Source: Turicibacter faecis
Lineage (GTDB): Bacteria; Bacillota_I; Bacilli_A; MOL361; Turicibacteraceae
Reading direction: 5' to 3'
Length of the DNA: 64,000 nt
Assembly: GCF_037076425.1 (NCBI RefSeq)
Contig: NZ_AP028127.1
Coordinates: forward strand, 1,394,001-1,458,000
Under the pieces are notes generated by a model, which was given only the letters and a program-made list of their open reading frames with translations, was not told the DNA's origin and ran no database searches. Positions 1 to 64,000 of the stretch are shown one piece after another; position 1 is the first letter of the stretch; the number at the start of each line of letters is the position of its first letter. The translations under genes and the position numbers were made by a program.

Positions 1-1048
1 TTTGAATAATCTCACTCGTTCGCTCCCCCGTTAAATCATCTTCTAACCGATAATTAATCTGATAATAAGCATAGTCTTCGTGTGCTTTAAAAAAATCCCG
101 TTGCTGATAATAATCATACCCTTCGACAAAAACAATTAAATTTAACGTGATTAATAACAGTGTAAGAACAAACGTCATAGCTTTTATGCCATAACTCACG
201 AAAAGTAAGCCTTGACCATTTACATCTTTTGCTAAATCTTTTTTTAGCTGATATCTCAAGCTAAACAGCCATAACACACCATTCAGTATCAAAAAGACGG
301 CTAACATCCAAAAACTTAATGTAGACATAAACGTAACATTTGAAACCTTAGATAATAAAAGACTTCCAAGGGCATAACTCCCGCTAAAAACAAATGTATC
401 TGCTAAAATATTTCGCCAAACCAATTGACGAATATCCTCACCTAGCATGTAACGCACCATTCGTTCTTTTTTACTAATTAACATTTCATAAGAGGACATG
501 AGTAAAATAATCGCAAAACTTCCACCCCAAACAAGCACTAAATTCGCTACCGTCTGTTGATCAGAAGAGTAAAGTTTTGGCATCCCCCCCGAATATTTAT
601 CAACCAACTGGGTTTTAAAGGCTCGTAATGTTTCAACATCTTCTCCGATAAAATAACAAGATTTCATCTTCTTAATATCAAAAAATTCAGTAATCGGTCG
701 TAACATGACCTCCGTTTTTCCAACAAATAAACTATCATATTCTTGAGTTTTAATTTGGCGATTCTCTAAGCTTTTTAATGCACCTTCTGTTCCATAAATC
801 TTAATTTCCTTTTTTATATCCGATGTTATCTCACCATCTACAAAGAAAAAATCTACATCATAATGTTCGGCCGCTTCTAAAAAATCTGAAATAATCTCTG
901 ATGCCTCGGAAGTCGTCTCCTCAAAGACGAATGTTGCTTGATAATAGCTTTCTTGAAATTGATCTAAATGGAAAATAAATAGCTCCCCAGTAAAAATCAA
1001 ACTCATGGCAATCAAAAGAATCCCAATGAGGTATTTCACCCACTTCAC
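1..1048 (-). CDS. Bacteriocin-associated integral membrane protein (putative immunity/exporter component), 3' part off the window
   Basis: The reading frame is open from a GTG at 1048 to the left edge, about 349 codons, so the C-terminus is missing. The GTG is chosen because AAGGAAGGG lies about 10 nt upstream (1059-1067). The N-terminal segment KYLIGILLIAMSLIFTG is a membrane anchor. A polar extracellular region of about 170 residues follows, then at least four hydrophobic helices (for example VANLVLVWGGSFAIILLMSS and TLSFWMLAVFLILNGVLWLF). This anchor plus large ectodomain plus FtsX-like helices matches the bacteriocin-associated integral membrane family found beside lactococcin-972-type genes. 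The gene lies just downstream of such a gene, on the same strand. An ABC ATPase partner would be expected further left, but it is outside the window. A run of seven C (584-590) sits in frame inside the gene. Confidence 0.7.
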   Translation of the reverse strand, partial: MKWVKYLIGILLIAMSLIFTGELFIFHLDQFQESYYQATFVFEETTSEASEIISDFLEAAEHYDVDFFFVDGEITSDIKKEIKIYGTEGALKSLENRQIKTQEYDSLFVGKTEVMLRPITEFFDIKKMKSCYFIGEDVETLRAFKTQLVDKYSGGMPKLYSSDQQTVANLVLVWGGSFAIILLMSSYEMLISKKERMVRYMLGEDIRQLVWRNILADTFVFSGSYALGSLLLSKVSNVTFMSTLSFWMLAVFLILNGVLWLFSLRYQLKKDLAKDVNGQGLLFVSYGIKAMTFVLTLLLITLNLIVFVEGYDYYQQRDFFKAHEDYAYYQINYRLEDDLTGERTSEIIQ

Positions 1049-1074
1049 CCGACACACACCCTTCCTTATACACT

Positions 1075-1104
1075 AAAAGTGCGAATATAACATTCGCACT
1101 TTTT
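1075..1104 (-). terminator. Hairpin between bacteriocin gene and membrane gene (terminator/attenuator)
   Basis: A 12-bp stem (1075-1086 pairing with 1093-1104) has a 5-6 nt loop. On the minus strand only four U residues follow the stem, so termination may be partial. That would let some transcripts continue from the bacteriocin gene into the membrane gene. Confidence 0.65.
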
Positions 1105-1108
1105 CATC

Positions 1109-1459
1109 TTACCATTCACAACTATAAATCACCGTTTGTCCAGAATGAACCACTTCAAGCTTTGACCATTGACCGCCAAAAGAAGACCTAGAAGTATGAG
1201 CCCCTTTTCCATTTTGAATTTTAGCATAATGGCTTGCTGACGGATGATAGGCATACGCCGTATCCTCATTAATTAAAACAGTATTATATCCATACTGCAA
1301 TTTACTTCCATTACTTCCGGTAGCCGTTTTTTCCCAAGCACTCGTAAAATTGCTAGTTACCGTTTTAGATACTGAACCTGCATGGGCCGTCAACCCCACA
1401 CCACTTCCTAAAGCTATAACAGTCATTAATGCTAATCCATAGTTTCCGATTTTTCTCAT
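1109..1459 (-). CDS. Lactococcin 972 family bacteriocin precursor
   Basis: This 116-residue secreted peptide has a classical signal peptide (MRKIGNYGLALMTVIALGSG...) with probable cleavage after AHA at residue 27, leaving about 89 residues. The mature part contains the Lcn972-like arrangement: a YAYHPSASHY segment, a Gly/Ser/Thr-rich middle, GQWSK, and an aromatic C-terminus ending YSCEW. Known members of the family bind lipid II and block septum formation in dividing cocci; the activity of this one is inferred. The RBS GGAGGTTAG lies just upstream. The gene has its own promoter (-35 ATGACA, -10 TATGAT, 17-bp spacer) and is followed by a hairpin and a membrane gene, the usual companion. The mature part is longer than that of lactococcin 972 itself (66 residues). 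Confidence 0.8.
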   Translation of the reverse strand: MRKIGNYGLALMTVIALGSGVGLTAHAGSVSKTVTSNFTSAWEKTATGSNGSKLQYGYNTVLINEDTAYAYHPSASHYAKIQNGKGAHTSRSSFGGQWSKLEVVHSGQTVIYSCEW

Positions 1460-1481
1460 TTCCTAACCTCCATCTTAAATT

Positions 1482-1523
1482 TTTTAGTTATAGAGTCGTC
1501 CTCATTCATCTCTATAACTAAAA
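1482..1523 (-). promoter_or_regulatory. Inverted repeat at the transcript start of the bacteriocin gene
   Basis: Arms 1482-1495 and 1510-1523 are perfect 14-bp inverted repeats (core TAGTTATAGAG) separated by 14 bp. The predicted transcription start (about 1520, from the promoter at 1527-1555) falls in the outer arm. The mRNA would therefore begin with a stem-loop, or the DNA could be an operator over the start site. No U-tract follows on the minus strand, so it is not a simple terminator. Confidence 0.6.
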
Positions 1524-1526
1524 TCT

Positions 1527-1555
1527 ATCATAGAAACACCCTTATAAATTGTCAT
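1527..1555 (-). promoter_or_regulatory. Sigma-A promoter of the bacteriocin gene
   Basis: The -35 ATGACA (1550-1555) and -10 TATGAT (1527-1532) are separated by exactly 17 bp on the minus strand, upstream of the bacteriocin RBS. Confidence 0.6.
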
Positions 1556-1623
1556 TTTATACCTTTTATGATTTAATTTTTTTATTTCATCCTCTAAAAG
1601 GAAAGTTTTCTATTCACAAAAAT

Positions 1624-1665
1624 AAAAAACACCCTTCAATCCCTAGAGACTAAAAGATGTTTTTT
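1624..1665 (-). terminator. Terminator downstream of ppaC
   Basis: On the minus strand AAAAACATC pairs (with some G-U) with GGGTGTTTTT, giving a stem that ends in a T-tract just after the ppaC stop. Confidence 0.55.
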
Positions 1666-1680
1666 ACTTTATCTCACTAA

Positions 1681-2598
1681 TTAAGCGATGCGATCCATTA
1701 CAGGAACGATTTGTTTTTTACGAGAAACAACCCCTTCAAGTAACGTTGTATTTTCTGTTAATTCAACGTTGAAAGCTTTCTCAACAATATCTGTACGCTC
1801 ACCTAAAGCAATAATTTGTGAATTACTATTTAAAATATCTGTGATCACTGCAACAAATAAATTTAATCCTTTTTCATCGATGATTGATTTCATCTCAGCT
1901 TCTAATTCTGCTTTACGTGTCATCATATCCTCGATACTTACGACGTTAATTTGTGCAATTTCAACAGTTGATGCTCCCATTGGGAATACTTTTGCATCGA
2001 TTCCTAATAATTGACCTGCTGTTAAATCTGAAAGATCTGTTCCTGCTTTTAACATTTCAAGCCCATAAGTTTCCACTTCAAGTCCAGCAATTTCTGCAAG
2101 CTCACGGCAAGCTTTTTCATCTTGTGGCGTGCAAGTGGGTGATTTAAATAATAAAGAATCTGAAATAATCGCACTTGCCATTAACCCTGCCATTTTAGCA
2201 TCGATTTCAACGTTATTTTCTTTATACATTTTATATAAAATCGTTCCTGTACATCCAACTGGCTCCGCACGATAGAATAAAGGTTCTGATGTTTGGAAGT
2301 TCGCAATACGGTGATGATCCACTACCATTTTAATTGTTGCTTTCTCAATTCCAGTTGCACTTTGATTAAATTCATTATGGTCAACTAAAATCACTTCATC
2401 TGCTTCCGTTACACCATCAATTAACTCTGGTGCTTCAACAGAAAAATAATTCAAAATGTATTGTGTTTCTTTATTTAATTCACCTAAACGGCAGGCTTTT
2501 ACATCCATCCCTAATTTTGTTTGTAAATCCGTCATGACTAATGTTGACGTAATTGAATCCGTATCAGGATTTTTATGTCCGAAAACTAATGTCGTCAT
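1681..2598 (-). CDS. ppaC: Manganese-dependent inorganic pyrophosphatase
   Basis: This 305-residue DHH-family phosphoesterase hydrolyses pyrophosphate to two phosphates in the cytosol and so drives biosynthetic reactions forward. The N-terminal metal motif GHKNPDTDS (H8, D12, D14), the VDH motif (D73) and the DHH motif at 94-96 are all visible. The C-terminal DHHA2-type substrate motif SRKKQ lies near residue 292. Length is normal for family II pyrophosphatases. The start ATG at 2598 has GAAGGAGG upstream. The gene is monocistronic, with a promoter at 2634-2663 and its own terminator. Confidence 0.96.
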   Translation of the reverse strand: MTTLVFGHKNPDTDSITSTLVMTDLQTKLGMDVKACRLGELNKETQYILNYFSVEAPELIDGVTEADEVILVDHNEFNQSATGIEKATIKMVVDHHRIANFQTSEPLFYRAEPVGCTGTILYKMYKENNVEIDAKMAGLMASAIISDSLLFKSPTCTPQDEKACRELAEIAGLEVETYGLEMLKAGTDLSDLTAGQLLGIDAKVFPMGASTVEIAQINVVSIEDMMTRKAELEAEMKSIIDEKGLNLFVAVITDILNSNSQIIALGERTDIVEKAFNVELTENTTLLEGVVSRKKQIVPVMDRIA

Positions 2599-2633
2599 TT
2601 ATTCATTCCTCCTTCTAAAATTTCACTCCTTTT

Positions 2634-2663
2634 ATTTTACACTATCTTCACCTTAAAATTCAA
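2634..2663 (-). promoter_or_regulatory. Promoter of ppaC
   Basis: On the minus strand TTGAAT (2658-2663) and TAAAAT (2634-2639) are separated by 18 bp. Confidence 0.45.
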
Positions 2664-2766
2664 TTTTTAAAATAACATTTTAATCTCCAATAAAAATTAG
2701 AACCCTCCCGCTAAATAATAATTTCTTAACCTTCCAATAGATGGTTACATAAATGAAGGCTATAAA

Positions 2767-2796
2767 AAAACGGATAAACTAAATTATCCGTTTTCT
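2767..2796 (-). terminator. Terminator of the alpha/beta hydrolase gene
   Basis: An 11-bp stem, AAAACGGATAA (2767-2777) with TTATCCGTTTT (2784-2794), lies at the 3' end of the hydrolase gene. Confidence 0.65.
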
Positions 2797-3709
2797 ATAT
2801 AATTTCATTTAACCACGTTGTAATTTGAGAATAGACCTGGAATTTTTCTCGTTCATTTAAAATTTCATGTCTCATCTTTGGATATAATGTGTATTGAATA
2901 TCTAAAAGTCCCGCTTCTTTCATCGCCTCATAGGATTTAAGAACCATTCTTCCATACCCACCAACAGGATCATCTTCTCCAGACAACATAAGAACCGGTA
3001 AATCATGTGGCATTCGCTTAATATTTTCCCTATTCGTCATGTATAGCAATCCGGTAAATAAATCTTCAAACCCCGCGGCAGTAAAAATAAAACCACATTT
3101 TGAATCTTCACAAAAGGCTTTAACTACTTCATCATCATAACAAATCCAATCACTTGACGTCTTTGCCCCTTTAAGTTGGCGATTAAAAGATCCGTAAGAA
3201 AGTTGATAAATTAACATACTACGATGTCGGGATCCCTTTAATTTCTTTATTAATTTTGCAGCAAATTTTCCTAGTTTTAATTGATAGGACGGTTGATGTG
3301 CCGTTCCCGTTAAAATTAAACCATTAATCGTTTCTCCATAATCAATCGCGTAATGTCTAGCTAAAAAAGACCCCATACTATGACCAAGCATCACGATTGG
3401 CAAGTCTGGATGTTGGGCATGAATCAAATCATTAATGACTTTTAAATCTTCGACCATATCAAACCATCCATTGGTTTCACCAAAATACCCATAATCCTCC
3501 GGATTGAGGACAGATTCTCCATGTCCTCGATGATCATTCGCGTACACCACATACCCTAATTCGAGTAAATAGCTAATGAACTGCTCATAACGTTTGGCAT
3601 GTTCACATGAACCATGCACTAATTGAATGACTCCTCGTGTCCGAACCTCTGATTGTGGCTCGTAAACATAAAGTTCTATATCAAACCCATCTACCATTTG
3701 AACCTTCAA
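2795..3709 (-). CDS. Alpha/beta hydrolase, monoglyceride lipase / lysophospholipase type
   Basis: This 304-residue serine hydrolase has no signal peptide, so it is probably cytosolic. The oxyanion region LVHGSCEH is near residue 30, the nucleophile elbow is GHSMGS (S111), the acidic residue lies in GEDDPVG (D247), and the catalytic histidine is H281 in MRHEI. The cap insertion between about 130 and 220 is typical of PldB/monoglyceride lipases, which cleave acyl esters of glycerol or lysolipids; the true substrate cannot be read from sequence. The TTG at 3709 is chosen because GAAGGAGG lies 8-9 nt upstream; an ATG four codons in is the alternative. The gene stands alone with its own terminator. 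Confidence 0.85.
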   Translation of the reverse strand: MKVQMVDGFDIELYVYEPQSEVRTRGVIQLVHGSCEHAKRYEQFISYLLELGYVVYANDHRGHGESVLNPEDYGYFGETNGWFDMVEDLKVINDLIHAQHPDLPIVMLGHSMGSFLARHYAIDYGETINGLILTGTAHQPSYQLKLGKFAAKLIKKLKGSRHRSMLIYQLSYGSFNRQLKGAKTSSDWICYDDEVVKAFCEDSKCGFIFTAAGFEDLFTGLLYMTNRENIKRMPHDLPVLMLSGEDDPVGGYGRMVLKSYEAMKEAGLLDIQYTLYPKMRHEILNEREKFQVYSQITTWLNEII

Positions 3710-3856
3710 GAAAATGGCCTCCTTCGTCTTACATACCTATAATGTACCATAATTCTATAAGGAAACCAACTCCTAAAAATTCGAAATAATTTCATTTTTA
3801 CCTTTTAACATCAAATGATTGATTTTAATAAAGCCCAGTCAAAAACAAGATTGACA

Positions 3857-4690
3857 TCATTTTATATTTCCCTGTTCACCAATCACCATATCATAAGGAA
3901 TAAACTTCCCTTCCTGATAAGTTAAATAAATCTCAATTACCCCAAGATGATCCACCATTGCAGTCCCAATAATGACTTGCGAAGATAAAAGACTATAGGC
4001 CCCTTTACCTCGTGGCGTCATAATAGGAGATAATCCACCTAGCGGAAGAACTTCCCCTTCTACCCCTTCTCTAGTTTTTCCCTCGCTATCATAATATTTT
4101 TGTAAAAATTCTTTATTTTTAAAAGATAAATTGAGTTCATACGTTTGATTAAGCGTATCATTTATGACTTCTACCTGATAATGATCTAAAAATCGAACGC
4201 TCCATTCGTATAATTGGTTTAAAGACTGATAATCAAGCAATTGTACAGGCGTTTTATCTTTAAAACTATAAATATAATAATAATTAATATTACCACTTCC
4301 ACCCGAACTAATTGAGACATAAATATCAGAAATCTCATCTTGATTAAAATCACCTAAAAACAAAGCACTCCCATATCCCCCATTTAGGTCTAAAACTTGC
4401 TCAGTCACCTCATTTGTAACCCCATCGACGACCGAAATAGTAATCCCCTCCTGATAAATGGCATCCGGGCTTTTTTTATGTCCAGTTAAATATACAAAAT
4501 CGTCTATGCCATCTCCCGTTACATCTCCAATCTTGCGATCAAACGTACATATTTGCTCTTCCTGGATAACCATCTCAATTGGTGGGGGAGTCACCGCATC
4601 TATAAACATCCTCATCAAATCCTTTCTCATCTTCCATACCATGTTAACAAGAAAATTACCCTCTTCGAAAACTGCCAATCCTACAATCAC
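3857..4690 (-). CDS. Hypothetical protein with FG-GAP/VCBS-like Ca-binding repeats
   Basis: I do not recognise a named family for this 277-residue protein. Two repeats carry the D-x-[TN]-x-D-x-[IG]-x-D pattern of FG-GAP/EF-hand-like calcium loops: GDVTGDGIDD (about 55-64) and GDFNQDEISD (about 113-122). Each is followed by a beta-rich stretch, which suggests a short propeller-like domain. The start is uncertain. The GTG at 4690 has no clear RBS, while an in-frame ATG beginning MRMFIDAV follows AAAGGATTTG and is plausible. The annotated N-terminus is not a convincing signal peptide, although the repeat type is usually extracytoplasmic. Function is unknown. Confidence 0.6.
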   Translation of the reverse strand: MIVGLAVFEEGNFLVNMVWKMRKDLMRMFIDAVTPPPIEMVIQEEQICTFDRKIGDVTGDGIDDFVYLTGHKKSPDAIYQEGITISVVDGVTNEVTEQVLDLNGGYGSALFLGDFNQDEISDIYVSISSGGSGNINYYYIYSFKDKTPVQLLDYQSLNQLYEWSVRFLDHYQVEVINDTLNQTYELNLSFKNKEFLQKYYDSEGKTREGVEGEVLPLGGLSPIMTPRGKGAYSLLSSQVIIGTAMVDHLGVIEIYLTYQEGKFIPYDMVIGEQGNIK

Positions 4691-5038
4691 TCTAGGTGAT
4701 AAAGTAAAAAATGATGTTATTTTACGGAAGAGAAGAACTTATTTCCTCTTAGAAGTGTGCTTCCCTTTCACACCTTACCTCATGTCATTATAGCAATGGC
4801 TTAAAAAGCGCAACAACATTTGGCCTCCTCTTCGAATATAAAATGTCTTTCTTATGCCAATCATTCCTCTGTTTAAGAGCACCGTCACTTCTCCTTTTCT
4901 AACCTAGAAAGACAAGTCTTATTCCTTGAAAACAACTGTAATTTTATATAGATTTAGTATGCGCCACTTTAATCCATTTATGAGTCTTCTTCCTATCTTA
5001 AATAAAAAAAAGAGGTCTTTTATTAGACCTCTTTTTTG
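4691..5038. other. Intergenic region without a gene
   Basis: This 348-bp AT-rich stretch lies between the 3' end of polC and the start of the FG-GAP-like gene. Apart from the polC terminator at its right end I see no ORF with an RBS and no strong structure. Confidence 0.5.
5004..5037 (-). terminator. Terminator of polC
   Basis: A strong stem, AAAAGAGGTCT with AGACCTCTTTT, is flanked by A and T tracts immediately after the polC stop. Confidence 0.85.
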
Positions 5039-8000
5039 TTAAAATAATGTCATTTGATTGCTTGGTGGACGTGAAGCTGATTTGTTTGGCTTATCCGTTC
5101 CAAGTTCCATATCACCAAAGACATTCATCATTTGCATTTTTTCAATCAGCGTTTTAGAAACTTTCCCTCGAGTTTGAACATCCTTAATCGTTTTAAAGGG
5201 CTCCTCTTCTCTTGCAGCTACAATTTGTCTAGCCACGTTTTCCCCCAATCCATCCAACGCTGTAAATGGAGGGATTAATGACTTTTTATCGTCAGAAATT
5301 TTAAAATCAACGGCCTGTGACTCTTCTAAATTAAAGTTTTGAAAGTAAAAACCGCGTTCTGTCATCTCTAATGCAATTTCAAGTATAGTAACTAAGTTTT
5401 TTTCCTTAGGTGTGGCCTCAAATCCCTTTTCATCAATTTCGTCTAAACGTTTTCTAATAGCATCTGGCCCCTTCATCATCGTTTCAATTTCAAAGACATC
5501 CGCACGTTTTGAAAAGTACGCACAATAATAATAAATAGGATGATGAACTTTAAACCATGCAATTCGAATTGCCATTAAAACATATGCAGTAGCATGGGCT
5601 TTTGGGAACATATATTTAATTTGCCCACAAGACCAAATATACCATTCAGGAATATGATGCTTGCGCATCTCTTCTTCAAACTCTTTCCATCCGTCTGGCA
5701 CCTTACTCGCCATCCCTTTACGCACAAACTCCATAATCTTAAACGCCAGAGCGGGTTCTAAGCCACCATACATTAAATAGACCATAATATCATCACGACA
5801 TCCGATAACATTTTTAAATTCAATCTTGCCAAACTTCTCGTATTTCCCAGACACTAAATCGGCTGCATTATTCAACCATACGTCCGTTCCATGAGAAAGA
5901 CCTGAAATCTTAACTAACTCCGCAAACGTTTTAGGCTTCGTATCTTCAAGCATATTGCGCACAAAAGGAGTTCCAAACTCCGGAACGCCATATGACCCCG
6001 TCGTTGAACGAATTTGCTCTGGTGTCACCCCTAATGATTCCGTGGAATAAAATAATTTATAAACTTCTGGGTCGTCGGTTGGAATGTCCTTCGGATCTAT
6101 TCCTGAAATATCTTGTAAATAACGAATAACCGTCGGATCATCGTGCCCAAGTATATCAAGTTTTAATAAATTGTCATGAATAGAATGGAAGTCGAAGTGA
6201 GTAGTTCGCCATTCCGCCGTTGGATCATCGGCAGGATACTGAATTGGTGTCACATCATAAATATCCATATAGTTTGGAACAACAATAATCCCTCCCGGGT
6301 GTTGCCCCGACGTTCTTCGCACACCCTCGCATCCTTTTGCTAAACGTTCAATTTCAGCTGTACGCATTTGATGATGCGTATCTTCTAAAAATCCTCTTAC
6401 ATATCCAAATGCTGTTTTTTCAGCGACGGTTCCAATCGTTCCGGCACGGAAGGCAAAGTCATCACCAAATACCTCTCTACAATACAGATGGGCAACCGGT
6501 TGGTATTCTCCTGAGAAATTTAAATCGATATCGGGAACTTTGTCTCCCTTAAATCCAAGGAATGTCTCAAACGGAATATCATGTCCATCTTTTCTCATCT
6601 TCGTGCCACAATGTGGACAATGTGCATCTGGCAAATCAAACCCCGACTCAGCATTAGCTAAAATCTCCTGAAACTGTTCTTCCTCCGGACGAATTCCGTA
6701 GCGATGTTTTTCATCTTCGTTCATTTTAAAGGCCGAAAAAAGACAGTTTGGGCATCGATAATGCGGAGACAACGGATTAACCTCCGTGATATCCATTAAA
6801 GTGGCTACAAACGATGACCCGACCGATCCACGAGAACCAACTAAGTAGCCGTCATCAAGTGATTTTTTTACAAGCATGTGAGAAATATAGTAAATAACCG
6901 CAAATCCGTTCCCGATAATACTATTTAGTTCTTTAATCAACCGATCAAGAACATACTGTGGCAATTCTTTACCATACCATTCATAAGCTCGTTCATAACA
7001 CATTTCACTTAAACGGTCTTTAATACTTGGAATCCCCTTATCTTTAAGGAAATCATCTGCCGGTGTAAATAATTCATCTTTAATTGCCTTAATCATTTCA
7101 CACTGATCGGCGATCATATTTGGATTAATCACAATAATTTCTTTCTGTTTCTCTTCACTTAAAAAGTGAAAATCGTGGTACATTTCATCCGTTGTTCTAA
7201 AATGCATACTCGGGATCGATTTTATATCTGGATGATTAAGTGGATGACGCCCTCCCCCAATTGCTGGTGTTCGCGTATATATTTGACGATAAATTTTATC
7301 ATCACGATTTAAGTGGTGAACATCTCCCGTTGCACAAACTGGAATGTTCAACTCCTCCCCTACTTTAATAATTCGCTCGATGGTCTTTATAATATAATTT
7401 GCCATCTCCTTTGAGTTCAAATCAATTAAATGGGAATATACTTCCGGTGGTTGAACTTCTAAATAATCATAGAATTTCGCCTTTTCCTTTAACTCTTCAT
7501 AAGATTTATTTAAGGCTGTTTCAAAAACCTCACCATTGACACAGCTACTCCCAATAAGTAGCCCTTCTCGATGGGCCTGTAAATAACTACGGCGAATACG
7601 AGGTTGCCCATACAAATCGTTTGTCATGGACTGAGAAACAATTTTAAATAAATTTTTAAATCCTATCTCATTTTTAGCCAGGATAGTCACATGCGTTGAA
7701 TAATCCAATTTAAATGAACTATCATCATCAACTAATTGATTAATTTGATCATGCGTCTTAATCCCTAGTTTCATCATATCCTTTAATAGCAAAATAAAGG
7801 CTTGACCTGTCGCACGCGCATCATAAATCGCCCGGTGATGTTGCGTTAACTCTACTTTAAAAAATTTAGATAAAGCTTTTAAGTTAAATCGTTTCATTTT
7901 ACGCTTAAACTTTTCATCAATAAGGGCATCTGTCGCATAGTTCCAATAAACACCATATTGATGATGATACATGACACGGGCAGCTGCTAGTGTGTCAATC

Positions 8001-9625
8001 ACAGGATTTTCACAGTCTCCTAAATTAAATCGCTCATATGTTGCCTGTAAGTGCCCCATATCGAATGAGGCATTATGCGCAACTAGAATACAACCTTCTG
8101 ACCATTCCTTAAACCTTCTCATCACATCCTCAAGCTCAGGGGCCTGATCAACATCACTTTGCATAATATGCGTTAACTCAATGGTTTTTAGTGACAGTTT
8201 TCGATGAGGATTAGCAAAGTCAGAAAACTCATCAATAATTGATCCATTATAAATTTTTACTGCGGCAATTTCAATAATCACATCATAATTAGTCGAAAAC
8301 CCTGTCGTTTCCACATCATATACGACATATGTCGCTGAGTTGAGTGAAATATCTTGTTCCGCCCAAGCGATTTTAGGGCGATCTTCAACAAGGTATCCCT
8401 CAACTCCATAGATAATTTTAATATCGTTCTTTTTGGCTGCATGATAGGCATCTGGAATGGCCTGAACGACTCCGTGATCGGTCAAAGCAATTGCTCGGTG
8501 CCCCCATTTTGCTGCCTGGCTAATATAAGACGAAATATCAGTCACTCCGTCCATCGCACTCATCTTCGTATGGACATGCAATTCCACACGCTTTTCACCC
8601 TCAGGTGCTAAATCTTTTCTTTCTTCAACCTTAGCATCAATAAGATTCGCAGCATTGACCATCATGCACAATTCCTTTGAAAAAGTATCAAATTGAATTC
8701 TCCCACTGACACGAACCCAGTTTCCCTTTTTCAAAATCTTTGGGACCATTTTCTTTGTTTCATCCGATTTTGCAAACATTTTAATATAAATAGAGTCCGT
8801 ATAGTCAGTAAATTTAGCAGTTATTAACAGCATCTCACCATTTCTAATATCGCGGGTTTCTGCATCAAAGATATAACCTTCTAACACACACCGACTCATT
8901 TCATCATCAATATCTTTACAGTTCATCGGATTCCCTGTAATAGGTCCACCAATCGATGTCTCAGTAACTTCAGGTTCTTTTCGCGAATAGCCTCCTCGTC
9001 CTCCTCTAGCTCCTCCTTCATTTCTAAAGGTTGGGCGTTGCGGATTAGGTTCAGTCTCAACACTCTTTTTCACCTCTACGATTGGAGGTAAGGAAGTCTC
9101 CCTTCTTGTCAAAATTTCTGCATCAGAAAGAGCATCCTCGGAATAGATAGGACACACTTCTTTTATTGGAAAGCCAAACTGTTCAAATCCACGTTGAATT
9201 TTTATCGCGTACTTTTCTTTAATTTCTTGATAATCACGAGCTTCCTTTACTGCAATTTGTAGCTGATCACCTACAACGGTTGCTTTAAAACTTTCAAGAC
9301 AGCGTATCAATAAATCTTGCCGACTTAAATATTCAATCATTAATGGCCAATACTCCAAAATCTGTTCATCACTCGGACGGCTTAAATAACGAATCGTAAA
9401 GCTCGCATGATTAATGGTTGAAATACGACCAAATGTATTTTCAAAATGGGAATAAAACTCATAAAAAGCGGCTGAAACCAATGGTGTATCAAAAGTTAAA
9501 TGAAAGAGCAGTTCCTGACGTTTTCTAAAAACATCGACTTTTTCAATGAGCTTATTATCGAATAAAAAAAGTTGGTGCTCTGGATATTGAATTTGTTCTA
9601 ACAAAATTTGCATCTGTTTTTGCAT
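5039..9625 (-). CDS. polC: DNA polymerase III alpha subunit, PolC type
   Basis: This 1528-residue protein is the replicative polymerase of low-GC Gram-positives, which carries its own proofreading exonuclease. Visible in order are an N-terminal domain (1-190), an OB-fold (about 225-335), a PHP domain starting at HVHTKMSAMDG (about 348), an inserted DnaQ-like 3'-5' exonuclease with YDVETTGF (about 433), the second half of PHP, a zinc-binding cluster (CPNC and CPHCG), and the polymerase palm with PDIDLNFSGEY (about 1031). It is longer than the Bacillus enzyme (about 1437). Part of the excess is a low-complexity Gly/Arg linker (GGARGGRGGYSRK) before the OB-fold. The ATG at 9625 follows AAGGGGG by about 9 nt. 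It follows proS but is separated by 622 bp and a terminator, so it is probably transcribed independently. Confidence 0.98.
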   Translation of the reverse strand: MQKQMQILLEQIQYPEHQLFLFDNKLIEKVDVFRKRQELLFHLTFDTPLVSAAFYEFYSHFENTFGRISTINHASFTIRYLSRPSDEQILEYWPLMIEYLSRQDLLIRCLESFKATVVGDQLQIAVKEARDYQEIKEKYAIKIQRGFEQFGFPIKEVCPIYSEDALSDAEILTRRETSLPPIVEVKKSVETEPNPQRPTFRNEGGARGGRGGYSRKEPEVTETSIGGPITGNPMNCKDIDDEMSRCVLEGYIFDAETRDIRNGEMLLITAKFTDYTDSIYIKMFAKSDETKKMVPKILKKGNWVRVSGRIQFDTFSKELCMMVNAANLIDAKVEERKDLAPEGEKRVELHVHTKMSAMDGVTDISSYISQAAKWGHRAIALTDHGVVQAIPDAYHAAKKNDIKIIYGVEGYLVEDRPKIAWAEQDISLNSATYVVYDVETTGFSTNYDVIIEIAAVKIYNGSIIDEFSDFANPHRKLSLKTIELTHIMQSDVDQAPELEDVMRRFKEWSEGCILVAHNASFDMGHLQATYERFNLGDCENPVIDTLAAARVMYHHQYGVYWNYATDALIDEKFKRKMKRFNLKALSKFFKVELTQHHRAIYDARATGQAFILLLKDMMKLGIKTHDQINQLVDDDSSFKLDYSTHVTILAKNEIGFKNLFKIVSQSMTNDLYGQPRIRRSYLQAHREGLLIGSSCVNGEVFETALNKSYEELKEKAKFYDYLEVQPPEVYSHLIDLNSKEMANYIIKTIERIIKVGEELNIPVCATGDVHHLNRDDKIYRQIYTRTPAIGGGRHPLNHPDIKSIPSMHFRTTDEMYHDFHFLSEEKQKEIIVINPNMIADQCEMIKAIKDELFTPADDFLKDKGIPSIKDRLSEMCYERAYEWYGKELPQYVLDRLIKELNSIIGNGFAVIYYISHMLVKKSLDDGYLVGSRGSVGSSFVATLMDITEVNPLSPHYRCPNCLFSAFKMNEDEKHRYGIRPEEEQFQEILANAESGFDLPDAHCPHCGTKMRKDGHDIPFETFLGFKGDKVPDIDLNFSGEYQPVAHLYCREVFGDDFAFRAGTIGTVAEKTAFGYVRGFLEDTHHQMRTAEIERLAKGCEGVRRTSGQHPGGIIVVPNYMDIYDVTPIQYPADDPTAEWRTTHFDFHSIHDNLLKLDILGHDDPTVIRYLQDISGIDPKDIPTDDPEVYKLFYSTESLGVTPEQIRSTTGSYGVPEFGTPFVRNMLEDTKPKTFAELVKISGLSHGTDVWLNNAADLVSGKYEKFGKIEFKNVIGCRDDIMVYLMYGGLEPALAFKIMEFVRKGMASKVPDGWKEFEEEMRKHHIPEWYIWSCGQIKYMFPKAHATAYVLMAIRIAWFKVHHPIYYYCAYFSKRADVFEIETMMKGPDAIRKRLDEIDEKGFEATPKEKNLVTILEIALEMTERGFYFQNFNLEESQAVDFKISDDKKSLIPPFTALDGLGENVARQIVAAREEEPFKTIKDVQTRGKVSKTLIEKMQMMNVFGDMELGTDKPNKSASRPPSNQMTLF

Positions 9626-10217
9626 GCGGGGATCCCCCTTTTCTATCTAAACACACAGTCTATATCTACTATATATTTCTCCTATCATCAGATAAGAGAC
9701 GTCAGATGGTAACTCACCACCCAGCATAACTAATCCATTCTATCACTGTTTTCAAATTATTTCATCATCTAATAGAACTGATTTTTTCATGTTTCATTAC
9801 CATAAATATTTTTTACTTTTTATACCGTATTCATACGATCACATGACCATACACATTAAGTAAAAGCTCTCCTATCACTTATGTATAACATTTCTTCTAG
9901 TAGTAAATCATTCAAAAAATTCCTAATTGTATAAATACGACACATGTATCATAGGGCCTATCAGCTTTCATTTAAAAGAAAATATTCTTTCGTTCCTTAT
10001 ATCTTTTTAGGCACACTGCCTTTGACTGAGTCTTTCCGTTTTTTCGATACAAGCCTTAGTTTCAGCTTTATATTACAAAATAGCGACAAATAGCCTTCTA
10101 GCCTCTTCAGAGACTCGAATGGTATGTTGGAAAATTTAAGTGCATAAAAAGACACCAAATTGACTTCCATATCCTAATTAATTCCTCATATCAGGCTACT
10201 TGTATTAAAATAGCCGA
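9626..10217. other. Long intergenic region upstream of polC
   Basis: About 590 bp with no credible ORF. It is AT-rich, with stops in all frames. It must contain the polC promoter on the minus strand, but I cannot single out one -35/-10 pair with confidence. I see no riboswitch, repeat or IS end. Confidence 0.5.
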
Positions 10218-10247
10218 TAAAAAAAATTCTCTCAGGGAGAGAATTTT

Positions 10248-10249
<2 letters not shown>
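10218..10249 (-). terminator. Terminator of the uppS-proS operon
   Basis: A 13-bp stem, AAAAAATTCTCTC (10221-10233) with GAGAGAATTTTTT (10237-10249), has a 3-nt loop. It overlaps the proS stop codon and ends the operon. Confidence 0.85.
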
Positions 10250-11513
<1,264 letters not shown>

Positions 11514-11602
11514 TTATCCTCCTACAAAATTAAAGATATTTTTACATCCTTAACTTCTTATTTTTTTCATTATCGCATCTTTTCGACCGCTTTTCAATCC
11601 TT

Positions 11603-12850
11603 TTATGCATTAATCAGGCGAATAACATCATTAAACGTCACATAAATGAATAATCCGAAGAATAAAAGTAGTCCCGCCATATGAACATACCCTTCAACAC
11701 GACGGTCGATTGGACGCCCAATAAGCGCCTCAATTAAAACAAAAACGATTCTTCCTCCATCTAAGGCCGGTAAAGGTAGTAAATTCATAATTCCAATATT
11801 AACACTTAAAAAGCCAATCCATATTATTAGCGAAGTTAATCCAAAGGTTGCAATGGTAGATGTCATCGTATAAATTCCAACAGGTCCTGATAAATCATCA
11901 ATCCCGGCCTCTTTTGTAACAAATAACATTTTAAATGTTTGAAAAATTGATACAAATGCTTCCTTCATTTTAAATACCGCATAGTTAAAACCCGATAAGA
12001 GAGATTTTTCATATTCTGTAGAAACCCCAATTGAAGTACTTATTTGCCCCCCATTTTCACTAATTTGAGGGGTAAGCTCTACCGTCTTTGTCTGTCCATC
12101 TCTAATGTACGTCACCGTTGTTGAATCCTTGGTAGAAGAAATAGCCTGGGTTAATTCCTCCCAATTTGCTACGGAGTGATTGTTATAAGAAATAATTTGA
12201 TCACCCGCTACCAATCCGGCCACCTGAGCAGGAGAATTTTCAACAACTCCTCCTAACCTATTTGATCCAGTTGGCATTCCTACTGCAAGACCCACAATAA
12301 AAAACAGAACAAATGCTAAAACAAAATTCATTGTAGCTCCTGCGGCCATGGTCGCAAATCGAGCCCATTTTGATTTTGACTCTAGGCAGCGGTCGTACGG
12401 GGCAATTTGCTGTACACTTTTTTCAAGGATATAATTTGCATCATGATCAACATCATACCTTTGCACTTCGCCACCTTCTAATGTCAAAGTGATACTTAAT
12501 GCCTTGTATAAATCTAACTCCTTAATTGTCCCAACGACTTTCTGATTCGTAGGATCTAGAAATATCTTATTAACTTTTCCATTTTGATCAAACTCTAACC
12601 CGACGACTTGATCAACCTTAACGATCTCTTTCTCGGCCTCTTCGCCTGCCATTGAAACGTATCCCCCGAATGGGATTGCGCGAATAGAATAAGTCGTTTC
12701 ACCGCGCTTTTTACTCCATACAAGCGGTCCCATTCCTATTGAAAACTCGTGACATAAAATTCCATAATGTTTTGCAACTAAAAAATGTCCTAGTTCATGA
12801 ACAAGGATAATAACCCCTAAGGCTAAAATAAAGCTTAAAATTCCTATCAT
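11603..12850 (-). CDS. rseP: Site-2 intramembrane zinc metalloprotease RseP/RasP
   Basis: This 415-residue M50 protease cuts anti-sigma factors and signal-peptide remnants inside the membrane. The first helix carries HELGH (H18, E19, H22). A PDZ domain spans about 200-265 (GGVVENSPAQVAGLVAGD). The distal active-site motif NLLPLPALDGGR is near 355-366 and supplies the third zinc ligand. Hydrophobic segments occur at both ends. A segment at about 65-150 between the first helix and the second membrane region contains a small beta-rich insertion. It lies in an operon with dxr (14 bp upstream) and proS. Confidence 0.95.
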   Translation of the reverse strand: MIGILSFILALGVIILVHELGHFLVAKHYGILCHEFSIGMGPLVWSKKRGETTYSIRAIPFGGYVSMAGEEAEKEIVKVDQVVGLEFDQNGKVNKIFLDPTNQKVVGTIKELDLYKALSITLTLEGGEVQRYDVDHDANYILEKSVQQIAPYDRCLESKSKWARFATMAAGATMNFVLAFVLFFIVGLAVGMPTGSNRLGGVVENSPAQVAGLVAGDQIISYNNHSVANWEELTQAISSTKDSTTVTYIRDGQTKTVELTPQISENGGQISTSIGVSTEYEKSLLSGFNYAVFKMKEAFVSIFQTFKMLFVTKEAGIDDLSGPVGIYTMTSTIATFGLTSLIIWIGFLSVNIGIMNLLPLPALDGGRIVFVLIEALIGRPIDRRVEGYVHMAGLLLFFGLFIYVTFNDVIRLINA

Positions 12851-12864
12851 CTATCCATCCTCCA

Positions 12865-14022
12865 TTATTCATACTTTTCAGTTATTATACGACGTGTGTT
12901 TTTATCAATCTCTATAATGTCCTCTAAAGCTGGACGATCAACCTTGTGGTGATGTTCCAAAGATTCATATACAACTTTCTCAATATCTAGAAAGGAAATT
13001 TTATCTTTTAGAAACAAATCAACGGCTGCCTCGTTTGCCGCATTTAAAACCGTCGGACAACTTCCTCCTTCATGTCCAGCCTCATAGGCCATTTTCAAAC
13101 AAGGAAAACGTTCAAAATCCATTTTTTTAAACTCTAACATGCCTACCTCTTCTAATTTTAAAGATTTAGACTGTTTTAAATCAATTCGCTCGGGGTAACT
13201 CATTGCAAATTGAATAGGAATACGCATATCTGGGGTTCCCAAATGAGCAATAATACTTGTATCCTCAAACTCAACCATGGAATGAATAATACTTTGTCTA
13301 TGGAGAATCGTTTCAATTTGATCATATGGTAAATCAAACAACCAATGTGCTTCAATGACCTCTAATCCTTTATTCATCATGGTTGCAGAATCAATCGTAA
13401 TTTTGGCACCCATTGACCAATTTGGATGATTTAGAGCCTGTTCACGGGTTACTTCCTTCAACATTTCCCGTGTGTAATCTCGGAATGAGCCACCACTTGC
13501 CGTAATAATAATTTTTCTTATTGCCTTTGCATCCTCCCCCTGTAAACATTGATAAATTGCAGAATGTTCACTATCGACGGGTAACAACTTCACTCCATAT
13601 TTTCGAGCCTTCTCCATCACTAAATGACCCGCAGTAACAAGAGTCTCCTTATTAGCAATTCCAATCGTTCTACGCATCTCAATTGCTTTTAATGTTGGCA
13701 ATAACCCAACCGCCCCCATAACAGCTGATAAAACAAAATGCTCATCACCAGCAACTGCATCGTATGTTGCGACATTTATTAAACCTTCATCCCCAAATCC
13801 AAACTCCACTTCTTTATATTGTTCAGCCAACTGCTTAGCGGATTGCTCACTAATAACAGAAACATAGGCCGGTCTGAATTCATTAATAATCTTTTTTGTT
13901 AACTCAATGTTACGCCCCGCGGAAAATGCAACTAAACGGAACTTATCTGGATGTTGTCGAATCACATCTAGTGTCTGTGTACCAATTGAGCCTGTTGCTC
14001 CTAATAAATAAATATTTTTCAT
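12865..14022 (-). CDS. dxr: 1-deoxy-D-xylulose 5-phosphate reductoisomerase
   Basis: This 385-residue enzyme makes 2-C-methyl-D-erythritol 4-phosphate from DXP using NADPH, the committed step of the MEP isoprenoid pathway. The N-terminal Rossmann motif [13 protein letters not shown] is clear. The metal and substrate region includes [17 protein letters not shown] and [24 protein letters not shown]. It starts 1 nt after the cdsA stop, so the two genes are probably translationally coupled. The operon links isoprenoid synthesis (dxr, uppS) with lipid precursor synthesis (cdsA). Confidence 0.98.
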
Positions 14023-14023
14023 T

Positions 14024-14836
14024 TTACATCACCACGTTCAATCCATTAATTAAAATATATAATGCCAATGACGCATATAGATGGCTATCAAATCGATCCA
14101 ATACTCCTCCATGGCCTGGAAAGAGATTTCCAAAATCCTTAATACCGAATTCTCTTTTCATCGATGATGCGACTAAATCTCCTAATTGCCCCACAACGGC
14201 AACAACTAAGCTTATCATTATTAGAATGCCAATATGAGTTGAAATCCCCGTCAAACTTCCAAATAGGGTTCCACCAATCACCCCCAATAGCGTTCCACCA
14301 AATGACCCTTCAATCGTTTTATTGGGACTCACACGAGGAGCCAACTTATGTTTTCCAAATTTTTTCCCACAAAAATAGGCTCCTGAATCCGTTATAGCTA
14401 CTATTAAAATCATAAATAAAAGAAGATTTAATCCTAAAAAGCGGATAAATAAAAGTGCATGAAATGTTAAGCCCACGTAAAAAATGGTTAAGAGATAATA
14501 AGATGCATCTTTTAAACTAAAATCTTTACGAATCATTGAAACAAGTAATAGAACAAATAAAAAGATAGCCGGAATCTCTAACCCAAAAGAGGTAACTGCA
14601 TGATAGTTTAATTGATTAAAATCAAATGAATAAAAAACAATAACCAATGTTGCAATTATAGTGAACAGTTTAATTTCAATCGGCGTCTTAGTCGTTATAT
14701 CCTTCATTGAAATCATTTCACGTACAGCTACTAACGATAATCCCCCCCCTAAAATAAGAACAGGATAATTCCCATAAACAACAATAGGAACACCGATTAA
14801 AACCATGATAATAGCTGTAATAATTCGTTGTTTCAT
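14024..14836 (-). CDS. cdsA: Phosphatidate cytidylyltransferase
   Basis: This 270-residue polytopic membrane enzyme makes CDP-diacylglycerol from phosphatidic acid and CTP. It has about eight hydrophobic helices and the C-terminal family signature [28 protein letters not shown] (about 226-253), whose Asp residues bind metal. Length is normal. It starts 15 bp after uppS and ends 1 nt before dxr. Confidence 0.97.
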
Positions 14837-14851
14837 GAATAAATCTCTCCT

Positions 14852-15616
14852 TTACTTTTTCTCACTTAATCCACCAAAGCGTCGTTGACGACTTTGATAA
14901 TCAAAAAGTGCCTCATATAACTGTTGCTCTTTAAAATCAGGCCAGGCAATTGACGTAAAATATAACTCAGCATAAGCTAATTGCCATAGTAAATAATTAC
15001 TAATTCTTAATTCCCCGCTCGTTCTAATCATGAGATCAAGCGGTGGTAAATCATAGGTCATGAGATAGCGATCAATAAGATCCTCACTTATCTCTTCTAC
15101 TTTTAATTGATGATCTAGAACATCTGTCGCAATCTGCTGAACTGCCTGTTTAATCTCATCCCTTGAACCATAATTTAGTGCAATCGTTAATGTCATCTTC
15201 TTATTATTTTGTGTCATTTCCGTAATTTCTAACACTTTTTTCTGTAAATCTTTAGGCAAATCCTCTACATTCCCAATAACCTTTAATCTAATATCATTCT
15301 CTATTAATTCTGGCGCAAAATCATTAAAGAATTTAATGGGTAATTTCATTAAAAATTTAACTTCCTCTTCCGGTCGTTTCCAATTCTCCGTTGAAAAGGC
15401 ATAGACAGTTAACGCCTTAACCCCAATATTTGCACATATTTTTGTAATCTCACGTACATTCATCGCACCCTCTTGATGACCTGCCGTTCGCGGGAGACCA
15501 CGCTTTTTAGCCCATCTTCCATTCCCATCTAAAATAATCGCAATATGTTGTGGCAAAGGTGCATTTAAAATGCGATTTTTATCTAACTGTGCCTTTTTTT
15601 TCTTTTTAAAGAACAT
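14852..15616 (-). CDS. uppS: Isoprenyl transferase (undecaprenyl diphosphate synthase)
   Basis: This 254-residue cis-prenyltransferase makes the C55 lipid carrier used for peptidoglycan and teichoic acids. The catalytic motif IILDGNGRWAKKRGLPRTAGH carries D30. The other conserved block, DLMIRTSGELRISNYLLWQLAYAELYF, is near the C-terminus. The N-terminus has an extra Lys-rich stretch (FFKKKKKAQ). It is the first gene of the cdsA-dxr-rseP-proS unit. RBS GAAAGGCGG precedes the ATG. Confidence 0.98.
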   Translation of the reverse strand: MFFKKKKKAQLDKNRILNAPLPQHIAIILDGNGRWAKKRGLPRTAGHQEGAMNVREITKICANIGVKALTVYAFSTENWKRPEEEVKFLMKLPIKFFNDFAPELIENDIRLKVIGNVEDLPKDLQKKVLEITEMTQNNKKMTLTIALNYGSRDEIKQAVQQIATDVLDHQLKVEEISEDLIDRYLMTYDLPPLDLMIRTSGELRISNYLLWQLAYAELYFTSIAWPDFKEQQLYEALFDYQSRQRRFGGLSEKK

Positions 15617-15760
15617 TAAAGAAACCGCCTTTCATATATATAACCTATCTTATATATTTTAATACACTTACTTTCTTTTTTCTACCAACATTCCGTAATT
15701 ATACAAATAAACTTTAACTCTGTCATAAATAAATACCTGCCTTGAAATTTTTTCATAAAA

Positions 15761-15786
15761 AAAAGCTACTAAAAAATTAGTAGCTT
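15761..15786 (-). terminator. Terminator downstream of the two small genes
   Basis: The stem AAGCTACTA with TAGTAGCTT is followed on the minus strand by eight T residues. It ends the transcript of the 50- and 60-residue genes before uppS. Confidence 0.75.
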
Positions 15787-15856
15787 AATTTATATAAAGC
15801 CATCTTATGGTGCCACATATATTTAATGACATTCCAGAAAAATCACTCACTGCAGG

Positions 15857-16009
15857 CTAATGCTTAAGGGCATGTTGCCGAATTTTTTTCTTTATTCTTC
15901 GAATTTCTTCCTTCGTCAAGGGTTGAAGCTCACACCCCATCTCGAGAGTGGAATTTCCTTTCTGTTTATTAAAAGATAACTTAATAAACTTACTATCCTT
16001 TCCTTTCAT
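15857..16009 (-). CDS. Small basic hypothetical protein (50 aa)
   Basis: A short frame starting MKGKDSKFIKLSF and ending IRQHALKH. It begins 21 bp after the preceding 60-codon gene on the same strand and lies before a strong terminator. The C-terminal third is a Lys/Arg-rich amphipathic helix (TKEEIRRIKKKIR). The RBS is weak, so coding status rests mainly on position. I recognise no family. Confidence 0.4.
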   Translation of the reverse strand: MKGKDSKFIKLSFNKQKGNSTLEMGCELQPLTKEEIRRIKKKIRQHALKH

Positions 16010-16030
16010 TCGAATTTACCTGCAAAATAA

Positions 16031-16213
16031 TTAGTTACTTCTTTTGAAATATCCATAACGTTGTGCGTTTGTTTTCACCCGAGTTTCTACACTTTGGGCC
16101 GCACGTTTTTCGTCGCCAACAAATTCAGCACCAAATTCCGTTTGCATTTTAGAAACATCAGGGATTAATGCATTACGAGCTGACTTTTTAAATTTTTTTT
16201 CTTCAACCGTCAT
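16031..16213 (-). CDS. Small protein with gamma-type SASP-like motif (60 aa)
   Basis: A 60-residue hydrophilic protein with an excellent RBS (GAGGAGG, 7 nt before the ATG). Residues 25-35, TEFGAEFVGDE, resemble the FGTEFASE repeat of gamma-type small acid-soluble spore proteins, which is cut by the germination protease GPR. The tail is rich in Gln, Asn, Lys and Arg, as in SASPs, but only one copy of the motif is present. A weak sigma-G-like element (CAAAATA at 16251-16257, GTATAT at 16274-16279) lies upstream. Spore role is an inference; it may be an unrelated small protein. It is followed by a second small frame and a terminator. Confidence 0.6.
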   Translation of the reverse strand: MTVEEKKFKKSARNALIPDVSKMQTEFGAEFVGDEKRAAQSVETRVKTNAQRYGYFKRSN

Positions 16214-16305
16214 GTTGCCGCCTCCTCATAACACCATGTGATGACAATACTATTTTGCATTTTTTGTCGAATAATATACTTGGATGTTGAGTGTTTTTTT
16301 TTATT

Positions 16306-16761
16306 TTAATTTGAAATATCCCATTCATAAATATTAATTTCTCTTACACCAAACATATACATTTCTAAATAAATAGGAATATAATAGGTACCCATCCATC
16401 GTGCATTTAGTCGTTGACAAGTTCTATTCGATGGAATATTACTCGGTAAACAACTAATGTACAAGTAATTCATCCCATGTGCCTTAGCCACACGTTTAAT
16501 AAGCTCACACGCTTTTTGTGCATAATGATTTCCACGATACGGAGGATATATTTCATATCCAACGTTTCCCCCATAAAATGTATTCTCATTATAACCAATA
16601 CGAATATCAATTTTCCCTATTTCATAAGGGCTTAAATGTTTTTTAATTTGAAAATAGTACGTTGGCGCCTTAAACTTCTCTAAATGAGCAGGAACCTTTC
16701 TTTCAATAATTAAATCAATTTCTCCGTCTGTTAAATACCCCACATCCTTGAATCTAATCAT
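16306..16761 (-). CDS. GNAT-family N-acetyltransferase
   Basis: This 151-residue protein has the acetyl-CoA loop motif YEIYPPYRGNHYAQKACELI (about 86-105, the Q/R-x-x-G-x-G/A pattern slightly altered to YRGNHYA) and a following LYISCLPSNIPSNRTCQRLNA segment, typical of RimJ/RimL-like GNATs (NxxS...L). These transfer acetyl groups to amines; the substrate is unknown. RBS GGGGGGTG precedes the ATG. It is monocistronic, between the ISL3 element and the SASP-like gene. Confidence 0.85.
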   Translation of the reverse strand: MIRFKDVGYLTDGEIDLIIERKVPAHLEKFKAPTYYFQIKKHLSPYEIGKIDIRIGYNENTFYGGNVGYEIYPPYRGNHYAQKACELIKRVAKAHGMNYLYISCLPSNIPSNRTCQRLNARWMGTYYIPIYLEMYMFGVREINIYEWDISN

Positions 16762-16865
16762 TATCCCAACACCCCCCTGAATCTTGTTACATTATTCTTT
16801 ATAATCATACGTCTTTCATTAGAAAAAAATGAAAAAAAGACAATAAAGATTATCTTTTTGGGGAT

Positions 16866-16897
16866 AAAAAAAGCTACCCAACTTGGGTAGCTTTTTT
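16866..16897 (-). terminator. Former frr terminator, now displaced by the ISL3 element
   Basis: The stem AAGCTACCCA with TGGGTAGCTT is flanked by A6 and T6. Its right base (16890-16897) is one copy of the 8-bp target duplication of the ISL3 element. The other copy (18384-18391) lies 3 nt past the frr stop. Before insertion this hairpin directly followed frr. It can work on either strand. Confidence 0.8.
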
Positions 16898-17022
16898 GGT
16901 TCTATAATATTTAGTGTTGCTGATTAAGCAGCACTTTTTTCATAGGATAAAAAAAAGAGACTTCAAGTCTCAATCCTGTTACAATGTTATCGACTAAAAC
17001 AATATTGAAAGGATAAGATTTA

Positions 17023-18309
17023 ATGTCTCACTCATATTTTACTAGAAAACTTTTAAATATTAAAGATAAAAATATTACATTTTCAGAAGATTATCTTGAG
17101 GAAGTGAAGTTGAACGGAATTACTAGCTTTATCTTTAAAGGTATTCTTACGTATCAACCGACTCATTGTCAAAAATGCGGAACCCTATTTGATTCAAAAT
17201 TTAAGAAGCATGGATTTAAAACCTCTCGAATTGTCATTCCAAAAGTCTCTCTTCACGATACCTACTTAGACCTAAAAAAACAGCGTTATTATTGTGGGCA
17301 TTGCCAGTCTACTTTTACACTAAGTACTTCAATTGTTGAAAAGAACTGTTACATTTCTTATCATACGAAACACGCCATTGCTTTAGAGGCCTAAAATAAA
17401 ATTTCTGAATGTGATATCGCACGTCGCCATCAGGTCTCTCATTCAACCGTCAATCGAATCATCCATAGCTTTTATGAATCTCAAACCTTAAACCTTAATT
17501 ATTTACCTGAAAATCTCTGTTTTGATGAATTTAAATCCGTTAAGTCTGCTGAGGGGCATATGTCTTTTATTTTTTGCGATGCTGACTCAAAACAAATCAT
17601 CGATATCGTTGAAGATCGTCGTTTAAACTCCCTTCAAGCTTATTTTAAACGATACACAAAGGAAGCACGTCATCGAGTAAAAAATATTGTGATTGATATG
17701 TACGCTCCTTACATCAGCCTCATTAAGGATCTTTTTCCTCATGCCCAAATTATCATTGATAAATTTCATCTCGTTCAACATCTCTCTCGTGCACTGAACA
17801 AAACTCGAATCCGATTCATGAAAAAGTTCAAAAAGCATGGTCGTAAATTCAAACGTTATTGGCGCTTATTTTTAAAATCTCACGCTTTACTTAATACCAC
17901 CACTTATCGATCAGTTTACTGCTTTAAACAACCCATGCGTGAAATTGATATCTTAAACTTTCTACTTGATTTATCTCCTGAATTAAAAGCAACCTATGAT
18001 TTATATCAAGAGTTACTTTTCGCTCTTCAGACAAAAAACTTAAAACGATTTAATCATTTACTCGAAACGGAACATCCGCTTGTTTCTCCTGAGTTTCAAA
18101 CGGCTTTCCAAACCTTTAAAACTTATCAATCCTATATTAAAAATACACTCTCAACTCATTACACAAATGGTCCCATCGAAGGAATTAATAATAAAATTAA
18201 GGTCATTAAGCGTATTGCCTTTGGATATCGTAGTTTCTATCACTTTAAATCTCGTATTCTCATGGTTCAAAATCTAACAAAGCCTAAAACGAAAATCCTA
18301 GCAGCATAG
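17023..18309 (+). pseudogene. ISL3-family transposase split by an in-frame TAA
   Basis: The two parts, 17023-17394 (123 residues) and 17395-18309, are in the same frame and join into one ISL3 transposase of about 428 residues. The first part has the zinc-ribbon (CQKC...CGHC). The second has an HTH (CDIARRHQVSHSTVNRI), the DDE elements FDEFKSV, DMYAPY and IIDKFHLVQH, and the terminal NGPIEGINNKIK with its Glu. The TAA at 17392-17394 follows HAIALEA and precedes NKISE. Family members usually read Gln there, so one C-to-T change explains it. Unless read through, the enzyme is inactive. Confidence 0.9.
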
Positions 18310-18323
18310 CTACTAGGATTTCG
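18293..18323 (+). terminator. Bidirectional hairpin at the 3' end of the transposase
   Basis: The stem AAATCCTAG with CTAGGATTT overlaps the transposase stop. On the minus strand it is followed by TTTT, so it could also end transcripts coming from frr. Confidence 0.6.
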
Positions 18324-18394
18324 ATTTGAATTTTCGTTGTAACAGGTTACAAATTAATCAGCAACACTATTTGACAAAGAACCGCTTTTTTATG

Positions 18395-18952
18395 CTAGAT
18401 AGACATAATATCTTTTTCTTTTTCGTCAGCGACTGCGTCAACTTCTTTGATTTTTTTATCAGTTAATTTTTGAACATCTTCAGTATAACCTTTTAAAGCA
18501 TCTTCAGTAATTTCACCATTTTTTTGTAATTTTTTAAATTCATCATTGGCATCACGACGAACATTTCGGATTGCAACTTTTGCATCTTCTGCGAATCCTT
18601 TAACTTTTTTCGCTAACTCACGACGACGTTCTTCAGTTAAAGCTGGAACATTTAAGCGAATAACTTCACCATCATTATTTGGTGTTAATCCAATGTTTGC
18701 TTCATTAATTGAACGTTCAATCGCTGATAACATTGATTTATCATATGGTTTAATTACAAGTTGACGTGCTTCCGGAACTGTAATTTGTGCCATTTGATTA
18801 ATTGGTGTTGGCATTCCATAATAATCTACTTGAATATTATCTAATAATGCTGCACTTGCGCGTCCAGTACGTAATACTGAAAACTCACGTTTTAAAGAAT
18901 CAATTGCTTTACTCATTCGAGTATCTGCGTTTGTTAATACACTTTTAGGCAT
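18395..18952 (-). CDS. frr: Ribosome recycling factor
   Basis: This 185-residue protein splits post-termination ribosomes together with EF-G. The family features are clear: [31 protein letters not shown] (hinge region near 31-61), then [25 protein letters not shown], and the long C-terminal helices with [29 protein letters not shown] precedes the ATG. It begins 2 bp after pyrH. Its terminator has been pushed about 1.5 kb away by the ISL3 insertion. Confidence 0.98.
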
Positions 18953-18954
18953 AA

Positions 18955-19733
<779 letters not shown>

Positions 19734-19748
19734 AAATATAAATGGTAA

Positions 19749-20621
19749 TTATGCGCGAACTTGGCTCATTACTTCTTCAGCGAAGTTTGCAACAACTTTC
19801 TCAATTCCTTCTCCAACTTCTAATCGGATAAATAATTTGATTGTTGATCCATTATTCTTAGCATATTTAGCAACAGTAACATCTCCATCTTTAACAAATG
19901 GTTGTTCTAACATACATACATCTGCTAAGAATTTACGGATACGACCTTCTACCATTTTTTCAACGATATTAGCTGGTTTTCCTTCATTTAATGCTTCTTG
20001 AGTTAAGATTTCACGTTCTTTAGCTACAACTTCAGCAGGAACTTGATCAACAGTTAAATATTGTGGGTTAATAGCTGCTGCATGCATAGCTGCGTCCTTA
20101 GCAACTTCTTCTTTTCCTTCAACAACTGTTAATGCTGCAATACGTCCTCCCATGTGTAAGTAAGAACCAAAGAATTCGTTATCTGCTTTTTCAACAACTG
20201 TTAAACGACGTAACGTAATTTTTTCTCCGATTGTTGATGTTGCTTCGATTAACATTGCATCTACTGTTGTTCCATCAACTTCAATTGCTAATGCTTCTTC
20301 AACATTTGCTGGTTTGTTAGCTACTAAGATTTTTCCTAATTTATCTAATAATGATAAGAATTGTTCATTCTTAGCAACGAAGTCTGTTTCTGAGTTTAAC
20401 TCAAAAATAACTGCTGTATTACCATCGATTGCTACTGAGCATAATCCTTCAGCCGCTACACGATCTGATTTTTTAGCTGCTTTTGCGATTCCACGTTCAC
20501 GTAACCAATCGATTGCAGCTGACATATCTCCATTTGTTTCTACTAATGCTTTTTTACAGTCCATCATTCCTGCACTAGTTTTTTCACGTAATTCTTTAAC
20601 CATAGCCGCTGTAATTGCCAT
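19749..20621 (-). CDS. tsf: Translation elongation factor Ts
   Basis: This 290-residue guanine-nucleotide exchange factor recycles EF-Tu. The N-terminal UBA-like domain [26 protein letters not shown] and the Tsf core motif [15 protein letters not shown] (about 77-91) are diagnostic. Length is standard. Start and RBS (TAGGAGGAATC) are clear. It follows rpsB after 252 bp containing a terminator, so expression may be partly uncoupled. Confidence 0.98.
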
Positions 20622-20827
20622 TATGATTCCTCCTAAGATTTTAATAAAAGTTTAACACCACTTATCGTTGTATCTTTTTGATAATAACAAAAAAACACAA
20701 ATATTGCAAGCTATTACAATCTTCTTTTTAAAATGAATTCATCTTAAATCATTCATCTATATTCTAGAAGATTTATCTTATATTTATTCATTAAATATAA
20801 AACAACTTATTTATTACACATTTTCAA

Positions 20828-20863
20828 AAAAAATACCTTTAACTCTAATGAGAAAAAGGTATT
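20828..20863 (-). terminator. Terminator of rpsB
   Basis: AATACCTTT and AAAGGTATT form a stem with a 12-nt loop. On the minus strand it is followed by eight T residues, shortly after the rpsB stop. Confidence 0.75.
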
Positions 20864-20873
20864 CATTATCAAA

Positions 20874-21611
20874 TTACTCAGCTACTACTGCTTCTTCAAC
20901 TACTTCTTCAGTAGCTACTTCTTCAGCAGATCCTTGATTTACTTCAATGATTGCATCAACCATTTTACCAACAATTAAACGTACCGCACGGATAGCGTCA
21001 TCGTTAGCTGGAATTACATAATCAACATCTTCAGGATCACAGTTTGTATCAACAATACCGAATACTGGAATGTTTAATTTACGTGCTTCTGCAATTGCAA
21101 TACGCTCTTTACGAGGATCAATTACGAAGATTGCGCTTGGTAATTCTTTCATATCACGGATTCCGCCTAAGAATTTATTTAAACGATCCATTTCTTTGCG
21201 TAATGTGATAACTTCTTTTTTAGGTAATACATCAAATGTACCATCTTGCTCCATTGTTTCTAATTCTTCTAAACGAGCAATACGAGCTTGGATAGTTTTA
21301 AAGTTTGTTAAAGTTCCACCTAACCAACGTTGGTTAACCCAGAATTGTCCTCCACGGATTGCTTCATCTTTAACAGCTTCTTGAGCTTGTTTTTTAGTTC
21401 CTACGAATAAAACACGTCCACCATCTTTTGCGACTTCTTGTAAAGCGTAATAAGCTTCATCTAATTTTTTAGCTGTTTTTTGTAAGTCGATGATGTAAAT
21501 TCCATTACGATCAGTGTAGATGTATTTTTTCATTTTTGGGTTCCAACGACGTGTTTGGTGTCCGAAGTGTACCCCTGCTTCTAACAATTGCTTCATTGAG
21601 ATAATAGCCAT
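20874..21611 (-). CDS. rpsB: 30S ribosomal protein S2
   Basis: A 245-residue S2 protein with the classic N-terminus [24 protein letters not shown] and the motifs [23 protein letters not shown] and [10 protein letters not shown]. The acidic Glu/Val/Ala-rich tail ([16 protein letters not shown]) is species-variable. RBS TAGGAGGA. It heads the tsf-pyrH-frr region and has a structured leader. Confidence 0.98.
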
Positions 21612-21644
21612 TGTAAGTTCCTCCTAAGTTCGAATTTGTTCGGC

Positions 21645-21712
21645 CGCCACATCTTTCAACACAAATTGCCACTATCATAAATAGCACTAGACAATTCGCT
21701 CCAGATGTGTGT
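21645..21712 (-). promoter_or_regulatory. Structured 5' leader of rpsB (candidate S2 autoregulatory element)
   Basis: Between the promoter and the rpsB RBS the RNA can form a rod: CACATCT (21648-21654) with AGATGTG (21703-21709), CAAATTG (21662-21668) with CAATTCG (21692-21698, one G-U), and a small inner CTAT/ATAG hairpin. It sits where ribosomal-protein leaders occur. Regulation by S2 is an inference, and no known consensus was checked. Confidence 0.45.
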
Positions 21713-21731
21713 GTATTTTTATGCCGTTTAT

Positions 21732-21762
21732 AAATTTATCATACTTCGTCTTTTTTTTCAAC
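21732..21762 (-). promoter_or_regulatory. Promoter of rpsB
   Basis: On the minus strand TTGAAA, a 17-bp spacer and TAAATT lie just upstream of the leader. Confidence 0.45.
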
Positions 21763-22050
21763 TATCTTTCAAATTTTTTTATTTCTAAAATAAAATTTCA
21801 AGCAAATCCCTCATCATTAAAAACCTTGAGCGAGTTAATGACAGTCTTTCCTTTTCTACTACAATAAAAGCTATTCGTCAGGGGTTAGATGCTTCCTCTT
21901 AGATATGAATCAAATAATTTATCACGTTTTACTACCATCTATCCGTCTAAAACCTTATAAACTGCACCAAAAGTATATCCCCTAAAAGCGTCCTGCACCA
22001 TATGATTACCCTTTTTCGAATTTTAAATAGACAGAAACCTTCATTTACTA
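21763..22050. other. Intergenic region between rpsB promoter and the 123xx hypothetical gene's terminator
   Basis: AT-rich stretch without a supportable ORF. Nothing apart from the rpsB promoter on its left and the terminator of the neighbouring small membrane protein gene on its right. Confidence 0.4.
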
Positions 22051-22057
22051 TAATTAG

Positions 22058-22085
22058 AAAAAAACTTTCCTTATCAGAAAGTTTT
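22058..22085 (-). terminator. Terminator of the small membrane protein gene
   Basis: AAAACTTTC (22061-22069) pairs with GAAAGTTTT (22077-22085) just after the stop of the gene at 22102-22494. Confidence 0.65.
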
Positions 22086-22101
22086 CGGTTCATCCATTTC
22101 T

Positions 22102-22494
22102 TTATTTATAATATTCTAAGTCTGCGTTATCAGCCACACAAATAATTGTTTGTAGTAAAAACGGTGGAAAATTCAATTGACTCGTTTTTATTGTACGAGG
22201 TTCACCCACAACCTTCGCACATCGAATACCATCTTGCGTTAAAACAAGCACATATTGCCCCCTATTTATATCCGTTTGCATTACCGCATATGTATAAAAA
22301 CCACTATATCCTTTAAATTGAACTTCGATTACAGTGACCCATTCATCTACTAATTTTTCCCCCAACACTATCTGTCCATCCCTATCTTCGCAAATTTGCG
22401 ACTGTTCAGAGTTTGGTATTAATAAGTAAATCAATATCCCTAATCCAATTAAAAAGATGATAATAATGCCACTCACTAGTAAAATTGCTTGCAC
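22102..22494 (-). CDS. Hypothetical single-span membrane protein (130 aa)
   Basis: One N-terminal helix (ILLVSGIIIIFLIGLGILIYLLI, about 3-25) is followed by a short acidic linker and a beta-rich domain of about 100 residues (YTYAVMQTDINRGQYVLVLTQDG...). The start is GTG at 22494 with GGGGTGA six nt upstream. I recognise no family. It stands downstream of the NfeD/SPFH pair on the same strand, but a terminator at 22687-22728 separates them. Confidence 0.65.
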   Translation of the reverse strand: MQAILLVSGIIIIFLIGLGILIYLLIPNSEQSQICEDRDGQIVLGEKLVDEWVTVIEVQFKGYSGFYTYAVMQTDINRGQYVLVLTQDGIRCAKVVGEPRTIKTSQLNFPPFLLQTIICVADNADLEYYK

Positions 22495-22686
22495 AATATA
22501 TCACCCCGTAAATTAATGTCTCTCTTTCGTTCTAAATAAATTTTATCGAATATTGCTAGCAAAATCAACCACTTATATCTTTTTTTCGTTATTTTATGAC
22601 ATTATTTTTGTAGTACTCTCCTTATATCTCAATAACTAATTATAATATCCCCACTTCCGACCTTTTTATACTTTTTAATGAAAAAA

Positions 22687-22728
22687 GCATCCCATAGATT
22701 AAACCTTCTATCTAACCTATGAGATGCC
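22687..22728 (-). terminator. Terminator of the SPFH gene
   Basis: GCATCCCATAG pairs with CTATGAGATGC (one G-U) and is followed on the minus strand by T6. Confidence 0.75.
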
Positions 22729-22746
22729 TATTATGATTTAAATTGG

Positions 22747-23673
22747 TTATTCTTTAATTGTCTTTGACGTTTCCGTTAACGATGCAATCAACCCACTAAC
22801 ATTTTGAATTTCAGATGGAATAATTAACTTCGTTGCCTGTCCTTCAGCTACCTGCGCCAATGCCTCAAATGATTTTAACGTTAATACTTCCGTAGTTGGT
22901 TGTGCCTCATTAAGCATCTTTAACCCTGCTGACGTTGCCTCTTGAACTTTTAAAATAGCTTCCGCTTCCCCCTCTGCTTTACGAATAGCAGCTTCTTTTT
23001 CTGCTTCTGCCGCTAAAATCATCGCCTGCTTACGTGCCTCTGCTTCAAGGATTTGCGATTCTTTGAGCCCTTCTGCTTTTAAAATGGCTGATGTCTTTTC
23101 CCCTTCTGCCTGTAAAATTTTCTCTCGTCTCTCACGCTCAGCACGCATCTGTTTCTCCATAGCAGCCTGAATATCTTCCGGTGGAATAATATTTTTTACT
23201 TCTACCCGATTAATTTTGATTCCCCATGGATCCGTTGCTTCATCCAATACAGCACGCATACGTGAATTAATAATATCCCTTGAGGTCAATGTCTCGTCTA
23301 ATTCCAATTCCCCAATAATATTACGCAATGTTGTTGCCGTAAGATTTTCAATAGCTGCAAATGGGTTACTAACTCCGTATGTAAATAATTTAGGATCCGT
23401 AATTTGAAAAAATACAACCGTATCAATCTGCATCGTAACATTATCTTTAGTAATGACTGGTTGTGGTTTAAAATCAATCACCTGTTCTTTTAATAATACT
23501 TTATTTGCAACACGGTCCATAATAGGAATCTTAACGTGTAAACCGACGTTCCATGTTGCTGCATAAGCCCCAAAACGTTCAATAACGTAGGCATTTGCCT
23601 GAGGTACAACTTTAATATTTGCCATAACTAAAATAATCATCACAATGATAATAGCCAATATAAAATAAAGCAT
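22747..23673 (-). CDS. SPFH/band 7 membrane scaffold protein (stomatin/QmcA-like)
   Basis: A 308-residue protein with one N-terminal helix (MLYFILAIIIVMIILVMANI), the SPFH domain opening VVPQANAYVIERFGAYAATWNVGLHVKIP, and a long Ala/Glu/Lys coiled coil (about 180-250: RAERERREKILQAEGEKTSAILKAEG). Family members scaffold membrane proteases and fluid microdomains. The ATG at 23673 is chosen because GGAAGGAG lies 9 nt before it; longer starts would overlap nfeD or leave no RBS spacing. It pairs with an upstream NfeD gene, a well-known two-gene unit. Confidence 0.93.
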   Translation of the reverse strand: MLYFILAIIIVMIILVMANIKVVPQANAYVIERFGAYAATWNVGLHVKIPIMDRVANKVLLKEQVIDFKPQPVITKDNVTMQIDTVVFFQITDPKLFTYGVSNPFAAIENLTATTLRNIIGELELDETLTSRDIINSRMRAVLDEATDPWGIKINRVEVKNIIPPEDIQAAMEKQMRAERERREKILQAEGEKTSAILKAEGLKESQILEAEARKQAMILAAEAEKEAAIRKAEGEAEAILKVQEATSAGLKMLNEAQPTTEVLTLKSFEALAQVAEGQATKLIIPSEIQNVSGLIASLTETSKTIKE

Positions 23674-23692
23674 AATTTTCATCTCCTTCCTT

Positions 23693-24142
23693 CTATTTAA
23701 CGATGATCGTAACCCCTTCAATTCTTAAAACAGTCACAATAGCACCTTCGGCGTAAGTCTGTTTACTTTCAGACATAGAGCGCCAAAATTTCCCTTCCAG
23801 CTTCACCTCACCCGCTACATACGGAAGAATTTCTTTAGTAACAACGGCTTCTTTACCAATCAAGTCATCAAGATTCGTCTTTTCCTTTCCAACCTTCAAC
23901 ATACCAACCGCAAATTTTCTCGTTTTTACAATCAAGATTAAAGAGGTTGCAAGAAAAATAAAAATTTGAATCATAACCGAATCAATAAAAATAGAGGTAA
24001 GCATAGCGGCCAACGCTCCAATAGCAAACCAGATAGAAACTATCCCTAGCGTCATTGCCTCAATAATACCAAAAATAGTAGCAAGTAAAAACCATAACCA
24101 CGGTAAAGGAATAGTTAAACCTACACTTAATAAACTAGCCAT
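23693..24142 (-). CDS. NfeD-like membrane protein
   Basis: A 149-residue short NfeD: three or four hydrophobic helices (5-80) followed by a C-terminal OB-fold (about 85-149, DDLIGKEAVVTKEILPYVAGEVKLEGKFWRSMS...). Short NfeD proteins are encoded beside SPFH proteins and are thought to work with them in membrane domain organisation. The stop lies about 20 bp before the SPFH start, so the two are probably co-transcribed. Confidence 0.9.
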   Translation of the reverse strand: MASLLSVGLTIPLPWLWFLLATIFGIIEAMTLGIVSIWFAIGALAAMLTSIFIDSVMIQIFIFLATSLILIVKTRKFAVGMLKVGKEKTNLDDLIGKEAVVTKEILPYVAGEVKLEGKFWRSMSESKQTYAEGAIVTVLRIEGVTIIVK

Positions 24143-24217
24143 TTCCCCTCACTCCATTCTAACCACTACTCTTCCATTATAGCTAATCAACCGTCCATTT
24201 AGTACTCTTCCTCAATA

Positions 24218-25123
24218 CTATTTTTCACTTTTTCTTGCTCTAGGATGTGCGACCGCATAAGCCTGTTTAAGGTGCTCCTTCGAAACGTGAGTATAAATTT
24301 GCGTACTTGATAAATGCTCATGTCCAAGTAATTCCTGCACAGCTCTTAAATTTGCACCATGATTCAGTAAATGCGTTGCAAATGTGTGCCGAATCATATG
24401 TGGGGCAACCTTAATATGCATGGCAGTATTCCGAGTTAACCTCTTTAAAATATCACGAACGCCTCTGTCAGTTAATGGAAACCCAAGGTGATTTAAAAAT
24501 ACAACATCTGTTTCAATATGTGACTTATTCAATAATTGGTTTCGTCCCACTTTTAGATAGCATTGCATCGATTCCACAGCAAAATCTCCAAGTGGAACAT
24601 ACCGGTCCTTTTTCCCCTTTCCGTGCACCAATAACATCCCTGTCTCAAAGTCAAACTGGCTTATAGTGAGATTACAGCATTCCGAAACCCGTATTCCGGT
24701 TGCATATAAGAGCTCTAACAATGCATAATTGCGGCTTCCTAGTACAGTTGATCGATCGATTCCTTCGAACAATGCTACCATTTCTTCCTCATATAAAAAT
24801 TTAGGCAACACCTGTCCTCCCTTCGGTGCCTTAATAATTGAAAAGGCATTGGAAGAGACGACCCCTTCCTTCAGTAAAAAATAATAATAGGAACGCAAAG
24901 ACGATAACTTTCGACTTACCGTATGACGATTCAATTTTTGTAAGTAACATTCATTAAGATAACTCCTAACATCACCGTATTCCACATCAAAAGGGGGGAT
25001 AGATTCCTTCTCGCAAAATAACGTCCATTCGACTAAGTCCTTTTGATAATTTGAAATTGTATGCATCGAGTACCTCTTCTCATACATCAGGTATTCCAAA
25101 TATTTATGAATCAGCTCCTCCAC
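24218..25123 (-). CDS. xerC: Tyrosine recombinase XerC
   Basis: A 301-residue site-specific recombinase that resolves chromosome dimers. It has an N-terminal SAM-like core-binding domain (YLEYLMYEKRYSMHTISNYQKDL) and a C-terminal catalytic domain with Arg in GIRVSECC, HMIRHTFATHLLNHG (H-x-x-R), LGHEHLSSTQIYTHV (His and nucleophilic Tyr). The GTG start has AAAGGAGGG upstream. It follows trmFO, the usual place of xerC (codV) in Bacillota, which decides xerC over xerD. Confidence 0.93.
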   Translation of the reverse strand: MEELIHKYLEYLMYEKRYSMHTISNYQKDLVEWTLFCEKESIPPFDVEYGDVRSYLNECYLQKLNRHTVSRKLSSLRSYYYFLLKEGVVSSNAFSIIKAPKGGQVLPKFLYEEEMVALFEGIDRSTVLGSRNYALLELLYATGIRVSECCNLTISQFDFETGMLLVHGKGKKDRYVPLGDFAVESMQCYLKVGRNQLLNKSHIETDVVFLNHLGFPLTDRGVRDILKRLTRNTAMHIKVAPHMIRHTFATHLLNHGANLRAVQELLGHEHLSSTQIYTHVSKEHLKQAYAVAHPRARKSEK

Positions 25124-25143
25124 TTTAACCCTCCTTTATGCCA

Positions 25144-25174
25144 AAGAAAACAGTACCTTCCGTACTGTTTTCTT
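25144..25174 (-). terminator. Terminator of trmFO
   Basis: A 12-bp stem, AGAAAACAGTAC (25145-25156) with GTACTGTTTTCT (25162-25173), has a 5-nt loop. It sits between trmFO and xerC. Confidence 0.8.
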
Positions 25175-25183
25175 TACCACCTT

Positions 25184-26482
25184 CTATAGTAACTCTTTAC
25201 ATTCCTTAATTTTTTCGATAGCACGTGCTGCATACATTGCTTTCTTTTCTTTTTTCTTCACACGACCCTCTAAATCTAAAAACAGCCCAAAATTAGCATT
25301 CATCGGTTGAAATCCATCACAAGAAGTATGCGTAATGTAGTAAGCCATTGATCCCATCGCCGTTTCCCTTGGGAATTCAATTAGCTCTTCACCCAACATA
25401 TACTTCGCCATATTGATCCCTGCAATCATTCCCGATGCAGCCGATTCAACATAACCTTCCACTCCCGTTAATTGACCTGCAAAGAACAAATCATCACGTG
25501 TCTTAAATTGATAAGTCGGACGAAGTAGTACCGGAGAATTAATAAACGAATTTCGATGCATCACTCCATAACGGACAATTTCAGCATTTTCAAGTCCTGG
25601 GATCATTTGAACAATACGTTTTTGTTCCCCCCATTTTAAATGCGTTTGGAATCCAACTAAATTATAAAGCGTTCCCGCCGCATTATCCTGTCTTAATTGA
25701 ACGACGGCATACGGTGTTTGTCCTGTCTTTGGATCTTCAAGGCCTACTGGTTTCATTGGACCAAATAAAACTGTTTGTCGGCCACGTTTTGCCATTACCT
25801 CAATTGGCATACATCCTTCAAAGAAAACTTCTTTTTCAAATTCCTTAACCGGAACCACTTCTGCATTAACTAAAGCCTCATGCCAAGCATTAAACTCCTC
25901 TTCAGACATCGGACAATTTAAGTAGGCAGCCTCACCTTTATCATAACGAGACTTTAAATAAACTTTATCAAAGTTAATAGAATCCTTTTCAATAATAGGC
26001 GCTGCGGCATCATAGAAATAAAACGAATGATGTCCTGTCATTTCACGAATATATGCGCTTAAAGCATCACTTGTTAACGGACCTGTCGCCACAATCGTCG
26101 GCCCATCGGGGATTTCCGTTAACTCTTCTCGAATAACTTCCACATTAGGGTGTTGACTTAAATAATCTGTAATTTGTCCTGAAAAGCCTTCACGATCGAC
26201 GGCAAGGGCTCCTCCTGCAGGTACAGCATTAGCATCTGCTGCCTTCATAATAAGTGAATCTAAAATTCGCATCTCTTCCTTTAAAACACCGACCGCATTA
26301 GCTAAACCGTCTGCACGCAATGAATTTGAACATACTAATTCTGCAAAATTTTGCGTATGATGAGCTGGCGTATTTTTTACTGGACGCATTTCATATAGCT
26401 TAACTTGAATTCCACGTTTAGCAAGCTGGTAAGCTGCCTCCGAACCTGCTAAACCTGCTCCAATGACATTTACATATTTCAT
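25184..26482 (-). CDS. trmFO: tRNA (uracil-54,C5)-methyltransferase TrmFO (folate/FAD)
   Basis: A 432-residue flavoprotein that makes ribothymidine at position 54 of tRNA using methylenetetrahydrofolate. The N-terminal FAD motif [14 protein letters not shown] (8-21), the [10 protein letters not shown] block, and the C-terminal [20 protein letters not shown] are diagnostic of the Gid/TrmFO family. It lies between topA and xerC, as in Bacillus. Confidence 0.97.
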
Positions 26483-26622
26483 TTATACTAGCCTCCTACA
26501 AGTTGCGACTGAATATTTCATTACAACTGAAAATTATATCATAAATTCAATCAACTGCTAAGCCCCTTTCGGTGCCCGACTCCTTCACCGACTATCGGTT
26601 CATACTTTATAAAATACCCTTG

Positions 26623-26652
26623 AAAACCCCACCTTTTAAAAGGTGGGGTTGA
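26623..26652 (-). terminator. Terminator of topA
   Basis: AACCCCACCTT (26625-26635) pairs with AAGGTGGGGTT (26640-26650), a tight 4-nt loop directly after the topA stop. Confidence 0.85.
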
Positions 26653-26654
26653 GA

Positions 26655-28718
26655 TTAATCCTCTTTATAATCACATTCCTTATTTGAACACTGAACCTCA
26701 TTTTTCTTTCCTTTGACCACAAGTAGTTGCCCACACTTCGGACATTTTTTATCAATCGGCTTATTCCAAAGTGCATAATCGCACGCTGGATATTTATCAC
26801 ATCCATAAAAAACTTTTCCACGACGTGTTTTCTTTTCAACGATCTCTCCCGTTTCACACTTAGGACACTTCACTCCAGTTGAAACAGGGGCCGCTTCCTC
26901 TTTCGCTTCTTTTTTTATATATTTACACGTCGGATATCCGCTACAAGCGACAAATTCACCGTAACGCCCACGACGAATAACGAGCGGGCTTCCGCATTCT
27001 GGACACTCTTCCCCTATTTCAACAGGGGCAATTTTCTCCATATTTTTCTGTGCCTCTTCAAGCATTGGCATAAAATGATCGTAAAACATTTTCAACTCAT
27101 CATACCATACTTTTTGACCTTTAGAGATTTCATCGAGGTTATTTTCCATTGCGGCCGTATACTCGACGTTGATAAACTCTGAAAAAAACTCGGCTAACTT
27201 GTCACTTGTTAAAATACCTTGATCAGTAGGTTTAAATTTTTTATCCTCTAGCATGACATACCCACGATTTTTCAAGGTTTCCATCGTTTGCGCATATGTA
27301 GATGGACGGCCAATTCCTAACTCTTCCATTTCTTTAATCAATTTTGCCTCACTATAACGTGCTGGCGGTTGAGTAAAATGTTGCTGTGGTTCGATGTCTA
27401 CGAGGGCTAATGTATCCCCTACATTTAGACGCGGTAAAGCTGCATTTTTCGTTTCCTCATAACTATAAACACGTAAATACCCATCAAAAACTAAGACCTG
27501 ACCATTAACACGAAATAAATAATCATTCGAGCGAACCTCAATTGTTGTTGCTTCTACGGTAGCACTTTTCATCAAACTCGCAACCGCACGCTCCCAAATT
27601 AATTTATATAAACGCAATTCATCGCGTTTTAAATACGGCTTCATCTCTTCAGGTGTTCGGGAAACAGATGAAGGACGGATTGCCTCATGGGCCTCCTGTG
27701 CATTTTTCACTTTTTTTGTACTCGTTGCTGTTGTTTTAACGTAGTTCGTTCCATAATTTTTTTTAATAAATGATTTTGTTGCATCGATGAAGTTATCAGC
27801 TAATCTCGTAGAATCCGTTCGCATATAGGTAATTAATCCGACTGTTTCTGAACCTATATTAATCCCTTCATATAACTTCTGAGCAATCGTCATCGTTTTC
27901 TTCGCGTTATATCCAAGCTTACTTGCCGCTTCCTGTTGAAGCGTTGAAGTAATAAATGGAAGTTTGGGTTGTTTTAATTTATTCTTTTTTTCCACCTTTT
28001 CTACAACATAAGGGTCTGAAAGCTCCGCCAAAATAGCCTTAACTTCATCCTCGTTCGCAATTGAAATCTTTTTATTTGCTTTTTTCATAAGTTCAGCTTC
28101 AATTTTGGCACTTTGTCGTTCAAACATCGCATGAATCGACCAATACTCTTCACTTTTAAACTTTTGAATCTCTTTTTCACGTTCAACAATAAGTTTTAGA
28201 GCCACCGATTGAACACGACCTGCACTTTTACTCTTAATCTTACTTTGTAACAATTTACTTAACTTAAAACCAATAATACGATCAAGTATACGTCGGCTCT
28301 CTTGGGAACGAACTAAATCCATATCAATCGCTCTCGGATGTTTAAAAGCCTCTAAAATAGCGTCTTTTGTAATCTCATTAAAGACGACACGTCGCTTTAA
28401 ATCAACATCCAGTCCAAGAACATCTGCCAAATGCCAACTAATCGCCTCCCCTTCACGGTCGGGGTCGGTAGCTAGATAAACGGCATCTGAATTTTTAGCA
28501 GCCTGTTTTAATTCTTTTATAATTTTGGATTTTCCAGTCACATTTTTATAATTTGGCTTAAAATGATCCTCAACATCCACTCCTAAACCACCCGGTCCAG
28601 TCGTTGCTAAATCACGAATATGTCCGACGCTCGATAAAACCGTATAGTCCGATCCTAAATAATTTTCAATCGTTTTGGCTTTAGCAGGCGACTCTACTAT
28701 TACTAAATTTTTCCCCAT
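26655..28718 (-). CDS. topA: DNA topoisomerase I
   Basis: A 687-residue type IA topoisomerase that relaxes negative supercoils. The N-terminal TOPRIM (NLVIVESPAKAKTIE; LATDPDREGEAISWHL), the SAGRVQSVALKL block, and the active-site region ITYMRTDSTRLA (Tyr nucleophile) are present. Three C-terminal zinc-ribbon modules follow (CPECGSPL, CPKCETGEI, CPKCGQLLV), the last with its four cysteines. The ATG at 28718 (MGKNLVI) fits the AAAGGTGA RBS better than a GTG three codons upstream. A good promoter is at 28852-28880. Confidence 0.98.
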   Translation of the reverse strand: MGKNLVIVESPAKAKTIENYLGSDYTVLSSVGHIRDLATTGPGGLGVDVEDHFKPNYKNVTGKSKIIKELKQAAKNSDAVYLATDPDREGEAISWHLADVLGLDVDLKRRVVFNEITKDAILEAFKHPRAIDMDLVRSQESRRILDRIIGFKLSKLLQSKIKSKSAGRVQSVALKLIVEREKEIQKFKSEEYWSIHAMFERQSAKIEAELMKKANKKISIANEDEVKAILAELSDPYVVEKVEKKNKLKQPKLPFITSTLQQEAASKLGYNAKKTMTIAQKLYEGINIGSETVGLITYMRTDSTRLADNFIDATKSFIKKNYGTNYVKTTATSTKKVKNAQEAHEAIRPSSVSRTPEEMKPYLKRDELRLYKLIWERAVASLMKSATVEATTIEVRSNDYLFRVNGQVLVFDGYLRVYSYEETKNAALPRLNVGDTLALVDIEPQQHFTQPPARYSEAKLIKEMEELGIGRPSTYAQTMETLKNRGYVMLEDKKFKPTDQGILTSDKLAEFFSEFINVEYTAAMENNLDEISKGQKVWYDELKMFYDHFMPMLEEAQKNMEKIAPVEIGEECPECGSPLVIRRGRYGEFVACSGYPTCKYIKKEAKEEAAPVSTGVKCPKCETGEIVEKKTRRGKVFYGCDKYPACDYALWNKPIDKKCPKCGQLLVVKGKKNEVQCSNKECDYKED

Positions 28719-29061
28719 ACCTATCACCTTTTCTATCTCAATAACTAACCCAGCTATTCTTTAACTGAGCGCTTTCTCATCTATTATTCGACTCTATTTA
28801 TAAACTATTCACTAGTTATTAACAATAAACAGTCAAAATAAAACACAAAAAATATTACTGCTTTCCTCTCCTCTTGTCAATCATTTCATTAGAAATTTCA
28901 TAGAAAGAATCCATTCTTTTTCATTTTTTTACTCTTTTTTCTTTTCTATTCAACACAGCGTTTAATAATTTCCAGAATTATCATATTGTTAGCACAGTCA
29001 TTCTACAATTTTTTGCACTTAGGCCGATGACCCCTCACTTTTAAATCACCAAGTACAACTT
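28719..29061. other. Intergenic region between dprA and topA
   Basis: About 340 bp, AT-rich, without a supported ORF. It holds the topA promoter (28852-28880) and a roughly 125-nt leader in which I see no strong structure. Confidence 0.5.
28852..28880 (-). promoter_or_regulatory. Promoter of topA
   Basis: On the minus strand a consensus -35 TTGACA (28875-28880), a 17-bp spacer and -10 TAATAT (28852-28857). Confidence 0.7.
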
Positions 29062-29847
29062 CTACATATGGTTTAACCAAGAAAAAATTTCACTGCAATT
29101 TAAAAAACAATGTGCGCCATAGCGAATTAACTCTAAACATCCCCTTGATGAATGAACATTGTACGAAGCGGGCAACGCATAAACAACCTTTCCAACATCA
29201 ATTTGGCCTTTTAATGAATTTAATCGATAATCGCCTTTCGTCATTTCTATAACAATTAAAACATCACTTAAAGCTTGTAACAAGTGATGCGCTCTATTAA
29301 ATCGTTGAGCAGACGGGGAAACACCTGGGGGATACTCTGTTAATACCAAGTGCCCCTTTATTAATTGATAATATAAATCGTAGTTTTCTCGAGGGTAAAT
29401 AACCCAAAAACCAGAGGGCAAAATAGCAATCGTTTTCCCCTCTTTAGTAGCTATTGAATGCGCAACTGTTTCAATCCCGAGTTGTAAATTTCCTACAAGA
29501 GTAATTCCCTTATCTAGAAGTTGAAAGCCTAGTTTACGTGCCTCACCTATCCCTGTTTGAGAAGGTCTTTGATTTCCAATTAAAGCAACCCTTTTTCCCT
29601 CTAACAAGTTTGGATTCCCCTTGTAATAAAGAACAAATGGAGGAGCCGGCATCTCTTTATAACACTCTGGGTATTCCGGATCTAAGATTGTTAAAACTGA
29701 TATATTTTTTATCTGCTTTAAACACTCCTTCACCTGATTTTCAGTTATTTGCGTTAACATTTTATCTTGTATCAAAAAATCATACATTTCCTTCCAATTA
29801 CCTTTTTTTAAAATACTAAGTGTAATTAACTTTTCACGTATATTCAT
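29062..29847 (-). CDS. dprA: DNA-processing protein DprA
   Basis: A 261-residue Rossmann-like protein that binds incoming single-stranded DNA and loads RecA during transformation. The region LLEGKRVALIGNQRPSQTGIGEARKLG (in place of the usual G-S/T-R), GIETVAHSIATKEGKTIAILPSGF and AQRFNRAHHLLQALSDVLIVIEM show the family. Several signature residues are replaced (GNQRP for GSR/TR, GNLQLGIETVAH for SGxAxGIDxxAH), so it is a divergent and short member. It lies in the rnhB-dprA-topA order of Bacillota. The ATG at 29847 follows GGGTGATAAAC. Confidence 0.88.
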   Translation of the reverse strand: MNIREKLITLSILKKGNWKEMYDFLIQDKMLTQITENQVKECLKQIKNISVLTILDPEYPECYKEMPAPPFVLYYKGNPNLLEGKRVALIGNQRPSQTGIGEARKLGFQLLDKGITLVGNLQLGIETVAHSIATKEGKTIAILPSGFWVIYPRENYDLYYQLIKGHLVLTEYPPGVSPSAQRFNRAHHLLQALSDVLIVIEMTKGDYRLNSLKGQIDVGKVVYALPASYNVHSSRGCLELIRYGAHCFLNCSEIFSWLNHM

Positions 29848-29894
29848 GTTTATCACCCAATATACTATACGAAGAAGGCAATCCCTTTCCTTTT

Positions 29895-29938
29895 CTAAAC
29901 AAAAAAAGATTACATTTTCGTAATCTTTTTTTGTTTAG
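29895..29938 (-). terminator. Terminator of rnhB, overlapping its last codons
   Basis: A 19-bp stem, CTAAACAAAAAAAGATTAC with GTAATCTTTTTTTGTTTAG, has a 6-nt loop. The rnhB stop (29910) is inside the stem, so the last codons of rnhB form part of the terminator. Confidence 0.85.
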
Positions 29939-30695
29939 AGCGTATAGGTTCAAACGATTTACGGTGCTCCGCTACGATTCCATAATCCTCTATCGCTTGT
30001 AAATGTTCCTTCGTTCCATATCCTACATGGCGTTCAAACCCGTAATTCGGATATTTTTCCCCTAAGTCCTTCATATAGGCATCCCGCGTTACCTTTGCTA
30101 CGATACTAGCCGCGGCAATTGAAACACTCTTTGCATCGCCCTTTATAATTGAGGTTTGCGCAATGTTCACCCGAGGCAATTGAATGGCATCCAGTAACAG
30201 GTGTTGTGGTTGCTGTTGCAAATGATTAATCGCCCGTTCCATCGCTAGCTTCGTTGCTTCATAAATATTCAGACGATCTATTTCTTCACTGGTACAGATT
30301 CCTACCCCTATTCCAATCGCATGTTTTTGTATCTCCTCGTAAAAATATTGACGCTTTGCCTCTGATAATTTTTTTGAATCATCAATTCCGAACAACCAAC
30401 AATCAGTTGGTAAAATAACGGCCGCCGCCACAACAGGTCCTGCTAATGGCCCTCGTCCTACCTCATCAACACCAGCTATCAAATCAATACCATTATAACG
30501 AAGCTCATTCTCATAGATAGACATTGTAATAAATTTTTGAAATTCATCGTACTCTCGTTGAACCTTTTTTTCATACTGTCTAACTAATCTCTGAACCCCT
30601 ATACGGTTATCCTCTTTTAACTTCTCCAAAATAGAATCTTCAACGATATCTTGTTGTAAGAGATTTTTTATCTCACTTATTGTATAATTTTCCAT
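29910..30695 (-). CDS. rnhB: Ribonuclease HII
   Basis: A 261-residue enzyme that cuts RNA in RNA-DNA hybrids, including single ribonucleotides in DNA. The motif [21 protein letters not shown] carries the catalytic D-E pair (about 73-74). The other acids occur in [10 protein letters not shown] and LLLDAIQLP, and the lysine and glycine motifs in [23 protein letters not shown]. Its usual C-terminal motif [14 protein letters not shown] is present. It is the gene after rbgA, as in Bacillus. Confidence 0.98.
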
Positions 30696-30902
30696 CCGTT
30701 AGTCGCTCACCCTTCTAAATCACTAGAAATCATATCTTTAACCCATCGGATTTATATTATCAACTTTCCGATGCTCACTAAATGATGCTAAAATTCACCC
30801 TCCTATTTTAACATCATTCCTAAAAGGATTCTAGACTATTTTCCTCGTTTTTATAAAATCCCCCTAAAAGTAAACGATTGTTTCGGATCACCCCCTACGA
30901 AA

Positions 30903-30940
30903 AAGGCCTTAATTACTATCTAATAGTAAATTAAGGCCTC
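30903..30940 (-). terminator. Terminator of rbgA
   Basis: AGGCCTTAATTACTAT and its near-complement (30925-30940) make a 16-bp stem with one bulge. A T-run follows on the minus strand after AGGCC. Confidence 0.8.
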
Positions 30941-30944
30941 TCTA

Positions 30945-31808
30945 CTAATCCTCTTTTTTAATATCTATCGGACGCTCAAAAGATAACCGCCCTAACTTTA
31001 ATCCTCGAATTTCACGGAGTAAAATTTCATAAACTTTATCATAATCTACATAGCCACCCGATTGTAAGAATCCGCGTTTCCGACCGATTTCCTCCAAAAC
31101 AGCAACCTTATCATCAAATTCTCCACTTAAATGATAGCGTTCAATCAATCGCTCCGGATAATTATTTATTAAATAGTCCAATGCATATAAAATAATATCA
31201 TCTAGGTGCAAAATTGTATCTTTAATTGCCCCAGTTACTGCTAGATTATAACCTACTCGTTGATCTTCAAATTTTGGCCATAAAACACCCGGTGTATCAA
31301 GCAATTCTAATTCCTTTTCAACCTTGATCCACTGTTGCGCTTTCGTCACACCTGGGCGATCTCCCGTTTGGGCCGCTTTTCGTTTAGCTAAATTATTTGT
31401 TAACGTTGATTTACCTACGTTAGGAATTCCCAAGATCATCGCTCGAATAGGACGTGGGCGTAACCCTTTAGCCTTTTCTTTCTCAAATTTTTCTTTTAAA
31501 ATCTCCTTTGAAGCTTCAACGATTTGTTTAATCGCATTTTGGTGAAGAGCATCAACGGTGATGACTGGTTGATTTTGCTGCTTAAAGTAGTTCACCCACT
31601 GTTGTGTAACGGTTGCATCTGCAATATCAGCTTTATTTAAAATAATCAATTTAGGCTTATGCTTTATGATTTCATTCATCATTGGATTACTCGATGAATA
31701 AGGAATACGAGCATCTAATAATTCATAAACAATATCTACTAATTTTAATTTTTCTTGTATTTGACGACGGGCCTTTGCCATATGTCCTGGAAACCATTGT
31801 ACTGTCAT
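30945..31808 (-). CDS. rbgA: Ribosome biogenesis GTPase RbgA (YlqF)
   Basis: A 287-residue circularly permuted GTPase that finishes the 50S subunit. The order is G4 (LNKADIAD, near 58-65), then G1 ([16 protein letters not shown], about 128-143), then G3 (DTPG, near 174), with the ANTAR-like C-terminal domain after. WFPGHMAKA at the N-terminus is characteristic. It precedes rnhB, as in Bacillus. Confidence 0.97.
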
Positions 31809-31879
31809 CGTGTCACTCCCTAGGTTGTTTTTACTATTAGATTATCCTGATATGAACATTTCATTCCCACCCTAATAAC

Positions 31880-32419
31880 TTAATTGTCTCTATGATCCAT
31901 CCATTGCGCCCCAACTACATGACCTAATATTTGATTTTCATGGATAAGCCCAATTTGCCGACTATCCACGCTTAGCGGGCGATTATCACCAAGGACCAGA
32001 TAGTACCCCGGTGGAATTTTTTCACAAGATTGAAATTGACATACTTCTTGTAGTGTAAAATCCCAAGTAAAGGTATCCCCTGACTTGATATCTTTATCAA
32101 GATATGGCTCCGGTACAACTATCCCATCCACATATAGTTGATCTTCTACCACTTCTATACTTTGGCCAGGAAGTCCAATTATTCGTTTAACATAGTACTG
32201 TCCCTCACTGACCTCAAAAACAATAACATCAAAGGCCTTCGGTTCATAGCCTAACTTCCATAGAATTGCTGAATCACCATCTTGTAAGGTTGGCAACATT
32301 GACGCACCATCTACCTTTACTGGCGTAAATATAAAATGTTGAATCAATATGACCATTACTAATGCAATTAAAAATGTTTTTCCCCAATAAAATCCAAACC
32401 GTAATACCCTAACTCTCAT
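31880..32419 (-). CDS. Type I signal peptidase (paralogue 1)
   Basis: A 179-residue SipS-type protein with one N-terminal anchor (FLIALVMVILIQHFIF). The catalytic Ser lies in GASMLPTL, the Lys in YYVKRIIGLPG, and the C-terminal box is LGDNRPLSVDSRQIG. It removes signal peptides outside the membrane. RBS AAGGGGGAAAG. It lies 49 bp after a paralogue with the same architecture, so the pair is a local duplication or two specialised enzymes. Confidence 0.96.
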   Translation of the reverse strand: MRVRVLRFGFYWGKTFLIALVMVILIQHFIFTPVKVDGASMLPTLQDGDSAILWKLGYEPKAFDVIVFEVSEGQYYVKRIIGLPGQSIEVVEDQLYVDGIVVPEPYLDKDIKSGDTFTWDFTLQEVCQFQSCEKIPPGYYLVLGDNRPLSVDSRQIGLIHENQILGHVVGAQWMDHRDN

Positions 32420-32468
32420 ATTACTTTCCCCCTTAGTAAGTCCCCCTATTCTATCCTAATTTAATCAA

Positions 32469-33023
32469 TTATTCAATCGGCCCAAAACTTGATAATGGCC
32501 ACTGAATCCAAACCGCCTTTCCTAAAAGCTGATCCTTATGAACCAACCCAATATCCCGACTATCCCGACTATGTGGGCGATTATCACCAAGGACCAAATA
32601 ATAATCTTCTGGAATAACAGAACACTCATCAAATTGGCAAATGTCTTCTAAAGTAAAATCCTCAGTAAAAGAACCGCTATACGCTACAACACTTTTCCCT
32701 CTTTGTAGATAATTTTCCATAACAGGTTGGTTATCTACATACAATTGATCGTCATAATAAGAAACCGTTTGTCCAGGTATTCCAATGACCCGCTTAACAT
32801 AATAGACATTAGGAGAATATTCAAATACTACCACGTCAAATGGCTTAGGTTGATACCCTAATTTCCACAAAATAACAGAATCCTCATCGTGCAGGGTTGG
32901 ATACATAGAAGGCCCATCCACCTTTACCGGTGTAAAAACATATTTATGAACAAGTGTTACTATAATAAAAATAATAACAAATGTTTTTACCCAATCAAAA
33001 ACTTCTCGCAGTATTTTTTTCAT
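32469..33023 (-). CDS. Type I signal peptidase (paralogue 2)
   Basis: A 184-residue SipS-type protein with N-terminal anchor VKTFVIIFIIVTLVHKYVF, Ser in GPSMYPTL, Lys in YYVKRVIGIPGQ, and LGDNRPHSRDSRDIG. The ATG at 33023 is chosen because GGAG lies 8 nt upstream; a GTG at 33032 would overlap its RBS. First gene of a likely sip-sip-rbgA unit between rplS and rbgA. Confidence 0.96.
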   Translation of the reverse strand: MKKILREVFDWVKTFVIIFIIVTLVHKYVFTPVKVDGPSMYPTLHDEDSVILWKLGYQPKPFDVVVFEYSPNVYYVKRVIGIPGQTVSYYDDQLYVDNQPVMENYLQRGKSVVAYSGSFTEDFTLEDICQFDECSVIPEDYYLVLGDNRPHSRDSRDIGLVHKDQLLGKAVWIQWPLSSFGPIE

Positions 33024-33142
33024 TCCCTTCACTCCACCAATCTATTTTTCACCTAGATTTATCATATGCTATCATAGTCCAAACCAACGGTGCTTATACA
33101 TTTTACTGTTAATTTTACCATAAAAATGAATTAATAACAAAA

Positions 33143-33180
33143 AAAAGATGCCCCAAACCGGAGTTTTTTGGGCATCTTAG
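33143..33180 (-). terminator. Terminator of rplS
   Basis: AAGATGCCC and GGGCATCTT form a stem flanked by A- and T-tracts after the rplS stop. Confidence 0.8.
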
Positions 33181-33214
33181 TTGCAATTGAGGTAAGTGTG
33201 TTAAAATTCTAAAA

Positions 33215-33565
33215 TTATCGACGCTCTTTAATACGAGCTGCTTTCGCTGATAAGCTACGGATGTAGTTAAGTTTTGCACGACGAACTTTACCACGACGAG
33301 TAACTTCGATTTTTTCAATAATTGGTGTGTGTAATGGGAATGTACGTTCTACACCACATCCGAAAGAGATTTTACGAACTGTGAATGTTCCGCTAATTCC
33401 TTTACCATTTTGACGTTTTAATACTAAACCTTCGAATACCTGAACGCGCTCACGGTTACCCTCTTTAATACGAACGTGTACACGTACGTTATCTCCTGCG
33501 CGGAATTCTGGTAAATCTGTTTTTAAATATGATTGTGTTAATTCATTGATTAATTGTTGACTCAT
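33215..33565 (-). CDS. rplS: 50S ribosomal protein L19
   Basis: A 116-residue L19 with the usual [49 protein letters not shown] and the basic tail [26 protein letters not shown]. The ATG (MSQQLINEL) at 33565 follows AAGGAGCG by about 10 nt. Its own promoter and a structured leader separate it from trmD. Confidence 0.98.
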
Positions 33566-33650
33566 TAATCTCACGCTCCTTCATTACGCAAGTTCATTCA
33601 ATTAGATCATCTAATTCAGCGGAACCTGGGGTAGTGCTCTTTGGCACGTT
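33566..33650 (-). promoter_or_regulatory. Structured leader of rplS (L19-leader-like)
   Basis: The roughly 80-nt 5' UTR has a perfect 7-bp hairpin, AATTAGA-TGA-TCTAATT, and a GTGC/GCAC stem. An L19 leader is known upstream of rplS in Bacillota, and this one has the right place and size. I did not check it against a covariance model. Confidence 0.5.
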
Positions 33651-33654
33651 TGAA

Positions 33655-33683
33655 ATCATACCATATTATTTTTACTAATTCAA
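33655..33683 (-). promoter_or_regulatory. Promoter of rplS
   Basis: On the minus strand TTGAAT (33678-33683), a 17-bp spacer and TATGAT (33655-33660). This explains how rplS is expressed apart from rimM-trmD. Confidence 0.65.
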
Positions 33684-33814
33684 TGGATTTTGAGTGAATA
33701 TTCGCAAAATTCTTCTTTTTTTGATTTCTAGCTCTTAAAATAAAGCTTTTTTTCCTTTTATTTAGTAACACATCTTAATTTTCCATTTATAAAATTCACA
33801 GATAAATCACAGAT

Positions 33815-34555
33815 TTAATCATTTTTTAACGCTTTAAATTGATCAATGAGTTGTTTTTCTTTCTCCGTTAATGACCGAGATTCTAGTAAATCTGGACGGC
33901 GTTGATAAGTACGGTAAAGTGATTGTTCATGACGCCACTGTTCAATCCTTTTATGATTACCTGAAATTAGCACCTCTGGAACTACCATTCCCCGAAAGTC
34001 AACCGGACGAGTATACTGGGGAAATTCAAGTAATCCTGTTGAAAATGAATCATCTTCATGAGATTCTTGCTTTCCTAAAACATCAGGTAACAAACGAACA
34101 ACGGCATCCGTCATCACCATGGCAGCAAGCTCCCCACCCGTTAATACGTAATCACCTAAAGATAATTCGTCCGTAACTAAATATTCACGAATTCGCTCAT
34201 CGAATCCTTCATAATGTCCACAGATAAAAATGAGATGTTCCTCTTTAGATAACTCTTCTGCTTTCGATTGGGTGAATCGCTCGCCTTGAGGACACATCAA
34301 TATAATCCGTGGCTTCGTCTCTCCAGCCTGACACACTGATTCAACTGCATCAAAGATTGGCTGGGCTGTCAATAGCATTCCAGCACCACCACCATAAGGA
34401 TAATCGTCCACCTTTTTATGTTTATTTTCGGAAAATTCTCGAAAATTTACGGTGTTTAATTCAACAGCGCCACTCGCTTGTGCCCTTTTTAAAATGGAAT
34501 CATTAAAAACCCCTGTAAACATTTCTGGAAATAAAGTTAAAACATCTATTTTCAT
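33815..34555 (-). CDS. trmD: tRNA (guanine-37,N1)-methyltransferase
   Basis: A 246-residue SPOUT enzyme with N-terminal [13 protein letters not shown], the GGGAGM loop ([10 protein letters not shown]), the knot region [15 protein letters not shown] and [29 protein letters not shown]. It methylates G37 with SAM to prevent frameshifting. Its ATG overlaps the stop of rimM by one base. Confidence 0.98.
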
Positions 34556-35061
34556 TATAATAACCCTTCTAACACATTAATTGTTACTTTTTTTGACTCG
34601 ATGTCTACTGATTTTACAACATCTTCAATGTAAGGAATCAGCGCATCTTTCTGACCTGGACGTTTCACAACCCAAACATCATTCGCTCCTGTTTCAAGAA
34701 TTTCACTAATCTCTCCAATCACTTCATCATCCGTTGTCACTACTTGACACCCGATAATCTCGAAGTAATAAAATTCATTTTCATCGAGTTCGTCTAACTC
34801 GTCCGCCGAAACTAATAATGCACACCCTTTAAACTTTTCAACATCGTTGATGGAATTAAGATGTTTAAACTTTAACAAATCGGCCCCTTTATGAACACGA
34901 TGAGTAGCCACTGTTACCTCAATATGATCGCCATTAAAATCAATCACTAATTGGCTTCCCTTCTTAAATCGATCTTCTTTAAAATCACTATTTGAAATAA
35001 CTTTAACTTCCCCTTGAAGGGCATGTGTATTAACAATTTTGCCAACCTGTAAAAAATCCAT
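34555..35061 (-). CDS. rimM: Ribosome maturation factor RimM
   Basis: A 168-residue 30S assembly factor that binds S19: N-terminal beta-barrel ([19 protein letters not shown]) and C-terminal PRC-barrel ([38 protein letters not shown]). RBS AGGAGG. It forms an overlapping pair with trmD. rpsP and khpA, usual upstream neighbours, are not here. Confidence 0.97.
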
Positions 35062-35368
35062 AACCTAAACCTCCTATAATAAACAGGGCCTCTTATTTCA
35101 AAGTAAGCCTTTATATCTCTATTATAGCATATCGTCGATAAACTCATACAAAAACCTCCATAAACATTCAAATCCCACCTACCGTTGGACATTCTATCCC
35201 CAATCACCTTAAAATAAGCGCATGCTAAGGCGAATGAGGAGGGCTTGTCTTCAAAAATTTACAAAACCATAGAAAAATTCTTAAAAAGAGTGTCTCTTTT
35301 GCCATATTTTATTTCCTATTTGGATATGTTATAATATCCATAATTATCAAATTTATAGGAGGGATTTT
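35062..35368. promoter_or_regulatory. Divergent control region between rimM and the CPBP gene
   Basis: It holds promoters in both directions. An extended -10 (TGCTATAAT, minus, 35121-35129) serves rimM. An extended -10 (TGTTATAAT, plus, 35327-35335) serves the CPBP gene, whose RBS is AGGAGGGA. No other gene or structure is seen. Confidence 0.55.
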
Positions 35369-36064
35369 ATGAATTTACGTCTAACAAAATCAACTGTCTT
35401 AATTTTCACGTATATTTTTGCGATGTTTTTATTACCTTATTTATCTTGTCAACTACTTGCTAAGATTTGTACAAGCGAAATTGATATTCAGGTGTATGCC
35501 AATTTAATCTCTTACCTTGTCCTCGTGGTTGTTTCACTCTTATTCTTCGGATCAGAACTCTCTAAACAATTCAAACAAATTGTATCGGCTAAACACTTCA
35601 TTAAACATATTTTTATCGGCTGGCTACTCTTATTTATTTCATCCTATATTGCGAGCTTCCTCATTATTTTCTTTACTCAATCGTCAGATTCTTCAAGCAA
35701 TCAACAAGTCATCACGGATTTAATGGCATTTCATCCAATTTTAATGGGGGGAATGACCATTTTATGCGCCCCACTTGTTGAAGAGGTAGTTTTTCGATTA
35801 ACTGTAATGAGAGGATTACTTAAATATCCTTGGATTGCGATTTTACTAAGTAGTTTCTTATTCGGACTCATTCACGTCATTAGTTCATTATTCATTGGTG
35901 ATTTTGCAGATTGTATCTATATTATTCAATACATGGCTATGGGATGCGCTCTTGGGTATGTCTATTATCGTCATCAAAACATTTGGTATTCTATCGGTGT
36001 TCACGCTATTCAAAATACATTATCAACCGTTATGGTTATTCTTCTTTCACTTTTAACAGCATAA
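35369..36064 (+). CDS. CPBP family intramembrane metalloprotease
   Basis: A 231-residue polytopic protein with the Abi/CPBP signature: EEVVFR (about 138-143), FLFGLIHV (F-x-x-x-H, near 162-169) and H-x-x-x-N in VGVHAIQNT near the C-terminus. Relatives of eukaryotic CAAX prenyl protease act in maturation or self-immunity of peptides in Gram-positives; the target here is unknown. It is a single gene against the surrounding strand. Confidence 0.88.
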   Translation: MNLRLTKSTVLIFTYIFAMFLLPYLSCQLLAKICTSEIDIQVYANLISYLVLVVVSLLFFGSELSKQFKQIVSAKHFIKHIFIGWLLLFISSYIASFLIIFFTQSSDSSSNQQVITDLMAFHPILMGGMTILCAPLVEEVVFRLTVMRGLLKYPWIAILLSSFLFGLIHVISSLFIGDFADCIYIIQYMAMGCALGYVYYRHQNIWYSIGVHAIQNTLSTVMVILLSLLTA

Positions 36065-36075
36065 ATACCACCACA

Positions 36076-36108
36076 AAAATGGGCCCCTCAAATTGAGGGG
36101 CCCATTTT
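36076..36108. terminator. Bidirectional terminator between CPBP gene and feoB
   Basis: AAAATGGGCCCCTCA and its complement make a perfect 15-bp stem with T-runs on both strands. It serves the converging genes. Confidence 0.9.
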
Positions 36109-36115
36109 ATTAAAT

Positions 36116-38107
36116 CTAATAGATAAACAATCCAAGCTGATAAACAATTAAACTCACAACATAGGCAACTATTAATCCGAAGGAAATCATTAACAGGGTT
36201 GTCTTAATTGACTTTGTTTCTTGATACATGACCCCTACGGTCGACAGACACGGAATATAAAGTAACGAAAAAACGAGGAAACTAAATGCCTGTAGTGGTG
36301 TAAATAAGTTTAAAATTCCTATTTCGGCCCCGCAGATAATCAACATAGACGAGGCGACTAATTCTTTGGCTAAAAATCCCACCACTAAACTACTCGTTGC
36401 CTGCCAGGTTCCAAATCCAAGTGGGATAAATAGAGGTGCTAAAAGGCCCCCTAGTATGGCCAAATAACTTTGATCACCCGCTACATGCAACCCTGAGGGT
36501 CCCATCTCTTGAAGCAACCATAATAACACAGAACCAAGTACAATAAATTTTCCCGCCGTATGCAGAAAATCATTTCCACGACTTAATGTTTGGCCCATTA
36601 AGTTTTTAAACTGTGGCGCACGGTAAGGCGGAACCTCTAAAATAAACTGACTTTGAGTTTTCTTAAAAATCGATACAGATAATAACTTAGCACTTAACAA
36701 GGCAACAATAATCCCCAATAAATAAAGCCCCATAATAATGAATGATTGTGATTTTTTAAAAAATAGGCCCACGAATAAAACGTAAACCGGTAACCGAGCC
36801 GAACATGACATAAATGGAATGACCATCATCGTCTTGATTCTTTCAAACTTATCAGGAATGGTTCGAGTTGCCATAATAGCGGGAACATTACATCCAAAAC
36901 CAGTAATAAGTGGAACGATTGCTTTACCATTTAAACCGAATCCAGAAAAAATATAATCCATGACGATAGCAACCCGAGCCATGTATCCCGTCGCCTCCAT
37001 AAGTGAGAGACAGAAAAATAAAATTAAAATTTGCGGAAGAAAGACAATGACTCCTCCTACCCCGGCTAAAACACCGTCAATTAAAGCCCCATAGATAAAG
37101 CCGTCTTCGGGAAGTCCTAGGGATAAAAGCATCGACGAGATAGTAGGTGTTACCCAATTCTCTAAAACAGCTGTAAATCCATCAGAAATTGGATTTCCGA
37201 GCCAATCAAACGTTAAAACATAAGTTACAAACATGAGAAATAAAAAAACAAACAAACCAAATACAGGATGTGTTAAATAGCGGTCGATAGGAGTCAATTT
37301 TACCTCATTCTCTACCTTAGCCCCGGGAATTGGTTTAATACAAGCCTGATAGACTTGATGAATCCATTCACGTCGTTTATTAAAAATTGCCCCCTTTAAA
37401 GAAAGAGCATCACCTGATTCAACAATTTGGCTCTCTGTTGTGCAAACAACCTGTTGAATCTTTTTCTTCTCTTCATCAGATAGAATGGAGTAAATTCCAT
37501 CATTGCCCTCTAATGCTTGAATGGCAACCCAACGTTTATCCAACTGATTAACCGTCTGGGGAACTAATTCAATAATTTGGGTAATCGCCTTTTCAATGGT
37601 CAGTCCATAATATAGTCTAAACGGCTTTTTGACAGATAGGTGATCTAATCGATCCACGACCTGAGAAACTCCCTCACCTTTTCTGGCAGAAACTAAAACA
37701 AGTTCATTCGAAACATATTCATTAAATTTTTTTATATCGAACGTTAATCCCTTTTTATTAAGAGCATCTATCATATTAAGTGTCATCATCATTGGCACAT
37801 TTGCTTCAAGCAACTGAATCGTCAAATGTAAATTTCTCTTAAAGTGTGTCGTATCAATAATATTAATAAACCCATTATACGATTCATTTATAATAGCATA
37901 CGTTACTACCCCTTCATCTTCACTACTCGGTGTCACGCTATAGGTTCCGGGTAAATCAATGAGCTCGGCCTTCTTGCCTTTAATGGATCCGACTAATTTA
38001 TCAACCGTTACCCCGCTCCAATTTCCAACGTGAGCATTCGCCCCTGTTAGCGCATTAAATAATGTTGTTTTTCCAACATTAGGATTTCCAATCAACATAA
38101 AACGCAA
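36116..38107 (-). CDS. feoB: Ferrous iron transport protein B
   Basis: A 663-residue inner-membrane Fe(II) transporter with an N-terminal GTPase: G1 GNPNVGKTT (7-15), switch I, G3 DLPGTY, G4 NMID, then a helical domain and a C-terminal permease core with about eight helices and Gate motifs (MEATGYMARVAIVMD; GFGCNVPAI). Slightly short for FeoB (about 660-770). The TTG start (38107) has GAGGAGG 8 nt upstream. It pairs with feoA, 17 bp upstream. Confidence 0.96.
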   Translation of the reverse strand: MRFMLIGNPNVGKTTLFNALTGANAHVGNWSGVTVDKLVGSIKGKKAELIDLPGTYSVTPSSEDEGVVTYAIINESYNGFINIIDTTHFKRNLHLTIQLLEANVPMMMTLNMIDALNKKGLTFDIKKFNEYVSNELVLVSARKGEGVSQVVDRLDHLSVKKPFRLYYGLTIEKAITQIIELVPQTVNQLDKRWVAIQALEGNDGIYSILSDEEKKKIQQVVCTTESQIVESGDALSLKGAIFNKRREWIHQVYQACIKPIPGAKVENEVKLTPIDRYLTHPVFGLFVFLFLMFVTYVLTFDWLGNPISDGFTAVLENWVTPTISSMLLSLGLPEDGFIYGALIDGVLAGVGGVIVFLPQILILFFCLSLMEATGYMARVAIVMDYIFSGFGLNGKAIVPLITGFGCNVPAIMATRTIPDKFERIKTMMVIPFMSCSARLPVYVLFVGLFFKKSQSFIIMGLYLLGIIVALLSAKLLSVSIFKKTQSQFILEVPPYRAPQFKNLMGQTLSRGNDFLHTAGKFIVLGSVLLWLLQEMGPSGLHVAGDQSYLAILGGLLAPLFIPLGFGTWQATSSLVVGFLAKELVASSMLIICGAEIGILNLFTPLQAFSFLVFSLLYIPCLSTVGVMYQETKSIKTTLLMISFGLIVAYVVSLIVYQLGLFIY

Positions 38108-38124
38108 TCTTAAAACCTCCTCAA

Positions 38125-38358
38125 TTATATCCTTTCAATCATAATTTTTGTGGCATCCTGTTTTCGGATACAAAAATCAACATCATCAATCGATATATAA
38201 AACAGTTGTCCAAAATTTAAAACACTTAATAGTGTCACCTCAGAGCCAATTGCAATCCCAACATCATATAAACGACGGCTAAAACTTTCAGATAACTCGT
38301 TAAATGATGTAATAATAGCACGGTCTCCCTTTTTTAATGTCGCTAACGTCATAGCCAT
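38125..38358 (-). CDS. feoA: Ferrous iron transport protein A
   Basis: A 77-residue SH3-like protein that assists FeoB: LKKGDRAIITSFNELSESFSRRLYDVGIAIGSEVTLLSVLNFGQLFYI. RBS AAAGGAGGA. First gene of feoAB. A possible operator lies upstream (38405-38428). Confidence 0.93.
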   Translation of the reverse strand: MAMTLATLKKGDRAIITSFNELSESFSRRLYDVGIAIGSEVTLLSVLNFGQLFYISIDDVDFCIRKQDATKIMIERI

Positions 38359-38404
38359 TCCTCCTTTTTCGTCTTACATAACACCCGATAAGCCCCGAAA
38401 ATTA

Positions 38405-38428
38405 GAGATTGTTTTCACAGTCAATCTC
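38405..38428. promoter_or_regulatory. Inverted repeat upstream of feoA
   Basis: GAGATTG and CAATCTC are separated by 10 bp in the divergent region between feoA and ylbJ. This could be a metal-repressor site, but it does not match the Fur consensus that I can recall, so the regulator is not assigned. Confidence 0.3.
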
Positions 38429-38516
38429 CCTTCTCCATGTTCGTGTCACCATCTGTCATCTAAAACAAGACATACTTTTAGTAGCTAATTAATACATTCA
38501 TTATAGGTGATCAAAG

Positions 38517-39638
38517 ATGAAAAATATCATGAAATCTGTTATTCTTCTTGCATTTCTTGCAATTCTTTTACTCCAACCAGCGCCCATAATTGCGGCGACT
38601 AAAACTGGTTTTTTAACATGGGCTGATAAGGTCATCCCATCGCTTTTCCCATTTTTTGTTTTAACACGCCTCATGGTGTACTACCAGGTTCCCCAACTCA
38701 TTGGAAAACTATTAGCACCCCTTTTCAAGTACCTTCTTCATCTCTCGCCAATTACATTCTTTGTTATGTTAATGAGTATGATTAGCGGGAACCCATCCGG
38801 ATCTAAAATGGCGCGGGATTATTACGACCAACGCCTCATCAGTGACCGTGAGATGGAAGGATTGATGTACTTTTGTAATTTTTCAAGTCCACTATTTATT
38901 TTAGGAACGGTCGGCGTGGTGCTTTATCAATCAACAACCATCGGATACCTTCTCCTTATCGCGCATCTCGTTGGATCATTAACCGTCTTTCTAGCATGCT
39001 ATCCTTTATTACGTAATAAACATGCGCTAAGTCAGGTTAAAATCCAACTGCCTACCCAATCCTTCTCGTCCATTTTAATTGACTGTATTGAGGGAAGTTT
39101 ACAAACTTTAATTCGTATCGGTGGAATTATTGTTTTCTTTTATATTATATCAGAGGCGCTGACAATCATCCACTTTACATCGTTCATCAGCACCCTTACT
39201 TCCCCCTTACTCACCTCAATCAATCTTTCATCTGCCGATCCACTGATTGCCGGAATTTTAGAGTTTACTCAAGGAGTCACAAAAGTTTCCCAATCTTCTG
39301 CCTCCTTACAAATTAAACTCATTCTAACTGCTTTCATTGTAGGATTTACAGGACTCTCTGTCCATACTCAAAGTTTTATGTTTGCTAAAAACTTAAAGAT
39401 CCCTTATTTCAAATATCTTATGATGAGAATCCTCCATGGAACTACGAGTTCTATCATCATGGTTCTGTTGTCAAAAACCTATTTACTAGAAAACATCCAT
39501 GTCTTCGCACCAATAGAACCATCCACTTATCCACTTCCTCATCCAACCATTTCAATCACACTTTTTCTTCTAGCCACACTCATCATTTTAAAGGTAGGAC
39601 GTCTACTAAAACAAACATTCTTTACCTTTTCTAACTAA
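38517..39638 (+). CDS. ylbJ: Sporulation integral membrane protein YlbJ (nucleoside-recognition fold)
   Basis: A 373-residue polytopic protein with features of the Gate/nucleoside-recognition family: WADKVIPSLFPFFVLTRL near the N-terminus, ISGNPSGSKMARDYYD and the C-terminal TAFIVGFTGLSVHTQSFMFAK. In Bacillus the homologue is made in the mother cell under sigma-E and is needed for heat-resistant spores; here the role is inferred. It keeps the ylbH(rsmD)-ylbI(coaD)-ylbJ neighbourhood but faces the other way. RBS AGGTGATC. Confidence 0.9.
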   Translation: MKNIMKSVILLAFLAILLLQPAPIIAATKTGFLTWADKVIPSLFPFFVLTRLMVYYQVPQLIGKLLAPLFKYLLHLSPITFFVMLMSMISGNPSGSKMARDYYDQRLISDREMEGLMYFCNFSSPLFILGTVGVVLYQSTTIGYLLLIAHLVGSLTVFLACYPLLRNKHALSQVKIQLPTQSFSSILIDCIEGSLQTLIRIGGIIVFFYIISEALTIIHFTSFISTLTSPLLTSINLSSADPLIAGILEFTQGVTKVSQSSASLQIKLILTAFIVGFTGLSVHTQSFMFAKNLKIPYFKYLMMRILHGTTSSIIMVLLSKTYLLENIHVFAPIEPSTYPLPHPTISITLFLLATLIILKVGRLLKQTFFTFSN

Positions 39639-39649
39639 CTGGCGTCCAT

Positions 39650-39680
39650 TAAAAAAGCAGTCCGATAGGACTGCTTTTTT
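39650..39680. terminator. Bidirectional terminator between ylbJ and coaD
   Basis: AAAAAAGCAGTCC (39651-39663) with GGACTGCTTTTTT, loop GATA. Converging genes on both sides. Confidence 0.9.
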
Positions 39681-40179
39681 AATCTTTCTTTTTTAATTGT
39701 TGATACTTTTTTTCCAATTCCACTTGTACAAATGGGGGAACAAAACTTGACACATCCCCCCCAAATCTTGCAACTTCTTTCGTTGTCGATGAAGAGAGGA
39801 ACATATTCTCCGCTTTTGTCATCAAAAAGACAGTTTCAATATCTGGTGCCAGTCGCTTATTCGTCGTCGCAATCTGAAACTCATACTCAAAATCTGTTAC
39901 GGCACGTAACCCCCTTAAAATCGTTTTTGCCCCTACTTGTTTGGCAAAATCGACGATAAGTTGATCCGAGCATACCCTCACCTCTACACGTGGTAAATGA
40001 GCCGTTGCTTGCTTTAACAGAGCCACCCGCTCCTCAAGCGTAAATAATGTTTTTTTATTAATATTTTCTGCTACGGTGACATATAAATAGTCAAATAACT
40101 CGTAGCCCCTTTCAATCACATCTAAATGTCCATTAGTTACCGGATCGAAAGTTCCGGAATAAATTCCCACCTTATGCAC
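39679..40179 (-). CDS. coaD: Phosphopantetheine adenylyltransferase
   Basis: A 166-residue nucleotidyltransferase in CoA synthesis (4'-phosphopantetheine to dephospho-CoA): VGIYSGTFDPVTNGHLDVIERG (T/HxGH signature), RGLRAVTDFEYEFQ, and the TKEVARFGGDVSSFVPPFV C-terminus. GTG start. It follows rsmD by 23 bp, probably in one transcript. Confidence 0.97.
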   Translation of the reverse strand: MHKVGIYSGTFDPVTNGHLDVIERGYELFDYLYVTVAENINKKTLFTLEERVALLKQATAHLPRVEVRVCSDQLIVDFAKQVGAKTILRGLRAVTDFEYEFQIATTNKRLAPDIETVFLMTKAENMFLSSSTTKEVARFGGDVSSFVPPFVQVELEKKYQQLKKKD

Positions 40180-40202
40180 GACCTCATTCCCCCACTTTCT
40201 CG

Positions 40203-40757
40203 CTATGATTCACGACGGTAAATAGTAATCGCCGTAATTCCGTAGACTTCTCGTTTACAAACTACAATATCTCCAACCGAATCATGAAGTTCATCCTCTT
40301 TCAGACACTCAGCCATAATAATTCCACCCGGACTTAATAATTCATGCTCATGAATAAATTCAATCAACTCATTAATTCGTTGTCCTTTATATGGAGGATC
40401 TAATAAAATAAGATCAAACTTTAATTCACGTTTGACTATAGCTTTTAACGCCTTAAAGGCATCATTTCGATAAATTTCAACTCGCTCATCTAATTTTAAA
40501 TCTTTAATATTTTGCTTAATCGTCTGGATCGCTATATTTTCACGATCAACGAAAATAGCTCGTTCAATCCCACGACTTAATGACTCTATTCCAAGATTCC
40601 CACTTCCTCCAAAAAGATCTAGAGCAAGCCCTCCTTCAAAATACGGCCCTATAATATTAAAGATACTTTCCTTAACCTTATCTGTCGTCGGGCGTGTATT
40701 GGTCCCTTTAACAGCCTTGATACTGCGTCCTTTTAATGTACCAGCAACCACTCGCAT
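40203..40757 (-). CDS. rsmD: 16S rRNA (guanine-966,N2)-methyltransferase
   Basis: A 184-residue SAM-dependent methyltransferase with LDLFGGSGNLGIESLSRG (motif I, near 44-61), the catalytic LLDPPYKG (DPPY, near 120) and the N-terminal RVVAGTLKGRSIKAVKGTNTRPTTDKVKESIFN block. First gene of rsmD-coaD. Confidence 0.97.
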   Translation of the reverse strand: MRVVAGTLKGRSIKAVKGTNTRPTTDKVKESIFNIIGPYFEGGLALDLFGGSGNLGIESLSRGIERAIFVDRENIAIQTIKQNIKDLKLDERVEIYRNDAFKALKAIVKRELKFDLILLDPPYKGQRINELIEFIHEHELLSPGGIIMAECLKEDELHDSVGDIVVCKREVYGITAITIYRRES

Positions 40758-40913
40758 CTTATCACTTCCTAATATTTTTGCTAATTTAATTGTATAAAAA
40801 TTCTCGTTAATGTCAATATTATAATTGTAGCCAATCGGCTACTGTAAAATAATCCCCCCTATTCTTCTATCATACTTCTCCTCTCCCTTTCACATATGGT
40901 CAAAGTATGAATA

Positions 40914-40991
40914 ATAAGCCGCCACTCCCCCTAGGCGGCTTATTTTTATTATATTGCTCAAAAAAAGATTGCCTGTCGGCAATCTTTTTTA
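40914..40991 (-). terminator. Tandem terminators of ffh
   Basis: Two hairpins follow ffh on the minus strand. The first (40963-40990) is AAAAGATTGCC with GGCAATCTTTT. The second (40914-40943) is AATAAGCCGCC with GGCGGCTTATT. Both have T-runs. Confidence 0.8.
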
Positions 40992-40993
40992 TA

Positions 40994-42424
40994 TTAGAAA
41001 CGGAAACCTCCACGTCCCTTTCCTTTTCCTTTTTTCCCTGAACCAGGTCCCATCATTCCAGAAAGCCCTGCTAACGGATTAGACCCACCACGTTGCATCG
41101 CTGCGGCCATACGTTCCATTTGGCGTGGATCCATATTTGAAAAACGTTTCATCATTTTACGCATATCCGTGAACTGTTTAATTAATCGGTTAACTTCCGC
41201 AAGATCACATCCACACCCTTTAGCAATACGATTTTTTCGACTGGCATTAATTAAATCTGGATTTTTTCGCTCCTGCTCTGTCATCGAATAAATAATAGCT
41301 TCAACACGGGCCATTTGTTTAGGATCAATATTAATATCTTTCAATTGATTTCCAACTCCGGGAATCATTTTTAAAATATCTTCAAATGCACCGAGTCGTT
41401 TCATTTGCTTCATTTGTTTTAAGAAATCATTAAAATCATACGTTGCATTCATCATCTTATCTGCAAGCTTCATGCTCTCTTCTTCATCAAAGTTTTCTTG
41501 AGCACGTTCAATTAACGTCATGACATCTCCCATTCCCAAAATACGAGAAGCCATCCGTTCTGGGTGGAATACTTCTAATGTATCTAGTTTTTCCCCCATC
41601 CCCATAAACTTAATCGGAACATTCGTCATTTTACGAATTGATAGAGCTGCCCCACCGCGTGTATCCCCATCTAACTTCGTTAAAATAACCCCTGTCAAAT
41701 CTAACTGTTGATGGAAAGATTCAGCGACATTAACTGCATCTTGCCCGGTCATCGCATCGACAACTAAGAGGATTTCCTGAGGCTTCACTAAAGCCTTAAT
41801 TTCTTTTAATTCATTCATTAATGATTCATCAATGTGCAAGCGTCCAGCCGTATCAATAATCACTAAATCGTGACCATTTTCTTTGGCATAAGCAATTGCT
41901 TCAGCTGCAATGTCAACTGGATTCATGGATGTTCCTTTTTCGAAAACAGGAATATTTAATTGTTTCCCAATAGTTTTTAACTGATCGACGGCGGCTGGTC
42001 GATAGACGTCACAAGCTACTAATAATGGATTCTTCTTATCCTTTTTACGCAAATAAGTTGATAATTTACCTGTGTGTGTTGTTTTCCCGGCACCTTGAAG
42101 ACCAACCATCATAAAAACTGCTGGCTTAGATGTACCGAAATTTAAATACTCTGCTTCATCTCCCATTAATTTAGTTAACTCTTCATTAACGATTTTAATA
42201 ACCTGTTGTCCTGGGGTTAAGCTTTTTAAAACTGTCTCCCCTATAGCCTTTTCTTTCACTTCTTTAATGAATTCACGTACTACTTTAATGTTAACATCCG
42301 CTTCAAGTAAGGCTAAACGCACCTCTCGCATCATGACATCAACGTCTTTTTCTGTTAATTTCCCTTTACGTGTCACGTTTTTTAACGCAGACTGTAAACG
42401 TTCTGATAATGTTTCAAATGCCAT
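40994..42424 (-). CDS. ffh: Signal recognition particle protein Ffh
   Basis: A 476-residue SRP GTPase with N domain (1-90), G domain with GLQGAGKTTHTGKL (G1), DTAGR (G3) and TKLDG (G4), and the Met-rich M domain binding SRP RNA and signal peptides (PRQMERMAAAMQRGG...). The C-terminal tail is Gly/Lys-rich (GKKGKGKGRGGFRF). The ATG at 42424 is preferred to a TTG one codon upstream, by GGAGG spacing. It follows ylxM. Confidence 0.98.
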   Translation of the reverse strand: MAFETLSERLQSALKNVTRKGKLTEKDVDVMMREVRLALLEADVNIKVVREFIKEVKEKAIGETVLKSLTPGQQVIKIVNEELTKLMGDEAEYLNFGTSKPAVFMMVGLQGAGKTTHTGKLSTYLRKKDKKNPLLVACDVYRPAAVDQLKTIGKQLNIPVFEKGTSMNPVDIAAEAIAYAKENGHDLVIIDTAGRLHIDESLMNELKEIKALVKPQEILLVVDAMTGQDAVNVAESFHQQLDLTGVILTKLDGDTRGGAALSIRKMTNVPIKFMGMGEKLDTLEVFHPERMASRILGMGDVMTLIERAQENFDEEESMKLADKMMNATYDFNDFLKQMKQMKRLGAFEDILKMIPGVGNQLKDINIDPKQMARVEAIIYSMTEQERKNPDLINASRKNRIAKGCGCDLAEVNRLIKQFTDMRKMMKRFSNMDPRQMERMAAAMQRGGSNPLAGLSGMMGPGSGKKGKGKGRGGFRF

Positions 42425-42553
42425 CAACTAAACCTCCTATATCCAACTGTATGAATCATCTATGATTTAAGCTACCGCTCATTCTATTTCGTCCGAAACA
42501 TTTAAAATTTATTTTATTTCTTTTCTTAAAAGCAAGCGTGCCCTCTAACCAAA

Positions 42554-42871
42554 TTAATCGAGCGCCTGTAACTCATCCATCCATTGTCTTAGTCGTTCAT
42601 CGGTTAAATCGACTAAAATTTGTCCTATAATTTTTTCACGCGCCTCACGCTTACTTAGTAATTGTAATTTTTCCTCATACCCGTCAAGTAATTTTTCCGT
42701 ACGTTTAATATTATCAAAGACGGCTGTGCGACTCACTTCAAATTGCTCCGCAATCTCACTTAATGATAAATCTTCCTGATAATATAATTCAAAATATAAC
42801 TTTTGCTTCGCCGTCAACAATGCCTGATAGATATCGTATAATTCATTCATCCGATTAACCTTTTCTAGCAC
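42554..42871 (-). CDS. ylxM: YlxM family HTH protein, SRP regulator
   Basis: A 105-residue sigma-70-region-4-like helix-turn-helix protein ([27 protein letters not shown]). In streptococci and Bacillus YlxM is co-transcribed with ffh and modulates SRP. The GTG start gives [16 protein letters not shown], as in homologues. A palindrome lies upstream (43034-43056). Confidence 0.93.
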
Positions 42872-43033
42872 AGTTACACCCCCAGTCTATCTATCCAAAG
42901 TGATTCCGGCTCTTTTTCATACCCTCACCGAATACAATAAACCGAATACCTCATCAAACAGAAGGTCTTTTTCCCCTGTCATTTAAAAAGTCCTTAGCCC
43001 CGCTTCAACACGTGTATTATTTATACTATGATA

Positions 43034-43056
43034 CAACGGAACGAAACGTTCCGTTG
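43034..43056. promoter_or_regulatory. 23-bp palindrome upstream of ylxM-ffh
   Basis: CAACGGAACG-AAA-CGTTCCGTTG is a perfect 10-bp inverted repeat with a 3-bp centre. No T-run follows on either strand, so it is not a usual terminator. On the minus strand AT-rich -10-like sequence (TATAAATAAT) follows 8-20 bp downstream, so it sits where an operator over the -35 would lie. The regulator is unknown. Confidence 0.45.
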
Positions 43057-43125
43057 ACCGATCAAAATGAAGTCGCATCAGACAGAAAAAATCAACCTTA
43101 ATAAATGGATTTTCTTTTTATAAAT

Positions 43126-44136
43126 TTATTGAGATTCTCGCTTATCAAATAAATCCGCAAACAATCCATAAATATACTGCTCAATATCAAATTGTACAAG
43201 GTCCTCAGGTTTTTCTCCAAGCCCAACGTATTTAATTGGAATTCCAATTTCGTTACGAATAGCCAGCACAATCCCACCTTTAGCTGTCCCATCTAATTTA
43301 GTTAAAACAATTCCAGAAACATCCGTAGCCTCTAAGAAAGCTTTCGCTTGGCTCATTCCATTTTGTCCTGTTGTAGCATCTACGACAAGTAATGTCTCGT
43401 GTGGGGCCCCTGGGACCTCTCTTTCAATGACACGTTTAATTTTTTCAAGTTCTTTCATTAAATTAACTTTATTTTGTAAGCGTCCCGCTGTATCGCATAA
43501 TAAGACATCAACTTGGCGAGATTTTGCTTCTTTAATCGCGTCAAACATAACAGCAGATGGATCTGATCCTTCCTTAAGAGAAACAACGTCAACGTCTAAG
43601 CGATCTCCCCAAACTTGTAACTGTTCAATTGCTCCCGCACGGAATGTATCTCCTGCAGCCAGTAAAACTGATTTTCCTTTTCCTTTTAACTGATGAGCAA
43701 TTTTAGCGATTGACGTCGTTTTCCCAACTCCGTTTACTCCAACGAATAAGATAACCGTTAATCCCTCTTTATTCATTCTCAAATTAGAGTTAACAATTTC
43801 ACCCTTTACATAAATTTCAAATAATTTATCTACCATTACTCGTTCAAGTTCTTCAGGTTTTGTTACGCCATACTCACGAACCGTATCTTTTAACTGATCG
43901 ATAAAGTCCACCACCGTTGATACCCCAACATCGGCTAAAATAAAAATATCCTCTAATTCATCAAATAATTCATCATTCACATCTGAGTAGTTAGAAAAAA
44001 CGGCCTGTAATTGTTTTAATAAACTTCCACGCGTTTTTTTCATTCCTTCTTTATAGTGTTTTTGTGCACGTAATTCTGTTTCAGATACTTCCTTATTTCC
44101 TAAAACGATCGATTTTAAGCGATCAAATAAACCCAT
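43126..44136 (-). CDS. ftsY: SRP receptor FtsY
   Basis: A 336-residue GTPase that docks SRP at the membrane. The NG domain has GVNGVGKTTSIAKIA (G1, near 133), DTAGRLQNKVNLM (G3) and TKLDGTAKGG (G4), and ends with GLGEKPEDLVQFD. It lacks a long acidic A domain. The ATG at 44136 (MGLFDRLKS) follows GAGGTGA by 5-6 nt. It follows smc by 81 bp. Confidence 0.98.
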   Translation of the reverse strand: MGLFDRLKSIVLGNKEVSETELRAQKHYKEGMKKTRGSLLKQLQAVFSNYSDVNDELFDELEDIFILADVGVSTVVDFIDQLKDTVREYGVTKPEELERVMVDKLFEIYVKGEIVNSNLRMNKEGLTVILFVGVNGVGKTTSIAKIAHQLKGKGKSVLLAAGDTFRAGAIEQLQVWGDRLDVDVVSLKEGSDPSAVMFDAIKEAKSRQVDVLLCDTAGRLQNKVNLMKELEKIKRVIEREVPGAPHETLLVVDATTGQNGMSQAKAFLEATDVSGIVLTKLDGTAKGGIVLAIRNEIGIPIKYVGLGEKPEDLVQFDIEQYIYGLFADLFDKRESQ

Positions 44137-44217
44137 GGAATTCACCTCAATCATTGTATTATCCTAATATAAATTACTACTTATTGTTACTCTACCATAC
44201 TTTTTATCATCTGACCA

Positions 44218-47200
44218 TCACTTTTCATCATCCATATAATCAGAGACATTTTCCATTCGAACTGAAACAAGTTTTGTTACCCCGCGCTCCTGCATCGTCA
44301 CGCCGTATAAAACGTCCGCCTTTTCCATTGTCCCCTTACGGTGTGTAATCACAATAAATTGTGTTTCTTTACTAAAGGCCTTTAAGTAATTAGCATAACG
44401 CGCAACGTTTGCCTCATCAAGCGCCGCCTCTACCTCATCCAAAACGCAAAATGGTACCGTGCGAACACGTAAAATGGCAAATAATAAAGAAATTGATGTT
44501 AAGGCTTTTTGCCCACCCGATAATAAATTAGATGTTTTTAACTTTGTACCTGGTGGCTGAGCAATAATTTCAACCCCTGTATTTAATAAATCGTGAGGAT
44601 CCGTTAAAACAAGATCAGCCGTTCCACCACCAAATAATTTTTTAAAGATTTCAATATAATGTTCACGGACCGCATCAAACGTTTCTTTAAACTTAACGGT
44701 CATCTCCTGGTCCATTTCATTAATCGTTTCCTCTAAGGTGGCCTTGGCTTCAATTAAATCATCACGTTGAGTCGTTAAAAATTCATATCGTTCCCTTACA
44801 CGCTCGTACTCTTGAATTGCCCCAAGGTTAATTTCGCCAAGCGCGTTCATCTGATTTTTAATGGTACGAATTCGAGCCTTCATTTCATCAATTGACCCCT
44901 TTAATGGGTAGTTTTCATTCGCATGGTCGAAAGTCATTTGATATTCTTCTTCTAGTTTATGAATCAAGATATCCATCTCGACGTCAATTTTTCCAAGTGT
45001 GACGTCTAATTGTTTTAACGATTCAGACATTTGTTGTTGGACCTTATGGCTTTCTCTTACCTCGCGTTCAAGCAGTTCTAATTCTTGACTAACCTGAGTT
45101 AAATTCATTCTTTCTGATTGAATTTGGCTTAAAATCTCTTCGCGACTTTCCTGATTTTTAACAAGATCGGCCTCTAATTGGATAACCTCATCATCATTTC
45201 CACTGATCGCTTGCTCGCTTTCCTCAATTTTGTTCAGTAACTCTTGGAGTTGCTGCTCTACCTGTTGACGTTCATCACTCAATCGTTCAAAAGTTGATGT
45301 TTCATTATGCAATGCCGTCTCAAGTTTAGCCACTTCAACCTTTAATTCCGTCATCTGATGTAATAATTGAGATTTTAACTCCTCTTGTTGCTCAATCTGA
45401 TGCTCTAACGCCTCTAGAGTCGCCTTTTCTTCCTCAATACGATTTTCTAATTGTAGACGTTGCTCTGCTAATTCATTATTTTTTTGTACGGCTTGTTTCA
45501 ATTCCGTCTCATACTCTACCCGCTCATCTTCAAGCATTTGTTCACGCTCTTGTTGGGATTTTTCTCGGTATTCAAAAGCTAACTTTTGTTGATTAACTTC
45601 TGCTAATTTATCTTTTAATCGTTCGCCCTCCGCCTGAACTTTTTGTAACTCTCGTTCCGTCTCTTTGACGGTTTCTTTCCATTGTTCTTGAAGTTGGCGC
45701 GATTGTTCCACTTCTCCTTCAAGCGTGGCTATTTGCTGTTTACACTCCTCAATCTCATTCTTTTGTCGTAATAAGGATGACCCTTGACGTTTGATGGCTC
45801 CTCCGGTCATGGCACCACCCGCATTAATCACATCTCCTTCTAATGTCACGATGCGATATCGATAATTTAACTGTTTAGCTAAATTTTTAGATGTATTCAA
45901 ATCACGGGTAACAATAATACCCCCTAAAATATTTTCAATAATGTGACGATAACGCTCATCATACTCAACGAGCTCAGAAGCCACGCCAATGACATCGCGA
46001 TGACCCTGGATTCGATTTCTAACATCACTCGGTAATACGCGTGGTTTGATCACATTTAACGGTAAAAATGTAGCACGCCCTGCATGATTTCTTTTTAAAA
46101 ATTCAATCGCTCGCTTTGCATCATCATCCGTCGTTGTGACAATTTGCTGCATCACCGGACCTAACACAACATCCATCGCTAACTCTAATGATTTAGGAAT
46201 CGTTACTAACTCAGCAACTGCCCCTTCAATCCCCTTAATCTGATTTTGTTCACGGGCCTTTAAAATCTTTTTTACCCCTTCGTTAAATCCAGAAAAATCC
46301 TTTTGCGCATCTTCTAGCCACTGCAATCGATTCGTTAATTTATCTAATTGATGCGTCAATTGCCGATGTCGGTTTGTCTCCATTTCCGACTGTTTCAACT
46401 TTTGTTGATATTCCTTATGTAACGTCTGATATTGATCACGCTTTTCCTTTAGCGTCGTTTCAAAATCACCATATTTTTTTATAAATGCCGATTGCTCTTC
46501 TTGTAAGGCTTCCCGTTCTATTCTTATTTTTTCCTCATCTTCAGCAAGACGTGTAATAATGTTTTCACTACGTGTAATTTGCTGACTAATCGTCTGGTAT
46601 TGATTTTTAACACTTGATAGTTGATTCACATCTTTAAAATAAGACTCTCTTGTCGCCTCCAACTGACTCTTTAAGTTTTCTTCTAAATGCTGATATTCCT
46701 CGGATACCTTCGTTAATTGAGACTGGTGATGTTCAAGGGAGTCCCTTGTCTTTGAAACCCGAGTCTCAACCTCGAAAACGTGTGAAATAGATTGGTCGAG
46801 ACGCTCCTTTAACTGCGCCTGTTGCATAGCCAACTCTTCTTTATTAAAGGATGCGTTTTTATGTCGTTCTCTTAGCACATCCCGTTGTCCCTGGAGTCGT
46901 TGAATACTTTCCGATGTCTCAACTAACCGGGCTTGTAATTCTTCAAGTTGACCCTCTTTGTGCTGCTTTTGTTGTTTTAACTCATCGCGTCGGCGTTCAT
47001 CCGTTAAGATTTTCGTCTGAATACTTACATGTTCAAATTCAACATTTTTTCGTTCTTTTTTCGCATGGGCTAATTGATCGTTTAAAGTTTTAATGTCGTA
47101 AGCTAGCACACTAATTTCAGAATCGCTACATTCTTGTTTAAGCAATAAATACTTTTGTGCCTGATCCGCTTGCTTTCGTAAAGGTTCCACCTGATCTTCA

Positions 47201-47793
47201 ATTTCAAAAATAATGTCTTGCACGCGACTTAAATTATCACTCGTTGACTCCAACTTTCGTGTCGCCTCTTTTTTCCGCATCTTATACTTTAAAACACCCG
47301 CCGCCTCCTCAATAATCGTGCGGCGCTCTTCTACGCGTGCCTCAACAATAGCCTTGACTTTGTCCTGTGAAATAATAGATAACGAATCATGTCCGATTCC
47401 GGTATCCATTATCAAGTCAATCACATCTTTCAAACGTACTTTCTGCTTATTAATTAAATATTCCCCATCGCCTGTTCGATAAACCCGACGGGTAATACTA
47501 ACTTCCTCATAATCAATAGGTAAGCTATGGCAACTATTATCAAGGACGAGCGTCACCTCTGCAAAGTTCAAAGGCTTTCTCGTTGAGGTTCCCGCAAAAA
47601 TAATATCCTCCATTTTAGCACCGCGTAAACTTTTAGCTGATTGTTCACCTAAAACCCAGCGTATCGCATCAGAAATATTACTTTTCCCTGACCCATTCGG
47701 ACCTACTACAGCCGTCACGCCCTTTTCAAATTCAACGACTGTTTTATCTGCAAAGGATTTAAAACCAATTGTTTCTATTCTTTTTAAATACAT
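44218..47793 (-). CDS. smc: Chromosome partition protein SMC
   Basis: A 1191-residue condensin: N-terminal Walker A (VGPNGSGKSNISDAIRWVLGEQS, 32-54), two long coiled coils (about 170-500 and 670-1010) around a hinge (VIPKSLE to GGAMTGGAI), and the C-terminal ABC part with LSGGQKALTSISLLFAI and CVLDEVEAALDEANV. It compacts and segregates chromosomes with ScpA/ScpB. First gene of smc-ftsY. Confidence 0.98.
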   Translation of the reverse strand: MYLKRIETIGFKSFADKTVVEFEKGVTAVVGPNGSGKSNISDAIRWVLGEQSAKSLRGAKMEDIIFAGTSTRKPLNFAEVTLVLDNSCHSLPIDYEEVSITRRVYRTGDGEYLINKQKVRLKDVIDLIMDTGIGHDSLSIISQDKVKAIVEARVEERRTIIEEAAGVLKYKMRKKEATRKLESTSDNLSRVQDIIFEIEDQVEPLRKQADQAQKYLLLKQECSDSEISVLAYDIKTLNDQLAHAKKERKNVEFEHVSIQTKILTDERRRDELKQQKQHKEGQLEELQARLVETSESIQRLQGQRDVLRERHKNASFNKEELAMQQAQLKERLDQSISHVFEVETRVSKTRDSLEHHQSQLTKVSEEYQHLEENLKSQLEATRESYFKDVNQLSSVKNQYQTISQQITRSENIITRLAEDEEKIRIEREALQEEQSAFIKKYGDFETTLKEKRDQYQTLHKEYQQKLKQSEMETNRHRQLTHQLDKLTNRLQWLEDAQKDFSGFNEGVKKILKAREQNQIKGIEGAVAELVTIPKSLELAMDVVLGPVMQQIVTTTDDDAKRAIEFLKRNHAGRATFLPLNVIKPRVLPSDVRNRIQGHRDVIGVASELVEYDERYRHIIENILGGIIVTRDLNTSKNLAKQLNYRYRIVTLEGDVINAGGAMTGGAIKRQGSSLLRQKNEIEECKQQIATLEGEVEQSRQLQEQWKETVKETERELQKVQAEGERLKDKLAEVNQQKLAFEYREKSQQEREQMLEDERVEYETELKQAVQKNNELAEQRLQLENRIEEEKATLEALEHQIEQQEELKSQLLHQMTELKVEVAKLETALHNETSTFERLSDERQQVEQQLQELLNKIEESEQAISGNDDEVIQLEADLVKNQESREEILSQIQSERMNLTQVSQELELLEREVRESHKVQQQMSESLKQLDVTLGKIDVEMDILIHKLEEEYQMTFDHANENYPLKGSIDEMKARIRTIKNQMNALGEINLGAIQEYERVRERYEFLTTQRDDLIEAKATLEETINEMDQEMTVKFKETFDAVREHYIEIFKKLFGGGTADLVLTDPHDLLNTGVEIIAQPPGTKLKTSNLLSGGQKALTSISLLFAILRVRTVPFCVLDEVEAALDEANVARYANYLKAFSKETQFIVITHRKGTMEKADVLYGVTMQERGVTKLVSVRMENVSDYMDDEK

Positions 47794-47915
47794 ATGTTTC
47801 TTCCTTTATCTACATTATTAACTTTATTATTATACCGAATGTTTGTCGTAAAATAAAGGGACAAGACGAGGGTTAAGATACGGAGTTTATAAACAGGTTA
47901 TTAGTGAGGTGACCC

Positions 47916-48902
47916 TTACCGATTCAAAGCATTATAAAACTTCCCATGAAGCGCCCACACATCATGCTCAAAATTACTCATCAAGGTCATAGTCCGACAC
48001 CTTTGACAATCATAGGAACTAATAAAACTCACGCCTGGATGGCTTCCCTGAATAAACGGAAGATATTGATGATCCCCTAACGCCTTTAACCAGACCCCAT
48101 ATCCATACCACTCTCCTTCTACTTGAGGAGATAGCATTTCACTCACCATTGATGGCGACAGAAGTCGTCCCTTTACAAGGCAAGTCCAAAAACGATCCAT
48201 ATCTTTCGCTGTAGTGTAGGCTCCACCTGCCCCGTTTCCTTTCACATCTAAACTATAAATATTACTATAATAGGTTTGCGATTCCTCTTCTAAACAATAC
48301 CCCGTCGCACAATTTAATGGTAATCGGTCCAATTCGTAATACCCTGTATCCCCCATGTTACATGGAGTAAAAATCATTTTTTCCAAGTAGTGTTCAAATG
48401 GTTGCTTCGTCACTGCCTCAATTATTAAACTTAGGACAACATAACCTGCATGATTGTAATGAAACTTTTGCCCTTTTGGATAAACCATGCGTTTATGTAA
48501 AAATAAAGGGAGTAAATCCTCTCCACTCCTAATTCGATAATTCGGATAGTTTTCCCACATTGTCGCATAATTCTTCCCTAAGGACTCATCAAAATAATCG
48601 GGTAATCCTGAAGTATGTGTTAAAAGTTGACGGATGGTAATTGTTTTATCAATATGATGCCAGTCCATTGGCAATACTTCCCCCAATGTCTGATTTAGTG
48701 ATAGAAATTTTCCTTCAATTAATTGTAAAATCGCAACGGCGATAAAAATCTTGCTTGCTGATGCCATGGAAAATTTGGTATCTAATCGATTCATTCTCTG
48801 ATTAGCCAAATCTGACTCACCATAAGCCTGCTTAAATATCCATTTTCCATGTTCCTCAATGGAGATAACCCCTTTAAAATTATCTTGAACCAAATCATTC
48901 AT
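47916..48902 (-). CDS. Beta-lactamase-related serine hydrolase (class C / esterase fold)
   Basis: A 328-residue protein of the penicillin-binding/beta-lactamase class C clan with S-x-x-K (SASK, S48-K51) and the second motif Y-N-H in FHYNHAGY (about 146). No signal peptide is visible, so the enzyme may be intracellular and act as an esterase or peptidase rather than a resistance enzyme. The substrate is not inferable. It follows smc after 122 bp. Start ATG at 48902, RBS GGAGGGG. Confidence 0.8.
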   Translation of the reverse strand: MNDLVQDNFKGVISIEEHGKWIFKQAYGESDLANQRMNRLDTKFSMASASKIFIAVAILQLIEGKFLSLNQTLGEVLPMDWHHIDKTITIRQLLTHTSGLPDYFDESLGKNYATMWENYPNYRIRSGEDLLPLFLHKRMVYPKGQKFHYNHAGYVVLSLIIEAVTKQPFEHYLEKMIFTPCNMGDTGYYELDRLPLNCATGYCLEEESQTYYSNIYSLDVKGNGAGGAYTTAKDMDRFWTCLVKGRLLSPSMVSEMLSPQVEGEWYGYGVWLKALGDHQYLPFIQGSHPGVSFISSYDCQRCRTMTLMSNFEHDVWALHGKFYNALNR

Positions 48903-48952
48903 TCACAATTCCCCTCCTTTATGCATTGATGACTCTCTTAAAATGTATTAAA

Positions 48953-48990
48953 AAACAGATTACTTCATGAATAAGCAATCTGTCTTTTAT
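48953..48990 (-). terminator. Terminator of the 53-aa membrane protein gene
   Basis: ACAGATT pairs with AATCTGT across an imperfect loop. On the minus strand T6 follows. Confidence 0.55.
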
Positions 48991-49041
48991 TAAATTTCAA
49001 ATAAAAATCCTTATTCACCAATTCCTAGCCTTCCCCTTCAC

Positions 49042-49203
49042 TCACATTCCTTTTCGCTCATGATCTGAAGATGATTTTAATATCTCATATTCATATTCAT
49101 CCTCAAGATCACAATCGGCGCGTGATGCCACAACAAGACAACTGTATAAGGTAATTCCTATAATTCCAACGGCGGATCCTACAATAAAACCACTCCAAAA
49201 CAT
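49042..49203 (-). CDS. Small membrane protein (DUF3789-like, 53 aa)
   Basis: A 53-residue protein with GGGAGGTGG 4 nt before the ATG. The N-terminal half is one membrane helix (FWSGFIVGSAVGIIGITLYSCLVVA). The rest is acidic then basic. The length and FxxGxxxG helix resemble the tiny phage- and plasmid-linked DUF3789 proteins, but this is a weak match. Function unknown. Confidence 0.6.
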   Translation of the reverse strand: MFWSGFIVGSAVGIIGITLYSCLVVASRADCDLEDEYEYEILKSSSDHERKGM

Positions 49204-49291
49204 GCCACCACCTCCCTTCCTCTTAGAGAGATTGTTCCAATCGCATTTATTTCCTACTTTCCTAATATATGCCTAAAGATTAAAAAAGGAA

Positions 49292-49990
49292 TCAGGCAAA
49301 AAGTGTGGAAAATGAAGCGGTAGACTTCCCATCTTTTAATTCATCTAAGAGTTGATAAAATTCATAACCATTCATGGTTTCTACACCATTTCGACCGGCA
49401 AATAATAAGGCTTCTTCTTCGAAATCACTTGTACTGATAACGAGTGAAAGATCCGCCTGAACCTCATAATCCTTTACACTTCCATAAAATTCACGAATCT
49501 CATTTAAAGTGACTAATTCGCCTAAGGCAAATTCCAATCCTTCTGGATTTGTATATATATTTTCTATCATCGGTACCTTTTTGAAAATTTTAACGATCAT
49601 TTTTTTCCCTTGATGCCAAACTGTTAAGTCATAACCTAACCGATCTGAGGGATGACTAACTTGAATATCAGAATACCCTAGTAACTCAAAACATCGCTTT
49701 AACAACTCACAAAACATCTCATCATTCATTTTAGAAAGTTGTTCAAACATGAGTAGCTGATTTAATTGAATTCGTCGTCGATCATTTTCCTTCGCATATT
49801 GTTCAACCGCTAACTTTCGCTGATTTTGCTTATACTTAATAACAAGTAAACTCATAATGGTTCCCATTAAGATAATAAGATACCAATCAAGCACCTGCCA
49901 TGATTTTATCCAATCTGTAAAGCCATAAAAGAAATTAAATAAAACAAATGCAATAATTACATATGAAACATATACTATTCTTTTTTCCAT
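49292..49990 (-). CDS. Membrane-anchored Mrr-like (restriction endonuclease-like) protein
   Basis: About 232 residues with two hydrophobic segments (IVYVSYVIIAFVLFNFFYGF; VLDWYLIILMGTIMSLLVI) and a cytosolic region of about 165 residues. The latter has the Mrr/PD-(D/E)xK layout: FCELLKRCFELLGYSDIQVSHPSDRLGYDLTVWHQGKKMIVKIFKK. The Asp of GYDL is present, but the usual Q/E-x-K triad of the next strand is VKIFK, so catalysis may be lost. The ATG at 49990 is preferred for RBS spacing (GGGGG, 11 nt); MDKM nine nt upstream is possible. Whether it binds DNA or something else is unknown. Confidence 0.65.
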   Translation of the reverse strand: MEKRIVYVSYVIIAFVLFNFFYGFTDWIKSWQVLDWYLIILMGTIMSLLVIKYKQNQRKLAVEQYAKENDRRRIQLNQLLMFEQLSKMNDEMFCELLKRCFELLGYSDIQVSHPSDRLGYDLTVWHQGKKMIVKIFKKVPMIENIYTNPEGLEFALGELVTLNEIREFYGSVKDYEVQADLSLVISTSDFEEEALLFAGRNGVETMNGYEFYQLLDELKDGKSTASFSTLFA

Positions 49991-50052
49991 CTTGTCCATC
50001 ACCCCCTGTATTATAAACATCCATCCAACGTTCTAAACAAAAAAGATAAAAA

Positions 50053-50078
50053 AAACGCCTTATTTTAAGACGTTCTTC
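50053..50078 (-). terminator. Terminator of the yccF-type gene
   Basis: AACGTCTTA and TAAGGCGTT (one G-U) form a stem overlapping the last codons, followed by T8 on the minus strand. Confidence 0.6.
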
Positions 50079-50436
50079 TTACTTCTTTTCCAAAAGGCAT
50101 CAACGACAGGATGGCAAATTTAAAAGCTTGTAAAGCAAACGGGATTCCTACGATGGTCACCGTTAAAATAACGGCACTAATCAAGTTGGCAATCGCTAAC
50201 TCTAATCCTCCGAAGACTACCCATAATATATTTAAAAGAAAAGTTCCCCCAGAATCATTTACCGTAACTACCTCCTTACCAAAAGGAGCTAATTGCAACG
50301 ACGCGAGTTTAAAGCACTGGCGACCAATTGGAATTCCAATAATCGTAATACTCCAAAGAACACCAAAAAAACACCAAATAAGGGCGTTAACAAAACCGCC
50401 ACAAATAAACCAAATCAAATTACCAAGACACGACAT
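50065..50436 (-). CDS. YccF family membrane protein
   Basis: A 123-residue protein with two copies of the YccF domain: FICGGFVNALIWCFFGVLWSITIIGIPIGRQCFKLASLQLAPFGKEV and LWVVFGGLELAIANLISAVILTVTIVGIPFALQAFKFAILSLMPFGKEV. The GIPxxxQxFK and xxPFGKEV repeats are typical. Function unknown. The ATG at 50436 follows GGGGGTGAG. It is upstream of the Mrr-like gene on the same strand. Confidence 0.9.
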   Translation of the reverse strand: MSCLGNLIWFICGGFVNALIWCFFGVLWSITIIGIPIGRQCFKLASLQLAPFGKEVVTVNDSGGTFLLNILWVVFGGLELAIANLISAVILTVTIVGIPFALQAFKFAILSLMPFGKEVRRTS

Positions 50437-50478
50437 TTTCTCACCCCCATTCTCCATTTTATGCAACTGTACGCGTGT

Positions 50479-51852
50479 TTATTTCATTATTTTCTTAACC
50501 CACTTTACCCGGCTTCCATAAGGGGGAAATACCAAATGAAGCGGAATCTTTGTTGAACGCTTCACCACCGATTTACTATAAGTAAAAGTATCAAAGCTTG
50601 CTTTTCCATGATATCTTCCTACTCCAGAAGTACCGACGCCCCCAAAGGGAAGTCGATGAGAAGCCACATGCGTCACCACATCATTAATACACCCTCCACC
50701 AAATGAATAGCGATGAATCAACGACTGAGCAAATGAATGACGTTCTGAAAAAATATAAAATGCTAAGGGGTGCGGATGTTTTAAAAGGCAAGCATCAATA
50801 TCTGTTAACTCCCTATAGCTTATAACCGGTAACAACGGTCCAAAGATTTCTTCATCCATTAGTGAATCTTCCAATGTGACTTGACTAAAAACAGTGGGTG
50901 CAATATAACATTCCCGGATATCAACCTCTCCCCCACAATAAATTTTTAAGCGATTCTCTTCGATGAGTGAAGCCAACCGTTTCGTGTGCGATGAATTAAC
51001 AATTCGTCCATAATCATCATTTTCTAACGGGTTTTCTCCATAAAAACATTGAATGGCCCTCTTTAATTGATCTAAAAAATCATCATAAACCTCTTCGTGA
51101 ACCAAAACGTAATCAGGGGCTACACAAGTTTGTCCATTATTCATAAACTTTCCCCATGTAATTCGTTGAGCCGCTAATTTTAAATGGGCAGTTTCATCCA
51201 CAATCACTGGAGACTTTCCACCTAATTCTAACGTGAACGGAATAAGTTGTTCACTCGCCTTTTGCATGACTAACTTACCAACACGGACACTTCCTGTAAA
51301 AAAGATATAATCAAATGGAAGTGAAAGTAAGTGTTGATTAACAGTAACACCCCCTGTGACAATGGAGATATAATTGGCATTAAATGTTGAACTAATTAAT
51401 TGAACAAGAACCCTTTCAACCGTCGGTGTCAACTCCGATGGCTTTAATATTGCCCCATTTCCTCCCGCAATTGCCCCGATTAACGGCTCAAGCAATAACT
51501 GTACAGGATAATTAAACGGAGCCATAATTAAAACGACACCATACGCAGATGCATAAACAGTCGAGGAGCCAATAAGTTGCGCACTTTCGCTCCTAACCCG
51601 ACGAGGACGCATCCACTTTTTTAGACGTTTTAAAGTATAATCGATGGAAGTATACAAAAAACCAATTTCTGCTGTATACGATTCAAAGTCTGGTTTCCCT
51701 AAGTCTTCTTTTAATGCGCGCATTAACTCAGGCTCATACTTCTTAATCGCCTCTTTTAAGCGTTTTAAAGCCTCTATTCGGTCAGAAAAAGATAAGGGCC
51801 CGTGCATCGATAAATAATTTTTTTGCTTAATTAGTTGTTCATTCACGTTCAT
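50479..51852 (-). CDS. Aldehyde dehydrogenase (class 3 type)
   Basis: A 457-residue NAD(P)-dependent enzyme oxidising aldehydes to acids. The Rossmann motif FTGSVRVGK, the catalytic Glu in FTLELGGKSP and Cys in NGQTCVAPDYV are present, with PFGGVGTSGVGRYHGKASFDTFT at the C-terminus. Class 3 enzymes act on fatty or aromatic aldehydes and may be membrane-linked; the substrate is unknown. Confidence 0.92.
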   Translation of the reverse strand: MNVNEQLIKQKNYLSMHGPLSFSDRIEALKRLKEAIKKYEPELMRALKEDLGKPDFESYTAEIGFLYTSIDYTLKRLKKWMRPRRVRSESAQLIGSSTVYASAYGVVLIMAPFNYPVQLLLEPLIGAIAGGNGAILKPSELTPTVERVLVQLISSTFNANYISIVTGGVTVNQHLLSLPFDYIFFTGSVRVGKLVMQKASEQLIPFTLELGGKSPVIVDETAHLKLAAQRITWGKFMNNGQTCVAPDYVLVHEEVYDDFLDQLKRAIQCFYGENPLENDDYGRIVNSSHTKRLASLIEENRLKIYCGGEVDIRECYIAPTVFSQVTLEDSLMDEEIFGPLLPVISYRELTDIDACLLKHPHPLAFYIFSERHSFAQSLIHRYSFGGGCINDVVTHVASHRLPFGGVGTSGVGRYHGKASFDTFTYSKSVVKRSTKIPLHLVFPPYGSRVKWVKKIMK

Positions 51853-51870
51853 TTAATCACCCTTCTTAAT

Positions 51871-51899
51871 AAAAAAACCTCTGCATAGCAGACGTTTCT
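51871..51899 (-). terminator. Terminator of the corA-type gene
   Basis: AAACGTCTGC and GCAGAGGTTT pair around TAT, followed by T7 on the minus strand. Confidence 0.7.
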
Positions 51900-51902
51900 T
51901 TT

Positions 51903-52805
51903 CTACTTCCTTTTACGGTGGTTTTCCTTACGGTTAATATAAAATCCAGCCATCACTGTAATAATTAACGAAATAATAAATACGATTAAAAAACCGTACG
52001 GATTATTTTGAAAAGGAACAGGAACATTCATTCCCCAAAAACTTGAAACAACCGTCGGAACAGCGATAATTACTGAAACGACCGTTAAAAACTTCATTAC
52101 CATATTTAGGTTATTTGAAATAATTGTTTCAAATACGTTTAAGTTACTACTTAAAATATTTCCATAAATTTTTGACATGTCAATCGCCTGTTTATTTTCG
52201 ATGATCACATCTTCTAACATCTCGGACTCTGGCGTATCATTTTTCTCTAATTTAACCAAACGCTCTAGTACAATTTGATTAGAACGTAAAGAAGAAGACA
52301 GGTAAACTAAACTTTTTTGTAAGTCTAGCATCTCAATTAAATCTTCATTTTTCGGAGAGTGCCGTAGGGCGCGCTCAACTTGACTACTTTTTCGTTCAAT
52401 AACCCTTAGGTATCCTAAATATTGGATCGAAATCGTATATAAAATTTGATATATATGAGCATTAATACTCGTTGTTGGCATTTTAAGCCTTTTGGTAAAG
52501 ACATTTAATTCCCTCGTGCATAACGTCAGTAACATATGATTAGTCTTTACAATTCCTAGTGGAACGGTTGAATAATACGTATCCGACTCAAAAGAGACGG
52601 GAACGTCAACGATAATCATCGTAAAATTATCTTCAATTTGGACACGTGAACGTTCCTCTTCATCGAGTGCCGTAATCACTGTCTCATATTCTAAATCATA
52701 TACTTTACACAATTCTTCAACCTCTTGATGGGTTGGATCAATCAAGTTAACCCACTCAAATCCTCCGCTAGCTAATGAATTAATAAAATTCACTTCACTT
52801 CTCAT
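51903..52805 (-). CDS. CorA family Mg2+ (or divalent cation) transporter
   Basis: A 300-residue pentameric channel protein with a cytosolic funnel and two C-terminal helices. The first ends in the family motif GMN (SSFWGMNVPVPF); the second (FLIVFIISLIITVMAGFYI) is followed by a Lys/Arg tail. Mg2+ is the usual substrate. ATG at 52805 (MRSEVNF) with AAGAGGTGA upstream. A 26-codon ORF ends 14 bp before it and overlaps its RBS region. Confidence 0.95.
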   Translation of the reverse strand: MRSEVNFINSLASGGFEWVNLIDPTHQEVEELCKVYDLEYETVITALDEEERSRVQIEDNFTMIIVDVPVSFESDTYYSTVPLGIVKTNHMLLTLCTRELNVFTKRLKMPTTSINAHIYQILYTISIQYLGYLRVIERKSSQVERALRHSPKNEDLIEMLDLQKSLVYLSSSLRSNQIVLERLVKLEKNDTPESEMLEDVIIENKQAIDMSKIYGNILSSNLNVFETIISNNLNMVMKFLTVVSVIIAVPTVVSSFWGMNVPVPFQNNPYGFLIVFIISLIITVMAGFYINRKENHRKRK

Positions 52806-52819
52806 CGAATCACCTCTTA

Positions 52820-52900
52820 TCATTTCTCCCGATGTCGATCAAGATGAGCTGACATCTTTAGGATTCGTTTAATTGTCCGTATGGGAATGGAATCTTCCAC
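52820..52900 (-). CDS. 26-codon upstream ORF before the corA-type gene
   Basis: Sequence starts VEDSIPIRTIKRILK and ends HLDRHREK. Its GTG has a near-perfect Shine-Dalgarno (GAGGAGGTGA, about 6 nt). The stop lies 14 bp before the transporter start, and the transporter RBS begins right after it, so translation of the two can be coupled. It is a candidate leader peptide or a real small protein; no family is recognised. Confidence 0.5.
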   Translation of the reverse strand: MEDSIPIRTIKRILKMSAHLDRHREK

Positions 52901-53218
52901 GTGATGTCACCTCCTCAGAATTATCAACATAATAAAAGAACAAAAACTGACATCTTCCTAGTCTTTGTACCTCCAAAAGAAATATAACAGGATGAATTTC
53001 CTTATTTAGTATACTACTAATCTAGTAAATTAGCCACTAAAGAAACGACCTTTTTCACTTTTGTCGTATAATTAGACCTCCCCCCCTCCTTTCTTTCTCT
53101 TTTCACCGCCAATTAGAAAACTTAAAATCATGAAATAAAAAAGAGTTCTCCTTAACTTTTGTCATTATTTTCGCTATAATAAAGATAAATGACGATAAAG
53201 AAAGGACGTGACGGCAAC
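52901..53218. promoter_or_regulatory. Divergent control region, corA leader and TIM-barrel gene
   Basis: The plus-strand promoter TTAACT (53152-53157), 17-bp spacer, TATAAT (53175-53180) serves the TIM-barrel gene. It puts the transcript start near 53187, so the 53219 ATG is the better start of that gene. The rest is AT-rich with no other gene. Confidence 0.5.
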
Positions 53219-53965
53219 ATGAATAAACCATCTATCCCTGAAAAAATTGTACCTGAGGTAACAAGCAACTTGCGTAAAAATTTCGTACGTGTTCCCGATG
53301 TCATTCGAAATGCGAGCGGAATCCGAATCTTTGGAAAACGATTAAAATCATTTATTTTTACAACAGATGTTGCAATTATAAAGAATACAAATGCAGATGC
53401 AGTTATTGCTGTCTACCCCTTCACTCCACAACCGACCATTACACAGGCCATTATGTCAGTTTCAGATATTCCGGTTATTTGTGGCGTAGGGGGCGGGCTC
53501 ACCCATGGTACCCGCTCAGGTAATATTGCCTTGCACGCCGAATTCCAAGGAGCCATTGCGGTCGTGTTAAACGCCCCAACACCGCAAGAAACCATTGAAT
53601 ATGTTAAGGAAACCATTGACATCCCTGTTGTCGTAACCGTCGTCTCTGAACATACAGACGTTCAATCACGCATTGAAGCAGGAGCCGATATCTTAAACGT
53701 AAGTGGTGGTTCAAAAACGGCAGCGATTGTTCGTAAAATTCGCGAACAATATCCAACTATCCCAATTATTGCAACAGGAGGACCTACTGATCAATCCATC
53801 CTCGAAACCATTGCTGCGGGGGCAAACGCCATTACTTATACACCGCCAACTAACGGTGAACTGTTCCGGGTGAAAATGGATCACTACCGTGAAATAGAAA
53901 ATAGTGTTCAACACCACGAACCGATCGATCGTATTCATGAAGAAGAACTTTCATTAACTGAATAA
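53219..53965 (+). CDS. Phosphate-binding TIM-barrel protein, function unknown
   Basis: A 248-residue (beta/alpha)8 protein. The loop IIATGGPTDQSI near residue 190 and GADILNVSGGSKTA resemble the phosphate grip of HisA/TrpC-type barrels. AEFQGAIAVVLNAPTPQETI and GVGGGLTHGTRSGN are conserved in an uncharacterised family often labelled hydrolase. No catalytic residue can be assigned. ATG at 53219 with GAAAGGACG upstream. Confidence 0.75.
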   Translation: MNKPSIPEKIVPEVTSNLRKNFVRVPDVIRNASGIRIFGKRLKSFIFTTDVAIIKNTNADAVIAVYPFTPQPTITQAIMSVSDIPVICGVGGGLTHGTRSGNIALHAEFQGAIAVVLNAPTPQETIEYVKETIDIPVVVTVVSEHTDVQSRIEAGADILNVSGGSKTAAIVRKIREQYPTIPIIATGGPTDQSILETIAAGANAITYTPPTNGELFRVKMDHYREIENSVQHHEPIDRIHEEELSLTE

Positions 53966-53971
53966 TTGCCT

Positions 53972-54008
53972 TTTAGAGCCATCGTGACTGATGGTTCTTT
54001 TATTTATG
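53972..54008 (+). terminator. Terminator of the TIM-barrel gene
   Basis: GAGCCATC and GATGGTTC (one G-U) around GTGACT, followed by TTTTATTT. Confidence 0.65.
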
Positions 54009-54012
54009 ACGA

Positions 54013-55061
54013 ATTGTCAATACAAATGCGACAGTTTCTCATGAAATAGCTCGAATGAAGTTTTCCAACCTAAGCATTTTCGTGGTCGATGATTAATGAG
54101 GAGGAGGGCTTCATCAATCTCTTTCTCACTAACTCGTGCTAAGTCCGTCTTCTTCGGAAAGAATTCTCGAAGAAGACCATTGGCATTTTCATTACTTCCT
54201 CTTTGCCAAGAGGAATAGGCGTCAGCGAAGTAAACAGGAACCTTTAAATCTGCTTCTACTTTGGAATAACAAGCAAACTCTTTTCCTCGATCAACGGTAT
54301 AAGTTTTAAAGGTGTCTTTAGGAAAATGTTCATATAACTCACTAATCGCTCGGTACATTTCAGATGCTGAGCGATTTTCGATTTTAACGGCGACATAAAA
54401 TCGTGTTTGACGTTCAATAAATGTAGCTAAACATCCTTTACTTTTACCACGGCTTGAAACAACTGTATCAAGTTCCCAATGACCAAATGCCTGACGTTTT
54501 TTTACCTCTTTCGGACGTTGATGAATTGATGTCCCAATGTTAAATCGTCCGCGTGTTTCTCGTGGTTTTCGGCGTTTTCCCTTTTGCCTTAAACAGCTTA
54601 AATCCCCTAACAAAATCGTTCCGTCATAAATCCAACGATAAATAGTTTTGAATGAAATAACACCCTTTAAAACCGTATTAGAAATTTGTTCAGGCGACCA
54701 GGTTAACTTTAAATAATGTTGGATGGTTTGAATAACTTCTTCAGATTTGGTCTCTGGACGATGACAAACTAAGCGACGTTGCTCGGCTAATTCATCTGCT
54801 AGCTCTGCTTGATACGTCTTTTGAGTATTTCGTTTTAGTTCACGAGCAATGGTTGAATGATGACGATTTAATTGCCCCGCAATTTGTCTCGTTGAATAAC
54901 CCATTTTTGAAAGAACTTCTATACGTGTACGCTCAAATGTGTTAAGATGTTTATAACTCATAAATAGATCTCCTTGTTAAGAATTTGGTGTGGTAACTTC
55001 ATTCTATAACAAAGAATTCTATTTATGAGCTTTTTTTATTTGTCGCACTTAATATTACAAT
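54013..55061 (-). mobile_element. IS30-family insertion sequence (about 1049 bp)
   Basis: Imperfect 21-bp inverted ends (54013-54033 and 55041-55061) share ATTGT and TGCGACA. The family usually gives 2-3 bp duplications, too short to confirm here. One intact transposase is inside; its stop codon lies within the inner part of the right-side (54013) repeat. Confidence 0.8.
54017..54961 (-). CDS. IS30-family transposase
   Basis: A 314-residue intact DDE transposase. It has the N-terminal HTH (LNTFERTRIEVLSKMGYSTRQIAGQLNRHHSTIARELKRN), the catalytic D in WELDTVVSSRGK, D in TYTVDRGKEFA and E in RGSNENANGLLREFFPK. Start ATG at 54961. The element lies between convergent genes and interrupts nothing visible. 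Confidence 0.95.
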   Translation of the reverse strand: MSYKHLNTFERTRIEVLSKMGYSTRQIAGQLNRHHSTIARELKRNTQKTYQAELADELAEQRRLVCHRPETKSEEVIQTIQHYLKLTWSPEQISNTVLKGVISFKTIYRWIYDGTILLGDLSCLRQKGKRRKPRETRGRFNIGTSIHQRPKEVKKRQAFGHWELDTVVSSRGKSKGCLATFIERQTRFYVAVKIENRSASEMYRAISELYEHFPKDTFKTYTVDRGKEFACYSKVEADLKVPVYFADAYSSWQRGSNENANGLLREFFPKKTDLARVSEKEIDEALLLINHRPRKCLGWKTSFELFHEKLSHLY

Positions 55062-55070
55062 CTGTCTTAT

Positions 55071-55105
55071 AGAAAAAAGTGTGGCGATCACCACACTTTT
55101 TTTCT
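55071..55105 (-). terminator. Terminator of the exporter operon
   Basis: AAAAAAGTGTGG and CCACACTTTTTTT around CGATCA, just after the permease stop. Confidence 0.85.
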
Positions 55106-56347
55106 TTATTCATGACGTAATGCATCAATTGGATTAAGGTTTGCTGCCTTCATTGATGGAAGCAATCCAAAAATTAGCCCGATTGCAATCGAAAATACAA
55201 CTGATCCGACAGTAGCCGGAAGACTAATCGCTACCGGTGTTTGTGAAACAACGGAAATGACTTTGGCGAGTATAATTCCCGCTAAAATTCCCAAGATCCC
55301 ACCTAAGCTCGTTAATACGGCCGCTTCCGTCAAAAATTGGGCTAAAATTACTCGTTTTCTTGCCCCAATAGCTTTCTTCAAACCAATCTCATTTGTACGC
55401 TCAGTCACAGAAACGAGCATAATATTCATAACCCCAATGCCTCCGACGAGGAGTGAAATACTCGCAATCCACAACAATTGCTGATTCGTTGCAGCACTTA
55501 ATTCTTGTAATTGCTTCGCCTGTTCAAGAATGTCAATGGCCTGATAACTTAATGTACTATCCCAAAGCTCAGCATTTAAAATATTCGCACAATCACGTCC
55601 TACTGTTCCCATATAATCGGTATGACTCGCCTTAACCGCGACATGTTGGGGTTCATCGTATGCATACACAACCGGCCAAACAACATCTGGAAGAAAAATG
55701 TTACCACCTTGGTTTTGATGGTAGGTATAGTAATCATCAATCGAGTGAATAACAGGTTTGGATTGATTAGCCAATTCAACAACCCCAATAATAATAAACG
55801 GTTCCCCTCTTATCTCCAACGTCTGTCCAATTGGACTTTCACTTTGAAAAAGACTTGAAGCAACATCCTGATCGATAATCATATTTTTTCTAAACTCCTG
55901 GTAATCCGAATCAATAAAGAGGCGTCCCTGACGGATCACATAGCCCATGACGTTAAAATAATCCTCATCTATTCCTTTCACGCTCGGCCCTTCTAATAAG
56001 GTGCTCTTATAATAGATTCCATCTGCATAACTTCTACTCCGATACAAAGAGGCACCTTCTACATGCTCTATCGCCTTGATCTCTTCCAACGTAGCGGGAG
56101 ATACTTCTTTCGTCCCATACGGAATCTGGTCTCCCTCGACTTCATATCCATCTTGACTCAACTTAACCTGTACGACATTATTCCCTGACCCAATCAAATT
56201 CTGTTTAATTTGCTCATTTGTCCCTTTAATCGTAGAAACAATGGCAATAATCGACGCAATCCCAATAATAATACCTAACATGGTTAAGAAGGAGCGCATT
56301 TTATGTGACCAAATACCTTTTAGTGATAGCCCAATATTTTCGATCAT
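55106..56347 (-). CDS. MacB-like ABC transporter permease (FtsX fold)
   Basis: A 413-residue protein with N-terminal helix (MRSFLTMLGIIIGIASIIAIVSTI), a large extracytoplasmic domain (about 45-285), and three C-terminal helices with the FtsX family signature TERTNEIGLKKAIGARKRVILAQFLTEAAVLTSLGG. It transmits ATP-driven motion to an adaptor and expels peptides or drugs. Last gene of the four-gene operon, 2 bp after the second adaptor gene. Confidence 0.95.
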   Translation of the reverse strand: MIENIGLSLKGIWSHKMRSFLTMLGIIIGIASIIAIVSTIKGTNEQIKQNLIGSGNNVVQVKLSQDGYEVEGDQIPYGTKEVSPATLEEIKAIEHVEGASLYRSRSYADGIYYKSTLLEGPSVKGIDEDYFNVMGYVIRQGRLFIDSDYQEFRKNMIIDQDVASSLFQSESPIGQTLEIRGEPFIIIGVVELANQSKPVIHSIDDYYTYHQNQGGNIFLPDVVWPVVYAYDEPQHVAVKASHTDYMGTVGRDCANILNAELWDSTLSYQAIDILEQAKQLQELSAATNQQLLWIASISLLVGGIGVMNIMLVSVTERTNEIGLKKAIGARKRVILAQFLTEAAVLTSLGGILGILAGIILAKVISVVSQTPVAISLPATVGSVVFSIAIGLIFGLLPSMKAANLNPIDALRHE

Positions 56348-56349
56348 AG

Positions 56350-57933
56350 TTATTCCTCTCCTTCTAGCATCACCTTAGCTTTTAACCCGTCCTTAATATT
56401 TTTAGTATACGGGAAGGCTAAATGATCTTCCTCGTTTACTCCCGAAAGAATTTCGATATACGAACCGTAAATAACCTTTCCTGTCTGAACACGTTCTTTG
56501 ACTAAACGTTTATTCTGATCCACCTTATAAACAAATTTTTGGCCGTGATCCTCGCCGACATAGGCCATGTCGATGTAAAGAGTTTGTCCTTCCTCCTGCG
56601 GCGATTTTAGTGTGACTGACACATTCATATTTGGGCTTAATTGTTGATCTCCTTCAATGGTCGCAACAAATGGATAACGTGACACTTTCGGACCCCAATC
56701 TTGATTATCTTCAACAGGGTAGGGATAAATCTCTGTAATTCGTGCTTCATAGCTCATCCCCGTTTCATAAGACTGGATATCTACTACTTGACCGACATCT
56801 ACCTTAGCCAATTGATATTCATTGAGCGTTCCCTTTAAGTAAAAGCCTTCATCACTTGTGACCACAAGAAGCGGGGTCCCATCGTCTATTTTAGACGGAA
56901 GGTCCTCTACCTTTTTTACAACACCGTTGACGCTACTTCGAACGGTCAATTGTTCGATTTCTTTTTTAATTTGTTGCTCCTTTAAGAGCGCTTCTTTATA
57001 ATCCAACTCCAACCCTCTAACAGCTGACCGTTTCTCTTGAATCAATTGTTGAAGCTCCTCTTTTGAATAAGTATCCTCACCTTCTGTCCCATCTTGAACA
57101 GGTTCTTCGTCATCGGGTTGAGCAGCAGGAGGCTCCACCGAAATTGGCGGTTCCTCTTGACCTGGAACCTTCTCACCATCTGGCTCTAGGATTTCATCCT
57201 TTATCAGGGATAAGTAGTCTCCCACGCTCATCGAAACAACCCCCTCTGGAATTTTCAACCCTTCTCCATCAATGAAAAACGATTCTTTGTTTCCATCGTC
57301 TGAAAGAACGATTAAAATTAATTTCATTGGGGCAAAAACGGTGGTTTTTCCTACCTCATCTAATCCCTTTAAACGATATAAAAATGAAACATGTAACCGG
57401 TCTTTTTGATGAGCTTCTACTTGATACGTTCCATCCTCTAATGGGAAAAATTCGGAGTTATAATTTAACCCTTCTTTCGCATCCGTTCCCTCTTCCTGAG
57501 ACGCTGTAACTGCCTTCGCCTGGTTGCTTCCTGTCGCAAAAGAACTCATCGATTGTAAGTTTTTCAACTCTTTTTTTGCCAATTGAATTTGAACATCTAA
57601 CCCTTTAACTTTAGATTGTTGAACCTGTAATTCTAATTCTTTCAAACTTTGGTCATAAACAATTAAGGGGTCACCTACTTGTACCCGATCTCCCTCAGCA
57701 ACTAAAACCTCTTTAACTGTTTTAAAATTCTCAAGCATGACCTCTTGGGTCATATTCGAGGCAATATACCCTGAAGATTCTTCTAAATCCCCCCACCATG
57801 AGGTACTTAAGTGGGCGACGGGAATCGTTTCAATTTCATTTGAACGCATAAATGTTAGATAGCAACCTATCCCTCCTATTAAAAGGATAAAAAGCATACC
57901 ACCGAACATAAGTAATTTCTTCTTTTTCACCAT
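56350..57933 (-). CDS. MacA/HlyD-like membrane-fusion adaptor with long acidic insertion
   Basis: A 527-residue adaptor with N-terminal anchor (LLMFGGMLFILLIGGIGCYLTF), lipoyl-type half (VLVAEGDRVQVGDPLIVYD), helices, second lipoyl half (SVNGVVKKVEDLPSKIDDGTPLL) and a C-terminal barrel. Between the two helices an insertion of about 170 residues includes a Pro/Glu/Asp linker (EEPPISVEPPAAQPDDEEP), not usual for MacA. Start ATG at 57933 (MVKKKK) by RBS spacing; it overlaps the ATPase gene end. Confidence 0.9.
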   Translation of the reverse strand: MVKKKKLLMFGGMLFILLIGGIGCYLTFMRSNEIETIPVAHLSTSWWGDLEESSGYIASNMTQEVMLENFKTVKEVLVAEGDRVQVGDPLIVYDQSLKELELQVQQSKVKGLDVQIQLAKKELKNLQSMSSFATGSNQAKAVTASQEEGTDAKEGLNYNSEFFPLEDGTYQVEAHQKDRLHVSFLYRLKGLDEVGKTTVFAPMKLILIVLSDDGNKESFFIDGEGLKIPEGVVSMSVGDYLSLIKDEILEPDGEKVPGQEEPPISVEPPAAQPDDEEPVQDGTEGEDTYSKEELQQLIQEKRSAVRGLELDYKEALLKEQQIKKEIEQLTVRSSVNGVVKKVEDLPSKIDDGTPLLVVTSDEGFYLKGTLNEYQLAKVDVGQVVDIQSYETGMSYEARITEIYPYPVEDNQDWGPKVSRYPFVATIEGDQQLSPNMNVSVTLKSPQEEGQTLYIDMAYVGEDHGQKFVYKVDQNKRLVKERVQTGKVIYGSYIEILSGVNEEDHLAFPYTKNIKDGLKAKVMLEGEE

Positions 57934-58619
57934 TCCCATCTCCCTTTAACAGCCGAATGAATGAGCTCACCGTCTAAAATTGCAATCTGTCGATTCGCTG
58001 CCTGCGCTACCTTTGCGTCGTGAGTAATCATAACAATAGTAACGCCTTCATCATTTAATTGTCTAAATAAGTCCATAATTTGTACCCCTGATTTACTATC
58101 TAACGCTCCTGTTGGTTCATCTGCTAACAAAAGAGATGGATGATTTACAATTGCTCGTGCAATCGCAACGCGTTGCTTCTGCCCACCTGATAATTGCGTA
58201 GGCTTAAAATGAAGCCGATCACCGAGTCCAACCCTTTCAAGTGCCTGTATCGCGCGCCGACGGCGTTCACTTTTAGGAATTTTGGCATACGTCAAGGGTA
58301 ACTCAACATTTTCAAGCGCACTTTGCGAAGATAAAAGTTGAAAATTTTGAAAAACAAATCCGATTTCATTTAATCGCAAGTCCGAAAGTTCGTCCTCAGA
58401 TAAAGATAGAACATCTTTTCCATTCAAAAAGTAGTCACCCGATGTTGGCAAATCAAGACATCCTAAAATATTCATCAGTGTCGATTTTCCTGAACCCGAA
58501 GGTCCCATAACGGCGACATAATCACCCATTTCAACTGAAAAATTTATATTTTTTAACACTTCTACTTTTAATTTATCCTGAAAATAATTTTTTTGTATAT
58601 TTTTCGCCTCTAATAGCAT
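57927..58619 (-). CDS. MacB/LolD-type ABC transporter ATPase
   Basis: A 230-residue ATPase with Walker A GPSGSGKSTLMN (39-50), Q-loop FQNFQLL, signature LSGGQKQRVAIARAI, Walker B LLLADEPTGALD and the H-loop in MITHD. It drives the permease at 55106. It starts 10 bp after the first adaptor gene and overlaps the second. Confidence 0.97.
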   Translation of the reverse strand: MLLEAKNIQKNYFQDKLKVEVLKNINFSVEMGDYVAVMGPSGSGKSTLMNILGCLDLPTSGDYFLNGKDVLSLSEDELSDLRLNEIGFVFQNFQLLSSQSALENVELPLTYAKIPKSERRRRAIQALERVGLGDRLHFKPTQLSGGQKQRVAIARAIVNHPSLLLADEPTGALDSKSGVQIMDLFRQLNDEGVTIVMITHDAKVAQAANRQIAILDGELIHSAVKGRWEW

Positions 58620-58629
58620 TTTTTACCCC

Positions 58630-59808
58630 CTATTCCTCAACCTCGGTTAATGAGCCATTTTGCATTTTCTCGCATGCAATCCCTTCTTTAACTTGCTCGT
58701 CGGGAAAGGCAATATAATCATCCCCTGTTAATCCATCTAAAATTTCATATCGTTGTTGTTGCTCATCATAAGCTCCTAATTGCACTTCGCGTTTTTCTAA
58801 TTTATGATCATTTTCTACGTATACGTAGCTTTTATCATCTTCATTCATCAAATAGTAGTCATAAAGCCATATCCCCTCGGATGACTGATCCTGCCCCTCA
58901 TCTAATTCCACGTAGACGTGTTGGCCTAAAATTAAATTTTCTGTCGATTCTAATTCAACATAAAAAGGATAATTGGTTGCCACCTCTGAATTTCCGCCCA
59001 TATTTAAATCATTCGGGGTGAGCATATTATTTAAATCAATCATGGTTATTTTTCCTTTCCATGTTTGTTCCTTATTTACCCGTGATCGAACGATGACAGG
59101 CTGTTCTACCTGTAATTGTGAAACACTTTGCTCACTAACTGTTCCCTTAATGCGATAGTTGGTCATCGATAACAAGGTCATGTAGCTTTCGCCATTTCCC
59201 TCTGAAGCAGTGGCATCGCCCCCAATTGATTTAACAACACCTGTAACTGTACTTTTAACCACCGAATTTTCAACAGATGATTTTAATTGTTCGACTTCAA
59301 CCTGTTTACTTTTCCTATCATACTCCGCCTGCTTTAGTTCATTCTGTGTCGTTAAAATTTGTGCTTTATGTTCAAGGCTTAATTCGTTTGCTCCTACTGA
59401 GGCATTATTGAGTAAACCTACCTGCTCATTTAAATCTGTTATAGATGCACTTAGCCGTTCTAACTCTAATTCAGCATGACTTAACTGTAGCTCGAGTTCC
59501 CCCGTCTCATAAGAAAATAGTGGTGTCCCCTCTTCAACTAAATCGCCAACCTTTACGTAAACGTCTTTAATGACACGGTCCATATTTCGTTTTACCTCTG
59601 TTGTCTCTTGTGGTTCAACAATCCCGCTGTATCTTTGAAAAAGTCCAGATCCACTCCCTAATTGATGAATAGATGAGACGGATTCAACATACACGATCCC
59701 CTCTTCATTATTTTTTAGAGACTTTCTTGCAAAAAAAGTACATGGAATTAAAATACCTAACACGCAAAGTACACAAAGCAAGACTATCTTTTTCTTATTC
59801 TTCCTCAT
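58630..59808 (-). CDS. Second MacA/HlyD-like membrane-fusion adaptor
   Basis: A 392-residue protein with anchor IVLLCVLCVLGILIPCTFFA, lipoyl half (VKVGDLVEEGTPLFSYETGEL), a hairpin of about 70 residues, the return strand VKSTVTGVVKSIGGD and a C-terminal barrel. First gene of the exporter operon. Its insert is shorter than that of the other adaptor, so the two are not simple copies; they may assemble together as a hetero-adaptor. Confidence 0.9.
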   Translation of the reverse strand: MRKNKKKIVLLCVLCVLGILIPCTFFARKSLKNNEEGIVYVESVSSIHQLGSGSGLFQRYSGIVEPQETTEVKRNMDRVIKDVYVKVGDLVEEGTPLFSYETGELELQLSHAELELERLSASITDLNEQVGLLNNASVGANELSLEHKAQILTTQNELKQAEYDRKSKQVEVEQLKSSVENSVVKSTVTGVVKSIGGDATASEGNGESYMTLLSMTNYRIKGTVSEQSVSQLQVEQPVIVRSRVNKEQTWKGKITMIDLNNMLTPNDLNMGGNSEVATNYPFYVELESTENLILGQHVYVELDEGQDQSSEGIWLYDYYLMNEDDKSYVYVENDHKLEKREVQLGAYDEQQQRYEILDGLTGDDYIAFPDEQVKEGIACEKMQNGSLTEVEE

Positions 59809-59980
59809 TTTTACAATACCTCCTATTTTTTTCTAAATTATATCACTATTTGAGTTTAAGAGGCAACCTAAATTCATCATTATTCCCTTTAATTGAAAGA
59901 CGATGACCTAGTCTTCACTCACCATGGCCGTAATTTCATCATATGATATAGTAAATTCCCCTAAAATGGAGGCGGTCTTA

Positions 59981-60859
59981 GTGAAGATTAAATCATTACG
60001 CGTTAGTACCCCCAATGGCTTGTGCGTCAACGTCACGACCCCCGTTCCCCTGACGCTACTCGTCGGTCTATCTGGTTCAGGAAAAAGTCAAATTTTGTTT
60101 TACATTTATAGCCTGTTTCAGCTCTTAGCAGGACACTCCATAAAAGGTCTAGCAAACGGAGAATACGAAATGTGTTTTATCCTCAATCAAAAAGAGTACC
60201 GTTACCTCGTCTACATCAATGATAATTACCCCATCATTCAACACTTATGGAACTCTGCCGACTCCTCATCCCCAACATTTGAAGAATTAATTCCCCTTTT
60301 AATGCCTGTAAAATGGTTAACCTCTATTCCGCAATTTCGTCAAACCAACACCATCACCAAATCGTATCTCCTTGCAACGAAACAGCAAACTTCTGAAATT
60401 CTCTCTATTTTTCAAAGTATTTTCGACTCCGTTGAAGACATAAAGTTACTCCATCGCCCGAAAAATACTCTCGAACTCTTCTTTAAAGAAAAAGGAGGTA
60501 GCTACCTTGAAATCCACAAGATGTCTGATGGAATGCTTAAAACATTATATTATTTAACAGAATTTGTGTTAAGCGAACCGGGTACCCTCCTACTGGTCGA
60601 TGAATTTGAAAACGGACTTGGATTAAACTGTATGGGTCCATTACTCGAAGAGATGATGGGACGTGATGACCTTCAGCTCATTTTAAGTAGTCACCACCCT
60701 TACGTCATTAATAATGTCCACAGTCACTTTTGGCGTATTATCACACGCCAACAAGACACGATTGAGGCGCATACCGCTGAAGAGCTTGGAATCGGGCAAA
60801 CAGAATATGACAGTTTTTTTGAACTCATTAATGTCCTTTCGTTTGAAGGAGGCGTCTAA
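59981..60859 (+). CDS. ABC-type AAA ATPase (AAA_21/AAA_15-like) of a two-gene module
   Basis: A 292-residue soluble ATPase with Walker A GLSGSGKS (29-36), signature-like KMSDGMLKT, Walker B LLLVDEFENG and H-loop SSHHPYVINN. No DNA-binding or membrane part is evident. It belongs to the SMC/OLD-type ABC ATPase group often paired with a nuclease. The GTG at 59981 is chosen because GGAGG lies 8 nt upstream; the ATG at 59924 has no RBS. One base separates its stop from the partner gene. Confidence 0.82.
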   Translation: MKIKSLRVSTPNGLCVNVTTPVPLTLLVGLSGSGKSQILFYIYSLFQLLAGHSIKGLANGEYEMCFILNQKEYRYLVYINDNYPIIQHLWNSADSSSPTFEELIPLLMPVKWLTSIPQFRQTNTITKSYLLATKQQTSEILSIFQSIFDSVEDIKLLHRPKNTLELFFKEKGGSYLEIHKMSDGMLKTLYYLTEFVLSEPGTLLLVDEFENGLGLNCMGPLLEEMMGRDDLQLILSSHHPYVINNVHSHFWRIITRQQDTIEAHTAEELGIGQTEYDSFFELINVLSFEGGV

Positions 60860-60860
60860 C

Positions 60861-61598
60861 ATGAAACTCTATATTCTTGTCGAAGACGGAAAATCAGGAC
60901 ATAAAATCATTGATCACTGGATACCCCTACTACTGCCGACCCTAACACGTGCAAAATCTATTGCAGAAATTCAAAATAATCAATACGTTCTCTATAGTGG
61001 AATGGGTTATCCTCGTCTCCTTGGAACCGATCGTTCCTCTCCCGAAAAAAACATTCTAGGGCAAACGATTGATACTATCAATCTCTATCAAACTATCGAC
61101 TACCTTTTAATATTTCTAGATGGGGACGATGATGGCGTCAGTCTTCGTCATCAAATCGTTCAACAAAAAATTGAAAGTTATCACCGCCCTCTCAGTTGCC
61201 CTTATGTAATCTTTGTCCAAAATAAATGTCTTGAAACTTGGTTACTCGGTAATCGGGACCTTTTCCCCACAACCCCTCTTCCTAACTTTCTCCCCTTTCT
61301 AGCCCACTACAATGTTAGCATCGATGATCCTGAACAAATGGAAAAGGACCCAAATTTCGCCTTCGCCTCTACGTCAGCTCTCTATCATGAACGCTATTTA
61401 AGAGCAATGATGCAAAACTTAGGTTACCGCTATAGTAAATCACGCCCCTGTCCTATCATGTATACAGAAAGTTTTATTAACGGTCTTAAAAAACGCATAG
61501 CTGAAACGCAACACCTTCAAAGCTTAAATATTTTTTTCATTTTTATGGATCAATTAAAGGAAAACCCACCTCATGCACCTACTCTCCCCCCACCTTAA
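60861..61598 (+). CDS. TOPRIM-like partner (DUF4276/RloB-like) of the ATPase
   Basis: A 245-residue protein with an N-terminal acid in KLYILVEDG (E8), then a D-x-D-D-D cluster in FLDGDDDGV (87-91), the order of TOPRIM catalytic acids. The CLETWLLGN block (about 125-133) is like the Cys/Glu-x-Trp-Leu part of DUF4276/RloB proteins, nucleases or toxins paired with ABC ATPases (for example in PARIS- and RloAB-like systems). ATG at 60861 with GAAGGAGG; longer frame upstream overlaps the ATPase. Function inferred. Confidence 0.72.
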   Translation: MKLYILVEDGKSGHKIIDHWIPLLLPTLTRAKSIAEIQNNQYVLYSGMGYPRLLGTDRSSPEKNILGQTIDTINLYQTIDYLLIFLDGDDDGVSLRHQIVQQKIESYHRPLSCPYVIFVQNKCLETWLLGNRDLFPTTPLPNFLPFLAHYNVSIDDPEQMEKDPNFAFASTSALYHERYLRAMMQNLGYRYSKSRPCPIMYTESFINGLKKRIAETQHLQSLNIFFIFMDQLKENPPHAPTLPPP

Positions 61599-61715
61599 AT
61601 TAAGCTTTCTATCTTTTCATCCCCTTTTTAAAAAAACTTCACCCATGCATCTTATCTCAATGATACAAAATATAGTAAAATACAAGGGAATACTACAAAG
61701 ATTAGGAGAAATAAA

Positions 61716-62201
61716 ATGAAACCAGAATGGAAAATTCAATTAAATCATACGGTGTATGGTTGCTACCAACAACAACTTATCCTTGAGAATGAACAATTCA
61801 CTCGTCTAGCTACTCCCCAAGAAAATATAACATTCCTTCATGACCTCATGTCGATTGAATTAGATGACTTAAAAGAAGCTTATCTAATTGAACGAATTGA
61901 CTTATTTAGGGAACACTTAAAAGCCTTAAATTTTTCGATTGAATTTTTTCATTGCTGGAATGAAGAAACGGCCAATAGCTACACAGAGTATACAAAAATT
62001 GCCCACTCTCAAGAAAATGAAATTGTAGTTTGTTATAAACAGGTCACTTTACCTCACGTAACAAAGGAAGGAAAAATAATAGATAAAATTGGTGATCTTC
62101 AGTGCATTGACAAAACAAAGTACGAAGTTGCCAAAGATTCAAAAATAGGGTCAATCAAACTACAACTACTTGATATGGGGATATCAGAAATCAAGGCATA
62201 A
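61716..62201 (+). CDS. Hypothetical acidic protein (161 aa)
   Basis: A 161-residue soluble, acidic protein, no membrane or signal segment. RBS TTAGGAGAAA and a weak TATAGT -10 precede it, and a terminator follows. I recognise no family. It stands 117 bp after the TOPRIM-like gene, on the same strand, and could be an accessory gene or a separate unit. Confidence 0.6.
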   Translation: MKPEWKIQLNHTVYGCYQQQLILENEQFTRLATPQENITFLHDLMSIELDDLKEAYLIERIDLFREHLKALNFSIEFFHCWNEETANSYTEYTKIAHSQENEIVVCYKQVTLPHVTKEGKIIDKIGDLQCIDKTKYEVAKDSKIGSIKLQLLDMGISEIKA

Positions 62202-62235
62202 AAAAAGAGCGTTTCAGTAAGAAACGCTCTTTTTT
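62200..62235. terminator. Bidirectional terminator between hypothetical and symporter genes
   Basis: AAAAAAGAGCGTTTC and GAAACGCTCTTTTTT around AGTAA, between converging genes. Confidence 0.9.
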
Positions 62236-63629
62236 TAGTCCATTTGAACGGTTTTTCGACCGTAGTAAACCTCTTCATCAATCTGATTAAATGCTTTTCC
62301 AACTAAAACAGCTGTTGTTAATGTTCCGTTCACATTTAACATTGTACGTCCCATATCGAGAATTGGATCAATCGCAATTACACCAGCAATCAAAGGAAAA
62401 TACTCCCCTAATCCCATTCCCGATAAGACAACAGATATTGCCATCGTCGCCGAACCTGGTAATCCTGCAATTCCAAATGAAGCTAACGCGATAACAATAA
62501 TTAACATCATAATAAATGTTAAGTCAATCGGAGTTCCCGTCATATTAGCAACCATCACTGCTACTAATGCTGGATAAATTCCAGCACACCCATTCATTCC
62601 TGCATTAGACCCTAAGCTTCCAACGAACGTTGCAGTCCCATTATCTAATCCGACATTCTCGGTTAACTTTTCAATACTCACTGGTAGAGTTCCTAATGAC
62701 GATCGAGATGTAAAGGCTAAAACTAATGCATCAATTACATTATGTACATAACGAATTGGATTTAACCCTTTACACGCAATTAAAATGAAATGGACTACCA
62801 TCATGAGCGCGACTCCAACATAGGTAGCCAAAATAAACCCAATAGCATCATTAATTGCAGAGATTCCGCGTCCCGCAATTGTATTGGCCAATAGAGCAAT
62901 AACCGCATACGGCATCCATTTAATAATAGTCATGGCAACGCTTAATATGATTTTATAAAAGGCTTCAACTAAGTCAATAAATGGTTTAACAATCGTTTCA
63001 TATTTTTTCATCTGACGCTTAGTCGCTAATCCTAAAAATGTCGCAAAAATAACAACTGCTACAATATTCCCCTCAGCCATTGCCGATACTGGATTAGATG
63101 GAATCAAGCCTTGTAAGGTATCAACAAGCGGTTGTACTTCTCGAATAGCGGCATCACCTGTCACTAACTCATATCCAACACCCAGTTTAAATACATTTCC
63201 AACAATCAATCCAATAATCGCAGCAACAATCGTTGTCGAAACAAGGGTTAATAACGTATACATCGTTAACTTCCCTAAATTTTCTCCCTGCTTCATATTT
63301 AAAATCACTCGAATGATAGAAACAAAAATTAGTGGAACAACTAACATTTTTAATAAATTCATAAATCCATTTGCAATTAAACCATACCATTTATTAATTT
63401 CCGCAATAAACGGCACTTCCAATGGATTCGTTGGATATGCCCCAACGATTTGAATTAAGATTCCTAAAATAAGCCCCAATCCAGTAGCTGACAGCATACG
63501 TGTTGAAAACTTTACCTTTTTCTTCTCCATGTGTTTCATGACACCAAATAAGATAACGAGTACCCCAATAAAAATAATCGTCCTTATATCCGTTAAATAT
63601 AAGAAATCTTTAAAAAATGCGCTTTGCAT
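62235..63629 (-). CDS. Na+/dicarboxylate-amino acid symporter, cystine type (TcyP-like)
   Basis: A 464-residue DAACS-family transporter with about eight helices and hairpins (GLGLILGILIQIVGA; KMLVVPLIFVSII; ATFVGSLGSNAGMNGCAGIYPAL; GIAGLPGSATMAI). The length and the GLI..GF.NLLKMLVVPLIFVSIIRV block match L-cystine symporter TcyP. Substrate is by homology only. ATG at 63629 has GAGGAGG about 12 nt upstream; MRRISSF upstream is a weaker start. Confidence 0.85.
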   Translation of the reverse strand: MQSAFFKDFLYLTDIRTIIFIGVLVILFGVMKHMEKKKVKFSTRMLSATGLGLILGILIQIVGAYPTNPLEVPFIAEINKWYGLIANGFMNLLKMLVVPLIFVSIIRVILNMKQGENLGKLTMYTLLTLVSTTIVAAIIGLIVGNVFKLGVGYELVTGDAAIREVQPLVDTLQGLIPSNPVSAMAEGNIVAVVIFATFLGLATKRQMKKYETIVKPFIDLVEAFYKIILSVAMTIIKWMPYAVIALLANTIAGRGISAINDAIGFILATYVGVALMMVVHFILIACKGLNPIRYVHNVIDALVLAFTSRSSLGTLPVSIEKLTENVGLDNGTATFVGSLGSNAGMNGCAGIYPALVAVMVANMTGTPIDLTFIMMLIIVIALASFGIAGLPGSATMAISVVLSGMGLGEYFPLIAGVIAIDPILDMGRTMLNVNGTLTTAVLVGKAFNQIDEEVYYGRKTVQMD

Positions 63630-63734
63630 AAACGATGAAATCCTCCTCATTCTATCAAATACTAATATTTTACTTAAAATAATAGTTTTTTACAAGTATT
63701 TTACGTGTTTTCTCCCCACAGTCAATTTTTCAAC

Positions 63735-64000
63735 CTAATCTTGTCTTAAAAAAGAAATAAAATCATTAGGATGCATATTATCAATGTATTGTGCGATTAA
63801 AAATTCGTCCCGGATTGATGAATGAGAATTAACATACTCTTCATAAATAAGCCTAATCTGATTTTCTACCTCATCCGACTGAACCTCATAAAAGTCTTGA
63901 TAGCCATTTGAAGTAAACAAATTCGTTCCAATGAACATTTTATTATCGATGAGATACAAGCTTGGCAATAAATCTAAAAAACCATCTTTCATCACCTTGA
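63735..64000 (-). CDS. Hypothetical protein, possibly cut by the right edge
   Basis: At least 85 codons, from LIDNKMFIGTN to FISFLRQD, with acidic helices. ATG at 63992 and GTG at 63995 exist but lack RBS spacing, and the frame is open to the right edge, so the true start may lie outside. No family is recognised. Confidence 0.45.
   Translation of the reverse strand, partial: KVMKDGFLDLLPSLYLIDNKMFIGTNLFTSNGYQDFYEVQSDEVENQIRLIYEEYVNSHSSIRDEFLIAQYIDNMHPNDFISFLRQD

Follow-up and report, generated by a model that had tools for sequence, protein, structure and literature searches.

Phage defences that pair an ATPase with a nuclease form a large class, most of it untested, in which the part of the ATPase that senses the phage is an open question. 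In the PARIS system the ATPase AriA holds the TOPRIM RNase AriB until a phage trigger releases it, and AriB cuts tRNA (PMC12409363). Previous work linked RloB to the TOPRIM domains of the OLD type as well as to AbiLii, and described an RloB-like toxin that its AAA partner neutralises (PMC10440598). The prophage-carried WonAB system aborts infection by way of WonB, a nuclease effector of a different fold which shuts down translation (PMC12137116). In this work we analyzed a two-gene locus of Turicibacter faecis contained in a stretch of 64,000 nucleotides, hereafter the window, from a genome of 2.43 Mb in a single contig. The two genes, A and B, probably constitute an autonomous anti-phage module in which an ATPase sensor would restrain a TOPRIM-like nuclease effector and whose outcome would be abortive infection.

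Genes A and B are separated by a single base, and the coordinates and lengths given for them in an earlier note on this DNA were found to be correct (Table 1), as were all of the motifs listed there (Walker A, LLVDEFENG and SSHHP in A; E8, DGDDD and CLETWLLGN in B). The arrangement exceeds chance, as the two genes recur jointly in four further genomes at amino-acid identities of 42-79% and with the identical 1-nt junction; in three of these (G001-G003) gene A also has a GTG start and an upstream purine-rich site. All five junctions of the Turicibacteraceae share a purine-rich site for gene B, 8 nt before the ATG and still within gene A, near its end. A 1-nt junction combined with an internal ribosome-binding site in every copy means that A and B are very probably co-translated, and the placement of the gene B Shine-Dalgarno sequence within gene A very probably couples their translation. 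A scan for promoters and terminators at the pair returned no terminator, and promoter-like sites were no more frequent than expected by chance.

Table 1. Features of the gene pair and of the divergent efflux cassette beside it (positions in the window).
Feature	Position	Strand	Remarks
MacB-like cassette permease	55106-56347	-	first of four genes
MacB-like cassette adaptor	56350-57939	-	
MacB-like cassette ATPase	57927-58619	-	
MacB-like cassette second adaptor	58630-59808	-	
Shine-Dalgarno TGGAGG of gene A	59967-59972	+	8 nt upstream of GTG; read from sequence
Gene A, ABC-type (OLD/Rad50/PtuA-like) ATPase	59981-60859	+	GTG start, 292 aa; AAA_21, AF2, Foldseek, orthologues
Walker A GLSGSGKS, A residues 29-36	60065-60088	+	GxxGxGK[ST] in 13/13 family ATPases
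ABC signature region SDGM, A residues 182-185	60524-60535	+	S182, G184 invariant
Walker B and D-loop LLVDEFENG, A residues 204-212	60590-60616	+	D207, E208, E210, N211 invariant, 13/13
H-loop SSHHP, A residues 236-240	60686-60700	+	S237, H238, H239, P240 invariant, 13/13
Shine-Dalgarno GAAGGAGG of gene B	60845-60852	+	within last codons of gene A; 8 nt upstream of ATG
Gene B, RloB-like, probable TOPRIM-type nuclease	60861-61598	+	ATG start, 245 aa; hhalign, invariant acids, AF2
E8 codon, first acidic motif (hxE of TOPRIM-like domain)	60882-60884	+	invariant 16/16
DGDDD, B residues 87-91, DxD/E motif	61119-61133	+	D87 invariant; position 89 always D/E
CLETWLLGN, B residues 123-131, equivalent of RloB PCFEhW	61227-61253	+	C123, E125, N131 invariant

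The assignment of A to the ABC-type ATPases, as proposed in the earlier note, was borne out, and the OLD/Rad50 kind was indicated, by its match to AAA_21 (50.5 bits, cut-off 27) and by a Foldseek search, in which the AF2 model of A (pLDDT 86.6) matched Rad50, PtuA and retron ATPases at E values of about 1e-11. The best PADLOC model for A was AbiLi (E 2.1e-15), the A-type model of the PADLOC candidate HEC-01 was matched at 7e-14, and alignment to RloA-type ATPases by hhalign reached 94.6% over the Walker B/H-loop region. Walker A, the signature Ser and Gly, Walker B with its catalytic Glu, the D-loop and the H-loop His are common to all 13 A proteins of the family; as these motifs are kept throughout, A should hydrolyse ATP. 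The product of gene A had been described as much smaller than AriA or OLD, and this holds even inside its own family, where the Turicibacteraceae proteins measure 281-304 aa and every other member 361-400 aa. The short forms are reduced by about 80 residues, and the segment that is gone corresponds to the variable region between an early beta-hairpin and the helices preceding the signature motif. Within the family, long ATPases (361-400 aa) and naturally shortened ones (281-304 aa) thus stand beside the same partner, so that comparing them could show the role of the variable region.

Gene B was more difficult to place. On its own B passes no Pfam/NCBIfam model and no PADLOC B-type model: RloB (PF13707) gave no match at E<=1, DUF4276 (PF14103) reached 13.2 bits, under its curated cut-off of 30.2, the HEC-01 B-type model gave 0.042, and HNH families were absent among its Pfam/NCBIfam matches. 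Several of its relatives do match these models, namely RloB in nine out of 13 (weakly, best 2.4e-5), AbiLii in eight out of 13 (best 1.3e-7) and DUF4276 in nine out of 13 (best 4.8e-7), with HEC-01 B-type values down to 3.6e-5. DUF4435 was matched at E<=1 neither by B nor by any of the 13 relatives, and hhalign of the B family against two DUF4435 proteins gave 0.2%. Across the 16 sequences of the B family the residues E8, D87, Q120, C123, E125, N131, Y191, K193 and R212 never change, position 89 holds either D or E, and the acidic triad hxE ... DxD of TOPRIM domains is present in every sequence. When the family was compared by hhalign with a set of four RloB proteins, which adjoin RloA-type ATPases in related genomes, the profiles matched at 96.3% with a score of 66.6; the VEG..E, DxD and PCFEhW motifs were aligned, CLETWLLGN falling on the RloB sequences SPCFEIWF and NPCFEVWM. 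Among 30 column-shuffled controls the highest score was 18.5 (below 1%). The Turicibacteraceae rows alone reached only 44% against RloB but 100% against the remaining B family, so that the link to RloB runs through intermediates. By these profiles the B family is distinct and related to RloB distantly but significantly. Of the two likenesses proposed for B in the earlier note, that to RloB thus stands, while that to DUF4276 falls below the cut-off for B itself.

The AF2 model of B (pLDDT 85.3, pTM 0.84) has an alternating alpha/beta arrangement in which E8 lies just past strand 1 and D87 closes the strand 81-87, the places expected in TOPRIM domains. The best Foldseek match in the PDB was topoisomerase I (E 0.02, TM-score 0.24), with nothing significant; the viral structures of BFVD gave no significant match, and a sequence search of solved structures with B returned nothing meaningful. 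The TOPRIM fold anticipated in the earlier note is thus neither confirmed nor excluded by the predicted structure, and because Foldseek gave no significant match, the assignment is drawn entirely from sequence profiles and motifs. On these grounds B is probably an RloB-like, TOPRIM-type nuclease. It should be noted that the missing TOPRIM match of the model, together with the failure of B alone to pass any RloB, DUF4276 or PADLOC B-type model, counts against the defence reading.

The distribution of the family was addressed by searching plasmid and phage records with B. The tblastn search identified eight distant relatives (24-34% identity); the ATPase gene directly precedes B in seven plasmid records, and a related ATPase end precedes it in a short phage-labelled contig. 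Among the relatives A and B were always found jointly, and the distances of A are correlated with those of B (Mantel r 0.76, P 0.0006, for the eight non-Turicibacter pairs). Carriers include small plasmids of Acinetobacter and Proteus (small-plasmid carriers span 10-15 kb) and plasmids of Nostoc and Bernardetia; in the Planktothrix plasmid p1 the pair adjoins a GmrSD-type gene and a XamI restriction-modification pair, and Methylovorus pMsip02 carries it together with Zot and an integrase, which is the plan of a filamentous phage. The 10 kb plasmid of Proteus terrae holds two copies of the pair (L028 1082-2949 and 6688-8554) with identical B proteins, the ATPase of one copy being annotated as two pieces. 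A small mobilizable plasmid of Acinetobacter pittii has the pair (L030 3001-4853) alongside the carbapenemase gene blaOXA-72 and YoeB/YefM. The phage-labelled record, MT839527.1, is an unannotated sequence of 4.2 kb with the ATPase end and a complete B (L024 3-1358); its label is doubtful, the remaining genes being similar to surface proteins of the Bacteroides type.

In IMG/VR the family was found in five P2-like prophage contigs (L032-L035 and L042) and in one filamentous phage (L036) with adsorption and Zot genes; scans of viral contigs with two queries, A1 and the Acinetobacter protein, gave no matches. In the P2-like phages the pair is flanked by the gpA-type replication gene on one side and by gpQ, the portal gene, on the other. 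The 1862 bp of the P2-phage pair are 100% identical in E. coli 23CRST009 (NZ_AP045766.1, positions 2964893-2966754), in the order replication endonuclease, pair and portal protein; this was the only one of 5,426 E. coli genomes to carry it, and a more sensitive search gave the same count. The gpA-gpQ interval is a hotspot of anti-phage systems which in P2 itself holds old and tin (Rousset et al., PMC9122126). Placement in this hotspot is the strongest single link of the family to defence. Taken with the filamentous phages, the small plasmids and the neighbouring GmrSD and XamI genes, it bears out the defence link that the earlier note had proposed from the sequence alone, and these contexts strongly support a defence role of the pair. 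They also put a label on the content of a P2-hotspot variant and on filamentous-phage cargo listed in databases as 'hypothetical protein'.

The same plasmids raise the question of an addiction module of a toxin, B, and an antitoxin, A, which would maintain the carrying element with no dedicated sensing of phage. Carriage on small Acinetobacter plasmids next to RelE/ParE or YoeB/YefM systems would fit this, as would the RloB-like toxin mentioned above, whose neutralisation by an AAA protein came from a toxin-antitoxin screen (PMC10440598). Carriage in the P2 hotspot and in filamentous phages argues otherwise; moreover, the ATPase catalytic residues are fully kept, for which a mere antitoxin has no obvious need, and addiction is not needed for vertical retention on a chromosome. 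We regard an addiction module as quite improbable, noting that this view and that of defence overlap, because abortive-infection modules behave as toxin-antitoxin pairs.

In the Turicibacteraceae, surveyed with one genome per species, the pair is present in four of the five Turicibacter species and in one of the two other genera of the family; it was not found in genomes G393 and G394. Identities among these copies are 51-79% for B and 42-78% for A. A TIM-barrel-type gene lies upstream of the pair in all five copies, and a 161-aa gene and a dicarboxylate-type symporter lie downstream in the four Turicibacter copies. The pair was probably acquired before the split of Turicibacter and the sister genus and then kept at one chromosomal place. 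In the fifth Turicibacter genome, G004, the flanks are intact and about 400 bp with no remnant of the pair lie between the neighbours. G004 has the efflux cassette in common with G000, the genome of the window, and with G001, and the TIM-barrel genes of G004 and the window show 93% identity, for which reasons loss of the pair in the G004 lineage is the simplest reading. As the 161-aa gene is retained in G004, where the pair is gone, it was rejected as a third component. In the pair orthologues synonymous change is near saturation and far above the low non-synonymous change; degradation of the pair was rejected, frames being intact and purifying selection evident in all orthologues. Within the genus the identities are 46-78% for A and 62-79% for B, compared with 84-95% for the TIM-barrel gene, 80-92% for the symporter and 56-73% for the 161-aa gene; the pair hence diverges faster than the first two and about as fast as the third. 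Judged from these patterns, the pair is kept by selection yet dispensable, as its clean absence from G004 indicates.

The surroundings of the pair vary. A MacB-like efflux cassette (55106-59808, minus strand) is divergent from the pair in the window and occupies the site in G000, G001 and G004, whereas in G002, G003 and G290 none lies between the TIM-barrel gene and the pair. An IS30-type transposase (54017-54961, minus strand) is situated between the TIM-barrel gene and the cassette, and in G393, of the sister genus g156, which lacks the pair, an AAA-ATPase_like/PD-(D/E)xK_9 gene (L048 10080-11768) overlaps the end of the TIM-barrel gene. The nuclease gene of G393 together with the cassette and the transposase of the window suggests that the interval behind the TIM-barrel gene is a small insertion site which takes up accessory genes. 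Elsewhere in the window a transposase-like frame is split in two (17023-18309, plus strand; ORFs 17023-17394 and 17560-18309) and is probably a decayed ISL3-type element. The pair had been described as sitting alone among accessory genes; this is true of the adjoining cassette, whereas the outer flanks consist of conserved chromosomal genes.

The vertical inheritance of the pair in Turicibacteraceae at one fixed position, where no further recognised defence gene adjoins it, is a point against the defence reading. It invites the alternative that a module which once belonged to defence or to a plasmid became fixed in the chromosome and now serves DNA repair, the cell cycle or RNA processing. Four Turicibacter species with the same flanks, a sister genus with the same upstream gene, the strong purifying selection on the pair and the shortened ATPase would all agree with such a domestication, for which Cran1, an OLD-family ATPase-nuclease that serves the cell in Sulfolobales, provides a precedent (PMC12796447). 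We nevertheless find it improbable: the pair is not essential, since it is cleanly missing in G004 and not found in G393 and G394, A evolves faster than most of its neighbours, and the relatives ride mobile elements. The earlier note had held that homologues consistently placed in housekeeping contexts would speak against defence; the picture is mixed, with a fixed chromosomal place in the Turicibacteraceae and a mobile, often defence-linked one elsewhere.

For an anti-phage module, the roles of sensor and restraint for A and of effector for B are taken from the analogy with AriA/AriB and with the AAA-neutralised RloB-like toxin. A, as an OLD/Rad50-type ABC ATPase, would be the sensor and keep in check B, the metal-dependent, RloB-like effector of TOPRIM type. 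Upon infection a phage product would alter the state of A and B would be freed or activated; B would then cut nucleic acid, likeliest host tRNA or another RNA as AriB of PARIS does, the translation of the infected cell would halt and the phage would not be propagated. The complex of A and B, the nuclease activity of B, its trigger and substrate and the abortive outcome are what we infer for the pair. By the example of WonAB, A may also be required for the activity of B, beyond restraining it. A variant within this same reading, sharing in its probability, is that B is a DNA nuclease which, like OLD or GajA, acts on phage DNA, given that the TOPRIM enzymes linked to OLD ATPases in OLD and Gabija cut DNA (PMC10568477). 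We think this rather unlikely: the nearest tested two-gene analogues, AriB and WonB, hit translation, even if neither would count as a close relative.

Tentatively, the cassette could represent a defence class of its own, as yet unnamed, which combines an ATPase with an RloB-like TOPRIM protein and is present in at least four phyla, and of which the Turicibacteraceae have the smallest form seen, vertically kept as a lineage-level immune gene. Such a class would have spread through plasmids, filamentous phages and P2-like prophages, and the Turicibacteraceae A would be a minimal sensor ATPase lacking the usual variable middle region. Literature searches on HEC-01, on DUF4276 with an ATPase and on phage defence in Turicibacter gave nothing usable, and an earlier in-silico listing of the family is possible. 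For Turicibacter, a common gut genus, the pair adds a candidate resident defence system.

Compared with known systems, WonAB of the Vibrio WASA-1 prophage is likewise a two-gene cassette of OLD-type ATPase and nuclease, but WonB is a PD-(D/E)xK enzyme and not RloB/TOPRIM-like, and C-terminal extensions of WonA bind WonB. With the PtuA/PtuB of Septu and retrons the likeness lies in the ATPase, the model of A matching PtuA and retron ATPases, whereas the partner is not an HNH nuclease and no reverse transcriptase is adjacent. Class 1 OLD and class 2 Gabija couple an OLD-type ABC ATPase to a TOPRIM-type activity as the pair would, and P2 old sits in the same phage slot as some relatives of the pair. 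However, OLD is one fused chain and the pair is two ORFs, a stop being followed by a new start, and the UvrD-like helicase GajB of Gabija has no counterpart at the pair, whose neighbours are efflux genes and the 161-aa protein. Membership in OLD, Gabija and Septu was rejected, as the fusion or the partner is missing. PARIS has its ATPase and TOPRIM-type effector on separate chains like the pair, and the AAA_21 match of A (50.5 bits) passes the published ATPase threshold of 27. PARIS was discovered in the cos-proximal hotspot of P4 satellites and its detection rule requires DUF4435 (PMC9122126); that hotspot corresponds to the one in P2 where relatives of the pair are found. The B of the pair is without DUF4435, however, and its ATPase has only 292 aa. 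The comparison with PARIS made in the earlier note therefore does not hold as a membership, which was rejected for want of DUF4435 in B and in the 13 relatives. The RloA/RloB and AbiLi/AbiLii systems are like the pair in having two adjacent genes, ATPase then effector, and RloB is like B in its three acidic motifs (VEG..E, DxD and PCFEhW), which align. B alone nevertheless lies under every model of RloB and AbiLii and its relatives reach them weakly (nine and eight out of 13, respectively), the B family has invariant residues of its own (W20, S46, G49, P51, Y191, K193 and R212), and the RloA-type proteins adjoining RloB have 413-424 aa, the Turicibacter ATPase being much shorter. Most likely the pair is a suicide module directed against phages; its general kind is known, but its branch is unnamed in the family libraries.
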